A model generated the notes under the pieces. It was not told the DNA's origin. It did no database searches and saw only the letters and a list, made by a program, of their open reading frames with translations. Made by a program: the position numbers and the translations under genes. Shown piece by piece: positions 1 through 51,875 of a DNA stretch of 51,875 nt. Position 1 is the first letter of the stretch. Every line of letters starts with the position of its first letter. Source of the stretch: Candidatus Nomurabacteria bacterium (GTDB lineage: Bacteria > Patescibacteriota > Minisyncoccia > Phycocordibacterales > UBA9973); assembly GCA_943348755.1 (NCBI GenBank), contig CALQYS010000005.1:1-51875 (forward strand). The letters run 5' to 3'.

Positions 1-75
1 GGTGGACCGTACAGGACTCGAACCTGCCACCCCCTCATTGCAAATGAGGTGCTCTACCAGATGAGCTAACGGCCC
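1..75 (-). tRNA. tRNA-Ala (anticodon TGC)
   Basis: On the minus strand a full cloverleaf can be drawn: acceptor GGGCCGT pairs with ACGGTCC, the D-arm is GCTC/GAGC, the anticodon loop is TTTGCAA with anticodon TGC, and the T-arm is CAGG-TTCGAGT-CCTG. The discriminator A and the first two bases of CCA are visible; the last A would lie just outside the window. TGC reads alanine GCN codons. Confidence 0.96.
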
Positions 76-194
76 AAATACAAGGATCATTCTATCTTAT
101 TTAACCCAAAATGCAAATTGCAGCCTTCTTTTTCTATTGTTTTTTCTATGATTTCTGATACTATGGTGAAAGCTCTTTTTAATTTAAAACATAT

Positions 195-316
195 TCCGAG
201 GTAGTTGAAATGCGGAGCATTTCAAAGGCGGAGGCACGAAGGTGCCGAGCCGGGGTCGAAGAATTTTCCAGCAGGAAAATATCTGTGACCAGCGGTTCCG
301 CTGAGCTATCCCGAGT
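195..316. repeat. hairpin-rich palindromic element with tRNA-like ends
   Basis: About 120 bp with four consecutive hairpins: TTGAAATGC/GCATTTCAA, GGCAC/GTGCC, TTTTCC/GGAAAA and AGCGG/CCGCT. The left end repeats the first bases of the tRNA-Asn that follows (TTCCGAGGTAG). The right end, read on the minus strand, is CTCGGGATAGCTCAGCGG, very like the same tRNA 5' half in inverted orientation. No complete cloverleaf forms, so it is not a working tRNA. It resembles the other long palindromes in this window in size and GC richness. Confidence 0.6.
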
Positions 317-325
317 ATAAAGTAT

Positions 326-400
326 TCCGAGGTAGCTCAGCGGTAGAGCGGTCGCCTGTTAAGCGATTGGTCGTAGGTTCGATCCCTACCCTCGGAGCCA
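326..400 (+). tRNA. tRNA-Asn (anticodon GTT)
   Basis: Acceptor TCCGAGG pairs with CCTCGGA, D-arm GCTC/GAGC, anticodon stem GTCGC/GCGAT with loop CTGTTAA (anticodon GTT), T-arm GTAGG-TTCGATC-CCTAC, discriminator G and an encoded CCA. All arms are intact. Confidence 0.97.
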
Positions 401-418
401 ATTGGGACAAACAAGTGA

Positions 419-424
419 TATAAT
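419..424 (+). promoter_or_regulatory. -10 box, leaderless spacing
   Basis: TATAAT ends 7 nt before the ATG at 432, so transcription should begin at or next to the start codon. This supports ATG 432 over the upstream in-frame TTG at 402. Confidence 0.6.
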
Positions 425-431
425 CTTGTCT

Positions 432-956
432 ATGAAAGAAGATAAAGAAGGTTTGAAAAAGACGGTAGAAGAATTTCCCTTTAAAGAAGGGCTAGGCGAA
501 GTATTGAAAAGAATCAAAGAACTACTAAAAACAAAAGATGTTGTTGTCGTTGCTTTTTCTGCTTCAAGCACTAATGTCGGAAAAAGCACATTAGCAAAGG
601 CAATATCTTCAGACCTAGAAGCTGAAAATATTTTTACTTTTAATAAACATTCAATAGAAGATTTAACTTACGAAGAGATTCAGTACACAGAAGAAGTTAT
701 GGGAGGGACATCTTGCAAAAAAGCAGTTATTATATTTGACCAATGCAGTTTTGGTCCTTTCTACCTTAATACGGATAAAGAGCGAGTAAGGCATGATGAG
801 GAAATTAAAAAAAAATTTAGAGGCAAGAAATTAACACCTAAAAAAGTTGATTTATGGGTAGGTATATCTAGTCAAGATCAGCCCTTTGGGAGTAGGGAGA
901 CCCCTATTGCAGATATTTTAATTAAAAATGAGTTAGCTAGAATTAAGGGGTTATAG
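432..956 (+). CDS. P-loop NTPase, kinase-like
   Basis: A 174-residue protein. Residues about 41-51 read SASSTNVGKST, a Walker A variant of the nucleoside/uridine-kinase type, and KKAVIIFDQCSF near residue 100 fits a Walker B strand. Basic residues dominate the C-terminal third. The start is placed at ATG 432 because of the TATAAT box 7 nt upstream. It lies between tRNA-Asn and the end of integrative element 1, so it belongs to the host flank. The fold is probably a small-molecule or nucleoside kinase, but the substrate cannot be read from the sequence. Confidence 0.75.
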   Translation: MKEDKEGLKKTVEEFPFKEGLGEVLKRIKELLKTKDVVVVAFSASSTNVGKSTLAKAISSDLEAENIFTFNKHSIEDLTYEEIQYTEEVMGGTSCKKAVIIFDQCSFGPFYLNTDKERVRHDEEIKKKFRGKKLTPKKVDLWVGISSQDQPFGSRETPIADILIKNELARIKGL

Positions 957-979
957 ATTCTGTTGTGAACGTCCTAGAG

Positions 980-1072
980 CTATACAATAGCCAATAATTC
1001 GCTCATTTTCCTCAACGTAACCCTAGGATAGGGGAACACCTCCTTCCATTTAATCGTTCGTAAGTTATCCTG
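980..1072 (-). pseudogene. recombinase C-terminal tail beyond a stop; left direct repeat
   Basis: In frame with the recombinase, beyond its TGA (1073-1075), the minus strand continues open for 30 codons ending at TAG 980-982 and contains NLRTIKWKEVFPYP. The copy at 8811-8916 encodes LLAWKYNLRTIKWEEMFPYP in the same register, with TGG where this copy has TGA. Differences are mostly third-position or conservative, so both were coding. The 39-bp core (1046-1084 against 8877-8915) is identical over 23 and 11 bp around a 5-bp variable centre. It marks one end of element 1. Confidence 0.65.
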
Positions 1073-2737
1073 TCAAGCGAGCAGAGTGCTTGAAGTGAGG
1101 CCAAAATCCTCGTGTCGAGCATTAACTAAAGGCTTTTCTGAGGTTCGTAATATTTTACGGGCTTCCAAAAGCTTTAACGAGCGGTTTGATGATGTTGCAG
1201 ACAAAGAACCTTTAGAAACAATGCTTTCTAGGGTTTTTTGCTGTTGTTCGTAGCTTTCATTTAGTTTCGGCATCCATTCTAGTAAATATTCACATGCTAA
1301 ATTGTAATTCGGCTTTATTTCATAACCGTCCTGCGTAAAGTTCGTAAATAATTGGGAGAATAATAATCTTTTCTCGTCTATTGTTGCTTTCTCGTAAATT
1401 TCTTTAGCCCTGAAAGCCAGCTCGTGAATTATCAAACGTAACTCCTGATAGTCGTCAGTCGTAGAAACCACTTTCTCAAGAGTAGATTCTAATGCGGTTT
1501 CTTCGGTCTTACACTCGTCAATTTTTCTCATGCAATACTCAAGGTCAACCTCTCTATTTATTTTTGCCTCGAAGTATTTATCTTTCTGCTTCCTTATATT
1601 CTCCAATAATCCATTTAGTCTCTGAACCTCAGTTTCCCTTAATTTAACCTGTTCCGCGTTTTCTTCCAAGATAATGCTCTCAATCCACTTGAGTACAGCC
1701 TCGTTCTTAGGGGCTATCATGCGAAATACAGGGTCTATTTGCTCTTCCACCATTTTCTCCTTGATGTAGGTTTTCTTCGGACAGTACCGTGATTTCAAGT
1801 GATTATTGCAATGTCCATACCAGTTGCCTTTTTGTAGTTCCCAACTAAGTACACCTCCGCAACCATCACAGAAGATTTTACTTTTGAATAAAGAATTGTG
1901 TTTAGTAGAAAGAGCAGTTTTACCTCTTCTCTTAAGAATACTTTGTGCTTTCTCAAATAAGTCTTTAGTAATTAAGGGTTCGTGTTTGGCCGGATAGACT
2001 TCGCCATTCCATCTCATTTTTCCGCAATAGAATGGGTCTTGAAGTAATTCATATATTCTACTCTGTAAAATCTTATTTCCACTCTTAGATCTAAGCCCAA
2101 TTTTATACATTTCATCTTCAATACTCATTACAGAATAATTTCCTGTGGCATATAATTCAAACATTTTTTTAATATGTGGTGCTGTCTCATTATCAACGAC
2201 ATGTATTTTATGTCCCTTTTCCCCGATAGTTTTGTATCCAGTCGGCGGTTTGGTCGGTAGCCAACCCTGTGCAATTTTTTCTTTCTGCCCCTTATGAACT
2301 TCCTCTGAAAGGTTGTTGGTGTAAAATCTGGCAACAGCGACTTTCATATCCCAGACAAGGTTTTCGTGAGCTTTGGTATTTTGACTTACAACAAAATTCT
2401 CTTTGACAAAATGAACTTCGTGGCTTTTGTCTTCGTGAACCCAATCACTCACAATCGCCGCATCCTTTAGATTTCTAGTCAAGCGGTCAATTTTTTCACA
2501 GAGAATAAGGTTTATATTATTTTTCTTAATAAATTGCAGAATTTCATTAAATTTCTTTCTCGCCTGTTTCCCGCTTGCCGACTCTGAAATTTTATAAATT
2601 TTTACAACAGCAAACTTATTCTTATTGGCATATTCTGTTAAAAGTTTTTCTTGGGCATCTAGAGAATATCCAGTATCTTCCTGTTCTTTACTTGAAACTC
2701 TGCAAATCTCTATTGCCCTTATAGTGTTATTTTTCAT
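1073..2737 (-). CDS. large serine recombinase (element 1)
   Basis: A 554-residue large serine recombinase that would integrate and excise element 1. The N-terminal resolvase domain has CRVSSKEQ with candidate nucleophile Ser15, then EKIDRLTRN. The recombinase domain follows (PPTGYKTIG, DPFYCGKMRWNGEVY). A zinc ribbon (CDGCGG ... HCNN ... YCPKK) lies near residues 290-325, then a long coiled coil rich in Lys/Glu (about 350-430). Its 3' end overlaps the left direct repeat, and the frame continues past the TGA into a conserved peptide, so the C-terminus may be shortened by a Trp-to-stop change. It points outward at the left edge of the element, as is common for integrative elements of this class. 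Confidence 0.95.
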   Translation of the reverse strand: MKNNTIRAIEICRVSSKEQEDTGYSLDAQEKLLTEYANKNKFAVVKIYKISESASGKQARKKFNEILQFIKKNNINLILCEKIDRLTRNLKDAAIVSDWVHEDKSHEVHFVKENFVVSQNTKAHENLVWDMKVAVARFYTNNLSEEVHKGQKEKIAQGWLPTKPPTGYKTIGEKGHKIHVVDNETAPHIKKMFELYATGNYSVMSIEDEMYKIGLRSKSGNKILQSRIYELLQDPFYCGKMRWNGEVYPAKHEPLITKDLFEKAQSILKRRGKTALSTKHNSLFKSKIFCDGCGGVLSWELQKGNWYGHCNNHLKSRYCPKKTYIKEKMVEEQIDPVFRMIAPKNEAVLKWIESIILEENAEQVKLRETEVQRLNGLLENIRKQKDKYFEAKINREVDLEYCMRKIDECKTEETALESTLEKVVSTTDDYQELRLIIHELAFRAKEIYEKATIDEKRLLFSQLFTNFTQDGYEIKPNYNLACEYLLEWMPKLNESYEQQQKTLESIVSKGSLSATSSNRSLKLLEARKILRTSEKPLVNARHEDFGLTSSTLLA

Positions 2738-2794
2738 ATTTTTATCTCTAGTAAACTCTTATAATTATAGCACACTGGTTAATTTTAGGATTGA

Positions 2795-2986
2795 TTATCC
2801 GCTGGACGGAGGGCTAAGTCCACCTTTCTCCTTTTTAATACGTTGGTGGATGTGAAATAGGGTTAAATAGTAGTTAGCTATCCCATTAGCAATTTCTCTA
2901 ACTTGGTTTTCTGTGTAATGCTCAAAACCAGCTAAGTCCTTGTGGAGTTCGATGAATTCTTTGATCTGTGCTGGTTTGAGTTCCAT
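2795..2986 (-). CDS. small helical protein next to the recombinase
   Basis: A 63-residue protein (MELKPAQIKEFIELHKDLAGFEHYTENQV...) with two predicted amphipathic helices and an Asn/Gln/Glu-rich middle. It lies between the recombinase and the terminase-small-like gene, all on the minus strand, with a 9-nt gap to the latter. Small proteins of this type often sit beside recombinases and may act as accessory or regulatory factors. That role is inferred from position only; I do not recognise the family. Confidence 0.55.
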   Translation of the reverse strand: MELKPAQIKEFIELHKDLAGFEHYTENQVREIANGIANYYLTLFHIHQRIKKEKGGLSPPSSG

Positions 2987-2994
2987 AGCTTATA

Positions 2995-3351
2995 TCATTT
3001 TGTTAAATCTTGGTTCTTTGAATACTTTTCACGGTCTTCTTGAATGTTTATCTGAAAAGCGGCAACAGGATTATAATTTCTTTTAACTCCAACTACCTCG
3101 TGTAATTCTTTAATAGCAACCATATCTCCCGATAGGGCTTTATTTTTAAGTATGGAAGACAGTTTTGGTAAAGCTTCCGATAAACTTTCTTCATATTCTT
3201 TAATCAATTCTTTGACTGCTCTTTTAATTAATTTCTGTTCAAGTGTTTCGGGAGGTCTTCCTGACAAATTGCCGGATACGCCCGGAACGAATTTCCCCTG
3301 ATAATCTCTGTTATTCCCTGTTTTTTTCTTCGTTTCTTGTTTGTTTTTCAT
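2995..3351 (-). CDS. terminase-small-subunit/DUF5681-like DNA-binding protein
   Basis: A 118-residue protein. The N-terminal stretch GKFVPGVSGNLSGRPPET matches the DUF5681 type often seen near phage terminases. A helical middle follows, and the C-terminus contains FQINIQEDREKY. That last motif recurs as FNIDEDREKY in the otherwise different 119-residue protein at 36942 in element 2, which links the two genes. It overlaps the ATPase gene upstream by 4 nt (ATGA), so the pair is probably translated together. A role in binding element DNA is inferred. Confidence 0.7.
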   Translation of the reverse strand: MKNKQETKKKTGNNRDYQGKFVPGVSGNLSGRPPETLEQKLIKRAVKELIKEYEESLSEALPKLSSILKNKALSGDMVAIKELHEVVGVKRNYNPVAAFQINIQEDREKYSKNQDLTK

Positions 3352-4688
3352 TTATTTACTTCATTTATATCGTTCACATCATTCACAACATTCACATCTT
3401 CACCTTGTATATCTGAATCAGTGATACCGAAGCGTGCTTTCCAAAGGTTTAATTTTTCTGCGTTTATCTCAAAATCTAGAGTAAATCCATTTCTTTTTCT
3501 GTATGCGTGTAGGTGAAGTTTCGACCTTAAATACCAACCAATTTTCTTTGGAGTTAGCTTGTCATCAAAATCAAATATATCCGAGTTAACATACTCGGCA
3601 ATTTCTCCTATAGTCGCTTCTTTTACTTTCTTTTCGTGCTGAAGTCTTAGGATTGCAAAAATGATGTCTGCCTCTCTAGAAAGATTCCTATCGGCAGTTA
3701 GTTCAACATTATACTTTTGTACAAACTCCCTCAGGGATTGCTTCATGACCTCATCATCAATGATCGTCATAAGTGGAGATATGATTTGATTCAGTCTCGG
3801 ATGCACACCCTCAATTGGTTTCTCATCATAGACAAGTTCCTTTTGATAGTTTCTGAAACGCCACATCAATAGCTTGTTACGAAGTTCACGAGCTTCATTC
3901 CAAAACTCATCGCTTAGCCTCCTAGGAATATCATCTCGTAGCTTGCCGCGACCCATTTCTTCCACAAGGAATCTACTCTCCAGTGCTTTATCATTGAAAG
4001 TTTCTCTGGTCGCAACAATTTTTGGTCCAAAAACATCAAAAGCTTTTAAGTCCTCCATGTCCTTACCACCCATTCGAAGTACATTACCCCCTTTCTGATA
4101 ACCGGCATTTAGTATCTTAATAATGTCGGTTGTCATATCACTGAACCGCAGATCCGCCTCATCGAGCACTAAAGTGCCTCTTATTTCGTTTAATATGCGG
4201 AATATAGGGGCTGTGGTAGTCGCTCCGCCCGTGAAAATGGGACGATAGCATATAGAGCCAATCACCTGTAAAAACCTGCTCTTACCGCTCCCAAAATCCC
4301 CTATAGCACGAAGATATGGAACTTCGTGGAAACGATCGTGAAGCCAGCTAAATAAGGCATAGTAAGAGGCAATCTGTTCATACATTGGAGATATTTCCAA
4401 ATACTTGTGAATAAATAATTGAATATCCTTCAACAGCTCTGCGTCCGTTCCGTACTCTAAGGGTTCAGATGGCAATAAAACTATGCCTTTGCTCACAATG
4501 TCATTCTTCCCATCAAGAGGAAAAACTTCCTCTTGCTCTTTATTTATTTTGTCAAAAAATTTAATTTCACCATCCTTATAAACTACAAAATGTGTCTGTT
4601 CTAATTTTGGGTCATATACTGTTTCGGCAATTTTATTTTCAGACACAAGAGACGCTTTTCTTGTTTTCTTTTTATTCTCATTTTTCAT
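3348..4688 (-). CDS. P-loop ATPase/helicase-like protein (element 1)
   Basis: A 446-residue protein. Walker A GDFGSGKSR is at residues 130-138 and Walker B LVLDEAD at 173-179, followed by an Arg-rich sensor region (KIVATRETFNDKALESRF). This order fits the AAA+/D5- or primase-helicase-like ATPases of small integrative elements. The C-terminal 100 residues look like a winged helix (EATIGEIAEYVNSDIF...KKIGWYLRSKL). The extreme C-terminus is a run of DVN/EVN repeats encoded by imperfect 9-bp DNA repeats. The equivalent slot in element 2 holds a zinc-finger ATPase of a different subfamily. A replication or maintenance role is inferred. Confidence 0.8.
   Translation of the reverse strand: MKNENKKKTRKASLVSENKIAETVYDPKLEQTHFVVYKDGEIKFFDKINKEQEEVFPLDGKNDIVSKGIVLLPSEPLEYGTDAELLKDIQLFIHKYLEISPMYEQIASYYALFSWLHDRFHEVPYLRAIGDFGSGKSRFLQVIGSICYRPIFTGGATTTAPIFRILNEIRGTLVLDEADLRFSDMTTDIIKILNAGYQKGGNVLRMGGKDMEDLKAFDVFGPKIVATRETFNDKALESRFLVEEMGRGKLRDDIPRRLSDEFWNEARELRNKLLMWRFRNYQKELVYDEKPIEGVHPRLNQIISPLMTIIDDEVMKQSLREFVQKYNVELTADRNLSREADIIFAILRLQHEKKVKEATIGEIAEYVNSDIFDFDDKLTPKKIGWYLRSKLHLHAYRKRNGFTLDFEINAEKLNLWKARFGITDSDIQGEDVNVVNDVNDINEVNK
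3358..3402. repeat. imperfect 9-bp repeats (TGTGAATGT type)
   Basis: On the minus strand the end of the ATPase gene is an imperfect tandem of GTGAATGTT-like units. A matching pair, GTGAATGTTGTGAAC, lies at about 5757-5771 upstream of the 276-residue gene. They could be iteron-like binding sites or simply low-complexity coding sequence. Confidence 0.35.
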
Positions 4689-4730
4689 AAGTATTTATCC
4701 AATTATTTATAATCTCCACAGGCTTTAAAC

Positions 4731-4761
4731 AAAAACTACCGCCCCCATGACGAAGCGGTAG
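4731..4761 (-). terminator. intrinsic terminator or attenuator before the ATPase gene
   Basis: On the minus strand GCTACCGC and GCGGTAG pair around a 12-nt loop, followed directly by TTTTTG. It lies between the -10 box at 4818-4823 and the ATPase start at 4688, so it would end transcripts from upstream or act as an attenuator. Confidence 0.65.
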
Positions 4762-4766
4762 CTTTT

Positions 4767-4823
4767 ACCCGATGACGTCATGGGTATGGTGAATTAAAAA
4801 AACTCACTCATGTGAGTATTATA
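4767..4823 (-). promoter_or_regulatory. promoter with two palindromic operators
   Basis: On the minus strand TATAAT (4823-4818) is followed at once by the palindrome ACTCAC-TCAT-GTGAGT (4802-4817) and then by ACCC-G-ATGACGTCAT-G-GGT (4767-4785). Palindromes touching the -10 box are typical repressor sites. No repressor gene is obvious in element 1 unless the 63-residue protein has that role. Confidence 0.45.
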
Positions 4824-4856
4824 AGATGACAATTTTAGAAAAAAGGTGACAGTTTT

Positions 4857-5687
4857 TTATTGGGGCATTTTAATGTGTTTTATCCTCTCTCTTATCTTTT
4901 TCATTTGATTTACCTTTAGTTTAATTTGTTTTTTATTTAAATTTGGATAGAGTTTTCCAACAACATCAAAATCGTTCAGCCGATCTTTTATAGACGGGAG
5001 GTTATTTGGAAAATAATTCTTTTGGTTATATCCACGTTTGCTAATTTTAATAGAGTTTAATTCGTTTTGAATTAGTGTTCTAAGTTCATCTTTAGATTTA
5101 CCAGGATTCTTCTCGACAATCGGCTTTGTTATCTGGTAAAAATAATCCGAATGATTTTTATAATTTTTCAACCTATCACCTGTTTCAGGAAAATAATGTG
5201 CCCAAAAAAATTTCTCATATTCCATAAGAGCTTTAAAGGATTGCATTGAAACATTTCTTTTTATCGTTAAATTATGAAAAGAAACCCAACGAAACATCAA
5301 GTAATTGATTACCGGACTAATCCACTCGTTGGAAAACCCAAAATCACTCATTAGCCGATCTACTCGCAAAAACATTTCGCGTCTTTTCTTTAGTGATACG
5401 GCACGAACATACGCAAGAGATATTTTTGTCATTTCGTAATCAAAACTCTCGGCCTGTTCTATCAGATTAAAATTAAGAACTGACCTTGCGGATTTTGACC
5501 CACGTTTAATGAACCAATTTTCAAACCAATCATTAAGTTTGGCACGTTCCGGTTTCAGAGCATATACAGCTTTAATAAATGAGATCAGATTTCTTTTTCC
5601 ATTAGGATTTTTTGCAGAAAGACCTCCCAAAAACTTTGCCAAAAAAACATAGCTATTTCTAAGGGTATTGCGATATTCTTCTGTCAT
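4857..5687 (-). CDS. uncharacterised protein of element 1
   Basis: A 276-residue basic protein, rich in Lys, Arg, Phe and Tyr, with no signal peptide or membrane segment. Features include WFENWFIKRGSKSARS, a helical middle (SFKALMEYEKFFWAHYF) and a strongly basic C-terminus (KKQIKLKVNQMKKIRERIKHIK) suited to nucleic-acid binding. It occupies the same slot, farthest from the recombinase and before the divergent protease, as the 262-residue protein at 39657 in element 2, but I see no clear sequence similarity between them. A replication-initiation or relaxosome-like role is possible but not shown. Confidence 0.7.
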   Translation of the reverse strand: MTEEYRNTLRNSYVFLAKFLGGLSAKNPNGKRNLISFIKAVYALKPERAKLNDWFENWFIKRGSKSARSVLNFNLIEQAESFDYEMTKISLAYVRAVSLKKRREMFLRVDRLMSDFGFSNEWISPVINYLMFRWVSFHNLTIKRNVSMQSFKALMEYEKFFWAHYFPETGDRLKNYKNHSDYFYQITKPIVEKNPGKSKDELRTLIQNELNSIKISKRGYNQKNYFPNNLPSIKDRLNDFDVVGKLYPNLNKKQIKLKVNQMKKIRERIKHIKMPQ

Positions 5688-5759
5688 GGGTAATGTTTAT
5701 GCCCTCAATTTCCAACTCATTTAACAATTTGTCTTCTGGGGTCATTAATGAACTTCGTG

Positions 5760-5774
5760 AATGTTGTGAACATT
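5760..5774. promoter_or_regulatory. palindrome AATGTT-GTG-AACATT, candidate operator
   Basis: A perfect 6-bp inverted repeat with a 3-bp spacer in the divergent region between the 276-residue gene and the protease leader. It shares GTGAATGTTGTGAA with the repeats at the end of the ATPase gene. Confidence 0.4.
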
Positions 5775-5823
5775 GCACTAGCTCATTTTACCATTTTATT
5801 GTATGCTAAAGAAGTCAATTAAA

Positions 5824-5990
5824 TAGAGACCTAACCCTTCAATTTCAAAGTTTAAGGCATGGTCAAATCCAGCTAAGGAGTGAAAAACCCGTCATTGGGA
5901 TTACCTTAGCTGGTCATACAGGGAAACCTGTATTGGATAGCGAAAGCTATCACCCAGTGATGGGCTTTTTGTTACCAATTATTAGATTAA
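5824..5990 (+). ncRNA. conserved pseudoknotted leader RNA, copy 1
   Basis: About 165 nt upstream of the protease, matched by a copy at 39351-39520. A nearly invariant 5' block (GACCTAACCCTT ... AAGGCATGGTC) can form a stem with an internal loop. P1 is CCAGCTAAGG (5869-5878) with CCTTAGCTGG (5904-5913). P2 is ATACAGG-GAAA-CCTGTAT (5916-5933). P3 is GATAGC-GAAA-GCTATC (5936-5951). P4 is CCCGTCATTGGG (5888-5899) with CCCAGTGATGGG (5953-5964), whose 5' strand lies in the P1 loop and so makes a pseudoknot. CTTTTTG follows P4. P1, P2 and P4 show compensatory changes against copy 2. It could be a cis-regulator or a free RNA of the element. Confidence 0.75.
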
Positions 5991-6000
5991 ACAAAATTAT

Positions 6001-8187
6001 ATGAAAAAAATAATTACGACTTCACTCCTGGCCATATTTATTTTTAGTTTTTATGGGCTCGTTTCTGTATTTGCGCAAACTACCGACGTAACAAGTGGTT
6101 TGGTAGGTAACTGGAAATTTGATGAAGGCACCGGGACATCAGCGAGCGATTCGTCTGGTAACAATAACACAGGAGCTCTCTTTAATAGTCCCACTTGGGT
6201 TACTGGAAAATTCGGTAAGGCATTGAGTTTTGATGGCGTAAATGACTATGTCGAAGTTGGAGACAAGTCAACTCTGGACGGATTCACCAATCTCTCTATA
6301 TCCCTATGGTTTCAAACGAACACTGATCAAATAGGGGTTTTGGTGAATAAGTATGAAAATCTAAATAATAACGGTTACTACCTAGCAGTTGGAGATCGTT
6401 TTTTCTCTTCAGATAAAGTAACTTTTATGATTGATGGTGCTTCGGAAGACATGTTTTTTGCAAACACTAGTGTAACTGACGGACAATGGCATCATCTAGT
6501 TGCTGTTTATCAAGGTGGTATTGGTCCTAAGATATACATTGATGGATTAGAGCAATTTGGAGCACGAACGGGTAAACTACAAAATTCCATAGGCACCGCT
6601 CCCGGTAGAAGTTTTAGAATTGGTCAGTATTCACCAGGTGGATACAATTTTTACTATAAAGGTTTAATGGACGAAGTTAGGGTTTATAATAGGGCTTTAA
6701 GTGTTAGTGAGGTTGAGGCGCTTTATGGTGGATCAGCCACCCCCTCAGCCACTCCAACTCCACAGCCAACTCCCACGGTACCTTCTCCGTTACCTGCTTG
6801 CTCAGAAAATGATTGGTCTTGTGGCAGTTGGAATGTATGCTCACAAAATAGCAACCGGACAAGAACTTGTAATAAAATCTCAAATTGTCAGGGCGGAGCT
6901 TCTTCACCAGCAACTTCGCAAACTTGCACTTATGAAGCACCCATCCCATCTTGCACTTCTTTTAACTATTCCAGTTGGTCAGAATGTTCACAAGATGGAA
7001 AACAAACAAGGAATGTAATATATAAATATCCATCTAACTGTGAGGGTGGCGAATCACCCAAAACAACTCAATCGTGTACATACATTCCCCCCGCTCCAGC
7101 TTGCGATGCAGATACATGGACTTGTAGCGATTGGAATACTTGTTCGGTCTCTGGAACACAGAGTAGAAGCTGTAAAAAAACTTTTGATTGTCCAAATGTA
7201 GAAACGGCTCCACCACCAACAAATCAATACTGCGAGGCACCAAATAAACCAAAACCACAAACGCCACCATCAGACAATTTTGATGACGTATCAATTCAGG
7301 ATTCTATAATAAAATCTACGGTTAGGCTCTTATGCCTTTTTGATGCCGAAAGAGCTATGCAAGGTTCTGGTACGGTTATTGATCCTAGTGGAGTAGTTCT
7401 AACTAATAAGCATGTTGTTTCTGGAACTTTAGGATGCTTTGTTGGATTCGTAGATGACTTTAATGATGAACCTTATTTTGGAGATCGACAGATAGCCGAT
7501 ATTGTTAAAGTTTCAACAAACGAGAACGATGATATCGCTGTACTAAAAATCAGGAACCCCCAGAACAGGCAACTTAATTATATAGACATAACAAAGGGTA
7601 GTAATCGTCCTCGATTGGGTACCAAAATATCAATTTATGGGTATCCAGCCGTAGGTAAGTCTACAATAACCTATACCAGCGGTGATTTTAGCGGTACTGA
7701 TGGTAACTATTTCAAAACATCAGCCGTAGTTGAGCAGGGAAATTCAGGCGGCGGAGCATATCTAAAAGATGGAACATTTATTGGTATTCCATCTGCAGTA
7801 ATAAGAGGCAAATTAAATGCTCTTGGTTATATATTATCAATCAGTAGAGTTAATGCTTGGTTAGGTAATCCTAATAGTTTTGCCTATGGTGGTGGAAGTA
7901 ATAATAATTATTCTAGGGTATCTGTTCTTGAAGATATTAACTTAAAGAAATTAGATTCTTTACAGCTAATTGTTCCAGGCACCAAAGATTATAAAGAAGT
8001 TAAAAACAAGGCTACTCAAAATCCTCCTGCAACTCCTCCAAACATAATTAAAAAAACAACACCAAGTCAAATACAAAAAGAGGTTCCTGGAGTCATAAAA
8101 AAAGTAGAGCAAAAAGAAAAAGTTGCTCCACAGGTTAATCCAACACCAGTAAAAAAGTTAAAGTGGTATCAAAAGATTTTTAATTAG
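6001..8187 (+). CDS. secreted LamG / thrombospondin-like / trypsin-like protein
   Basis: A 728-residue secreted protein. The signal peptide is MKKIITTSLLAIFIFSFYG... ending near SVFAQ. Residues about 35-245 form a LamG/concanavalin-like domain (GLVGNWKFDEGTG ... DGVNDYVEVGD ... MDEVRVYNRALS). Next come a Pro/Thr linker and three Cys-rich thrombospondin-1-like repeats (about 265-415, W-x-CGxWNxCS ... RTRTC). A chymotrypsin-fold protease follows with an apparent intact triad His471 (TNKHVV), Asp511 (NDDIAVLKI) and Ser582 (QGNSGGG). The tail is Lys/Pro-rich. Glycan or surface binding plus proteolysis outside the cell is inferred. It is divergent from the replication-like genes and lies behind the conserved RNA leader. 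Its counterpart in element 2 has a protease but no LamG. Confidence 0.92.
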   Translation: MKKIITTSLLAIFIFSFYGLVSVFAQTTDVTSGLVGNWKFDEGTGTSASDSSGNNNTGALFNSPTWVTGKFGKALSFDGVNDYVEVGDKSTLDGFTNLSISLWFQTNTDQIGVLVNKYENLNNNGYYLAVGDRFFSSDKVTFMIDGASEDMFFANTSVTDGQWHHLVAVYQGGIGPKIYIDGLEQFGARTGKLQNSIGTAPGRSFRIGQYSPGGYNFYYKGLMDEVRVYNRALSVSEVEALYGGSATPSATPTPQPTPTVPSPLPACSENDWSCGSWNVCSQNSNRTRTCNKISNCQGGASSPATSQTCTYEAPIPSCTSFNYSSWSECSQDGKQTRNVIYKYPSNCEGGESPKTTQSCTYIPPAPACDADTWTCSDWNTCSVSGTQSRSCKKTFDCPNVETAPPPTNQYCEAPNKPKPQTPPSDNFDDVSIQDSIIKSTVRLLCLFDAERAMQGSGTVIDPSGVVLTNKHVVSGTLGCFVGFVDDFNDEPYFGDRQIADIVKVSTNENDDIAVLKIRNPQNRQLNYIDITKGSNRPRLGTKISIYGYPAVGKSTITYTSGDFSGTDGNYFKTSAVVEQGNSGGGAYLKDGTFIGIPSAVIRGKLNALGYILSISRVNAWLGNPNSFAYGGGSNNNYSRVSVLEDINLKKLDSLQLIVPGTKDYKEVKNKATQNPPATPPNIIKKTTPSQIQKEVPGVIKKVEQKEKVAPQVNPTPVKKLKWYQKIFN

Positions 8188-8203
8188 TCTACTAAATAAT
8201 TTT

Positions 8204-8434
8204 ATGGGAAACAAAAAAATAACAAGGGGGCAGAAAGTCAAAGCAGGTGTTATAGGATGGATAGGAGGAGGTGTAGTTTGGTATGGATTTACTTCAATAG
8301 GATGGACTAATGCTGATAATACTATTGTTGGAGTATTTGTTGCTCTATTTTTAAGTATACTTGTTTGGGTTAAATTGTATCGTTATTATGTTGATAAATG
8401 GACAAAGGAATTGGATACTGCCCCACAAAAATAG
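8204..8434 (+). CDS. small two-helix membrane protein
   Basis: A 76-residue protein with a basic N-terminus (MGNKKITRGQKVKAG) and two hydrophobic segments (VIGWIGGGVVWYGFTSIGW and TIVGVFVALFLSILVWV) followed by a charged tail. It is 16 nt after the protease gene and probably cotranscribed with it. I recognise no family. It has no counterpart in element 2. Confidence 0.65.
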   Translation: MGNKKITRGQKVKAGVIGWIGGGVVWYGFTSIGWTNADNTIVGVFVALFLSILVWVKLYRYYVDKWTKELDTAPQK

Positions 8435-8473
8435 ATTTATTAGCACTATCTTTATCTAGTACATTAATAATTC

Positions 8474-8797
8474 ATGAAAAAAATAATTCTTAGCTTAATA
8501 ATTTTAGTCTTTACTATTCCGAGTATTTCTTTTGCTCATCGTTCGGGATGTCATCGCTGGCATTCTTGCCCGTCAGATTCAGGTAGTTATGTTTGCGGGG
8601 ATTTAGGGTATCCATGCAAGTATCCAACCTATCCGAAATCCGGTGGTATCCTTCTTCCAAATACCCAAACGCCACCATCAGTGGAGAATGATCAGAGTAT
8701 AAAACAGCAAAAGATATTGAGTTTAAAAAAGCAAATCTCAGAACTCACCCTAAAACTCCAACAATTACAAAACCAACTTATAGAACTTGAGAAATAG
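8474..8797 (+). CDS. secreted HRSGCHRWHSC-motif protein, coiled-coil type
   Basis: A 107-residue secreted protein. The signal peptide MKKIILSLIILVFTIPSISFA is followed at once by HRSGCHRWHSCPSDSGSYVCGD, a compact His/Cys-rich motif, then a Pro/Thr linker and a C-terminal coiled coil (IKQQKILSLKKQISELTLKLQQ...). The first 46 residues are nearly identical to the protein at 37328 in element 2, while the C-termini are unrelated, so the two are domain-swapped relatives. The four Cys and three His could bind metal or form disulfides outside the cell; this is inference. It is always next to the trypsin-like protease here. Confidence 0.85.
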   Translation: MKKIILSLIILVFTIPSISFAHRSGCHRWHSCPSDSGSYVCGDLGYPCKYPTYPKSGGILLPNTQTPPSVENDQSIKQQKILSLKKQISELTLKLQQLQNQLIELEK

Positions 8798-8810
8798 TGA
8801 GCGTTGTAAA

Positions 8811-8916
8811 TTATACAAGAGCTAATAGCTGACTTATCTGCTGTAAAGAAACTGAAGGATAAGGAAACATCTCTTCCCATTTAATCGTTCGTAAGTTATA
8901 CTTCCAAGCGAGCAGT
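8811..8916 (-). pseudogene. recombinase C-terminal fragment; right direct repeat of element 1
   Basis: The minus strand encodes LLAWKYNLRTIKWEEMFPYP and continues to a TAA at 8811-8813. It has no start and meets an upstream in-frame stop, so it is a relic or attachment-site arm. It matches the tail behind the element 1 recombinase (980-1072). The 39-bp core 8877-8915 defines the right boundary of element 1, giving an element of about 7.8 kb. Confidence 0.65.
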
Positions 8917-9075
8917 TTACTTCTTATACTTATTTAAATGTGCATCTATAACAATTTGAAGTGCTTCTCTTAACTTTGGTGTTTGAATTACATTATCGTC
9001 TAAGTATCTCTGTGCTTCCCTGAGGTAAAAACCTTCTAGAGTATTCCCATCTCCATCTTTACAGGGTTTTGGCAT
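8917..9075 (-). CDS. possible 52-residue protein
   Basis: An open frame of 52 codons: MPKPCKDGDGNTLEGFYLREA, then a helix-rich C-terminus ending KYKK. The stop touches the edge of the right direct repeat of element 1. Charge and helix content look protein-like, but there is no clear ribosome-binding site and I recognise no family. The remaining 9076-9328 holds no gene I can support, only two TATAAT-like boxes just before the membrane protein at 9329. Confidence 0.4.
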   Translation of the reverse strand: MPKPCKDGDGNTLEGFYLREAQRYLDDNVIQTPKLREALQIVIDAHLNKYKK

Positions 9076-9328
9076 ATATGTGTAATTAATCTAGAATCTT
9101 TTTCTTCTTGTGTTTCAGGTATTTGTGTATTTTTTGGTTCTCCGCCTATTGTCATATATACATTATATATCAAAACTTAGAAATATTTACTTCTCATCGC
9201 TGTTCGAACATCCTTCCAGGTTTGGAGCCAGGCAGCTTGCTTTGTTTTTCGTAGTATAATGAGCAGGAGGGAAGTATGTCACGGTTTTTTGCTATAATAT
9301 GGTGTGATTATTAGTAACCAATTATTTT

Positions 9329-9586
9329 ATGTTAAACGGAAAAAAACTAGGTTTGGCTTTGGGTTCGTTTGCTGCATTTATACATCTCGTATGGGTTATT
9401 TTAGTAGCTTTAAATTGGGCGCAGCCTTGGATAAATTTTGTTTACAAAATGCACTCAATCAATAATCCGTTTATGATTTTACCTTTTGACCTTACTCGCT
9501 CTGTACTCCTCATCTTCATAGCCTTTATCATGGGTAATATCATTGGTAATATTTTTGCTCTATTTTGGAATAGGTTTCATAAGTAG
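9329..9586 (+). CDS. small membrane protein
   Basis: An 85-residue protein with two or three hydrophobic segments (LGLALGSFAAFIHLVWVILVA and RSVLLIFIAFIMGNIIGNIFALF). TATAAT boxes lie about 35 and 70 nt upstream, so this gene has a normal untranslated leader. The motif ACCAATTATT before the ATG is also seen before both element proteases. No family recognised. Confidence 0.7.
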   Translation: MLNGKKLGLALGSFAAFIHLVWVILVALNWAQPWINFVYKMHSINNPFMILPFDLTRSVLLIFIAFIMGNIIGNIFALFWNRFHK

Positions 9587-9677
9587 AATTTTTAAGGTTT
9601 CACTATAAGTAGACAAATTATAGATTTTGTTATAATATCTAGGAAATTGTTCATTAAAAAGGTTTTGCAAAAAGGTG

Positions 9678-9723
9678 GTCATAGCCAAAAGGTCCCGAAC
9701 ATTCGGAGTCTTCTGGCTATGAC
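9678..9723 (+). promoter_or_regulatory. hairpin in the leader of the small GC-rich gene
   Basis: GTCATAGCCA (9678-9687) and TGGCTATGAC (9714-9723) form a perfect 10-bp stem, extendable by wobble pairs to about 14 bp. The loop contains a second small hairpin CCGA-acat-TCGG. A TATAAT box lies about 50 nt upstream at 9630. The stem sits 30 nt before the ATG at 9753. Confidence 0.5.
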
Positions 9724-9752
9724 TGCCGACGCGTAGTTGGTTGTCCTCTGGC

Positions 9753-9977
9753 ATGCAATACAAACTCAACCCATATCACACAATGAGAAGTGCTGAATCG
9801 TTACGAAATCTTGAAAGATGCCTTCGTGCAGCGGCACAGGCCAACATACTTAGTGCACAAGCTGCACAAAGTTCAGCAGGACACCCCACAACACCACGCC
9901 CGACTGACAACAGCGTGGATCAGAAACAGCAAACCAACCCCGACAACCCGAAGAAACAGCAAAAGGACGGCCACTAG
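9753..9977 (+). CDS. small GC-rich Gln/Pro-rich protein
   Basis: A 74-residue protein (MQYKLNPYHTMRSAESLRNLERCLRAAAQ...) with a helical Arg/Ala N-terminal half and a disordered Gln/Pro/Asp/Lys C-terminus. ATG 9753 is preferred over the in-frame TTG at 9741. Codon use is much more GC-rich than in its neighbours. It is flanked by a leader hairpin and a strong 3' hairpin, as for the other GC-rich genes of this region. Unknown function; coding potential is moderate. Confidence 0.45.
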   Translation: MQYKLNPYHTMRSAESLRNLERCLRAAAQANILSAQAAQSSAGHPTTPRPTDNSVDQKQQTNPDNPKKQQKDGH

Positions 9978-10000
9978 CGCCTTCCTCGCTTGCATCAGAG

Positions 10001-10046
10001 CCACTTGTGTGTGGATGGTGCAAACGCATCGTTCACACACAAGTGG
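10001..10046 (+). terminator. strong 3' hairpin after the small GC-rich gene
   Basis: CCACTTGTGTGTG pairs perfectly with CACACACAAGTGG, with an inner GATG/CATC stem. No U-run follows, so it is either a weak terminator or an RNA-stabilising structure. Confidence 0.45.
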
Positions 10047-10059
10047 GCCATAGGATTAT

Positions 10060-10470
10060 TCCATGCTCACTTTTTATTTTTTATGTGAGTTTTATTTTGT
10101 TAAACATTTTCAAAAATTCCCAATATATCAATTTAATTAAAGATTTTTTCTGCTATAGACTGAGAGTAAAAACTATTGTGTAAAAAGATTTGCACAGATT
10201 TTTGATGGTTATGAACTACTAGTACACAGGTTGTTCATACTTTTGACTCATGGATACTCTTGACTCCTTTTTTGTTTATGAAAGAATTTAACTAAGCTAC
10301 ACTTTCTTTTGGAGGGGACTCCGTTATCCATTCAATGTTTCGTGTATTTTGAGAGTTATGACCTCAAAATTAGAGACAAAAATAATTAAATATAAAGGTA
10401 GCTTCCCTCTATTATCAAGGAAGTTAGCTTGTAAAGCCGAGGCCCCACGTCATGCACGGGGGCTTTTGGT
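10060..10470 (+). other. intergenic stretch with possible small RNA
   Basis: No open frame here looks coding. Near the right end AGCTTCC pairs with GGAAG-tta-GCT, followed by a GC-rich hairpin (GCCCC-acgtcatgcac-GGGGC, about 10442-10463) and then TTTTGG ... TTTTTT, which resembles an intrinsic terminator on the plus strand. A short noncoding transcript ending near 10470 is possible. I found none of the conserved blocks of RNase P RNA, tmRNA or SRP RNA. Confidence 0.3.
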
Positions 10471-10580
10471 TGCTTCTTTTTTGTTCTAATAATATGATCT
10501 TGTGCAAAACTAAAATTTGTGTTAATACTGAAATAGTTTAGAACCTTGAAAATAGTCCTCTTTTTATTGTTTTCCTGATA

Positions 10581-10660
10581 TTCGGCAATAGCCTTTTGGA
10601 TAATTATGATCTCTAAAAGGCTATTGCCGAACGCATGGTGCGTTTTGCAGTGGAGTAAAA
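10581..10660 (+). promoter_or_regulatory. structured leader, copy X, of the lipoprotein gene
   Basis: TTCGGCAATAGCCTTTT (10581-10597) and AAAAGGCTATTGCCGAA (10615-10631) form a perfect 17-bp stem with a 17-nt loop that begins GGATA. A second small hairpin (ACGCA-tgg-TGCGT) and the block TGCAGTGGAGTA follow. The same stem length, loop start and following block occur before the isomerase gene (minus strand, 14739-14794). Confidence 0.65.
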
Positions 10661-10676
10661 AACCAAACAAATAAAC

Positions 10677-11504
10677 ATGAAAACCATACGTCTCATAGTG
10701 GCGACAGCTGTCTCTGTCGTCATCCTCCTTGGCTGCAGACATCCTCAGCCAGAAATCAGGGTAAACAACAAGCCCGCGAGAACGGTTCGGTCGTCGGAGC
10801 CCGAAAACGAAAGAAAGCTGATCACTTTCACCGTCAACAACAGGACGGGGCAGATCATCAGCACCAACCGTAACTACTTCGGGATCGTCGGGGAGGTCGC
10901 TAGCTTGAAGACCAACTTTACCCTGACGGCGACGATCAAGCCCTTTCTGAGCGTGCTGATCTTGCAGAAAGACAGTGCGAACAACCCAGAAAAGGAAGGG
11001 TTGGCCATTGATTATCAACTGGGGCTCAAGATGGGAGACCCAGTCTGGATCAAGATGGAACACGTGGTTTTATCTGTAACGAACTCCAGCCTGCTGCGCT
11101 GGGCTTGTGTCAGGTTTACCATCGAAGGCATGGATTCCGAGGGGTCAGTTCTTGAATCCCCAGTCCGCTTCTGGGGAGACATGGAGAAACCCATCATCTT
11201 CAGTGGCAAGGCTCACGTCCTGTTTGTCGGAAATAAGGGCGAAGTCTATGTCATGCAAGATGACAACAGCGCTGGGCTGCGGTGTTTCCCTGGAATTTTC
11301 CTCAACGTCGCAGAATTGTCCAGGTTGCGGGGAGGGGAGTTGGTTATCGGCCAGATCAATTGGGGTTTAGCCCACCCATCCCTCACTTCAAATGCGACCG
11401 GAGAGAAGGTCGCTATTGCACCGCAAACTGTTTTTACAGCGGAAGTGATACCCTTCGATGTCACAGCGAAAACTCAAGAGCAAATTGTCCGTGAAATTCG
11501 CTGA
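10677..11504 (+). CDS. GC-rich lipoprotein, unknown function
   Basis: A 275-residue protein with an N-terminal signal and lipobox (VSVVILLGC, Cys about residue 20), so a predicted lipoprotein. The body is beta-rich (KLITFTVNNRTGQIISTNRNYF ... GQINWGLAHPSL). The gene is about half GC with codon choices unlike the AT-rich genes around it, and it starts ATG after an A/C-rich stretch (aacaaataaac) without a Shine-Dalgarno motif. Structured leader X is upstream and terminator 11573-11615 downstream. Acquisition from another lineage is likely. No family recognised. Confidence 0.75.
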   Translation: MKTIRLIVATAVSVVILLGCRHPQPEIRVNNKPARTVRSSEPENERKLITFTVNNRTGQIISTNRNYFGIVGEVASLKTNFTLTATIKPFLSVLILQKDSANNPEKEGLAIDYQLGLKMGDPVWIKMEHVVLSVTNSSLLRWACVRFTIEGMDSEGSVLESPVRFWGDMEKPIIFSGKAHVLFVGNKGEVYVMQDDNSAGLRCFPGIFLNVAELSRLRGGELVIGQINWGLAHPSLTSNATGEKVAIAPQTVFTAEVIPFDVTAKTQEQIVREIR

Positions 11505-11572
11505 AAAACATTATCCACCAAACGCGCTCGGCGTCTCCGAGCAAGCTGGGAGCTACCAACTAACTTCCAAAG

Positions 11573-11615
11573 AGCCAGTCGCACCTCGAAATGGGGAATG
11601 ATGCACTGGCTTTTT
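11573..11615 (+). terminator. intrinsic terminator of the lipoprotein gene
   Basis: AGCCAGT-c-GC pairs with GC-ACTGGCT and is followed by TTTTTC. The CCAGT/ACTGG stem resembles that of the terminator of the sugar-isomerase gene (13417-13466). A further hairpin GCTCGG/CCGAGC lies near 11526. Confidence 0.7.
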
Positions 11616-11642
11616 CAATTTCCTTATTGTATATTGGATTTC

Positions 11643-12056
11643 ATGCGCATGAATCATCTAAAACCTCTTATATTTATAATATTTACATATGCAATCTTAT
11701 TATTTACAAATACGCCTGTCTTTGCCGACACTTTTCCCGTTGGCGGGGTCGAAGTATTTGCTAAAAGTATCGCAAATAGTCAAATCTCTGTAGCTCATAC
11801 GGACAGTGCTGGAAATTTTAGTGTTTTTGTCAAAGAAGAAAGTGGTGCCTATAATGTCTTCTTTGTTGATGAAAACTTCCCCCCAACAAAAATTACCGCC
11901 AAGAATAATATGATAGACGGCCGTATTGTGGTTTTAACTGGTGGCACTATTGCGAAAGATCCAGATCCAGTTCCTGTAAAAAAAGTTGCTCCAGTCAAAG
12001 TGGTCAAGAAAGTATCGAAACCTGTTGTTAAAAAAGTAAAGCCTAAGTCACCTTAA
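11643..12056 (+). CDS. secreted protein with carboxypeptidase-regulatory-like domain
   Basis: A 137-residue secreted protein. ATG 11643 (or 11649) is preferred over 11598 because the earlier start lies in the terminator of the previous gene, and a TATATT box is near 11630. The signal peptide ends near PVFAD. Residues about 30-95 resemble a carboxypeptidase-regulatory-like beta sandwich (VEVFAKSIANSQISVAHTD, then SAGNFSVFV). The tail is a Lys/Val/Pro repeat (VKKVAPVKVVKKVSKPVVKK) that could contact the wall. Native AT-rich codon use. Confidence 0.7.
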   Translation: MRMNHLKPLIFIIFTYAILLFTNTPVFADTFPVGGVEVFAKSIANSQISVAHTDSAGNFSVFVKEESGAYNVFFVDENFPPTKITAKNNMIDGRIVVLTGGTIAKDPDPVPVKKVAPVKVVKKVSKPVVKKVKPKSP

Positions 12057-12100
12057 TAAAAATGTTTGCAAAATAAAAATAATAAATATAAAATATCATT

Positions 12101-12589
12101 ATGAAAAATCAAATAAAAATACGTCCAGATGTTGCTTTACTTATTACCAGACTTATCGTCGGTGGAATTTTTGTTTATGCTGGATGGCTGAAAGTGTCTG
12201 ACATGGCGATGACCATATCGCAATTTAGCATGATGGGCATAACTATTACTCCGCTTGTGTATTTGGTTGCCTATGGGGAACTACTCGGTGGATTAATGTT
12301 GATACTTGGTCTATGGACCGAATTTGCGGCATTTTTTCTTACCATTGTGATGCTCGTCGCTTTTTATTTAACCAAAAACTTCGGTTTTCAGATGTTTGGC
12401 ATGCCACTTGCGATGCTCAGTGGACTTGTGACTATCCTCGGATACGGAGCGGGGGAATATAAAGTTAAACAGAATTGTGGAAGTCACTATGTCTGCCTTG
12501 GTGGTTGCAGGGGAGTGTCAAATACTCCAGGTGTTTGCCAAGCCTCAACCTGTGCGCACTATCACAAGGAACTTGTGAAATCTAATTAA
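12101..12589 (+). CDS. DoxX-family membrane protein with Cys-rich tail
   Basis: A 162-residue DoxX-like protein with four hydrophobic helices (ALLITRLIVGGIFVYAGWLK, PLVYLVAYGELLGGLMLI, FAAFFLTIVMLVAFYL, MPLAMLSGLVTILGYGAG). DoxX proteins are quinone or redox-linked membrane proteins. The unusual part is a C-terminal extension with five Cys and two His (NCGSHYVCLGGC ... GVCQASTCAHYH), which could bind a metal or form disulfides. It lies between two GC-rich foreign-looking genes but has native composition. Confidence 0.85.
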   Translation: MKNQIKIRPDVALLITRLIVGGIFVYAGWLKVSDMAMTISQFSMMGITITPLVYLVAYGELLGGLMLILGLWTEFAAFFLTIVMLVAFYLTKNFGFQMFGMPLAMLSGLVTILGYGAGEYKVKQNCGSHYVCLGGCRGVSNTPGVCQASTCAHYHKELVKSN

Positions 12590-12605
12590 GAAAATATTTT
12601 AGACA

Positions 12606-12647
12606 AAAAAACAGGCAGCGTCCCTTCGAAGGTAGCTGCCGTTTTTG
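12606..12647. terminator. bidirectional terminator between convergent genes
   Basis: GGCAGC/GCTGCC with an inner CCTTCGAAGG stem, flanked by A-runs on one side and T-runs on the other, so it can end transcripts of DoxX (plus) and of the small gene at 12665 (minus). Confidence 0.8.
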
Positions 12648-12664
12648 TCTGATGGTGGTGTGCC

Positions 12665-12862
12665 CTATCTCGGACAACCCCTTGTTCCGTCGCTCGCATA
12701 GAGATGCCCGCTGTAGGCCCTCCGCGAGACAAGAACTTCGAAGCTCACGTGGGGACCCTCTCCGGGTCCGATGAGTTGCCTCATCGCGTTGCGTCTTTGC
12801 TCACGATTTCGCCTGTTCACGGGAAGTGCATTTCCCTGAACCCATTCTGTTTTTTGTGCCAT
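12665..12862 (-). CDS. small Arg-rich GC-rich protein
   Basis: A 65-residue protein (MAQKTEWVQGNALPVNRRNREQ...) with an Arg/Asn-rich centre and GC-rich codons. It has a strong upstream promoter (TTGACA 12968-12973, TACAAT 12945-12950, 17-nt spacer), a leader of about 75 nt with an 8-bp hairpin and a terminator behind it, so expression is credible. No family recognised. Confidence 0.55.
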   Translation of the reverse strand: MAQKTEWVQGNALPVNRRNREQRRNAMRQLIGPGEGPHVSFEVLVSRRAYSGHLYASDGTRGCPR

Positions 12863-12903
12863 AACTTGTCAGTGGTTCCTGCGTTGATTTACTTGAAAGA
12901 TCC

Positions 12904-12973
12904 CAAGCACACTCCATGTTGCTGTGCTTGTTCTTCAATAGGGTATTGTACTGATTTTGGGCACTTTGTCAAG
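12904..12973 (-). promoter_or_regulatory. promoter and hairpin leader of the small Arg-rich gene
   Basis: On the minus strand TTGACA (12973-12968), a 17-nt spacer and TACAAT (12950-12945) form a near-consensus sigma-70 promoter. The transcript would contain CAAGCACA/TGTGCTTG (12930-12904). A second TATAAT lies just upstream. Unlike the native genes it gives a long leader. Confidence 0.6.
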
Positions 12974-13038
12974 TGCTATATTATACCAACTAAATATTAC
13001 CTTTTTGGCAAATAGCCTCCTATTTTTATATATAAAAT

Positions 13039-13383
13039 TTAAGAAAAAAGATCCCCATTTTTTGAGACATATTTTCGCATGACTAAATAAGCTTCATATA
13101 AGTCTTTATCAAAGTCCTTCAAAGCTTCTGATGTGTATTCTGTAAGACCTTTCATTTTAGCGCACAACGATGCAGCCATCTCTGGATTCTCGCTAGCAAA
13201 CTTTTGATAGTGTGGTGTTTTTCTGCGAGATTCTCCCCATGGACTATCATCAAAATACGCAAAGAAATTGTCATAACGAACACCAATATCAGGGCGCTTA
13301 GGGTCACGATAACTGAATTCTTCGAAACTTAGAATTGGTTCTCCCTCTGGGGTCGGTGATGTTGGTCGTGGTTCTGTATCCAT
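13039..13383 (-). CDS. uncharacterised soluble protein
   Basis: A 114-residue acidic protein without signal or membrane segment. It starts MDTEPRPTSPTPEGEP (disordered) and continues as a helical, aromatic-rich domain (FFAYFDDSPWGESRRKTPHYQKF ... LYEAYLVMRKYV). TATAAT-like boxes overlap each other just upstream of the ATG. AT-rich native composition. No family recognised. Confidence 0.65.
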   Translation of the reverse strand: MDTEPRPTSPTPEGEPILSFEEFSYRDPKRPDIGVRYDNFFAYFDDSPWGESRRKTPHYQKFASENPEMAASLCAKMKGLTEYTSEALKDFDKDLYEAYLVMRKYVSKNGDLFS

Positions 13384-13416
13384 ATTATATGCTTATTATA
13401 TTATAATTAAAAAGAA

Positions 13417-13466
13417 AAGACCAGTGGCGTCCATGCAGAATATGCAGGGCGGCGCACTGGCCTTTC
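13417..13466 (-). terminator. terminator of the sugar-isomerase gene
   Basis: On the minus strand CCAGTG (13460-13455) pairs with CACTGG (13426-13421) and is followed by TCTTTTC. It stands 34 nt after the isomerase stop. The stem is like that of the lipoprotein gene terminator. Confidence 0.6.
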
Positions 13467-13499
13467 GTGATTTCTAAATTTCCCCGAAGGGAGGCTCTC

Positions 13500-14666
13500 C
13501 TAGGCGGCCTTTTTGTCTCCTTGGTCGAATGCAGCGTCGAAGGCGACGGTGCTAGGAGTGAAGTCCACGTTCATGACGTAGTTGCAGGACTCTTCGGCAC
13601 CAGCTTCGCGATCCATGCCGATGTCCTCCCATTCGACCGACAGGGGGCCGTTGTAGCTGATGTCATTCAGCGCCCGGATGATCAGTTCGAAGTTCACCGA
13701 GCCGCGGCCGATTGAGCGGAATTCCCAGAAGCGGTCGGGGTTGCCGAACTTGGTGTGACCACCAAAGACACCTGCCTTCGTCAGCGTTTCGGAGCGATAC
13801 ACGTCCTTCATGTGGACGTGGAAGATCCGGTCCGCAAACTGGCGGATGAATTCAACGTAATCCACGCCTTGATAGAGCAGGTGTGACGGGTCGTAGTTAA
13901 AGCCGAAGCGTTTGTGGTGACCCACGGCCTTGAGTGCGCGTTCAGCGCTCACAATGTCGAATGCGATCTCCGTCGGGTGCACCTCGAGCGCGAAGTAGAT
14001 GTCCTCCTGCTCGAACACGTCGAGGATCGGAAGCCACCGGTCGGCGAAGTCCTTATAGCCGGCTTCGATCATAGCGTCCGACACCGGCGGGAAACTGTAA
14101 AGAAGATGCCAGATCTTCGAGCCAGTGAAGCCGTTGACGACGCGCTTCCAGCCTTTCGGGAGCTTGGCTTTCACTTCGGCAGGCATCGCGTCGTAGAAGA
14201 TGCGGGCGGCCTTGGCCGTGAGCTTCATGAATTCGGCAGCACGCTTGCGCACGCCTTCGGGATCACCGTCACCCCAGACTTCCGGCGGTAAGATGCCCTT
14301 GTGACGTTCGTCAATGTTGTCGCATACCGCTTGACCCACCAGGTGGCAGGAGATGGCGACGCAGACAAGGTTGAAGTCCATGAGGTCGTTCCAGAGGGTT
14401 TTCACCTCTTCCGGATCGTCCACGATTTTTTGGGGATCGAAGAATTTTCCCCAGCACGGCAGTTCGACTGCCTCGTAACCAAACTTGGCGGCCTTGGCGA
14501 ACGCTTCACGACGTTCGAGGTCAGCCCACTGGCCAAGGAAGAGTGAGCAGAGACGCTTCTTCTTTTGGCGGCGGTAGTTCCAGCGGTGGTTGCGTTTCTC
14601 GATGAGGTCGCGCAACTCGCTCGCTGTCATTGTAGTTTCTTTCACACCTGCAATGCTGTTTGTCAT
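13500..14666 (-). CDS. sugar phosphate isomerase/epimerase-like TIM barrel
   Basis: A 388-residue xylose-isomerase-like (AP-endonuclease-2 superfamily) TIM barrel. Expected metal ligands are visible: Glu in ALEVHPTE, Asp/His in [12 protein letters not shown], His in IFHVHMKDV and Glu in SVEWEDIG. These enzymes isomerise or epimerise sugars and related polyols; the substrate is not evident. The gene is strongly GC-rich and its codon use is unlike its neighbours, so recent transfer from a GC-rich donor is likely. It has structured leader Y upstream (minus strand, 14739-14794), an A/C-rich stretch before the ATG and its own terminator. Confidence 0.9.
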
Positions 14667-14738
14667 TTGTTGTGTTTCCCTTTGGGATGTTTACTTGTTG
14701 TCTGTTTCTATCTCTACTTCCAATACACCGCACAACAT

Positions 14739-14794
14739 GTGCGTGTGCTCGGCAGTATTCTTTTAAGTACAAAATACCCAAAAGAATACCGCCG
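14739..14794 (-). promoter_or_regulatory. structured leader, copy Y, of the isomerase gene
   Basis: On the minus strand CGGCGGTATTCTTTT (14794-14780) and AAAAGAATACTGCCG (14764-14750) make a 15-bp stem whose loop begins GGGTA. A CACACGCAC-type hairpin and a TGCGGTG ... GGAAGTA block follow toward the gene. This parallels leader X of the lipoprotein gene, with paired changes in the stem. The rest of 14667-14950 holds no gene I can support. Confidence 0.65.
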
Positions 14795-14950
14795 AAAGGT
14801 GAGGAAACAGCCAACAAAACAATGTTTTTAAAGGTACAAGTCTCGCAAAGTATTACCACAAATTTTCACTTTTTGCAAGTCCTGTGGGGCGGCTGAGTTT
14901 TACCCAGTTTATTTGATATAAAAGTATTATTTTTATGTTAAAATTAAATA

Positions 14951-15712
14951 GTGGCTAAGAAGTTTACTATAATTATCACTTTAGTTCTTTTCCTTTTTGG
15001 AACTTTTTTTGTGTTTAATAAATTTATGAATAATGAAAACAAAGATGTGCAGATTATTCCCATCGAACATGCCTCAATGGTGCTCAAGTGGGGAGGCAAG
15101 GTTATCTATGTTGACCCGGTGGGTGGGGCAGGAGCTTTTACTGGACAGCTGGCGCCAGATTTGATTTTGCTGACAGATATTCATCCTGATCATTTTGATC
15201 TAAAGACTTTGGAGTCTGTTTCAAAGACAAAAACTGATATAATCGCTGCCATGCCTTTGGCATATCTTTTCCCAGACACAGTTGCTGGGACTTTGTATGT
15301 TATGAAAAACGGACAGCATACGACTAAGCAAGGTTTCAAACTAGAAGCTGTCCCGATGTATAATTTGCCAGAGAAAGCAGACAGTTACCATACTAAGGGG
15401 CGGGGGAATGGTTATATTGTAGAGTCAAAAGGCAAGAGAGTTTATATTTCTGGCGATACTTCTGATACCCCAGAAATGGAGAACCTAAAAAATATTGATA
15501 TCGCTTTTGTATGCATGAATTTACCTTATACGATGAGTGTGGAAGAAGCTGCAAAGGGAGTCCTCGCTTTTAAACCAAAACAAGTCTATCCATATCATTA
15601 CCGTGGGACAAGTGGCTTGAGCGATATAAATAAATTTAAAGAATTAGTAAATAAAGGTGATCCGAATATTGAAGTAGTCCTTTTAAACTGGTATCCAAAA
15701 TTATTAAAATAA
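14951..15712 (+). CDS. MBL-fold metal-dependent hydrolase (UlaG-like)
   Basis: A 253-residue metallo-beta-lactamase-fold hydrolase with an N-terminal membrane anchor (FTIIITLVLFLFGTFFVF), so probably acting at the outer face. Metal-binding motifs: TDIHPDHFD (HxxDH type), SGDTSDT with the bridging Asp, and YPYHYRG near the C-terminus. GTG start at 14951, with TAAAAT 6 nt upstream, the leaderless spacing seen elsewhere. The substrate is unknown; UlaG-like members include lactonases and phosphodiesterases. Confidence 0.88.
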   Translation: MAKKFTIIITLVLFLFGTFFVFNKFMNNENKDVQIIPIEHASMVLKWGGKVIYVDPVGGAGAFTGQLAPDLILLTDIHPDHFDLKTLESVSKTKTDIIAAMPLAYLFPDTVAGTLYVMKNGQHTTKQGFKLEAVPMYNLPEKADSYHTKGRGNGYIVESKGKRVYISGDTSDTPEMENLKNIDIAFVCMNLPYTMSVEEAAKGVLAFKPKQVYPYHYRGTSGLSDINKFKELVNKGDPNIEVVLLNWYPKLLK

Positions 15713-15774
15713 CTTTCCGAATTTTTTTGATGTTTTATTATTAATAGTCGAAGAATAATTGTTGTAAGTTTATT

Positions 15775-16206
15775 ATGATGAAAAAAATATTAACAGTTTC
15801 CGGTTTCCTTTCAGTCGCATCGTTTGTGATAATTCCCACATTAGCCTTAGCAGCCACGACTAACACCGCTAGCGCTACTATAGCATGTGTCGGGAGGGCA
15901 GTTGCTCTCCGTGAGAGTGCGCTTGGTACTGCAGTTAAAAATCATTCGCAGGCCTTAGAAGCTGTATATTCTACTCGCGCGATAGAGTTGGCGGGTGCAT
16001 ATTCAAACACAACAACAAAAGCATTACAGGCTGGGGTTAAGGTTGCTTGGTCTGATTTTAATAAATCTGTAAAGTCTGTTACTGAAGCCTGGAAAGCTAG
16101 CCGCAATGATGCATGGTCTACGTTTAGAACAGCAGTAAAAGCATGCAAGGCTACAGGCGATGTTTCAGATTCTGCCAATTCTTCTTCTGAAGTAAGCGGA
16201 CAATAG
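15775..16206 (+). CDS. secreted helical protein
   Basis: A 143-residue protein (start ATG 15775 or 15778) with a signal peptide ending ALAA. The mature part is almost entirely amphipathic helix, Ala/Ser/Lys-rich, with two Cys (IACVGRAVALRES ... AVKACKATG) that could close a helical hairpin. The C-terminus is Ser-rich. Similar secreted helical proteins are common in this type of genome, but their role is unknown to me. Confidence 0.75.
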   Translation: MMKKILTVSGFLSVASFVIIPTLALAATTNTASATIACVGRAVALRESALGTAVKNHSQALEAVYSTRAIELAGAYSNTTTKALQAGVKVAWSDFNKSVKSVTEAWKASRNDAWSTFRTAVKACKATGDVSDSANSSSEVSGQ

Positions 16207-16214
16207 AGTTTAAT

Positions 16215-17255
16215 TTAGAAAATTCTAAGGAAAAGATTGAATAGATTTATTACTGGAGAAAGAATATAGTCAAACCATTTTGGTTTGTGGATTTTGTAGT
16301 CAAATAAAACTGTCTCCTTCTTCCATTCTTCTGCAATGTTTGAAAGTCTGGAGACCACTTCCTTATCCTTGAAGAAAATACCAACCTCAGAGTTAAAATC
16401 AAAAGAAAAAAAGTCTAGATTCTGTGACCCGACCATGGCTTCTTGTCCGTCGATAATAATAGCTTTAGCGTGATTCATGTTTTTTTCTATGAAAAACTTA
16501 ATACCTAATTTTGATAGTTTATAAATATAGAAATAATTTACACGATCAACGATCAAATGGTCGGTATTTCCTGGCACCAATACTTCTACATTTACTCCGC
16601 GTAGTACTGCCTGGTGTAGCGCGGCAGAGAGCCAACGTTTCGGTATAAAATAGGGTGTAATCAATACGATGCTACTGTTGGCCTTGTTTAAATATTTTTT
16701 GTAAATTCTTTTAAAGTGGAATTTTTCTTTAACCGGAGAATGTTCTACTATCCAAGTGTCCGTTTTTTCATCTTTGGGTTTTTTGTTTTTAGGAAGCAAG
16801 AGAGAGTCCTTGCCTCCCGCATTTATGTAAGACTTGGCGAATGATACGACTGCTTTTTTTACCAGACGACCTTTCACTTTAACCATCAAATCATTCCAAA
16901 ATCTAGATCCCTGATGAAGGTTGACACCCCCAATGAAGGCCACACGTTCGTCTACAATTAAAACTTTCCGGTGCATACGATGGAGCAAATAAGAAAGTGA
17001 GAGTATTTCTACTCCAGCTTCTTTCAACTGAGAGACTGCTTGTTCATTTAATCCCGCACTTCCGATAGAGTCTAATATTAGCCTTACCCGCAAGCCCTGT
17101 GTGGCCTTTTCCTTTAATATGTTTAAGAAGTCAAACTCCTTTATGTCATCTTGGAAAATATACATTTCCAGATAGATAGATTTTCTGGCGTTTGACATGG
17201 ATCCGAACATGGCTTTCCATGCTTTTTCCGAATTTGTGAAAAACTTATATTTCAT
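16215..17255 (-). CDS. phospholipase D / cardiolipin synthase-like protein
   Basis: A 346-residue protein with two HKD motifs: HRKVLIVDERVAFIGG in the first half and HAKAIIIDGQEAMVGSQN in the second. This is the arrangement of cardiolipin synthases and PLD-type phosphatidyltransferases. There is no N-terminal membrane pair, unlike many ClsA proteins, but a short hydrophobic C-terminus (SPVINLFNLFLRIF). ATG 17255 is chosen over GTG 17270 because TATAAT ends 6 nt before it and would overlap the longer reading frame. Divergent from the small basic gene at 17299. Confidence 0.93.
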   Translation of the reverse strand: MKYKFFTNSEKAWKAMFGSMSNARKSIYLEMYIFQDDIKEFDFLNILKEKATQGLRVRLILDSIGSAGLNEQAVSQLKEAGVEILSLSYLLHRMHRKVLIVDERVAFIGGVNLHQGSRFWNDLMVKVKGRLVKKAVVSFAKSYINAGGKDSLLLPKNKKPKDEKTDTWIVEHSPVKEKFHFKRIYKKYLNKANSSIVLITPYFIPKRWLSAALHQAVLRGVNVEVLVPGNTDHLIVDRVNYFYIYKLSKLGIKFFIEKNMNHAKAIIIDGQEAMVGSQNLDFFSFDFNSEVGIFFKDKEVVSRLSNIAEEWKKETVLFDYKIHKPKWFDYILSPVINLFNLFLRIF

Positions 17256-17261
17256 GATGAC

Positions 17262-17267
17262 ATTATA
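17262..17267 (-). promoter_or_regulatory. -10 box, leaderless spacing (PLD gene)
   Basis: TATAAT on the minus strand, 6 nt before the ATG at 17255. Confidence 0.6.
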
Positions 17268-17286
17268 CACGAGTTGATAAATGTGC

Positions 17287-17292
17287 TATAGT
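17287..17292 (+). promoter_or_regulatory. -10 box, leaderless spacing (40-residue gene)
   Basis: TATAGT, 6 nt before the ATG at 17299; divergent from the PLD promoter. Confidence 0.5.
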
Positions 17293-17298
17293 GTCCAC

Positions 17299-17421
17299 AT
17301 GGCAAAAAGAGATACAACACTCAGTCCTAAAAACAGGTCAAGGCATTCTCATAAGACCAAAAAAAGGCTGGCGATAAAAAAAGCGATGCTCGCTAAGAAA
17401 GCGTTACGCAAAATTAAATAA
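17299..17421 (+). CDS. 40-residue highly basic protein
   Basis: MAKRDTTLSPKNRSRHSHKT followed by a Lys/Arg-rich helix ending LRKIK: 40 residues, about half of them basic. The composition is that of a small ribosome- or nucleic-acid-associated protein. It has a TATAGT box at leaderless spacing and is followed 15 nt later by msrB. Identity unknown, but coding is likely. Confidence 0.6.
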   Translation: MAKRDTTLSPKNRSRHSHKTKKRLAIKKAMLAKKALRKIK

Positions 17422-17436
17422 ATTCCATCATTTAAA

Positions 17437-17841
17437 ATGACAAATAATAATATTACGGAGGAGGAATGGAAGAAAAAATTAACTCCCGAGCAGTATAGGG
17501 TTTTACGCGAGGGTGGGACAGAGGTTCCGTTTTCAGGTGAATTTGTTGATTCAAATGAAAAAGGAATGTATGCTTGTGCCGCTTGTGGCAACCAGTTGTT
17601 TTCATCTGATACAAAATTTGAGTCGACCACATTCGGGTTGCGTGGCTGGCCAGCATTTACGAATCCTGTTAATTTGGAAAATATTGAGCTCCGAGAAGAT
17701 GATTCTATGGGGATGAGGCGTACCGAAGTGCTTTGCAAGAATTGTGGTTCACATCTGGGTCATGTTTTTGATGAAGATCATGGCGATAAAGGTGACAAGC
17801 ATTACTGTATTAATTCTACTTGTTTGGCATTGAAAAAATAA
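17437..17841 (+). CDS. msrB: peptide-methionine (R)-S-oxide reductase
   Basis: A 134-residue MsrB that reduces methionine-R-sulfoxide in proteins. Zinc ligands are the two CxxC pairs CAAC and CKNC; substrate-binding WPAF and the catalytic Cys in HYCINS are present. No signal peptide, so cytoplasmic. It is immediately followed by msrA (2-nt gap), a complete stereospecific repair pair. Confidence 0.97.
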   Translation: MTNNNITEEEWKKKLTPEQYRVLREGGTEVPFSGEFVDSNEKGMYACAACGNQLFSSDTKFESTTFGLRGWPAFTNPVNLENIELREDDSMGMRRTEVLCKNCGSHLGHVFDEDHGDKGDKHYCINSTCLALKK

Positions 17842-17843
17842 TT

Positions 17844-18329
17844 ATGAAAAAAATAGTACTAGCGGGCGGGTGCTTTTGGGGTTTAGAGGATTTAATCAGG
17901 AAACAGGCGGGAGTATTAAATACTACTGTGGGTTATACGGGCGGCAAGGTAGAGAATCCTACATATCATAACCATGAGGGTCATGCGGAAGCGGTAGAGA
18001 TAGAATATGATGAAACAAAAACTTCATACAAAAACTTACTTGATTTATTTTTCCAAATACACAATCCGACGACTTTAAATCAGCAGGGGAATGATCGAGG
18101 CACTTCCTATCGTTCAGCGATATTTTATGGAAATGAGGAAGAGAAAAGAGAGGGAGAAAATTTCATAAATATCGTGAATAAATCAAAGCGCTGGAAGGAC
18201 CCAGTGGCCACAACTTTAGAACCACTGACCAAGTTTTATCCGGCGGAAGAGTACCATCAAGACTATTTGGAGAAGAATCCGGGTGGGTACACTTGCCATG
18301 CGATATACTTTGATAGTTATCTCAAATGA
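17844..18329 (+). CDS. msrA: peptide-methionine (S)-S-oxide reductase
   Basis: A 161-residue MsrA. The catalytic GGCFWG is at residues about 8-13, followed by TVGYTGG, NPTYHNHEGHAEAVEI and the YHQDYL motif. It reduces methionine-S-sulfoxide. ATG 17844 is chosen because the protein then begins exactly at the conserved KKIVLAGGCFWG; the upstream extension would overlap msrB. Cytoplasmic. Confidence 0.97.
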   Translation: MKKIVLAGGCFWGLEDLIRKQAGVLNTTVGYTGGKVENPTYHNHEGHAEAVEIEYDETKTSYKNLLDLFFQIHNPTTLNQQGNDRGTSYRSAIFYGNEEEKREGENFINIVNKSKRWKDPVATTLEPLTKFYPAEEYHQDYLEKNPGGYTCHAIYFDSYLK

Positions 18330-18350
18330 GTGTATGATATTTCCATTCAG

Positions 18351-18824
18351 ATGAAGGTAAAAAATTCGTCAAAAGCAGGGAAAAAAGTGGTGATGGTAAG
18401 CGGGGGATTTGATCCTGTGCACATAGGGCATGTGCGCATGTTTGAAGAAGCCAAAAAACTAGGGGACAAACTTATCGTATTATTAAACAACGACAACTGG
18501 CTCAGGCTGAAAAAGGGCTATGTATTCATGGAGGAGCAGGAACGAAAAGAAATCATTAAGGCTTTTAAGGCTGTAGATGAAGTTATTTTGACTAGTCACG
18601 GACCAAATACAAAAGACATAAGTATAAGTAAGGACTTGAAGTCCATTCATCCAGATATTTTCGCTAAAGGAGGGGATCGCAACGTGAGCAATATTCCAAC
18701 TCCAGAAGTTTTGGTATGCCAAGAAATAGGTTGCGAAATAGTAAATGATGTAGGCTTTGGGGGCAAGGTGCAGAGCTCCTCGGAACTGGTGAAAAAAGCG
18801 CTAAAGAGAAAAAGCAATTCATGA
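18351..18824 (+). CDS. cytidylyltransferase-like nucleotidyltransferase
   Basis: A 157-residue nucleotidyltransferase-fold protein with the HxGH signature (GGFDPVHIGHVRMFEEAKKLG) and a later GGDRNVSNIPTPE region. Homologues include glycerol-3-phosphate cytidylyltransferase and the RfaE2/HldE adenylyltransferase domain; the substrate is probably a sugar or polyol phosphate. ATG 18351 is preferred over GTG 18330. It overlaps the following HAD phosphatase by 4 nt, suggesting consecutive steps in activated-sugar metabolism. Confidence 0.88.
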   Translation: MKVKNSSKAGKKVVMVSGGFDPVHIGHVRMFEEAKKLGDKLIVLLNNDNWLRLKKGYVFMEEQERKEIIKAFKAVDEVILTSHGPNTKDISISKDLKSIHPDIFAKGGDRNVSNIPTPEVLVCQEIGCEIVNDVGFGGKVQSSSELVKKALKRKSNS

Positions 18825-19579
18825 AACCCTTAGATCAGATTTTAAAAGCAGATATCAAAAACATCAAAATGATTGTTTTGGATGTAGATGGAGTACTTGT
18901 GCCGAGGGGTACAAAGATAAAACAAGCGGGAAATACTACTACTTTAGAGACTAAAGTGATTGCCGATAAGCAGATAGAACAGATAAAAGCTTTAAATGAG
19001 AGAGGATTTTTGATTAATATTAGCTCCGGTAGAGGTTTATATATGTTGCAAGAGATGTTCCGAGGGATTCTACCCTTTGTGAGTCTGACCTATGAGAATG
19101 GTAGTGCAACTTGGTATCAAGGGAAAGTGTACCAGCATGTAAATAGTTTTAAATACTTGAAGGATGTGTTTCCAAAATTAAAAAAAGCGGTGAGTGATAA
19201 TAAAGATGTCAAAGGCTTTGAGCCGAAAGAATTCATCATCACCATCCACTGTGAAAAACAAGTGCCAGAAATAGAGGAAATAGTGAAAAAAGAAAAAGGG
19301 CTTGTCACTATCTGGAATGGCGAAGCGTACGACATTCAAATAGCTAAAGATCAGACCAAGGCCGTGGGTCTCCGGCATGTGATGGAGATATTTAAATTAA
19401 AGAAAGAGAATGTGATGGCAATCGGGGACAATTACAATGATGCGGAACTCTTAGCAGAGAGCGGACTGTCCATATCGGCAGACAAGGAAAGAGTGCAAGG
19501 GAAGTTTTACGTTCCTCTCGAAAGCGAGTTACTGCCTGCGGATCTACTTATGCAAAAAATCTTAGAATTAAGCAGCTGA
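18821..19579 (+). CDS. HAD-superfamily phosphatase (Cof-like)
   Basis: A 252-residue HAD hydrolase: motif I VLDVDGVLVP, motif II NISSGRG, a cap domain in the middle (about residues 85-190), a Lys in AKDQTKAVG and motif IV AIGDNYNDAELLAESG. It dephosphorylates a small phosphorylated substrate. Its start overlaps the nucleotidyltransferase gene by 4 nt, so the two are one unit. Its end overlaps the convergent response regulator by 12 nt. Confidence 0.9.
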   Translation: MKPLDQILKADIKNIKMIVLDVDGVLVPRGTKIKQAGNTTTLETKVIADKQIEQIKALNERGFLINISSGRGLYMLQEMFRGILPFVSLTYENGSATWYQGKVYQHVNSFKYLKDVFPKLKKAVSDNKDVKGFEPKEFIITIHCEKQVPEIEEIVKKEKGLVTIWNGEAYDIQIAKDQTKAVGLRHVMEIFKLKKENVMAIGDNYNDAELLAESGLSISADKERVQGKFYVPLESELLPADLLMQKILELSS

Positions 19580-20002
19580 GGATTCTGATTCTGAAGGGTC
19601 GTCCGTTTTTATTCTAAGTTTGTCGATTAAATTATACAGCACATTTATTTCAGCTGGTTTTGATAATAGAAAAGCACCTAAATCTCTAGCTGCTGGTCCC
19701 AATGATCTATCAGTATCAGTTGTATATAATATTATAGGTATAGTTGTATTGGTTTCACGAATTTTTCTTATTGCCTCAATTCCTGACATTCCAGGCATAG
19801 TATTATCCGTAATTATAAATTCAGCATTAAAAGTCAAAGCTGAAAATTTGTCCATGAGAGCCTGTCCATCCACTACAGTTTCTACGGAGCTGTATCTGCG
19901 ACCAAGCAATAATTTCAATATTCTTAGTATAGCTGGATCGTCATCCGCAACCAACAGTCTTAAATTTATTTTTTCTGGTCCCTTTATTTCTTCATGTGAC
20001 AT
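19568..20002 (-). CDS. stand-alone response regulator receiver protein
   Basis: A 144-residue single-domain receiver: acidic pocket VADDDPA, phospho-acceptor Asp in FIITDNTMPGMSG, Thr in LYTTDTD and Lys in LLSKPAE. No output domain, so a CheY-like switch acting through protein contacts. ATG 20002 is chosen because TATAAT ends 7 nt before it. No sensor kinase lies nearby. Confidence 0.9.
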   Translation of the reverse strand: MSHEEIKGPEKINLRLLVADDDPAILRILKLLLGRRYSSVETVVDGQALMDKFSALTFNAEFIITDNTMPGMSGIEAIRKIRETNTTIPIILYTTDTDRSLGPAARDLGAFLLSKPAEINVLYNLIDKLRIKTDDPSESESSAA

Positions 20003-20009
20003 AGTGCCA

Positions 20010-20026
20010 ATTATATATGTTATAAT
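20010..20026. promoter_or_regulatory. back-to-back -10 boxes of the response regulator and hpf
   Basis: Minus-strand TATAAT at 20015-20010 (7 nt before ATG 20002) and plus-strand TATAAT at 20021-20026 (6 nt before ATG 20033). The two divergent promoters are only a few bases apart and both predict leaderless mRNAs. Confidence 0.65.
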
Positions 20027-20032
20027 ATAAGT

Positions 20033-20434
20033 ATGCAAATCAATCTACAAGGTAAAAATATAGAGCTGACTGAGGCTATTAAAGATTATGTTTCAAAGAG
20101 GGTTACTAATTTAGAAAAGTTACTTACAAGGATCGAAGGAAGTGGGGGAAGAGTAATGGCGAACTTTGAGGTCAGTAAGTCCACGAATCACCATAAAGCA
20201 GGAGAGGTTTTTCATGCTGACTGTTTAATAAGAATAGATGGCAAGGAATTTTATAGCAGCGCAGAGAAAGAGGATCTATATGCAGCTGTAGATGACGTGA
20301 AGGATAGTTTGTATAATGAAATAAATAAAAACAAAGACCGAACACAGACCCTGTTTAAACGAGGTGGGGCCAGTATCAAAAAAATGTTAAAAGGTCTATC
20401 CAGACGTAATCCTTTTACTTCTAAAAAATATTAG
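20033..20434 (+). CDS. hpf: ribosome hibernation promoting factor (HPF/YfiA)
   Basis: A 133-residue HPF/YfiA protein: the N-terminal beta-alpha-beta domain (MQINLQGKNIELTEAIKDYV ... KEFYSSAEKEDLYAAVDDV) ends near residue 95 and is followed by a short basic tail. It binds the small ribosomal subunit and stores ribosomes during low growth. It lacks the C-terminal dimerisation domain of long HPF. Its 3' end overlaps fmt (convergent) by 14 nt. Confidence 0.93.
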   Translation: MQINLQGKNIELTEAIKDYVSKRVTNLEKLLTRIEGSGGRVMANFEVSKSTNHHKAGEVFHADCLIRIDGKEFYSSAEKEDLYAAVDDVKDSLYNEINKNKDRTQTLFKRGGASIKKMLKGLSRRNPFTSKKY

Positions 20435-21239
20435 ATTTTACAAAATCCTGGTATTTTAGTTCTTTTTTACCTTCCGGTAATACTTTTTTGATTACAAATT
20501 GATTATTTTCTAAAGTTGCGTCAGTTATTATTACTCTTTTACCGTTTTGGAAGAAAAATGTGCGGGGCCATAGGGTGTAAGCCCTGAATTTTCTCCAATT
20601 TTGCATAGGATCATCATCTAGTTTAATCTCTCCCTCAGATTTCATTATCTTTTTTACATACGTAGCTTGGCTGTGGTCTTGTTCTTTTGGCTTAATTTTT
20701 CCGACAACAAATTCAGGTATAGTTTTTATTAGCAATTCCGCTCCCAAGTCCGCAAGCTTTTTCTCTAAGTTTGTAACAGATTCATCGCCTTTAAGTTTTA
20801 ATTTCTCTTGTGCCAAGATTGGCCCGTGATCCATTTCTTCATCGATTTTTATTATGGTTACACCAGTTTCAATATCCCCATTCAAAATAGGGGCCACAAT
20901 GGGGGATGGCCCACGATACTTTGGCAACAAGGAAGGATGAATATTGATTGTACCCAACTTTGGTAATTCTAAAATTCCTTTTGAAATTATTTTTCCATAA
21001 GAAACTACTACAAAAAGATCGAAAGTACCTTTTAGATCAGCCATATTTTGGATGTATGGAACATTATTTTTTTCTGCCCAGATTTTGGTTGGCGGTTGGG
21101 TTATTTCTAAATTTCTTCCACTTGGTTTATCGGGATTGCAGATAATGAGTGTAGGCACTAAACCATTCTCGCGTAGTTTATCCAGTGTAGGGACAGATAG
21201 CGGCTCACCGCCGAAAAATACAAAGTTCATTTTATTCAT
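20421..21239 (-). CDS. fmt: methionyl-tRNA formyltransferase
   Basis: A 272-residue Fmt that formylates initiator Met-tRNA. It has FFGGEPLSVPTL, the catalytic core NIHPSLLPKYRGPSP and the Asp in EEMDHGPIL. At 272 residues it is shorter than the usual roughly 310; the C-terminal RNA-binding domain (AYTLWPRTFFFQNGKRV) is trimmed. It overlaps def by 4 nt, so deformylase and formyltransferase are coupled, the usual pairing. Confidence 0.95.
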   Translation of the reverse strand: MNKMNFVFFGGEPLSVPTLDKLRENGLVPTLIICNPDKPSGRNLEITQPPTKIWAEKNNVPYIQNMADLKGTFDLFVVVSYGKIISKGILELPKLGTINIHPSLLPKYRGPSPIVAPILNGDIETGVTIIKIDEEMDHGPILAQEKLKLKGDESVTNLEKKLADLGAELLIKTIPEFVVGKIKPKEQDHSQATYVKKIMKSEGEIKLDDDPMQNWRKFRAYTLWPRTFFFQNGKRVIITDATLENNQFVIKKVLPEGKKELKYQDFVKSNIF

Positions 21240-21838
21240 TTTAGTTCTTCTGCTTTCACATCTTTAGCGTGGTCGATAAAAAGTATTCCATTTAGATGAT
21301 CTGTTTCATGCTGAAAAATCTGTGCCAGCAGTCCTGATCCGCCACGGGTGAATTTCTTGCCATTTTCGTCATATGCTGACACTGTCGCCTTTTTAGATCG
21401 AAAAGTCTTTCCATAAAGTGGGCGAACTGAAAGGCAACCTTCTGGCACCCAATTTTTCTCTCTGGAAAGTTTAGAAATTTTTGGGTTGATGAAAACCATA
21501 TCTTTTACGGCAGGATCTTTTAGGTCTTCGAGGGCAGAATTTCCCGAACGGGGTCTCTCGAAGGGCGACGGCCCGAGAGGGAGCGCTGATTCAGCAGAAT
21601 CAGACAGCGACCCCGTGCGGGGAGATTCTGCCCGGAGAACTTTGCCAGATACAACAAAAATTCGCAGTGAATATCCGATCTGTGGCGCTGCTATGGCCAC
21701 ACCGTCATCTTGGCTTTTGAGCGCTTCGGACATTTCTTTCAGCACCTTCTTTATTTTAGCTGTTTTGATATCAGCAACTAGGACTTCTTTTGCTACATTT
21801 CTTAATACTTTTTCATCTTTTTGAAGAATTTTCTTCAT
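21236..21838 (-). CDS. def: peptide deformylase with an in-frame palindromic insert
   Basis: A 200-residue deformylase. Conserved motifs are present: GVAIAAPQIG (motif 1), EGCLSVRP (motif 2, metal Cys) and HETDH (motif 3, HExxH). Between the strand RIFVVSGKV and DMVFINPKI lies an extra segment of about 33 residues (SPRTGSLSDSAESALPLGP...), Ser/Pro/Gly-rich and encoded by a 100-bp palindrome at 21533-21632. Normal deformylases have only a short loop there, so the insert should sit on the surface away from the metal site. The start touches the hisS stop without a gap. Confidence 0.95.
   Translation of the reverse strand: MKKILQKDEKVLRNVAKEVLVADIKTAKIKKVLKEMSEALKSQDDGVAIAAPQIGYSLRIFVVSGKVLRAESPRTGSLSDSAESALPLGPSPFERPRSGNSALEDLKDPAVKDMVFINPKISKLSREKNWVPEGCLSVRPLYGKTFRSKKATVSAYDENGKKFTRGGSGLLAQIFQHETDHLNGILFIDHAKDVKAEELK
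21533..21632. repeat. 100-bp palindromic element inside def
   Basis: Outer arms GGCAGAAT/ATTCTGCC, then CCCG/CGGG and ACGGGGTC/GACCCCGT. Inner hairpins are CTCTCG/CGAGAG and CTGATTC-agca-GAATCAG. It is much richer in GC than the gene and is read through in frame. It has the same length as the palindrome in the methyltransferase gene at 45580. Confidence 0.75.
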
Positions 21839-23146
21839 CTATTTGAGTTTTTTGAGATATTCTAAAAGCTTGTCTAGTTTGACCGTGTCTTGAGAACGGT
21901 TACTCATATCTCGCACGATCACTGAGTTGTCTAAAGCTTCTTTGACTCCGAAGATAAGAGCATACGGGATTGCTAATTTCTCCGCAATTGCTAATTGGGA
22001 ACCTAGACTGTCCTTCGAAAGTGATTGATTAATAGGAATATGAGCTTTACGCAGTATTTCAATTATATTCAAACTTTTCAATTTGGCCTCTCCGCCAAGC
22101 TGGATGAAGTATATTTTCGGCTTTTTTAAGATTCGAGGAGCAAGCTTTTTATACCAAGGCGATGCCACGATTCTATCTACACCAATGGACATCCCCACGG
22201 CAGGCACATCTCTTTTACTTCCAATTTGCCGAGCTAGATAGTCATAACGTCCACCACCCGCGAGCGTAAGAGGGGTGCCGTCTTCCGCCCCCTTTTGTTC
22301 GATGATTTCAAAAACGGTGCGAGTGTAATATGAAAGTCCGCGCACTAGATTTTTATTGATATTGTATTGTATATTCATTTCTTCTAAATACTCCAGTACC
22401 TCTTTGAAATGTTTTTTACAAGAAGGACAAAGAAACGAAACAGAGTCAGGAGCTTGTTTATTTATTTCTTTTGTTTTTTCTTCTTTGGAGTCCATTATCC
22501 GCAGCGGATTAGTCTTTAGACGTTCGCGGTCGATTGAAGGGAGTTCACTCAGATGTTTTTTGTAATAATTTGTAAGTTCCTTGATGTATGCACCTCGACA
22601 TTCTTTGTCTCCAATAGAATTTATATCAATCGAAAGATTCTCGGCTCCAGCCTCTTCTAAAATACTCATGCCTGCCTTTATCACAAGAGCATCCATAATA
22701 CTCTTTTCACTTCCCAATGAATCCAAATCAAATTGCCAAAACTGTCGGTAGCGTCCACGTTGTGGTTTGTCATGTCGGAAGACTGGTCCGTACTGATAGA
22801 GCATCACAGGCTGAGGGATCGTCTGCATTCCGTGTTCGATATAAGCGCGCATAAGCGGTGCAGTGTGTTCTGGTCGAAGTGCCAAATGATCTCCGCCCTT
22901 AGTTTTCAACGTGTACATTTCTTTGTCTACAATATCTGTACCTTCACCTATGCTGGTGGTAAAGATTTCTTCATTTTCTAGTATTGGAGTTTCAATTGGT
23001 TTAAAGCCATAATAGACACCTATTTCCTGTGCCTTTTCAAAGAATCCCTGGAAAGCATAATATTCTTCGTTAATCAGATCCCGCATTCCTTTGGGTGAAG
23101 ATACTTCCGCTGTCTTATTTTTATTTGTTTGGGTTGTTTTTTTCAT
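21839..23146 (-). CDS. hisS: histidyl-tRNA synthetase
   Basis: A 435-residue class II synthetase. Visible motifs: PKGMRDL at the start, motif 2 YRQFWQFDLDSLG, the histidine-binding loops LVRGLSYYTRTVFE and LAGGGRYDYLARQIG, motif 3 GMSIGVDRI and a C-terminal anticodon domain (KPKIYFIQLGGEAKLKSLNI...). Normal length. It is the middle gene of the run lepB-hisS-def-fmt, with no gap to def and 2 nt to lepB. Confidence 0.97.
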   Translation of the reverse strand: MKKTTQTNKNKTAEVSSPKGMRDLINEEYYAFQGFFEKAQEIGVYYGFKPIETPILENEEIFTTSIGEGTDIVDKEMYTLKTKGGDHLALRPEHTAPLMRAYIEHGMQTIPQPVMLYQYGPVFRHDKPQRGRYRQFWQFDLDSLGSEKSIMDALVIKAGMSILEEAGAENLSIDINSIGDKECRGAYIKELTNYYKKHLSELPSIDRERLKTNPLRIMDSKEEKTKEINKQAPDSVSFLCPSCKKHFKEVLEYLEEMNIQYNINKNLVRGLSYYTRTVFEIIEQKGAEDGTPLTLAGGGRYDYLARQIGSKRDVPAVGMSIGVDRIVASPWYKKLAPRILKKPKIYFIQLGGEAKLKSLNIIEILRKAHIPINQSLSKDSLGSQLAIAEKLAIPYALIFGVKEALDNSVIVRDMSNRSQDTVKLDKLLEYLKKLK

Positions 23147-23148
23147 TT

Positions 23149-23778
23149 TTAATTTGCTTGTTTATAATAGCCTGGGAACACGCTTATTTTATTTATTGGC
23201 AACAATCTAAGGAGGGCCCTGCCAGTAAAGAATTCTTTTTTGACTGGTCCCCAATATCTTGAATCAGAGCTGCCAGTTCTGTTATCGCCCATGACGAAAT
23301 ACTCATCGTTTTTTAATTCAAAATGTTTGTTGTCATTTGAGATATTTTTTACATATGGTTCGTCAAGATTGAACCCTTCAGGATGTGCATCGTTAGTTAT
23401 CGTGACTATGTTGCCTTTTATATCCACTTTTTCATTTGGAAGTCCCACAACGCGTTTTATAAAATACACACCAGGGTCAAAAAACCTTGATATAAAACTT
23501 CTCTCAGTATTGTTTTTGGGATCTCCTGGATATCGGAATACCGCTACATCACCCCTCTTGGGACTTCCAAGCTCATATGATATTTCGTCTACGAGTAAGT
23601 AATTTCCATTCTCAAAAGTGGGAACCATAGAACTTCCTGAAACAATAAATGGATCCACCATAAACCAACGAATAGGGAATACAATAACAGCAGCTATTGC
23701 CGCAAAACGCACAAGCTCCCAAAACACTTGTTTTTTCGTTTTGTGCTGTGTTTCTTCTTCCAGCTTATTTTCTTCCAT
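23149..23778 (-). CDS. lepB: signal peptidase I
   Basis: A 209-residue membrane protease that removes signal peptides. One N-terminal transmembrane helix (FAAIAAVIVFPIRWFMV) precedes the catalytic Ser (VSGSSMVPTF) and Lys (YFIKRVVGLP). The signature GDNRTGSSDSRYWG is present. It is the first gene of the lepB-hisS-def-fmt operon; a TATATT/TATTAT box lies 5-7 nt before the ATG. It is the probable processor of the many secreted proteins in this window. Confidence 0.95.
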   Translation of the reverse strand: MEENKLEEETQHKTKKQVFWELVRFAAIAAVIVFPIRWFMVDPFIVSGSSMVPTFENGNYLLVDEISYELGSPKRGDVAVFRYPGDPKNNTERSFISRFFDPGVYFIKRVVGLPNEKVDIKGNIVTITNDAHPEGFNLDEPYVKNISNDNKHFELKNDEYFVMGDNRTGSSDSRYWGPVKKEFFTGRALLRLLPINKISVFPGYYKQAN

Positions 23779-23884
23779 GAGTCATAATATACCACACAAA
23801 CATATTGACAATATATACAAAACTGTTCTTTAATTTAATTTGTTAAAATTTGTCTTTAAATAATTTTGGGTGTATCATCTACTT

Positions 23885-24415
23885 ATGAAACTAGTTGTCG
23901 GTTTGGGGAATCCCGGAACTGAATATGAAAATACCAGACATAACACTGGACGTATCATAGTCGGTATTCTAGAAAAGAAAATGGAAAGTAAGCAGAAGAT
24001 TAAGTTTATTACTCCTGACACCTTCATGAATAATTCTGGGAAAGCTGTTGCTCCATTGGTAAAAAATAAAAAGGACTTAAGTGACTTGATAGTTGTTTAC
24101 GATGATATTGATTTACCGCTTGGGAAAATAAAAGTTTCTTTTAATCGTTCAGACGGTGGGCATAATGGCTTGGGTTCTGTAATTAAATCTTTAAAAAGCC
24201 AAGAATTCTTGCGTATTAGAATTGGTATATCACCAGCTACCCCAAAGGGGATAGTTAAAAAACCAAAAGGAGAAAAAGCCGTGCTTAATTTTTTATTAGG
24301 AGAATATAAAAAATCGGAATTAGAAATAATCAAAAAACTGGGCAAAACTGTGAGTGGGGCGATTGAAACAATCTTTGCCGAAGGCAGAGATAAAGCAATG
24401 AGTATGTTTAATTAG
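23885..24415 (+). CDS. pth: peptidyl-tRNA hydrolase
   Basis: A 176-residue Pth that recycles peptidyl-tRNA. The N-terminus is MKLVVGLGNPGTEYENTRHNTG with the catalytic His. TFMNNSGKAV, VVYDDIDLPLG (Asp) and DGGHNGLGS (Asn) follow. ATG 23885 is chosen over GTG 23870 because it starts the conserved MKLVVGLGNPG. Slightly short for the family. Its last residues (IFAEGRDKAMSMFN) are repeated in a relic at 25376-25435. Confidence 0.96.
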   Translation: MKLVVGLGNPGTEYENTRHNTGRIIVGILEKKMESKQKIKFITPDTFMNNSGKAVAPLVKNKKDLSDLIVVYDDIDLPLGKIKVSFNRSDGGHNGLGSVIKSLKSQEFLRIRIGISPATPKGIVKKPKGEKAVLNFLLGEYKKSELEIIKKLGKTVSGAIETIFAEGRDKAMSMFN

Positions 24416-24418
24416 ATT

Positions 24419-25342
24419 ATGAACCCAGAAGTAAAATTCTCAAATAGTGGAATTGAAACACAAAAAACATTTAGAATTAAACAGTTACCTGAACTGGCTG
24501 TCATAGAGAATTTAGATTCAGATCAGCAAGATAGAGACATGATTCTTGGTCTGTTAAGAAATAAACAATTGACTAGTTCTGCCAATCTGCTTGATTTATT
24601 AGGAGAAATAAAATCTTTTAAGGATAAAGAATACGATCGTTTCTTTATAAAAAGTAAACAAAGAATAAATAAAATAAGAGACCAAATTAATTTTATCTTG
24701 GGTCGCACATTCGAAGACCCGATAAATTCTAAAGTTAGAAGTGATTTTGACAGACAGGCTAGATATGCCAGAACAGCAGTATTGAGTGAAATTATTTTAT
24801 CTAAAAAGGTCAAGGAAATAGTTGCTTCAAAGGAAGTTCAGGAATTAGCACTAAGATATGGTTTTTCTAGTATAAAATTTTCTGAACCAATTGTTGCTTT
24901 GATTTATAAAAAAGATTCAAGTAAGTATTTAATATATAGAAATGTAGCAACACCTCAGAGTAGATTTATTTTTGGAGATGATCTGGAACATCTAGAAAAA
25001 CTTGCACAAGATTTAAGAAAAATATTTTTTAAAAATGGTATTTACCCCCATGATTTAAGATGGAAGCAATTTATGATGACGGAAGAAGATGGAAATAAAA
25101 AACTTGTTCTTGTAGATATTGAAGCTTATACGAAATCACCAGAAACAGAAGACCCTCAAAAAAGAGTTGTCGAAGAAATAACAATTATGATGCAGGAAGT
25201 CACAGGAAGAGTGGGAACGGGTGGTCAGGCCGTTTCTCAACTTCAGGAGTTAAGAAAAGCTGTGGATACGGGAAGTTTACTACCCGAAGATGCAAAAAGT
25301 CAGGCGCAAGAAATACTAAATAGTTTATCTAATTCTATATAA
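24419..25342 (+). CDS. uncharacterised protein with a kinase-like C-lobe motif
   Basis: A 307-residue protein, charged, with no signal or membrane segment. The N-terminal half is helical. Residues about 160-235 carry YLIYRNVATPQSRF, then IYPHDLRWKQFMMT and KLVLVDIEAYT, reminiscent of the HxDLxxxN ... xDxE core of phosphotransferases (aminoglycoside/choline kinase fold) but with Gln where Asn is expected and DIE in place of DFE. It may be a divergent or inactive kinase; this is inference. It begins 3 nt after pth, and a second copy of the pth tail follows it. Confidence 0.7.
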   Translation: MNPEVKFSNSGIETQKTFRIKQLPELAVIENLDSDQQDRDMILGLLRNKQLTSSANLLDLLGEIKSFKDKEYDRFFIKSKQRINKIRDQINFILGRTFEDPINSKVRSDFDRQARYARTAVLSEIILSKKVKEIVASKEVQELALRYGFSSIKFSEPIVALIYKKDSSKYLIYRNVATPQSRFIFGDDLEHLEKLAQDLRKIFFKNGIYPHDLRWKQFMMTEEDGNKKLVLVDIEAYTKSPETEDPQKRVVEEITIMMQEVTGRVGTGGQAVSQLQELRKAVDTGSLLPEDAKSQAQEILNSLSNSI

Positions 25343-25375
25343 ATAGTTATCCCGAGGTCTTGTCTCAGTAGAATC

Positions 25376-25435
25376 GAAGCAGTAGAGAATATTTTTGCCG
25401 AAGGCAGAGATAAGGCAATGAGTGTATTTAATTAA
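25376..25435 (+). pseudogene. duplicated pth 3' end
   Basis: The plus strand encodes AVENIFAEGRDKAMSVFN and a stop, matching the Pth C-terminus (GAIETIFAEGRDKAMSMFN) with mostly silent differences. No start or body remains. It shows that the 307-residue gene came in together with, or between, two copies of the pth end. Confidence 0.75.
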
Positions 25436-25629
25436 GGTCTTCTACTTCTATACGGGTTATCGTCTCGCCTGTTTTCCTCCTGTTGTTGCTGGTAGAAAGC
25501 TTCCTCTTCTGGTGTTAATGTTAATCTTTGACTATTTTTTGCACGAATAATTTCAGCCATTCTTCGATTTTTTTCCTCCATTTCAACCACTCCCCTAGAA
25601 TTAATTGGACCTTCTATTTGTTTTCTCAT
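25432..25629 (-). CDS. small Gln/Glu/Arg-rich protein
   Basis: A 65-residue protein (MRKQIEGPINSRGVVEMEEK ... LTPEEEAFYQQQQEENRRDD), probably a single charged helix and largely disordered. Its stop overlaps the pth relic. It lies 29 nt upstream of nothing on its own strand except dnaE's 3' end, i.e. it would be read after an independent start. Unknown function; moderate coding support. Confidence 0.5.
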   Translation of the reverse strand: MRKQIEGPINSRGVVEMEEKNRRMAEIIRAKNSQRLTLTPEEEAFYQQQQEENRRDDNPYRSRRP

Positions 25630-25658
25630 TTAATTAGATTTATTATTAACAATACAAC

Positions 25659-28600
25659 TTAGACCTCTTTTACCGCCTCTATTATAATACTCTTCTCTCC
25701 GCTACGCAAGGAAACTTTACCAGAAAGAGCAATGCATTTTTCGGCTATAAATATTTCGACAGATTCCTTAAAAACAGAAGGGAAGGCGACAGCTTCGATC
25801 GAGTCAGTCAGATCTTGAATTTTTAAAAATGCCATTCTTTCATTGTTTTTTGTGATCACAAATCTGGCAGTTTCGATGATGCCGGCGATGGTGACGGGGA
25901 TGCCATTACCCACATCTTCCTTTATTTTTTTGATATTCATTTCTCGACTTTCTAACTTTTCTCGAATGCGGTCAAGTGGATGCCCAGAAATATAAAGTCC
26001 TAGTAGTTCTTTTTCCCAGAGTAATTTTTCTTTCTGGGTAGCCCCAGTAGCTTCTTGCAGTTTAAATTCCGGAGCTTTTACGCCGACTACTCCGCCAAAA
26101 AGAGAAGTTTGATTCTGGTTTTGTTTGTTCGCTTCGTGATTATATGCGAGCATTGATTCCAGATTGGCAAGTAGCACGCCACGATCAGCCCATTCATCCA
26201 TGCATCCGGATTTGATTAGCGCTTCCATCGATTTTTTATTTAAATTTTTATGCTTGATTCTGTCTAGGAAATCCGTGATTGATTTAAATTTGCCGTTTGC
26301 CTTTCTTTCTGTGACTATAGAATCAGCTATATCTGTTCCTAAATTTTTTATGGTATAAAATCCAAATCTTATCTTTTCACTTTTATTTTTATCACTGATC
26401 ACAGTGTCTTTTTCGTGAGGAAGACATGCGAATCCCCCATAGCTTTCATTTATATGGGGTGGAAGCACGGGGATGTTCATTTTTTTACATTCCTTAATTA
26501 TTTCAGAGATTTTTTCTACGTCGCCAGACTCGGCCGTAAGTATGGCTGCCATGTATTCGACAGGGTAGTTGGCTTTCATGTAGGCGGTCTGATATGCGAC
26601 TTTACCATAAGAGGCAGCATGAGCCTTGTTAAAACCATAAGCTTGGAAGGGCTCAAATAGTTTCCAAAGTTTTTCTGCAAATTCTGGAGTCTGGCCATTG
26701 CTGATAATTCCCTTGGTGAATTTTTCTCTTTGCGCAGCCATTTCGGCTGGTATTTTCTTACCCACCGCCTTGCGGAATTTGTCAGCTTCTTCCCAGTTGT
26801 AACCAGCGAGTTCGATAGCGGAGAAGAGCAGGTCGTCTTGATAAACGATGAGTCCGTATGACTCTCCCAAGTATTTTTTCATTCGAGGGTCTAAATATCT
26901 GACCAGTGATGGATTGTGCTTGCGTTTGATGTATTCAGGTATAGACTCCATCGGGCCCGGGCGGTACAAGGCCACCATCGCATTGATGTCGTGGATAGAA
27001 GTCGGCTTCAATTCCTTTAAGTATCTGGTCATACCGGAGCCATTTAGTTGGAAAAGTCCTTCCGTCTGACCATTTGCTAAAAGTTCGAAAGTTTTTTTGT
27101 CATCGAGTGGCACATTTTCGATATCTATATTTATGTTATAGAATTTTTTCACTAAACTCACAGCGTCTGCCAATATAGACAAATTTCTTATGCCCAGAAA
27201 ATCGAATTTCAAAAGCCCCGCTTCCTCAATATTGTACATGTCATATTGAGTGATTATTTTGTTTTCTCCCTTTGGGTCGTATTGGAGTGGGACGTATTCT
27301 ATAAGTGGCAGAGGAGAAATCACGACTCCAGCAGCATGCACAGAGATGTGTCTGACGCAGCCCTCGAGCTTTTTTGCTAAGTCTATTATTTTTCTTGTGT
27401 CCTGTTCAGTCTTGTATGCCTTGGTGAGTTCGGGGACTATTTCCATGGCGTAATCTATCGTCATAGGCATACCCTGCGAACCCATGGGGATCATTTTTGA
27501 AAGTCTATCACCAATAGTATATGGATATCCAAGTGCCCTAGCCACATCTCGTACTGCGCCACGCGCCATCATCGTACCAAAAGTTCCTATCTGTGCCACC
27601 TTGTCTTCACCGTACTTGCTTTTTACATATTCGATCATCTTATCTCGCTTATTATCCGCAAAGTCCATGTCGATATCCGGTGCCGAAGGACGGAAGGGGT
27701 TTAAGAATCTCTCAAAGGGGAGTTTGTATTCTATGGGGTTGATGTTAGTGACACCGAGTAAATATGTGACGATTGATCCTGCGACTGAACCTCTGATAGC
27801 AGTTAAAATACCATTTTCCTTTGCGAACCTAAGTAGGTCTCCAACCACAAGGAAATATGGAGCGTAACCTTTATCCTTTATAACTTTTAATTCATATTCT
27901 ACACGTTCTTTTATTTCTGGTGTTTCCTTTAAATTTCTTTTCTTGAAACCCATGTGGGCAAGCTCACGCAGCTTTTCGTCATAACTTTTTCCATCTTCGA
28001 CTTTAAAATCGGGGAAGACCCATTTCCCGAGCTCGAGCTCCAGATTGCACATATCTGCTATCTTCATTGTATTCTGGACTGCCTCCGGGATATCTTTAAA
28101 GACCTCTAAAGCCTTTTTTGTATCAATAAAAGAAAAATCATCATCAGAAAACTCAAATTTAGCTCCTTCTTTGCCATCTCCCTGGGTGTTTATCTGGAGC
28201 AGTGTGTGATGCGCATCATGATCATCACTGCATGGGTAGTGTGAGTCTTGGGTGCCGACTATCGGTATGTTATGCTTTCTCGCAAGCTTGACCAGTGCTT
28301 CTCGAACCTGCTTGTCACTCTCTACCGATGGATGATGCTGTATTTCTATAAAATAATTTTCCTTGCCAAATATATCTTGGTATTCCAAAACTAGCTCGTC
28401 AGCTTTTTTCATGTCGCCCTTTAGCACTGTCTGGGACAATTCTCCACCCAGGCAACCCGAAAGGGCAATGATGCCACCCGAATGTTTTCGAAGTATTTCC
28501 TTATCCATTCTAGGTTTGTAATAGTAGCCCTCAAGGTTGGCTATTGTGACCAACTTCATTAAATTTTTATATCCTTCAAGATTTTTTGCGAGCAAGATCA

Positions 28601-28880
28601 AGTGGTAATAACGTTTTGTACCACCAGCCTCAGTCGTGCGGTCTTTGCGACTTCCAGCAGTCATGTAAGCTTCGACTCCGATGATGGGTTTGATGCCTTC
28701 TTTTTTCGCCAGTTTGTAAAATTCAATCGCCCCGTACATATTGCCATGGTCTGTGATCGCCATCGCGGGCATATTGAACTTCTTTGCTAACTTTACTAAA
28801 TCTTCAAGCTTAGAAAGCCCATCCAGCAAGGAATAGTGGGAGTGAGTATGTAAGTGTATAAATTTTACATCCTTCTGCAT
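25659..28880 (-). CDS. dnaE: DNA polymerase III alpha subunit
   Basis: A 1073-residue replicative polymerase (DnaE1 type). PHP domain at residues about 1-270 ([28 protein letters not shown]), palm with catalytic Asp residues in [11 protein letters not shown], fingers with HHH ([20 protein letters not shown]) and a C-terminal OB fold ([18 protein letters not shown]). The tau-binding C-terminus is short, so it is trimmed against the usual roughly 1160. ATG 28880 begins the conserved N-terminus and is only 18 nt from the divergent gap start. No intein is seen. Confidence 0.97.
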
Positions 28881-28885
28881 TTTGG

Positions 28886-28891
28886 TATAAT
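28886..28891 (+). promoter_or_regulatory. -10 box, leaderless spacing (gap)
   Basis: TATAAT, 7 nt before the gap ATG. It fills most of the 18-nt gap between the divergent dnaE and gap starts, so the dnaE promoter must lie inside gap. Confidence 0.65.
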
Positions 28892-28898
28892 AGCACAT

Positions 28899-29924
28899 AT
28901 GAAAAAGATCAAAGTTGGCATTAATGGTTTTGGCAGGATTGGCCGAGCCTTTTTGAAAGTGGCTTGGGATAGACCGGAAATAGAAATAGTGGCAGTAAAT
29001 GACATAGGGAGTGTTGAAAACATGGCATATCTTTTAAAATACGATACAGTCTTCCGGGAATGGAAGCACGAGATCAGCGCAGAGGGACAGCAGATAAATA
29101 TTGATGGCAAGAAAGTGGTGGTCTTGGCACAGAAGGACCCGAGCCTTCTTCCATGGAAGGACTTAGGCGTGGATGTAGTCGTAGAGTCTACCGGACTTTT
29201 TGTAACTTATGATAAAGCCAAAGCGCACCTAGATGCCGGAGCTAAAAAAGTTGTTATCTCTGCTCCGGCCAAGGCAGGGGACCCGAGCGTAATGGGGGAA
29301 ACTATTTTGCTTGGTGTAAATGAAAACAAATTTGGCACATGTGACATTACTTCCAATGCTTCTTGTACTACAAACGCGGCTTCTCCACTTATAGCAATAC
29401 TAGACGAAAGTCTCGGTGTAGAAAAAGCCCTTCTCAATACTGTGCATGGATACACTGCGAGCCAGTCGATCGTCGATGGACCAAATAAAAAAGATTTCCG
29501 TGAAGGACGAGCAGCGGCACAAAACATCGTGCCGAGCTCTACTGGTGCAGCTATTGCAGTTACTAAAGCTTTTACCAAGCTCTCTGGGCTCTTTGATGGC
29601 ATCTCCATGCGTGTGCCTGTGCCTGCTGGATCAATCGTAGACATTACATTTATTTCAAAGAAGGCTACAACGGCTGAAGAAGTGAATGCTATCCTAAAAA
29701 AGGCTTCCAAAGAAAAAAGATGGGAAGGGATTTTCAGTGTCACAGAAGAAGACCTCGTCTCCTCCGACATCCTCGGCAGTCCATATGGATCTATCGCCGA
29801 CCTAAAGCTCACTCGCGTCGTAGGAGGGAACCTTGTAAAAGTCATGGGCTGGTATGACAACGAAATGGGGTATACGTACACGCTCGTTGATCATGTTATC
29901 AAAACTGGTGGGACGATAAAGTAA
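28899..29924 (+). CDS. gap: glyceraldehyde-3-phosphate dehydrogenase
   Basis: A 341-residue phosphorylating GAPDH. NAD-binding [10 protein letters not shown] at residues about 8-17, catalytic [11 protein letters not shown] with Cys, HGYTASQ and C-terminal [15 protein letters not shown]. It interconverts glyceraldehyde-3-phosphate and 1,3-bisphosphoglycerate. It heads a co-directional run of sugar-phosphate genes (rpiB follows after 1 nt). Confidence 0.98.
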
Positions 29925-29925
29925 C

Positions 29926-30417
29926 ATGAAAATTTTTATTGGGACAGATCATGCGGGTTTTGAGTTGAAGGAAAAATTGAAGGTCTATTTGACTGAGCTT
30001 GGGCTCGGGTATGAAGTGGTGGATAAAGGAGCTTTTTCCTTTAATAAAGACGATGATTATCCAGACTTTATTAAGCCAGTAGCGGAGGCGGTCGCCGGTC
30101 AAAAGGGAAGCTTTGGAATAATCCTCGGGGGTTCAGGGCAGGGCGAGGCGATGAGCGCAAACAGGGCCTCTGGGGTCCGTGCGGCAGTTTTTTACGGAGA
30201 GGCAGTGGCAGAGGGGGCAGTGGATGCAGATGGAAAGAAAAGCAATGATTCATATGAAATAGTGAAACTTGCTCGCATGCACAATGACGCAAACATTCTT
30301 TCCTTAAGTTCCAGATTCCTTTCAGAAGATCAGGCGAAATTTGCCACAGAGATTTTTTTGAAAACAAAATTTTCCGGCGATGAAAGGCACATTAGAAGAA
30401 TAAAAAAACTCGGTTAA
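29926..30417 (+). CDS. rpiB: ribose-5-phosphate isomerase B
   Basis: A 163-residue RpiB/LacAB family isomerase interconverting ribulose-5- and ribose-5-phosphate. N-terminal IGTDHAGFELKE; the active-site segment is GGSGQGEAMSANR, i.e. the variant with Gly-x-Gly-Glu in place of the Cys type (GTGIG). This is like the mycobacterial form where Glu acts as the base. C-terminal RHIRRIKKLG is typical. It starts 1 nt after gap. Confidence 0.93.
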   Translation: MKIFIGTDHAGFELKEKLKVYLTELGLGYEVVDKGAFSFNKDDDYPDFIKPVAEAVAGQKGSFGIILGGSGQGEAMSANRASGVRAAVFYGEAVAEGAVDADGKKSNDSYEIVKLARMHNDANILSLSSRFLSEDQAKFATEIFLKTKFSGDERHIRRIKKLG

Positions 30418-30427
30418 CCTCATCACA

Positions 30428-31228
30428 ATGGAAAATAAATCAAAAGAACTACAGGTGGCGATAAAAGCCGCTCTCGAAGCTGGTAAAATTCTGGAGGGGT
30501 ATTTTGAGACGGAAATAATGAAAAGCGTGAAGGAAGATAAAAGTTTAGTGACTCTTGCTGATAAAGAATCTGAGGAGATAATAAAAAAAATCATATTTGA
30601 AGCTTTCCCAGATCACTCTATCTTAGGTGAGGAAACGGGGATGAATGGTAACAAGGGGGAATATGTCTGGCATGTGGATCCAGTAGATGGCACGAGGAAC
30701 TTTGCCAATGGTATTCCGATTTTTGCAGTATCTATTGCCTTAGTTTATCGTGATGAGGTGATTGTGGGTGTCGTTTATAATCCTGCTACTAAGTCACTTT
30801 TTTATGCTGAAAAAAACAAGGGTGCATTTTTAAATGATAAAAAAATATCTGTTTCAAAAGATGACAAAGATCATGCTATTTTTACAGTATCTCCAAGCAA
30901 GGGTGATAGTGATAGAAAGCTTAAAAGAGAATTACTACATTATTTTCCAAAAAATGTAGTACAGTCTGTCAGAGATCTGGGGTGCACTGCTTTAGAGCTT
31001 TCTTATGTAGCTCGAGGGGGTCTCGAAGTTAATGCTCAGCTTGGATTGAATACTTATGATTTTGCAGCAGGAACTTTATTGGTTCAAGAGGCTGGAGGCG
31101 TAATTACGAATCTTGATGGTAGTCCATGGGCGTTTCCAAATAATCAACTGATAGCTTCTAATGGCGTTTTCCATGATCTATTAGTGGCGGAGGTCAAGAG
31201 ACAAAAAGAAAAATTAGGCATACAATAG
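30428..31228 (+). CDS. inositol monophosphatase-family phosphatase
   Basis: A 266-residue IMPase-fold sugar phosphatase. Metal-binding motifs are GEETG (about residue 68), WHVDPVDGTRNFANG and, in the C-terminal half, LNTYDFAAGTLLVQEAGG. The family includes inositol monophosphatase, archaeal-type fructose-1,6-bisphosphatase and CysQ. Placement among gap, rpiB, rpe and tkt favours a sugar-bisphosphatase role, which is inferred. Confidence 0.92.
   Translation: MENKSKELQVAIKAALEAGKILEGYFETEIMKSVKEDKSLVTLADKESEEIIKKIIFEAFPDHSILGEETGMNGNKGEYVWHVDPVDGTRNFANGIPIFAVSIALVYRDEVIVGVVYNPATKSLFYAEKNKGAFLNDKKISVSKDDKDHAIFTVSPSKGDSDRKLKRELLHYFPKNVVQSVRDLGCTALELSYVARGGLEVNAQLGLNTYDFAAGTLLVQEAGGVITNLDGSPWAFPNNQLIASNGVFHDLLVAEVKRQKEKLGIQ
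31221..31226 (+). promoter_or_regulatory. -10 box, leaderless spacing (rpe)
   Basis: TACAAT, 6 nt before the rpe ATG; it overlaps the stop of the preceding gene. Confidence 0.5.
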
Positions 31229-31232
31229 AATC

Positions 31233-31931
31233 ATGGCAGAAATACTTCCAGCAACTTTAGAGAAAAATTTTAATGAGATAAAAAGCAAGCTTGGAGCTTT
31301 GCGCGAGCAGACAAAGTGCGTGCATATTGATTTATGTGACGGTGTTTTCGTGCCAAGCCAAACCTGGCCTTTTTCCTCTGGGGGTTTGGATGATTTTGAT
31401 TTTCATAAAATAATGAATGAGGAAGAGGGGATGCCGTATTGGGAGGATTTTGATTTTGAATTTGATCTGATGGTGGCGGATGCGGTGCAAAATTTTGATC
31501 TCTATATGAAGCTCGGGCCGAAGAGACTCATCTTCCATCCGGAGATCAATGACCACATGGAAGAGTTTGAACATTTTCTCGAGGGACTCGATATGTACAT
31601 ACGAGACAATGTGCAAATAGGCGTAGCCTTTAGGCCGAGTGATGATTTAGCTATCGTTTCTAAACTTTCTAACAAAGCAGATTTCTTGCAATGTATGGGT
31701 TCAGACAAAATCGGTTTTCAAGGCGAAAAATTTTCCGACAAAGCTCTGGAAAATATAGAATTTCTAAAGAAGAATTTGCCTGGAGTGGTGATATCTGTAG
31801 ATATAGGTGTGAATTTAGAAAATGCGGGTAAAATTGCCGAGGCTGGTGCGGACAGGCTAGTAGTCGGTTCAGGTATATGGAAAAGCGGGGATCCAATAGG
31901 TGCGCTCCAAACTTTTAAGAATCTGGTATAA
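31233..31931 (+). CDS. rpe: ribulose-phosphate 3-epimerase
   Basis: A 232-residue TIM-barrel epimerase interconverting ribulose-5- and xylulose-5-phosphate. Signature CVHIDLCDGVFVPS carries the metal-binding His and catalytic Asp; LMVADAVQNF and the phosphate loop ADRLVVGSGIWKS are visible. The middle is divergent from standard Rpe, but the fold and context support the call. Confidence 0.88.
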   Translation: MAEILPATLEKNFNEIKSKLGALREQTKCVHIDLCDGVFVPSQTWPFSSGGLDDFDFHKIMNEEEGMPYWEDFDFEFDLMVADAVQNFDLYMKLGPKRLIFHPEINDHMEEFEHFLEGLDMYIRDNVQIGVAFRPSDDLAIVSKLSNKADFLQCMGSDKIGFQGEKFSDKALENIEFLKKNLPGVVISVDIGVNLENAGKIAEAGADRLVVGSGIWKSGDPIGALQTFKNLV

Positions 31932-31932
31932 T
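31927..31932 (+). promoter_or_regulatory. -10 box, leaderless spacing (tktN)
   Basis: TATAAT overlapping the rpe stop, 6 nt before ATG 31939. Confidence 0.6.
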
Positions 31933-31938
31933 TTTCAT

Positions 31939-32784
31939 ATGTCTTTTTTATCCGAGAAAAGAATCAAAGAGTTGGCAGTACAAGCGAACGAGATTCGCAA
32001 AAGTATCATTGAGATGCTTTTGGAGGCAAAAAGCGGACACACCGCTGGGCCGCTCGGCATGACGGACATCTTTACTCTCTTTTATTTTCATATTTTAAAA
32101 CACGATCCTAAAAATCCAGAATGGGCAGAGCGAGATAGGCTAGTGCTCAGTAACGGGCACATCTGTCCGGTGTTTTATGCCACCATGGCGCACGCAGGAT
32201 ATTTCGAAAAAGAAGAATTGAAAACTCTACGTAAATTTGGTTCTAGGCTTCAGGGGCATCCTCATAGAGAATATTTACCGTTTGTCGAGAACTCTTCTGG
32301 ACCCCTCGGCTCTGGGCTCTCGCAAGCGGCGGGGATGGCTTTGGCTGATAAAATAGATGGTAAAGAAAAAGACAGATTTATCTATTGCTTCATGTCTGAC
32401 GGAGAACTAGACGAGGGGAATAGTTGGGAGGGGATAATGCTCGCGGGAAAACATAAACTACATAATCTAATTGCGATTATCGATCGAAACAATATTCAGA
32501 TTGAAGGCGTCACGGAAGACATCATGCCTCTTGAGCCACTTGCGGACAAATGGCGGGCATTTAATTGGCATGTGATAGAAGTGAGCGGGCATGACTTCAA
32601 AGCTTTGAACGAAGCTGTGGAGGAAGCGCAGACTATTTTTGAAAAGCCGACTGTCATCATCGCGCATACGATACCGGGCAAAGGCGTGAAATCCTTTGAG
32701 AGGAATTATAAATGGCATGGCAAACCACCAAATAAAGAAGAAGCAGCGATGGCGTTAAAAGAACTTGAAGAAGTGAGATTTTAA
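31939..32784 (+). CDS. transketolase, N-terminal subunit
   Basis: A 281-residue thiamine-diphosphate-binding half of a split transketolase. GHTAGPLGMTDIFTLFYF (substrate His), GPLGSGLSQAAGMA, and the TPP/Mg motif SDGELDEGNSWEG ... IDRNNIQ. ATG 31939 is supported by TATAAT 6 nt upstream and by the N-terminus of the family. The C-terminal half is the next gene, 1 nt away. Confidence 0.95.
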   Translation: MSFLSEKRIKELAVQANEIRKSIIEMLLEAKSGHTAGPLGMTDIFTLFYFHILKHDPKNPEWAERDRLVLSNGHICPVFYATMAHAGYFEKEELKTLRKFGSRLQGHPHREYLPFVENSSGPLGSGLSQAAGMALADKIDGKEKDRFIYCFMSDGELDEGNSWEGIMLAGKHKLHNLIAIIDRNNIQIEGVTEDIMPLEPLADKWRAFNWHVIEVSGHDFKALNEAVEEAQTIFEKPTVIIAHTIPGKGVKSFERNYKWHGKPPNKEEAAMALKELEEVRF

Positions 32785-32785
32785 A

Positions 32786-33784
32786 ATGTTAAATCAAAAA
32801 TTAAAACTTAATCCGAAACTTTGGAATGCAGATGTTGAACAAGTACCTATTCGGAAAGGTTTCGGGCAGGGGTTGTTGCTCGCTGGAGAAGCAGATAAAA
32901 ATGTCGTGGGGCTTTGCGCGGATCTGACGGAGAGCACGCAGATGAATTTATTTGCAGACAAATTTCCGGAGAGGTTTGTGCAAGTCGGAGTGGCTGAGCA
33001 AAATCTGGTGACAGTGGCCTCCGGTATGGCGGCGATGGGCAAGATTCCTTTCTGTTCTTCTTATGCGATGTTTAGCCCTGGGCGAAACTGGGAGCAGATC
33101 AGGACGACAATAGCATACAATGAACGCAAAGTAATTATTGTCGGTTCGCACGCTGGCATATCCGTAGGGCCAGACGGAGGCACTCATCAAGCCCTCGAAG
33201 ACATTGCTCTGATGCGGGTGATGCCGGACATGGATGTGGTTTCTCCCTGTGATGCTATAGAAGCCAAAAAAGCAACACTTGCTTTAGCTAAAACAAAGAG
33301 GCCGGCATATTTACGCCTAGCTCGTGATAAAACTCCGATTATTACCACAGAAGAAACTCCCTTCAGTCTCAAAAAAGCGGAAATATATTGGATGCCGGAA
33401 GTTGGGCTTGCCCAAGTTGGTATAATCGTTACTGGCGGACTTACACATCGTGCATTGCTCGCTGCAAAAGAGTTAGAAGCTGAAGGAATAAAAACAAAAG
33501 TATTACATTTAACTTCTATCAAACCCATAGATGGTAATGCAATCATTACTCTTGCCAAAGAAACAAAAAAAATTGTGACTGTTGAAGAACACCAGGTAGT
33601 GGGGGGGATGGGCTCGGCTGTAGCTGAAGTTCTCGCGCAAAATTATCCAGTTGCCATTGAATTTGTTGGTGTGCAAGACAAATTTGGACAGAGCGGTACA
33701 CCCGACGAGCTTGTAGAGTACTATGGTATGGGCAAAAATTCTATCAAAGAAGCGGTAAAGAAAGTATTGTCTAGGAAAATTTAG
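32786..33784 (+). CDS. transketolase, C-terminal subunit
   Basis: A 332-residue pyrimidine-binding and C-terminal half. VGVAEQNLVTVASGMAAMG holds the conserved Glu that activates TPP; SSYAMFSPGRNWEQIR, GPDGGTHQALEDIALMR and a C-terminal domain (VGIIVTGGLTHRALLAA) follow. With the preceding gene it forms one active enzyme moving two-carbon units between sugar phosphates. The split form is common in Archaea and this group of bacteria. Confidence 0.95.
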   Translation: MLNQKLKLNPKLWNADVEQVPIRKGFGQGLLLAGEADKNVVGLCADLTESTQMNLFADKFPERFVQVGVAEQNLVTVASGMAAMGKIPFCSSYAMFSPGRNWEQIRTTIAYNERKVIIVGSHAGISVGPDGGTHQALEDIALMRVMPDMDVVSPCDAIEAKKATLALAKTKRPAYLRLARDKTPIITTEETPFSLKKAEIYWMPEVGLAQVGIIVTGGLTHRALLAAKELEAEGIKTKVLHLTSIKPIDGNAIITLAKETKKIVTVEEHQVVGGMGSAVAEVLAQNYPVAIEFVGVQDKFGQSGTPDELVEYYGMGKNSIKEAVKKVLSRKI

Positions 33785-33798
33785 ATTTACTCGTCGCA

Positions 33799-33891
33799 GG
33801 CGTACTTTTTAGAAAGCCTTGCGCAGGCGAGTAGCCGAGCAGTTCGCTCCGCAAGCTTGCGGAGATAGATTGCTTTATAAAAAGTTATGCC
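33799..33891. repeat. intergenic palindromic element after tktC
   Basis: Outer arms GGCGTACTTTTTA (33799-33811) and TAAAAAGTTATGCC (33878-33891); the core is a perfect 18-bp palindrome CTCCGCAAGCTTGCGGAG (33847-33864). About 93 bp between the convergent tktC and PfkB genes, so it may double as a terminator. Similar in size and build to the palindromes inside def and the methyltransferase gene. Confidence 0.6.
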
Positions 33892-33903
33892 AAGAAAGGG
33901 TGT

Positions 33904-34902
33904 CTAAATTTTCCTAGCCCTATAGTCTGAAGAGTTTTTTAGATATTCTTCGAGTTTCTCACGTGAAAGTAATCCTTTTTGTGCCCCCACATCTTGCACC
34001 ACGGACATAGAATTCACTCCTCCCCAGGCGAGAGCTTCGGGTAAAGTTTTACCCAAAATAATCGCAGCAACTACGGTCGAAGCGAAAGCATCTCCAGCGC
34101 CGGTGCGTTCATATGGGGGCTTTGGGTCAGGGTAAGGATTAATAAACCATACATCTTTGCCATCATATCCATATGCACCCTTTGGTCCATCAGTGATTAC
34201 GACATTTCTTGGCCCCAGCTTATGCATTTTTTTTAATAAATCTCTAACCTCTCCCTCCTCTGAGCTCAGGATTTTTTCTGCTTCTTCTACATTACAAAAA
34301 AAGATCTCTGATTTTTGATATAACTTTTCAAGCTTTTCCTTGCCCAGTTTTATTTCATTCTTGCCGGGCTGGAATGCTAATTTTATATTTGGATGGTCTT
34401 CTAAATATTCTGCTACGGTATTATGAAAAGGGAAGGCATCCTCACTTACTGAACTGAAATAAACCCACTTTGGTTCTTCAACTTCGGGTAAGGTGTAATT
34501 GTATTTCTCGTGTTTGATTAAAATAGTGCGTTCCGGCGGATACCACAGGACATAATGGTAGTTTGTTTTCATTCCCTGATTGATTTTTATAAAATCAGTA
34601 TCAACTTGATCATTTTGCAGAGCTTTTAGACAGTCCTTTCCATTCAAATCATCTCCAATGTTTGAGACAAGGGCTGAATTAAGCCCAAGTCGAGCTGCCG
34701 AGACAGCTGCGTTAGATGCATTTCCAACTGCTGGAACCACAAAAACATCTTCATAAGGAACTTTGTCGGCAAAAGGCAGACAAATTTTATATTCCGGTGT
34801 ATCAGGCTCACCCACAATACTTGCATCTTTCAATTTTATGAATGCGTCTATAACGATATCCCCAATCGCCAAGAAATCTATTTTTTTCTGCTTTTCAGCC
34901 AT
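33904..34902 (-). CDS. PfkB-family carbohydrate kinase
   Basis: A 332-residue ribokinase-fold kinase. N-terminal strand IDFLAIGDIVIDAF, sugar-binding VPAVGNASNAAVSAARLG, PfkB signature 2 ERTGAGDAFASTVVAAI with catalytic Asp and anion hole GAGD. It would phosphorylate a sugar or nucleoside (ribose, fructose or similar). Convergent with the pentose-phosphate run, which fits a ribose or nucleoside entry step, but the substrate is not shown. Confidence 0.93.
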   Translation of the reverse strand: MAEKQKKIDFLAIGDIVIDAFIKLKDASIVGEPDTPEYKICLPFADKVPYEDVFVVPAVGNASNAAVSAARLGLNSALVSNIGDDLNGKDCLKALQNDQVDTDFIKINQGMKTNYHYVLWYPPERTILIKHEKYNYTLPEVEEPKWVYFSSVSEDAFPFHNTVAEYLEDHPNIKLAFQPGKNEIKLGKEKLEKLYQKSEIFFCNVEEAEKILSSEEGEVRDLLKKMHKLGPRNVVITDGPKGAYGYDGKDVWFINPYPDPKPPYERTGAGDAFASTVVAAIILGKTLPEALAWGGVNSMSVVQDVGAQKGLLSREKLEEYLKNSSDYRARKI

Positions 34903-34908
34903 GCTATG

Positions 34909-34914
34909 ATTCTA
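34909..34914 (-). promoter_or_regulatory. -10 box, leaderless spacing (PfkB kinase)
   Basis: TAGAAT on the minus strand, 6 nt before ATG 34902. Confidence 0.5.
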
Positions 34915-34944
34915 GCACACTATAATATATTTTTGAAATAATAC

Positions 34945-36468
34945 ATGTCTAAAAAAGTAATTTTTCTTTTTTTCTTTTTAATTTTATTTTCGTCTCATAA
35001 TGTGGCGCATGCTAATTTAACTATCAACGAAGTAATGTATGATCTCTCTGGAGCAGATAGTACTAATAGTAAAAGTAGGGAATGGATTGAGGTTTATAAC
35101 GGAGATACAAACGATATCACTGTCGATGCATCTAAATGGAGGATCTACGATGGTTCAGCGAACAGGACAATAAATGGCGAAGTTAGTTTCTCCATTTCTG
35201 CCAACTCCTATGTAATTTTTGCTGGCGATAAAGATACCTTTTTGTCAGACAATCCAGGATTTGGGGGAGTAGTTTATGACACAGGTATAACAAGTTTGAA
35301 TAATACCGGAGCAACTATTAAACTTTTAGATCAAGATGGAAATACCGCCGACTTATTCACTTACACTTCTTCTTTGGGTGGGGCGGGGGATGGAAATTCT
35401 TTACAAAAAATATCAGGTTCTTGGGTGGGAAATTTACCCACTCCTGGAGCTGCTAATCAATCTTCGACAGCTTCTTCATACACGACTCCTTCCGGTGGAG
35501 CAGCCTTGGTAAATAGTAATACAAATAATAATGTTTCTACAACTCAAACCACAACTACAGAGACAAAAGCTAAGCCGGTAGAAGAATCACCAATAAAAGC
35601 TAAAATTATTGCGAAAAATATTGTTTTTGTGGGAACTCCATTATTATTTCAAGCCACAGCCTTTGGGCATAACAAGGAAAAGTTATTTTACGGAAAATAT
35701 TTTTGGAATTTTGGCGACGGTGATTCAAAAGAAATGCAAGCAAACAATACAGACAACGGAGGAAAATTTCCTCACACTTATTTTTTCCCGGGTGATTACA
35801 TTGTAACCTTAGAATATTATATGAATTCTTATGCAGATACTCCTGATGCATCTGATAAAATGATAATCAAAGTCGTTGGATCAGACATTGTGATATCTGC
35901 TGTGGGAGATGAAAAAGATTTCTTTGTACAGCTTACCAATAATACTGATTATGATGCCGACCTTTCTAATTGGGTTTTATCAAGTCGCTCTAATTATTTT
36001 ACTTTTCCCAAAAATACCATTATAAATTCAAAAAACAAAATAATAATTTCTTCTCATGTCACTCATTTTTCTCCTTCAGATGAATACACCTTAAAATTAA
36101 TGACACCACAAAGAGAAACTGTCTTTGATTATTGGGGTTCTGTAGCTCCTATCAAGGTAGTTGAATCCAACGCTGAACCTTCAGCAGAAAAGGTGACGAG
36201 GAATGAAGCCCCAGCCAAACTTTCAGTAAACAAAGAGGGAAGTTCAGCTCAAAAAGATTCTGCCATCACTGTCGAATTACCCACAGTGCCAGTCGAAGAT
36301 CTTTCGGCCGCTACTTCGGAAAGTGAAATCGTCAAAAGTAAATCGTTTCCTTATACTCCAGCAATTGCCTTTCTTTTTATTGGTGCATCAGCTGGCGCTG
36401 CGTACTTTGTCCGTCGAAAAGGAGTTACTTTAAAAGCAGGAGATGATTTTAAAATATTAGACGAGTAA
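34945..36468 (+). CDS. cell-surface protein with lamin-tail and PKD domains
   Basis: A 507-residue surface protein. Signal peptide (VIFLFFFLILFSSHNVAHA), first lamin-tail domain at about 24-165 (LTINEVMYDLSGADS ... REWIEVYNGD), Ser/Thr-rich linker, PKD-like domain at about 215-310 (FWNFGDGDSKEMQ ... TYFFPGDYIVTLEYY), a second lamin-tail-like region at about 315-395, a disordered stretch and a C-terminal membrane anchor (AIAFLFIGASAGAAYFV followed by RRK). Probably anchored in the membrane and displayed outside, with adhesion or matrix binding inferred. Confidence 0.9.
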   Translation: MSKKVIFLFFFLILFSSHNVAHANLTINEVMYDLSGADSTNSKSREWIEVYNGDTNDITVDASKWRIYDGSANRTINGEVSFSISANSYVIFAGDKDTFLSDNPGFGGVVYDTGITSLNNTGATIKLLDQDGNTADLFTYTSSLGGAGDGNSLQKISGSWVGNLPTPGAANQSSTASSYTTPSGGAALVNSNTNNNVSTTQTTTTETKAKPVEESPIKAKIIAKNIVFVGTPLLFQATAFGHNKEKLFYGKYFWNFGDGDSKEMQANNTDNGGKFPHTYFFPGDYIVTLEYYMNSYADTPDASDKMIIKVVGSDIVISAVGDEKDFFVQLTNNTDYDADLSNWVLSSRSNYFTFPKNTIINSKNKIIISSHVTHFSPSDEYTLKLMTPQRETVFDYWGSVAPIKVVESNAEPSAEKVTRNEAPAKLSVNKEGSSAQKDSAITVELPTVPVEDLSAATSESEIVKSKSFPYTPAIAFLFIGASAGAAYFVRRKGVTLKAGDDFKILDE

Positions 36469-36471
36469 TGA

Positions 36472-36477
36472 TATAAT
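36472..36477 (+). promoter_or_regulatory. -10 box, leaderless spacing (71-residue gene)
   Basis: TATAAT, 7 nt before ATG 36485. Confidence 0.6.
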
Positions 36478-36484
36478 AGCTTCC

Positions 36485-36700
36485 ATGTTCCAAAATTTTT
36501 TACTTAAAAAAATGCTTCGTACTCAAGGTGTGCCAGAACCGCAAATAGATATGTTTATAAAAATGATAGAAAAAAATCCAGAACTTTTTAAAAATATTGC
36601 TGCAGAAGTGCAGGTGAAGGTGAAAGGGGGGATGGACCAGCAAAGTGCTTCGATGGAAGTAATGAAGAAGTACGAGAGTGAGCTCAAAAAATTGGCCTAA
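36485..36700 (+). CDS. small conserved-looking helical protein
   Basis: A 71-residue soluble protein (MFQNFLLKKMLRTQGVPEPQ...) of two or three helices, with a Gly-Gly turn in the middle. Leaderless promoter spacing and good codon use support it as real. Function unknown. It is the last host gene before the insertion of element 2. Confidence 0.7.
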   Translation: MFQNFLLKKMLRTQGVPEPQIDMFIKMIEKNPELFKNIAAEVQVKVKGGMDQQSASMEVMKKYESELKKLA

Positions 36701-36715
36701 ACCTCTAAATTCTGA

Positions 36716-36796
36716 TATATTTCCCCCATGGCCTTAAAAATTGGCAATGCTTGGACACAAACACACTTTTTCAAACACAAGGGAATACCAAGCTAA
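36716..36796 (+). pseudogene. orphaned promoter and first codons of ychF
   Basis: TATATT (36716-36721) stands 6 nt before ATG 36728, whose frame reads MALKIG and then enters foreign sequence (NAWTQTHFFKHKGIPS) and stops at 36796. MALKIG is the expected beginning of YchF (M-A/S-L-x-IGIVGLPN). The intact ychF 7.7 kb downstream resumes at exactly IGIVG, so element 2 interrupted the gene in codon 6. Junction bases GGCA are shared (36743-36746 and 44398-44401). Confidence 0.75.
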
Positions 36797-36898
36797 TTCC
36801 ATTCTATTTTGAAGTAAAAATGCCTTCACCATTGAAGCGTGGTATTGATTATGGGTTCAAGAAAGGGGAGAGCTGGGTTTTTACAACCATAAAATAAG
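36747..36898 (+). pseudogene. coding relic at the left end of element 2
   Basis: A frame without a start reads NTKLIPFYFEVKMPSPLKRG then IDYGFKKGESWVFTTIK and a stop. It looks like the C-terminus of a larger protein, possibly a recombinase, but I cannot identify it. Its position mirrors the recombinase tail relic at the far end of element 1. Confidence 0.35.
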
Positions 36899-36941
36899 AA
36901 ATCAGTAGATCAATTAAGTATTAACTTTAATCTAAATTTTT

Positions 36942-37301
36942 ATGCCAACCATAAAACAAAAATTAGCTCTAAGTAAAATCGTGGAAAATCGTGGAAATAT
37001 TAGTAAATCTATGCTAGAAGCCGGGTATAACGAAACTACTGCTAAAAATCCTAAAAATCTCACAGAAAGTAAGGGCTGGAAAGAATTATTGGATAAAAGT
37101 ATATCAGATAGGAAGTTAATTAAGGTTTTAGATGATGGGTTAGAAGCAATAAATGAAAGAGAGATACCTGATTATGCAGTCCGCCATAAATATCTTGAAA
37201 CGGGGCTTAAACTTAAAAGTAGATTTCCTAAAGAAGAGTCTCCTTTATTAGCAGTCCAATTTAATATTGATGAGGACAGAGAGAAATATAAACAAGGTTA
37301 A
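36942..37301 (+). CDS. terminase-small-subunit-like protein
   Basis: A 119-residue protein. The N-terminal helix-turn-helix (QKLALSKIVENRGNISKSM, then LEAGYNETTAKNPKNL) is of the terminase small subunit type, which binds DNA. The C-terminus VQFNIDEDREKYKQG matches the end of the 118-residue protein of element 1 (FQINIQEDREKY). A role in element DNA recognition is inferred; no large terminase or capsid genes are present, so it is not part of a phage packaging set here. Confidence 0.75.
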   Translation: MPTIKQKLALSKIVENRGNISKSMLEAGYNETTAKNPKNLTESKGWKELLDKSISDRKLIKVLDDGLEAINEREIPDYAVRHKYLETGLKLKSRFPKEESPLLAVQFNIDEDREKYKQG

Positions 37302-37327
37302 TGATATTGTTTACCTAATAAAATAAT

Positions 37328-37735
37328 TCACCTAGTTTTAGATTTCCTAAATCCCGCATCCCGAGCTTCAGTTTCTGTTGAAAAACACTTCTTATTTTTC
37401 AGCACCATGCCTTTTATGTACTTACTACCCTTCAAATGATAAATGTAACTACTATAATTGCCCACTATAAAACAACTATTTAGGTCTACTCTTGTCTTGG
37501 GTGTACCAACAAAATAGTCATTTACTACAGGTACTGACGATGAAGTATCATAATTATTTGGGGTAGGGACAGTATCTGTTATTGGACACCCGCTTGTATA
37601 TCCAAGATCACCGCAAACATAACTCCCACTATCAGGAGGACAAGAATGCCATCGGTGACACCCAGAACGATGTGCAAAAGAAACACTTGGAATAGTAAAG
37701 GCTAAGATTATTAAGCTAAGAATTATTTTTTTCAT
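37328..37735 (-). CDS. secreted HRSGCHRWHSC-motif protein, Ada-like tail type
   Basis: A 135-residue secreted protein. The signal peptide and HRSGCHRWHSCPPDSGSYVCGD module are nearly identical to the 8474 protein. The C-terminal half (YSSYIYHLKGSKYIKGMVLK, CFSTETEARDAGFRKSKTR) resembles the Ada-like zinc-binding fold found attached to nucleases and surface proteins (pattern ... EEEAxxAGYRPCKRC), but the final Cys pair is replaced by KSKTR, so zinc binding there is probably lost. It follows the protease on the same strand with a short overlap. Confidence 0.85.
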   Translation of the reverse strand: MKKIILSLIILAFTIPSVSFAHRSGCHRWHSCPPDSGSYVCGDLGYTSGCPITDTVPTPNNYDTSSSVPVVNDYFVGTPKTRVDLNSCFIVGNYSSYIYHLKGSKYIKGMVLKNKKCFSTETEARDAGFRKSKTR

Positions 37736-39348
37736 CTTGGTATATCTATGGAATCCTTTAAGACTGTAATATCAGTTTCTGTGGTTAAACCAGATTCATC
37801 TATGACTTTTATTTTGCAGATAGTATTATCTTTTCTACTTATACCCTTTCCACAACTTTCCCAAATGTCTTCACTGGAACCTGTCCAATAAGATTTTCGT
37901 TCTGCTGTTTGTTCGGTAGACCAATCCAAGAATTTATCTTTATAAGGTCCATCAGGATACATCGGACTAAGAATAAGTTTAACTGGACGATTAGTTCTAA
38001 AATCTAAGTAAGAAAGGTCATATTCAGTACGGTCAGGATCTTTAGCGTTGGGGCGACTAGTCCAGACTATTTTAGGAGTTTGAGTAAACACTAGAGGCAC
38101 ACCTTCTGAACATGAGTCATTAGTGCCTCCATTTAAACCATTGCAAGACCATGTAAAAGTGGAAATGCTACTATTATTAGCACTGGTGCCAGCAGAACAA
38201 TTAAAATGTGTTAATGAACAAGAACCATTGATAGGAGTCGGTGCTGGGGGAGGCGTGGGGGTTGGGGCTGGTACATAATTTCGTGCTGGTGCTAATATAC
38301 AGCTATCTTGTGTTGAATTTACAATATATCCATCATCGCAGGTACATTTACTTGAACCAGAGGTACTTGTATGAGAATTCTCTGGGCACGATGGTACGGG
38401 GGCTGGAGGTGGAATAACAATATGTGGTTTCAAGATATTTCTCCCAGCCTTGAGGGATGCCAATAGTGATTTAGCGACATTAATAGGCATTGCATATTTT
38501 AGTGTCTCACCGACCAAAACCCCACCTACGCTGTCTGAGGCAATAGCTAAAGTATTTATCCCAATAACTTCTCCCGACTCGTTTACTAATGGTCCTCCAC
38601 TGTTTCCGGGAAGTATCTGGGCAGAAATTTCAAGATACATAGTGCCGTCTATCTTCTGACGACGAGACAAAGTTCCATCTTTAAAAGCAACATCTCCCTC
38701 AATTCCTAAAGGGTATCCAAAAGTAAAGACAGGATCTCCTTGTTCGAGTAAATCAGAATCACCAAGGAATGCAGGTGAAAGATTTGTTGCACCAACTTTC
38801 AACAAAGCTAAGTCAATATTTTCATCACGACCAATGACAGTACCAGCTAGTGATCGTCCGTCCGTTAATTTAATAGTTGCTGAACTTTTACCATTTACAA
38901 CGTGAGCATTTGTAAGTACATAACCATCAGAACTAATTATAATTCCACTCCCTGAACCAGTAGTAGTCTCTATATAAACAACAGAAGGCTTAATCCGTGC
39001 AATAATACTTTTGTTTGACAGAGTTTTACTTGCTTCCAAAAGTTGTGTTTTATTTTCGGTAACAAGTGTTTTATATTGCTGAGGGTTTTGCTTTTTTAAT
39101 TCCTTAGCTGATACGACTGGCTTAATTGTTGGAGTAATAGTTTTTTTTACAGACGGAGAAGTAGGTGTAGCAGTTTTCTTTTTAAGCTCTTCAACTTCAC
39201 TTCTTAACTTTTCAATCTCCGATGTTTGAGGTGCTTTATTAAAGACTTTCCATGAAAATGGATTCCACCACGAAGCAGAAGCAACAGCAGGTAGGAAGAC
39301 TACTGCAAAAAATAAAACTAAGAGATATTTTTTTATACTTATTTTCAT
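37732..39348 (-). CDS. secreted trypsin-like serine protease (element 2)
   Basis: A 538-residue secreted protease. Signal peptide ending VASA, then SWWNPFSWKVF, a short coiled coil (SEIEKLRSEVEELKKK) and a Thr/Pro linker. The DegP/HtrA-type protease domain spans about 115-300 with His149 (TNAHVV), Asp179 (ENIDLALLK) and Ser250 (LPGNSGGP). No PDZ domain is visible. A Cys-rich stretch (ENSHTSTSGSSKCTCDDGY...), a Pro/Thr linker and a beta-rich C-terminus complete it. It lies behind copy 2 of the conserved leader RNA, divergent from the replication-like genes, exactly as in element 1. Confidence 0.93.
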   Translation of the reverse strand: MKISIKKYLLVLFFAVVFLPAVASASWWNPFSWKVFNKAPQTSEIEKLRSEVEELKKKTATPTSPSVKKTITPTIKPVVSAKELKKQNPQQYKTLVTENKTQLLEASKTLSNKSIIARIKPSVVYIETTTGSGSGIIISSDGYVLTNAHVVNGKSSATIKLTDGRSLAGTVIGRDENIDLALLKVGATNLSPAFLGDSDLLEQGDPVFTFGYPLGIEGDVAFKDGTLSRRQKIDGTMYLEISAQILPGNSGGPLVNESGEVIGINTLAIASDSVGGVLVGETLKYAMPINVAKSLLASLKAGRNILKPHIVIPPPAPVPSCPENSHTSTSGSSKCTCDDGYIVNSTQDSCILAPARNYVPAPTPTPPPAPTPINGSCSLTHFNCSAGTSANNSSISTFTWSCNGLNGGTNDSCSEGVPLVFTQTPKIVWTSRPNAKDPDRTEYDLSYLDFRTNRPVKLILSPMYPDGPYKDKFLDWSTEQTAERKSYWTGSSEDIWESCGKGISRKDNTICKIKVIDESGLTTETDITVLKDSIDIPR

Positions 39349-39350
39349 CT

Positions 39351-39520
39351 TAATATAATAATTGGTAGCAAAAAGCCCACCACTGAGTGATAGCTTTCGC
39401 TATCCATGCAAGTTTCCCTGCATGACCGATCAAGGTAGCCCCAATGGCGGGTTTTCTACTCTTGATCGGTTTTTTTGACCATGCCTTAAACTTTGAAATT
39501 CAAGGGTTAGGTCTCTATTA
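39351..39520 (-). ncRNA. conserved pseudoknotted leader RNA, copy 2
   Basis: Reverse-strand counterpart of 5824-5990. P1 CCGATCAAG (39469-39461) with CTTGATCGG (39434-39426), P2 ATGCAGG-GAAA-CTTGCAT, P3 GATAGC-GAAA-GCTATC and P4 CCCGCCATTGGG with CTCAGTGGTGGG, then CTTTTTG. Against copy 1, P1 has four paired substitutions and P2 and P4 one each, while the 5' block GACCTAACCCTT ... AAGGCATGGTC differs by a single base. It ends about 20 nt before the protease ATG. Confidence 0.75.
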
Positions 39521-39656
39521 AGTTTTGTAATTTAATGCTATCACAGAACTGGCTAAAAATACAGGGAGCATAAAATTTTCTAACACAAAAAATAATTGCG
39601 AAAATCAACAAAAAGTGTTATTATATAAGCATATTTAGATAAAAATAGAAATAAAT

Positions 39657-40445
39657 ATGAGAAGAATAGAAAGAATTGCTAATTCAGTTAGGGACAAAAG
39701 AGAGCGAGCACACCGCCTTCAAAAAATTACTACAACTTTTGCAAGGTTAGCAAGATTCAATTGCCTCCTTATTGAATTTGATAGCGAAGGATATAAAAAA
39801 TCTCTCCGACAGCTTGGAATTAAAGATAAGAAATCTATAGAAATGTTTACAGATGAGCATTGGCGTCGTCGTGAGGCAATGCGTTATGCAACTATAAAGA
39901 CTGCTAAAAAATTACCACTTACCCCAGAGAAACAAGAAGAATTTATATTGGATTTACTTAAGTCAACCTGTAAGTGTTTGGATGTAGAATATCACATTCA
40001 ACACTCTGAAGAATTTTTGAGGCATTTAGAAGGAACAAATGATATGGGTGTACCAGATTATTATTCAGATGGCTATCAAGATTTTCTCAAAACTATTCAT
40101 CCTGTGTGGGTATACGACGACACCCCTTATGGTCTCAAAAACACTCTTTCCCCAAATAAACTTAATAAACTTTTGAGTAAAGTAAGACATTTAACGTTTC
40201 CACCGAAGATAGAACCTGTGCCTGACGAGCCTCCGTTGAGCGATTATGAGAGGTTATTGCAAAGGCAACCAGAAAAAATATACAAAAAAGTATTTGAGGA
40301 AAAGCGAAAAGAATCACAGAAAAAATGGAAAAAAGAGAAACCAAAAAAGATTTCTCAAACTGAAATAATCGCTGATATACTTGGAACTACTATGGGAACT
40401 ATTCGTAAGGATAAACAAAGATTGAAACGCTGGAATATGCTCTGA
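39657..40445 (+). CDS. uncharacterised basic protein of element 2
   Basis: A 262-residue protein, very rich in Lys/Arg/Glu. N-terminal helices (MRRIERIANSVRDKRERAHR...), an acidic middle, and a C-terminal helix-turn-helix-like end (KKISQTEIIADILGTTMGTI followed by RKDKQRLKRW), which fits DNA binding. It occupies the slot of the 276-residue protein in element 1. A function in replication initiation or regulation is possible; not shown by a motif. Confidence 0.7.
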   Translation: MRRIERIANSVRDKRERAHRLQKITTTFARLARFNCLLIEFDSEGYKKSLRQLGIKDKKSIEMFTDEHWRRREAMRYATIKTAKKLPLTPEKQEEFILDLLKSTCKCLDVEYHIQHSEEFLRHLEGTNDMGVPDYYSDGYQDFLKTIHPVWVYDDTPYGLKNTLSPNKLNKLLSKVRHLTFPPKIEPVPDEPPLSDYERLLQRQPEKIYKKVFEEKRKESQKKWKKEKPKKISQTEIIADILGTTMGTIRKDKQRLKRWNML

Positions 40446-40481
40446 TTTTAAGTGTCAGAAAGTGCCACGCCTAATCAAAGA

Positions 40482-40510
40482 TGACCACACTATAATGGTG
40501 TGGCTTTTAT
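40482..40510 (+). terminator. intrinsic terminator after the 262-residue gene
   Basis: CCACAC and GTGTGG pair around a TATAATG loop and are followed by CTTTTATT, 40 nt after the stop codon. Confidence 0.6.
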
Positions 40511-40530
40511 TATTTAACTTTTAAATTTAT

Positions 40531-40785
40531 ATGAAGCAAGATAGATATTTCAAATCCGCATCATTTCCTTTAGTAGCATTTTTGTTTGCAAAAGGTGAAC
40601 AGGTAGCAGGTATTAATCCAACGGATAATCCGACAAAAAAAGAATTTTCCTATATTCTAACGCCTCGTCTTCAGGAACTTGTTGACCTCTATAAATTTGG
40701 GGACCGGAATGACCCAGAGCTTTTAGTGAATGTATATCTTTACGAACAGGGAAGAAGACAACTACTAGATAGATTAAACGATTAA
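40531..40785 (+). CDS. small protein of element 2
   Basis: An 84-residue soluble protein (MKQDRYFKSASFPLVAFLFA...) with a hydrophobic centre and a charged C-terminus (VYLYEQGRRQLLDRLND). It lies 18 nt before the primase-like gene and is probably translated with it. No family recognised. Confidence 0.6.
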   Translation: MKQDRYFKSASFPLVAFLFAKGEQVAGINPTDNPTKKEFSYILTPRLQELVDLYKFGDRNDPELLVNVYLYEQGRRQLLDRLND

Positions 40786-40803
40786 TAATTAATAAACATA
40801 GAT

Positions 40804-42390
40804 ATGAATATAAAAAAAATTTTAAATGAAAATTCTATCTCTTACCAACAAGTCGGGAGCGACTTAGTCACAAACTGTCCATTCTGTGAAAAAACAGTAA
40901 TGGGTAATCCAATAGCCACGTTTCACATTGACCAATCATACTACCGTGGAAATTGTAACGCTTGTTCAAAAATAGCTGATTGGACAGAAATATCGGAAAA
41001 ACTTGGAATAACTAATAAGTCAAAAATTGAGCCAAAAGAAGAAAAAATAAAGGTAGTAAAAAAGAAACAAAAACCAGATTTTCAAAAGGAAGAAATAGAA
41101 CCAGTAATACCAGCAGAACGAATTAAAAGATTAGATAAACCGGAACGAGAACTTTCTTTTAAAGAATGGCAAGAAATAATCAATTTTAATTTTCCAGAGC
41201 TTTTATTTTCAGCAGAAACTGGGCTTTCTATAATCTCTCAAATACTTATCAAGGAAATAACCAATCCGTTTGCATTAGTGCTTGTTGATGTGCCAAGTGC
41301 AGGCAAAACAATTGCTGTAAATTTCTTTGCCGATATACGAGAACTTGCCTATCCAACAGACAGATTTACACCGTCCTCTTTTGTTTCCAATGCTTCCAAT
41401 GTCAAAAAAAGTGAATTAAAGAATATAGACCTACTTCCTAGAATACAATACAAACTTTTTATCATAAGAGACCTTGCCCCGCTTTTTTCCAAGCGAGATG
41501 ACGACTTAAATGAGTGTCTGGGCATATTGACTAGAGTGCTAGACGGGGAAGGATTAAATACCGATAGCGGAATACACGGACAAAGAGAATACAACGGGGA
41601 GTACCTTTTTATGATTCTCGCCGCCTCAACTCCAATTCCTCCAAAAGTTTGGAAAATGATGGGGAATCTCGGCTCAAGGCTATTTTTCTTAAGTTTGAAT
41701 ACAAAAGACAAAAGCGAGACAGAACTAGCCTCTCAGCTCAAAAATACCGCTTACAAAGACAAGGAAAAGGCATGCCGACAAGCCACGACCAACTTTTTAA
41801 AAACTTTATGGAATAAATACCCAAATGGTGTGATTTGGGAAAAAGAACACGATCAACATGAAGAGATAATAATTATTTCTAGATGTGCGATGCTTCTGGC
41901 AAAACTTCGTGGAGTGATAAATGTTTGGAAAGACAGCTTTGGGGATTTAGGCTCTTATGACCACACTATGCCCACCATAGAGAAGCCGGATAGAATCAAT
42001 CAACTCTTTTATAACCTTTGTCGGGGGCATGCTTTAGTATGTGGCAGAAATCAAATAATCAAGGAAGATTTAAGGTTTATTGTAGAACTAACGATAGATA
42101 GTGCTCCCACAATTCGTGCCAAGCTCTTTAGAAAATTGATTGAACACAATGGCGTAATGACTACTAGCGAAGTAGAAAACGCAATGAACTGTTCAAAACC
42201 TACCGCCTTATCTGAAATGGAAAAATTAAAAATTCTCAAGGTCTGCCATATCACACAGGAGAGCCACGGAGCAGTTGGTGAACCAGAAAAAGAAATTCAT
42301 TTGATTGATGATTTCAAATGGTTTCTCGGCGAAGAGTGCCAAAAGATTAGAAACAATAAGACAAACGGAGGGTCAGATTTGGTTAATTGA
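40804..42390 (+). CDS. zinc-finger primase/helicase-like ATPase (element 2)
   Basis: A 528-residue protein. An N-terminal CHC2-like zinc finger has Cys25, Cys28, Cys51 and Cys54 (CPFC ... CNAC), as in primases. Walker A DVPSAGKT is at 162-169 and Walker B KLFIIRDLAPLF at about 217-228. The ATPase part resembles phage and element helicases; the C-terminal 100 residues contain a winged-helix pattern (NGVMTTSEVENAMNCSKPTA). A replication role for the element is inferred. It is the positional counterpart of the 446-residue ATPase of element 1. Confidence 0.82.
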   Translation: MNIKKILNENSISYQQVGSDLVTNCPFCEKTVMGNPIATFHIDQSYYRGNCNACSKIADWTEISEKLGITNKSKIEPKEEKIKVVKKKQKPDFQKEEIEPVIPAERIKRLDKPERELSFKEWQEIINFNFPELLFSAETGLSIISQILIKEITNPFALVLVDVPSAGKTIAVNFFADIRELAYPTDRFTPSSFVSNASNVKKSELKNIDLLPRIQYKLFIIRDLAPLFSKRDDDLNECLGILTRVLDGEGLNTDSGIHGQREYNGEYLFMILAASTPIPPKVWKMMGNLGSRLFFLSLNTKDKSETELASQLKNTAYKDKEKACRQATTNFLKTLWNKYPNGVIWEKEHDQHEEIIIISRCAMLLAKLRGVINVWKDSFGDLGSYDHTMPTIEKPDRINQLFYNLCRGHALVCGRNQIIKEDLRFIVELTIDSAPTIRAKLFRKLIEHNGVMTTSEVENAMNCSKPTALSEMEKLKILKVCHITQESHGAVGEPEKEIHLIDDFKWFLGEECQKIRNNKTNGGSDLVN

Positions 42391-42407
42391 TTATCAATAA
42401 AGCAAAA

Positions 42408-42572
42408 ATGACATTGCATAGACCAAAAAAGAATAAAAAAGAACCCTTAGTTGTTTATGAGTTTCTTGAGCGAGAAGCAGGGGATACAGAAAATGAATTA
42501 AATATAGCTTTTAATATTCTTTTTGAAGAGGTACTTAAGACACAAAAATCTGCCAAAGAGTTGTCCACATAA
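42408..42572 (+). CDS. small protein of element 2
   Basis: A 54-residue protein (MTLHRPKKNKKEPLVVYEFL, then a helical acidic tail). ATG 42408 is preferred to the TTG at 42387 that overlaps the ATPase stop. Lies between the ATPase and the excisionase-like gene. Unknown function. Confidence 0.5.
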   Translation: MTLHRPKKNKKEPLVVYEFLEREAGDTENELNIAFNILFEEVLKTQKSAKELST

Positions 42573-42600
42573 CAGTTTGACATCTATGTATAACTAGGAA

Positions 42601-42606
42601 TATAAT
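42601..42606 (+). promoter_or_regulatory. -10 box, leaderless spacing (excisionase-like gene)
   Basis: TATAAT, 6 nt before ATG 42613. Confidence 0.6.
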
Positions 42607-42612
42607 AATACC

Positions 42613-42792
42613 ATGGAATTTCTTACAAATGATGAAGTTGCAAAAAATTTACGAGTTCATCCCCGTACTGTGGATCGTTGGCTTAAGCGAGGTATGCTTA
42701 AGGGTTATAAACTTGGAAAGGGCAAAACTGCTCTATGGCGAATATCAAAAAGCGAGTTAAATAAATTTTTAGAGAAACATAAAAATAAATAA
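42613..42792 (+). CDS. excisionase-like (MerR/HTH_17) DNA-binding protein
   Basis: A 59-residue winged-helix protein: MEFLTNDEVAKNLRVHPRTV (helix-turn-helix), then DRWLKRGMLKGYKLGKGKTA (wing) and WRISKSELNKFLEK. This is the compact HTH_17/excisionase family used as recombination directionality factors or regulators. It overlaps the recombinase start by 1 nt (TAATG), so the two are translationally coupled. A role in control of excision is inferred from family and position. Confidence 0.85.
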   Translation: MEFLTNDEVAKNLRVHPRTVDRWLKRGMLKGYKLGKGKTALWRISKSELNKFLEKHKNK

Positions 42793-44441
42793 TGATTGAA
42801 GATATAAAAAATAAAAAAGAAATCAAATTTGTGTGCTTCTATGAAAGAGTCTCCACTTCTGGTCAGGAGGAGGCCCAAACTATACAAAATCAAGATATGG
42901 TATTGGACGAGCTTGCAAAGAAAAATAGTTATCTGGTTGTAGAAAGATATGTTGATGAGGGCTGGAGTGGTGATACTTTGATCCGTCCAGCACTTGATAG
43001 ATTGCGACAGGATGCAAAAAAGAAAATGTGGGAAGCGGTAATCGTTTATGATCCTGACAGATTGGCACGCCGTTACTCATATCAAGAGTTGGTTATGGAC
43101 GAATTACGAGAAGCTGGTGTTGAAGTGATATTTATCACAGTTTCGTCCCCGAAAAACTCTGAGGATAAAATTCTTCATGGCGTTAGAGGTTTGTTTGCGG
43201 AATATGAACGTGCAAAAATTGCTGAACGTTTCCGACTTGGAAAATTGCGAACTGTAAAAGAAGGACATGTAATTGCTAATGCTCCATACGGTTATAAATA
43301 CGTTCTTAAAAATAAAGAAAACGGCATTTTGCACGGATATTATGAGATCGTTGAAGATGAGGCAAGAGTAATGCGAATGATATTTGATTGGGTTGCCAAT
43401 GAAGGAGAAACTATACGAGGTGTAATAAAGAGACTGAAAGTATTAGGAATCAAGCCACGCAAAAGCAAAAAAGGAGTTTGGAGCACAAGCACTCTTAGCT
43501 CCCTTTTGGACAACAAAGTATTTATGGGAGAAGCACACTATGGCAAACATTATTCTGTTGTGCCAGAAAAACCCTATAAGGACGAAAAATACAGAAAGAA
43601 TAAAAAGAGTAGTCGCAAATTTAGACCAGAAGCAGAATGGATAACAATACCCGTGCCAGCCATCATTGAAAAAGAACTATACCAAAGAGCCAGAGCCAAG
43701 CTTGAAGCCAACTTCGCATTAGCTGACAGAAGAAAAAAGAATAATTATCTCCTTGCAGGGAAGATATGGTGTACTTGTGGGAAAAGAAGATGTGGTTGTA
43801 GTCCATTAGGAGGAAAAAATCTTTACTATCGTTGTAATAACAGAATAAACAATTTTCCTTTACCGAAAACTTGCTTTGAAAAAGGATTTAATTCAGTAAT
43901 TGCTGATAAATTGGTCTGGCAGAAAATCATAAAGCTTATGTCCTCACCAGATTTAATGTTCAAACAGGTTAATCGCTGGCTGGATAGCAAGCAAGGGAAA
44001 AAACAAGTTTCATTTTCTGACATAGAAACTATGAAAAGGGAAATAAACAACCTAAAGGACAAAGAAGATCGATACAATAAAGCTTATGCTGATGGTGTGT
44101 TCACGCTTGAGAAGTTAAAGGACTACACAATACCCCTACGGGACAAAATAAATTCGCTCATATATCAAATCAACGTCGTTGAACAAGAGCAAGAGGAGAT
44201 TAAACTCACCGCTCCACATCCATACGAAGTTGAAAATTTTGCAAAGTCAGCAATAAAACATTTAAGAAACTTGAAATTTCAACAAAAGCGAGCCATAGTT
44301 ACAAAGATCATTGATAAAGTGGTCGGAAATCAAGACAAATTACTAGTGTATGGTTATATACCTATAAATCAATATGTCATACAGTGTTCTACAGATCGGC
44401 ATTGTGGGCCTACCGAATGTAGGCAAATCTACGCTCTTTAA
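42792..44441 (+). CDS. large serine recombinase (element 2), 3' end in ychF
   Basis: A 549-residue large serine recombinase. Catalytic YERVSTSGQ with Ser21, [10 protein letters not shown], then the recombinase domain ([11 protein letters not shown] ... [17 protein letters not shown]), a zinc ribbon with [10 protein letters not shown] ... YRCNN ... CFEKGF, and a coiled coil ([20 protein letters not shown]). The last 14 or so residues ([13 protein letters not shown]) are read from ychF, in another frame. This overlap is direct evidence of the insertion point at the right end of element 2. It catalyses the integration and excision of element 2. Confidence 0.95.
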
Positions 44442-45201
44442 TGCGCTCACCAAAAAGGGCGTGCCGGCGGAAAATTATCCTTTTTGTACGATTGATCCAT
44501 CAGTCGGGATAGTCCCCGTGCCCGATGTTCGCTTGACCAAGCTCTCAGAAATTTCTAAATCAAAAAAGACTATTCCCGCAGTCGTCGAATTTGTCGATAT
44601 CGCAGGACTAGTGAAAGGGGCATCCGAAGGTGCGGGGCTAGGGAATAAGTTTCTCTCCCACATCCGAGAGGTTGACGCTATTATTGAAGTCGTTCGGATC
44701 TTTGAGGATAAAGCCATGATTCATGTCCATGACAAAATAGATCCACTTTTTGATATAGAAGTTATAAATATGGAACTTGAACTTGCGAACATTAAAAAAC
44801 CGACACTTTATGTTCTGAATACTTCCGAAGCAGCAGAAGATATTAAAAAAGATTTTATCTCCAAACTTCCCGGTCCGCACATTGAAGTTGATCCGATTTT
44901 TGGTACTGGACTAAATAATTTAATCAAGGCGGGTTATGATTTATTAAATCTAATTACTTTTTTCACGACTGGAGAAGATGAATCGAGGGCTTGGACGACG
45001 CTTCGAGGGGCCACGGCACCTTTTGCAGGACGTTCTATCCATACTGACTTTCAACAGAAATTTATTCGTGCAGAAGTGGTGTCTTACGAACAATTAATAC
45101 AAGCTGGCTCTTTCGCCAAAGCGCGAGAAAAAGGCTGGGTGCGAACAGAGGGCAAGGAATATATTGTGCAAGATGGAGATGTGGTAGAGTTTCTAATATA
45201 A
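44374..45201 (+). CDS. ychF: YchF-type GTPase/ATPase lacking the helical arm
   Basis: A 275-residue Obg-family P-loop NTPase. Walker [10 protein letters not shown] at residues about 11-19, switch [20 protein letters not shown] and the NTSE nucleotide-specificity motif (YchF-type NxxE). The C-terminal TGS domain ([20 protein letters not shown] ...) is complete. YchF is normally about 360 residues; here [19 protein letters not shown] joins the two halves of the G domain directly, so the coiled-coil A-domain is absent. The first seven residues (MSYSVLQ) come from element 2, and IGIVG onward is the original gene. A TATAAA box 5 nt before the ATG belongs to the element. Confidence 0.93.
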
Positions 45202-45231
45202 TAGATAGTATAGAATTTTTAATATAAACTC

Positions 45232-46203
45232 ATGGAAATTAAAATTTTTGTTTCAAAAGATTGGAAAGATTATGAACTTCTTGATACCGGTAACGGAGAG
45301 AAGTTGGAGAAATTTGGTCCATATACTTTCGTCCGTCCGTATGAAAATGCGGTGTGGGGAAAAACCTTATCTGCAGGGGAATGGGCAAAAGCAGATGGTA
45401 AATTTTGGAGCTCCAAAGAAGGTGCTAAGGCTGGATGGAAAATGCGGAGTGAAATTGAGGAAAAATGGGAAATGTCGTATAAGAATATTAAATTCTTAGC
45501 GAAGCCAACCCCATTTCGTCACTTAAGTTTTTTCCCCGAGCAGGCGAGTCATTGGGATTTTATAGAACAAAAAATTAAAGAGGCGAATCTGGCAAGGAAT
45601 TTTCTTGAAACTGCGCCCTCGGAGGCAAAAGGACAGGGGACCCACACGTTTCTTAAAAATCCCTTGCCAGATTCGCCTCTACCTAAAATAAAATTTTTGA
45701 ATTTGTTTGGCTACACGGGTGTAGCAAGTCTTTTTGCTCTGCGGGCCGGTGCGGAAGTCACACACCTAGACGCTTCGAAACAATCTCTCGCATGGGCAAA
45801 AGAAAATCAAAAATTGTCGGGGTTGGAAGATTTACCGATGCGCATCATTGAAGACGATGTTCTCAAATTTCTAGAACGCGAAGCAAAGAGAGGGAATAAA
45901 TACGACGCCATCATCATGGATCCACCCAAGTTTGGTCGTGGGCCAAAAGGGGAAGTGTGGAAGATAGAAGAAATGCTACCGAAACTTCTCTCCAGTGTAA
46001 AGAATATCTTGAGCCACAAACCACTTTTTGTTATTTTGACTTCTTATGCTGTTGATTCTTCTTCGCTTCCACTGGGCTATGCCCTCAAAGAAACAATGAA
46101 GGATTTTACTGGCAACATTGAGGTGGGGGAAATGTGTATCTTGGAAAAATCAAACGGACGACTTATCTCACTTGCGAATACTGCTGTCTGGAGTATAATG
46201 TGA
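45232..46203 (+). CDS. class I SAM-dependent rRNA methyltransferase-like protein with in-frame palindromic insert
   Basis: A 323-residue protein of the RlmI/RlmK-like (m5C rRNA) group. The SAM-binding motif I is FLNLFGYTGVASLFALRAGA and the catalytic region is MDPPKFGRG. The N-terminal part (about 1-115) is the usual extra RNA-binding region. Between IEQKIK and LPKIKFLNLF lies a low-complexity segment of about 33 residues (EANLARNFLETAPSEAKGQG...) encoded by a 100-bp palindrome, placed just before the methyltransferase fold. Starts 31 nt after ychF. Confidence 0.9.
   Translation: MEIKIFVSKDWKDYELLDTGNGEKLEKFGPYTFVRPYENAVWGKTLSAGEWAKADGKFWSSKEGAKAGWKMRSEIEEKWEMSYKNIKFLAKPTPFRHLSFFPEQASHWDFIEQKIKEANLARNFLETAPSEAKGQGTHTFLKNPLPDSPLPKIKFLNLFGYTGVASLFALRAGAEVTHLDASKQSLAWAKENQKLSGLEDLPMRIIEDDVLKFLEREAKRGNKYDAIIMDPPKFGRGPKGEVWKIEEMLPKLLSSVKNILSHKPLFVILTSYAVDSSSLPLGYALKETMKDFTGNIEVGEMCILEKSNGRLISLANTAVWSIM
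45580..45679. repeat. 100-bp palindromic element inside the methyltransferase gene
   Basis: Perfect 18-bp arms GAGGCGAATCTGGCAAGG (45580-45597) and CCTTGCCAGATTCGCCTC (45662-45679); further inside ATTTT/AAAAT and GAAAC/GTTTC pair. The reading frame is kept. Same length as the palindrome in def. Confidence 0.8.
46194..46199 (+). promoter_or_regulatory. -10 box, leaderless spacing (membrane protein)
   Basis: TATAAT, 6 nt before ATG 46206; lies inside the end of the methyltransferase gene. Confidence 0.6.
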
Positions 46204-46205
46204 AT

Positions 46206-46805
46206 ATGAAAGAATTTTTAAAGAAGAATTTTGCGGTATTGCTTGCTTTCATTTTACCTATTTTGTTGATAGTTATTGTTGCTTTGAATACCTACCTTCC
46301 TTCACTTTTTATTTCTACTAATTATAATTTCGTGTACACTTCATGTGCCGACGGTAGAGATTACTACTATCCATATTATTGTGACAACTATCTTCAAAAA
46401 AGATATTCAGTTGTGAATAATAAATTATCTTTAAACAATGTTGATTTAACTCAAGATTCAAATAAAGACGGCGTGGCTGATTTTAAGCAAAACTATAATA
46501 CTCGTATCTTTTTACACGATACCAAAAAGAATGAAAGTAGAGAAATAAGCCTTACAGAGGCACAAATGTTAACTCTTAACAACCTCCTAACATCACCTGA
46601 TGGTGTCACAGTTTCAAGTAACTATAGTTATAATGGAGGAGGGGATTTCTTGTTCCTGTTTGGGGGTGGTGGGCGTTCTTCTTATGGTTACTACCTTACA
46701 AAAGGAAAAAGTAAAAGCAAACTCAATCTTATAAACAATACTGATCAATACTATTATCAAAATAATTTCCAATTTATTGGATGGATTTTGCCCGGGAGAA
46801 ACTAG
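46206..46805 (+). CDS. membrane-anchored extracellular protein
   Basis: A 199-residue protein with one N-terminal transmembrane helix (FAVLLAFILPILLIVIVALN) and an extracellular part rich in Tyr, Asn and Gly (YTSCADGRDYYYPYYCDNY, with two Cys; SYNGGGDFLFLFGGGGRSSY). ATG 46206 is fixed by the TATAAT box. No family recognised. Confidence 0.75.
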   Translation: MKEFLKKNFAVLLAFILPILLIVIVALNTYLPSLFISTNYNFVYTSCADGRDYYYPYYCDNYLQKRYSVVNNKLSLNNVDLTQDSNKDGVADFKQNYNTRIFLHDTKKNESREISLTEAQMLTLNNLLTSPDGVTVSSNYSYNGGGDFLFLFGGGGRSSYGYYLTKGKSKSKLNLINNTDQYYYQNNFQFIGWILPGRN

Positions 46806-46835
46806 GCAAAATTGAACACCATTATCTATTTTGTT

Positions 46836-47813
46836 ATGAATAAAGAAGAACTACTTCAAGAACTTTCTTTTAAAATCAACACAGGTGAGATAAGTCGCGA
46901 AGAGCTGATGAGTAGATTGAAAATTTCGCAAAGTGTGTCAGAAAATGTTCCGAAAAATCTAAAAGATTCCGCCAGTTTTTCTATGACTAAGATGTTGTAT
47001 GTTTTGGGTGTCATTATTGTAGTAATTGGTATTATTATTTTTTTCTATCAAATTTGGGATGACATAGGATCTTTAGTACGCATCTCCGTTACTCTGGGTC
47101 TTGGTCTCCTTTTTACAGTCATTGGATCAGTCTTGCTTAAGCAAAAACCAGATGACAATATTGGATCAGTATTTCACTTGATAGGAGGTTTGCTCATACC
47201 CGGAGGAGCGATGGTGGCTATTTCTGAACTTAACATAGACACTACTTCTTTGTGGCCTGTTACTCTGACATTTGGGGCTATCTTTGTCTTCTATTTAATA
47301 TTAAACTTTATCCATAAAAGTGCCGTATTAACTTTTTTTTCAATAGTAAATGGCACAGCCTTTATCTATCTTCTTGTTGAATCCATTATTGACGGTCCAT
47401 TTTATAGACATGATGATTTATATGCTTATCTCACTATGGTTGTAGGAGCCAGTTATATTTTACTTGCGCACGCCTTTCGTGGCGGTTGGAACAAGAAACT
47501 TGTCGGTGTCCTCTGTTTTTTTGGTAGTGCTGGTTTCCTTGGGGCTGCATTTTCACAAGTGTTTGATTCTGTTTTTTGGCAAATGATTTACTTTCTTGTG
47601 GTTATTGGGAGTCTTTTCTTGTCAGCTCATTTGAAGAGCCGTGCCATATTAGTGGTTGGTACTCTTTTTCTTCTTGCACATGTCTCTTACATTACGGGTA
47701 AATATTTTGCAGATTCAATGGGTTGGCCGATTTCTCTGGTTATCCTCGGGTTTATTTTTATCGGTCTTGGTTACATCTCAATCAATATAAATAAAAAATA
47801 CATTAAAAATTAG
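46836..47813 (+). CDS. multi-pass membrane protein (DUF2157-like)
   Basis: A 325-residue protein. A soluble helical N-terminus (MNKEELLQELSFKINTGEIS...) of the short SHOCT/DUF2157-like type is followed by about eight hydrophobic segments (LGVIIVVIGIIIFFY ... LVILGFIFIGLGYISI). DUF2157-like proteins are uncharacterised membrane proteins with this arrangement. ATG 46836 is preferred over TTG 46812. Lies 30 nt after the previous membrane protein. Confidence 0.75.
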   Translation: MNKEELLQELSFKINTGEISREELMSRLKISQSVSENVPKNLKDSASFSMTKMLYVLGVIIVVIGIIIFFYQIWDDIGSLVRISVTLGLGLLFTVIGSVLLKQKPDDNIGSVFHLIGGLLIPGGAMVAISELNIDTTSLWPVTLTFGAIFVFYLILNFIHKSAVLTFFSIVNGTAFIYLLVESIIDGPFYRHDDLYAYLTMVVGASYILLAHAFRGGWNKKLVGVLCFFGSAGFLGAAFSQVFDSVFWQMIYFLVVIGSLFLSAHLKSRAILVVGTLFLLAHVSYITGKYFADSMGWPISLVILGFIFIGLGYISININKKYIKN

Positions 47814-48024
47814 TGTTTTTACTTAAAATTTAATTAAATGGTAATTTTTGTATAAAAACCATTTTAGACTTCACCTTGGGCTTAATTTTACTCTAAATTC
47901 GTTTCTATCAAGACCATGAATTAGTTTCTAATTTTTTTACTGTAAAAATAGGGGAGTTATCCCCATTTTCCCTTTTTATATAAGGGTATTTTTAGTATAA
48001 TTAGTGGGTTAGAATCATTAAAAA

Positions 48025-51000
48025 ATGATAAATAAAAATACCCTTAGAATTTTCAAGAAAAGATCTCACCTTTCCGGTGTTTTTTTCGTTGTTTTTTTAT
48101 TTTTTCTCTCTTTCACCTCAAATACCTTTGCAGTTTTTCAGCTTAATTCTACTAATACTGGCCGACTAGATGAACAAGTCTCTATCACTAGTGCATCTTT
48201 ACTCAACGCTCTCAAGAATTATTTTTCTTCTTTGACTTCCGCACCTGATATTCTTACGGCTAGTGTCATTACCGGTGCTTCTTCACTAAATAATTTCAAC
48301 GATCATGCTATATTAGCGGCACTTGCTCCAAATAGCTCGGTGGTTATCCCATCATCTACAGTTAAAGCTCCCATTCCCGTTGTCGTAAAACCATCTCCAA
48401 CAAATTTACCCCAGACGAGCGGACCACAAACGTCTACACGCGTAGTCAGTGAGTCTTCCATTCTTTCCGCCTTACAAGATTTACTTTCCAAAAAAGAAAT
48501 TATTGATAAGTTTCGTGGGCCTCAAGGCCCTATCGGCCCTATCGGCCCTGTAGGTCCACAAGGCTTAAGTGGGAATACTACCACTGTAGTGCAGCCCTCA
48601 TTTTCAAGACCACCTATCGGAATATCTGCATCAGTTATAAATTTAACTGGTCCAATTGTTTCTTCTGGAAATGCCACATCTGTTGCCGCCCAAACCGGGA
48701 CTGGAAGTACTTTTGTAATGCAAGCTAGTCCAACCCTAACTACTCCAAACATTGGTGTTGCCACTGCTTCTGGACTTATTTTAAGTTCTATCACGGGCTC
48801 TACCCAATGTTTACATGTAGATAGTAGCGGAGTAGTCTCGGGAACGGGTTCGGATTGTGCTAGCGGCGGCGGGGGAGGAACTCCAGGTGGTTCTAATACG
48901 CAACTCCAGTATAACAACAGTGGAGCACTTGCTGGAATAACGGGCGCAACCACAGATGGGACCACTCTTACTTTAGTTGCTCCAGTTTTAGGTTCAGCTA
49001 GTGCGACATCAATTAATAAAGTTGCAATCACAACTCCAGCCACTGGTTCCACTCTAACTATTGCTAATGGTAAGACTTTTACTGCGTCAAATACTTTGAC
49101 CCTAGCTGGTACTGACGGTTCGACTCTTAATGTTGGAACTGGTGGGACACTCGGTTCTGCTGCGTATACGGCAAGTTCTGCATATGAAGTACCCATTACA
49201 TTTTCAACTGGCTTAACGAGAAATACAAACACAATCACGGTCAATACTTCACAAAATATCACAACACTTTCTAACTTAACTTCTAATGGGGTTGTGACCA
49301 CTAGTGGTGGTACGGGGGCATTGTCAGTCACAGGAACTACTGGTAGTGGCAATGTAGTCTTAGCTACTTCTCCAACTCTGGTCACTCCGAACTTAGGTAC
49401 TCCTTCCACTTTAGTTGGTACCAATATCACTGGTACAGCCGCTAGTCTGAACGCTGGTACAGCTACCGCTCTACAAACTGCGCGCACCATTAACGGTGTT
49501 TCTTTCGATGGTACTGCGAACATTACAGTAACGGCAGCTGGTTCAACTTTGTCAGACACAGTTCCTGTTTCTAAAGGTGGAACTAATGCTACTTCCGCTG
49601 GCATCACTGCCTTCAACAACATCACAGGCTACACTGCTAGTGGAGCAACTGGAACAACTTCAACTAATCTAGTGTTTAGTACTTCACCAATCTTAACGAC
49701 GCCAAACATTGGAGCTGCGACAGGTACCTCACTTGCTACCTCAGCTCAAAACATTTTCACAGCGACCGGAGGTACGGTACCACTGATCATTCGTTCAGCT
49801 ACTTCCACTGATGATGACTTAAAATTCTTACCTTTCAATGGTGGTGCTGGTCGCTTTGCTGGTATCTTAACCTCAGCTGATCTAACTGCTGATCGAACAT
49901 ATACTTTACCTAACACGTCTGGAACACTGGCACTAACTTCTGATATTACTGGAACCAACTCTGGTACCAATACCGGAGATCAAACTATTACTTTAACTGG
50001 TGACATCACTGGAAGTGGTACTGGATCTTTTGCTACTACTCTCGCTACTGTAAACTCTAATGTCGGTTCATTTGGTTCTGTTACACAAGTTGGTACCTTC
50101 ACCGTAAATGCAAAAGGTCTTCTAACTGCAGCAGGTAACACCACCATCACTCCAGCTGTCGGTTCTATTACAGGTCTTGGTACAGGAGTAGCAACTGCAC
50201 TTGGAGTAAATACTGGTTCCGCTGGAGCATTTGTTGTTAATGGTGGAGCGCTTGGTACACCATCTAGTGGAGTTGCCACGAACTTAACTGGCACCGCCTC
50301 TGGTCTAACGGCTGGTACAGCTACCGCTCTACAAACTGCAAGAACCATCGGTGGAGTTTCTTTCGATGGTACGGCCAACATTACAGTCGCCACTGCAACC
50401 GGTGGCTTCACGGTTTCTGGAGGAGCTCTGGCTTTAGGCACTAATGATCTCACCATGACTGGTTCACTTGGTACCACCGGCGCTCGACTAACTAAAGGTT
50501 GGTTCACAGATCTTCAAGTTACCAATGCCATCGCTGGCTCAATCACTGGCAATGCAGCTACGGTCACCACTAATGCGAATCTAACAGGTCCAATTACTTC
50601 CTCGGGTAACGCCACCGCTGTGGCGGCTCAGACTGGTACTGGAAGTACCTTTGTGATGAACACTAGTCCGACTTTAGTCACTCCGAACTTGGGTACTCCT
50701 TCCACTTTAGTTGGTACCAACATCTCTGGTACCGCCGCGAGTCTCACCGCCGGAAGTGTCACTAACGCTACTTTAACCACCGCTCTGACCGTCAACACTG
50801 GCACAGTCACTTTGACTGGTAACTCAGCCAACACTTCCGTCTTAACCATTGGAGCTGGAGCGGTCTCGGTTTCTGGTAGCAACACCGGAGATCAAACTTC
50901 TGTCACCGGTAACGCTGGTACAGCTACCGCTCTACAAACTGCGCGCACCATTAACGGAGTTTCTTTCGATGGTACTGCGAACATTACAGTCACTGCTGCT

Positions 51001-51875
51001 GCGGGCACACTTTCTGGTGCAACCCTAGCATCTGGTGTTACGGCTTCTTCGCTAACTTCTTTTGGTACTTCTCCCAGTCTAACGACTCCAAACATTGGAG
51101 CTGCGACGGCCACAGGACTTACTCTTAGTTCAATTACAGGGTCAGTTCAGTGTTTACATGTAAACAGTAGTGGAGTAGTCTCTGGGACAGGTTCAGATTG
51201 TGGAAGTGGTGGGGGTGGAGGAACTCCAGGTGGTTCTGATACACAACTTCAATACAACAGTGGTGGCACATTTGCTGGAATCACAGGAGCTACCACCAAT
51301 GGAACGACTTTGACTTTAGTTACTCCAGTTCTTGGTGCCGCTACCGCTACTACCATCAACAAAGTCACTATCACAGCACCGACTACTTCATCGACCTTAA
51401 CCTTGGTAGATGGATCTTCTTTGATAACTGCCGGAGCGAATGCAGTTACTTTAACTTCTACTGGAACAACCAATGTTACTCTGCCAAATTCTGGCACCCT
51501 AGCTATTCTTGCAGCCAACACTTTCACAGCTACCCAAACCATTACTCCAGGCGTTAACACCAATGCCATTGCTTCGACTGGATATTCTCTGACTGGTTCC
51601 AATGCTTCTTCTTTGATTGATCTGGCTGGTACTTGGAATACGACAGGTGCTCCAACTGCCATTAAACTAAACATCACAAACACTGCTTCTGATGCAACTT
51701 CACTCTTAGCTGATTTACAAGTTGGTGGAACTTCTCAATTTAAAGTTACCAAAGGAGGTGCTGTCACTGCGACCGGAGCCATTACTGGTTCTAATCTATC
51801 TGGTAGCAACACCGGAGATCAAACTTCTGTCACCGGTAACGCTGGTACAGCTACCGCTCTACAAACTGCAAGAAC
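48025..51875 (+). CDS. giant repetitive tail-fibre/collagen-like surface protein, 3' end outside the window
   Basis: An open frame of at least 1283 codons with no stop to the window end. Signal peptide (LSGVFFVVFLFFLSFTSNTF), a short Ser/Thr-rich region, a collagen-like run (FRGPQGPIGPIGPVGPQG at about residue 165-182), then Gly/Thr/Ser/Asn-rich repeats of phage tail-fibre type: TQLQYNNSG, SPTLVTPNLGTPSTLVGT, ATALQTARTINGVSFDGTAN and GSNTGDQT. The unit SSITGSxQCLHVxSSGVVSG occurs at 48787 and again at 51127; GTATALQTAR begins at 49453, 50311, 50914 and 51841. Surface display or adhesion is inferred. The long minus-strand frames across it are mirror effects of this composition. Confidence 0.9.
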   Translation, partial: MINKNTLRIFKKRSHLSGVFFVVFLFFLSFTSNTFAVFQLNSTNTGRLDEQVSITSASLLNALKNYFSSLTSAPDILTASVITGASSLNNFNDHAILAALAPNSSVVIPSSTVKAPIPVVVKPSPTNLPQTSGPQTSTRVVSESSILSALQDLLSKKEIIDKFRGPQGPIGPIGPVGPQGLSGNTTTVVQPSFSRPPIGISASVINLTGPIVSSGNATSVAAQTGTGSTFVMQASPTLTTPNIGVATASGLILSSITGSTQCLHVDSSGVVSGTGSDCASGGGGGTPGGSNTQLQYNNSGALAGITGATTDGTTLTLVAPVLGSASATSINKVAITTPATGSTLTIANGKTFTASNTLTLAGTDGSTLNVGTGGTLGSAAYTASSAYEVPITFSTGLTRNTNTITVNTSQNITTLSNLTSNGVVTTSGGTGALSVTGTTGSGNVVLATSPTLVTPNLGTPSTLVGTNITGTAASLNAGTATALQTARTINGVSFDGTANITVTAAGSTLSDTVPVSKGGTNATSAGITAFNNITGYTASGATGTTSTNLVFSTSPILTTPNIGAATGTSLATSAQNIFTATGGTVPLIIRSATSTDDDLKFLPFNGGAGRFAGILTSADLTADRTYTLPNTSGTLALTSDITGTNSGTNTGDQTITLTGDITGSGTGSFATTLATVNSNVGSFGSVTQVGTFTVNAKGLLTAAGNTTITPAVGSITGLGTGVATALGVNTGSAGAFVVNGGALGTPSSGVATNLTGTASGLTAGTATALQTARTIGGVSFDGTANITVATATGGFTVSGGALALGTNDLTMTGSLGTTGARLTKGWFTDLQVTNAIAGSITGNAATVTTNANLTGPITSSGNATAVAAQTGTGSTFVMNTSPTLVTPNLGTPSTLVGTNISGTAASLTAGSVTNATLTTALTVNTGTVTLTGNSANTSVLTIGAGAVSVSGSNTGDQTSVTGNAGTATALQTARTINGVSFDGTANITVTAAAGTLSGATLASGVTASSLTSFGTSPSLTTPNIGAATATGLTLSSITGSVQCLHVNSSGVVSGTGSDCGSGGGGGTPGGSDTQLQYNSGGTFAGITGATTNGTTLTLVTPVLGAATATTINKVTITAPTTSSTLTLVDGSSLITAGANAVTLTSTGTTNVTLPNSGTLAILAANTFTATQTITPGVNTNAIASTGYSLTGSNASSLIDLAGTWNTTGAPTAIKLNITNTASDATSLLADLQVGGTSQFKVTKGGAVTATGAITGSNLSGSNTGDQTSVTGNAGTATALQTAR

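Follow-up and report, generated by a model that had tools for sequence, protein, structure and literature searches.

A palindrome inside a methyltransferase gene of Candidatus Nomurabacteria probably belongs to a dispersed family of insertion elements with locus-specific arms

The window analyzed here, a stretch of 51,875 nucleotides from Candidatus Nomurabacteria, contains a gene for an SAM-dependent (rRNA-type) methyltransferase of 323 aa (positions 45232-46203, plus strand), which stays open through a palindrome of 102 bp (45579-45680, plus strand) that lies in frame and contains no stop codon. We consider this segment to be a non-autonomous palindromic insertion element, one of several families in Ca. 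Nomurabacteria with arms that are completed at each site, and assign this reading a probability of roughly 60%. The spreading unit would be an asymmetric core of about 50 nt together with short common inner arms, which would settle in intergenic regions and in protein linkers that tolerate insertions. In the linkers, only stop-free and frame-keeping copies would survive, to be translated as extra residues, and at each site the stem would be completed or kept perfect with outer arms specific for that locus.

The palindrome, assigned here to family 1, was delimited by inverted-repeat and folding analysis. It forms an inverted repeat (45579-45611 and 45648-45680) with 33 nt per arm, 88% complementarity and an apical part of 36 nt. 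The left outer arm (45579-45597, plus strand), which is locus-specific, is perfectly complementary over 19 bp to the right outer arm (45662-45680, plus strand). The conserved core common to the family 1 copies (45604-45654, plus strand) includes the inner stem, with GAAAC as the 5' strand (45607-45611) and GTTTC as the 3' strand (45648-45652), and the apical stretch of highest conservation, CCCTCGGAGGCAAAAGGACAGGGGACC (45616-45642), all likewise on the plus strand. Folding of the hairpin beats 200 out of 200 dinucleotide shuffles (z of -6.5 as DNA and -7.0 as RNA). It is the top-scoring stem of the window, and no stem of this length was found in shuffled sequence. The palindrome that the initial annotation had placed at 45580-45679, with perfect outer arms of 18 bp, is confirmed, its ends being correct to within one base each.

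The insert sits in a linker directly before the SAM-fold motif FLNLFGYTG, as placed by protein alignment, which bears out the in-frame position just before the SAM fold that had been proposed. From EQA to NLFGYTG, this linker counts 54 residues versus 23 in the empty congeneric orthologues, corresponding to a net gain of 93 bp (31 codons) over the empty site. Many congeneric orthologues have such a short linker without a palindrome, and in the closest solved homologue (2igt_A), which lacks the insert, hardly any residues separate HWEWLKNAVETA from the NLFGYTG motif. The absence from the empty orthologues and from 2igt_A agrees with the earlier expectation that distant homologues would lack the segment which, as judged from these alignments, is an insertion.

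The family 1 core is present at four places in the genome to which the window belongs. In addition to the methyltransferase copy, it is found between dut and argS, in frame in mnmA and upstream of another gene, so the further genomic copies on which the initial annotation had made its proposal depend do exist. Of 60 congeneric genomes, 29 contain the core, and 40 genomes belonging to other families of the order all lack it. Exact core matches across the genome collection mostly carry the label Ca. Nomurabacteria. One contig labelled Burkholderiales (L058, JAMPXW010000004.1) also has a family 1 copy, the surroundings of which are almost the same as at the Nomurabacteria locus L024, and is probably mis-binned. 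Both loci, as well as L119 and L083, contain a copy about 20 nt upstream of an open reading frame beginning with ATGGCATT(C/T)AT. The arms of these four copies differ and still pair, and they possibly represent long-lived orthologous copies. Viral contigs, considered as a vehicle, yielded no exact match to the core pattern.

The main oddity of these elements, which the initial annotation had missed, is that the copies have a common apical core, while their outer arms differ at each locus but are complementary. In the comparison set of 80 distinct family 1 copies, the apical core is conserved with a consensus of about GAGCC-TTC-GCCCTCGGAGTCATAAGGACAGGGGACCCAC-GACTC. Each copy has outer arms of its own that are nonetheless complementary to each other, with a median stem score of 17.75 for own arms versus 7.0 for arms combined across copies. 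The 630 locus-specific outer pairs consist of 585 Watson-Crick pairs, 10 G.U pairs, 12 A.C pairs and 23 others. Since there is no excess of G.U over A.C in these pairs, upkeep of the arms at the RNA level is unsupported, and the distribution fits a DNA-level process. Over all stems, A.C pairs did outnumber G.U pairs (44 versus 16), and such an excess would have implicated the antisense strand. It is gone (12 versus 10) without the semi-conserved positions adjacent to the core and was therefore discarded.

The likeliest DNA-level route to the arms would be quasipalindrome correction: within the hairpin, the polymerase would switch templates and copy one arm onto the other, a synthesis that could run into host codons. 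As a mutational process, the conversion of imperfect palindromes into perfect ones by template switching is well established (PMC7202029; PMC3820800), and the arms were probably completed by such palindrome-templated DNA synthesis. The two ends of the mnmA linker, taken as 18 nt on each side, which corresponds to the native length, pair better than expected by chance (5.27 versus 3.94 ± 0.20), so that in this gene the arms appear to extend into host codons. The same test was negative for the ends of the methyltransferase linker, with no arm extension into host codons, and this difference between the two genes counts against the insertion-element reading. A more far-reaching idea, which we put forward tentatively and hold to be somewhat doubtful, is that of mobile hairpins that, on inserting or while being maintained, either copy the target sequence in inverted form or extend into it by templated synthesis. 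The arms would then be site-specific with host codons included, the hairpins would be strand-specific with respect to transcription, and new linker peptides would arise recurrently throughout the genus.

Alternatively, the elements could insert at the tip of pre-existing palindromes, in which case the arms would represent the target and nothing would be made at insertion. Short palindromes without a recognizable core indeed occur in some linkers (L132, L138, L182), one of the empty mnmA sites (L181) has a weakly quasi-palindromic sequence, and an empty methyltransferase site reads, by eye, AGGCCT where the filled one reads AGG...CCT. However, stems at the empty sites L183 and L184 and at most of the empty methyltransferase sites do not rise above shuffled levels. 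The 172 kb read from the own genome contain few long palindromes that lack a core, two of them being terminator-like, and shuffled sequence gave none. Because of this scarcity, enough ready palindromic targets are not apparent, and we regard this explanation as rather unlikely.

Seventeen family 1 copies are located inside genes, at nine loci, and all of them are open, stop-free and frame-keeping. The host genes encode the methyltransferase, MnmA, a CCA-adding-like enzyme, LeuS (two loci), LigA, an FAD-linked oxidase (two loci) and RsmH; names other than those of the methyltransferase and mnmA were assigned by reading the sequences. The genic copies are read in different frames and consequently give different peptides, for example ETAPSEAKGQGTHTF and SPAFALGDKRTGDRH. 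The core motif TAAGG, which bears a stop codon, is present in 47 of the 63 copies outside genes versus 2 of the 17 inside (p = 4e-6); in other words, it has been lost in 15 out of 17 genic and 16 out of 63 intergenic copies. The insertion of a hairpin inside conserved genes is what would also be seen for an intervening sequence that is spliced from the mRNA or skipped by the ribosome. Neither splicing nor skipping would need a kept frame or the absence of stops, and the condition of all 17 genic copies, together with the loss of TAAGG, makes this explanation highly improbable.

The genic copies are in sense orientation at all nine loci (p = 0.004), and copies between co-directional genes likewise mostly have the same sense as these genes (37 versus 8). 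One sense and one antisense frame are open in the family 1 consensus; stop codons alone therefore do not explain the bias, and the sense-only orientation in genes counts against the insertion-element reading. It would suit a functional RNA hairpin in which a protein, a nuclease or the ribosome binds the core in the mRNA and compensatory selection at the RNA level maintains the stem. Covariation of the five-pair inner stem points in the same direction, the combinations being GAAAC/GTTTC, AAAAC/GTTTT, GAGTC/GACTC, GCATC/GATGC and GAAAA/TTTTC. The commonest inner stem, GAGCC/GACTC, has one C.A mismatch, and the inner-stem pairing of the ACACGTTTC copies was taken by reading their sequences and not from the script register. 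Several copies that shortly precede a start codon at orthologous positions are also consistent with a role in the RNA, as is a core more conserved than the surrounding gene: among the methyltransferase genes of four species, the core is 90-96% identical at the DNA level versus 69-78% for the rest of the gene. This high identity may reflect recent independent insertion at one hot spot, homogenization or selection on the core; since selection is among these possibilities, the core conservation counts against the insertion-element reading.

An RNA function is nevertheless difficult to reconcile with the lack of a G.U excess in the locus-specific pairs, with the restriction of family 1 to 29 of the 60 genomes of the genus, with its replacement by unrelated palindromes at the same sites and with the location of some copies between antisense genes. 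In addition, the hairpin remained unmatched in Rfam (gathering score and E 1), save for a chance match to a plant microRNA (E 0.97). We thus judge an RNA function unlikely. The other Rfam matches in the window are tRNAs and two LOOT RNAs (RF03000, a structured RNA of unknown function), located at 5828-5951 on the plus strand and 39389-39513 on the minus strand.

Family 1 is one of several palindrome families in the own genome, and families 1, 2, 9 and D are all dispersed. The initial annotation had united the methyltransferase palindrome with an equally long one in def (peptide deformylase) in a single genome-wide family that tolerates translation. A genome-wide and translation-tolerant set does exist and even extends over the genus, but the two palindromes do not form one family; their sequences differ, and their equal length is therefore no sign of common membership. 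The in-frame def insert (21530-21641, minus strand) is real, with a z of -5.8, and belongs to family D, another dispersed family of the same general kind that is present in 37 out of 60 congeneric genomes. Family 2 is present in 21 of these 60 genomes. Family 9 is smaller (77-78 bp), with the core CTGCGTTAGGTCATAAGGATAAGGCTCTT and about 15 copies in the own genome. Its core and inner arms are common to the copies, and the flanks outside are unique at each locus and complementary, with a flank complementarity of 8.27 versus 3.30 ± 0.46 after permutation (none of 2000 permutations was as high). A few family 9 copies have no extended outer arms. Families 1 and 9 may be related, as suggested by a stretch seen by eye in the loop of both (GTCATAAGGA).

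With respect to mobilization, we considered REP/REPIN-type sequences moved by Y1 (RAYT-like) transposases. Y1_Tnp domains are found in 44 of the 60 congeneric genomes, in many cases several in one genome and up to 13 matches, and some of the palindromes at insertion hot spots are short, perfect and REP-like in appearance. Nevertheless, the own genome has no Y1_Tnp match despite its several palindrome families. Family 1 occurs in 22 of the 44 genomes with a Y1 domain versus 7 of the 16 without (p = 0.77), and no family 1 copy lies beside the four Y1 loci that were read (L191-L194). The Y1 transposase was rejected as mobilizer for its absence from the own genome and the lack of association over the 60 genomes, and a REP-type origin appears very unlikely. 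The insertion-element reading presumes that some enzyme moves the unit; no mobilizing enzyme was found, which counts against it.

Compared by description only, the closest known counterparts are the Rickettsia palindromic elements (RPEs), to which the Nomurabacteria elements appear analogous; we do not claim membership. RPEs are palindromic, measure about 100-150 bp, comprise several families dispersed in a reduced genome, and many of them are in frame in unrelated genes (PMC10969869). The Nomurabacteria elements are similarly palindromic, dispersed and divided into several families (102 bp here, with family 9 being shorter), and they are inserted in frame in unrelated protein genes. Each RPE is described as coding for a conserved peptide (PMC10969869), whereas the Nomurabacteria genic copies use different frames and yield different peptides; unlike in RPEs, the outer arms are also locus-specific. 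With REP/REPIN sequences, the elements have in common that they are dispersed short hairpins in a genus where Y1 domains are common, but they differ from REP/RAYT systems in their size of about 75-110 bp, their asymmetric core, the location of many copies inside genes and the missing Y1 association. Like MITEs, they are short, non-coding, dispersed, palindromic and probably mobilized in trans. MITEs have fixed terminal inverted repeats, whereas the ends of the Nomurabacteria elements differ at every locus. Quasipalindrome correction perfects imperfect inverted repeats, as we propose for the arms, where its action is inferred, but it is a process and not an element family. In Nematomorpha mitochondria, long perfect inverted repeats occur inside translated genes, with both arms coding and locus-specific (PMC6649704). 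The Nomurabacteria elements resemble these repeats in their location inside translated genes and their locus specificity, and differ by the conserved core that marks each family; the abstract of that account describes no common dispersed core. In the literature library that we searched, no paper dealt with elements of this kind in Nomurabacteria, Parcubacteria or the Candidate Phyla Radiation. In-frame palindromic elements, best known from Rickettsia, thus appear in several families in a distant and extremely reduced bacterial group, and the combination of a common core with site-specific matching arms is a trait that a fixed-end mobile-element model does not predict.

Some linkers behave as hot spots for these elements. 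In 23 of the 32 congeneric genomes read, the stem score of the mnmA linker is at least 14, while shuffled controls do not exceed 12, and several visibly different cores occur in this linker across species (families assigned by eye). In the other families of the order, 13 mnmA linkers were readable; none reaches 14, the highest score being 12.5. The methyltransferase linker follows the same pattern, with palindromes of visibly different core families in different species, and the leuS site that holds family 1 in another species is occupied by family 2 in the own genome (by eye). As one linker can hold different families depending on the species, these linkers offer natural replicates for asking how sites are chosen, where the arms originate and how proteins absorb the inserted peptides. 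In one mnmA linker (L158), a short perfect palindrome lies beside an apparent 3' half of a family 2 element, which suggests nested or replacing insertions at this hot spot. A leuS gene with a family 1 copy (L030) also contains a tandemly duplicated in-frame stretch of a different kind (VDPVRERSPQGDRSTASGRAFSN).
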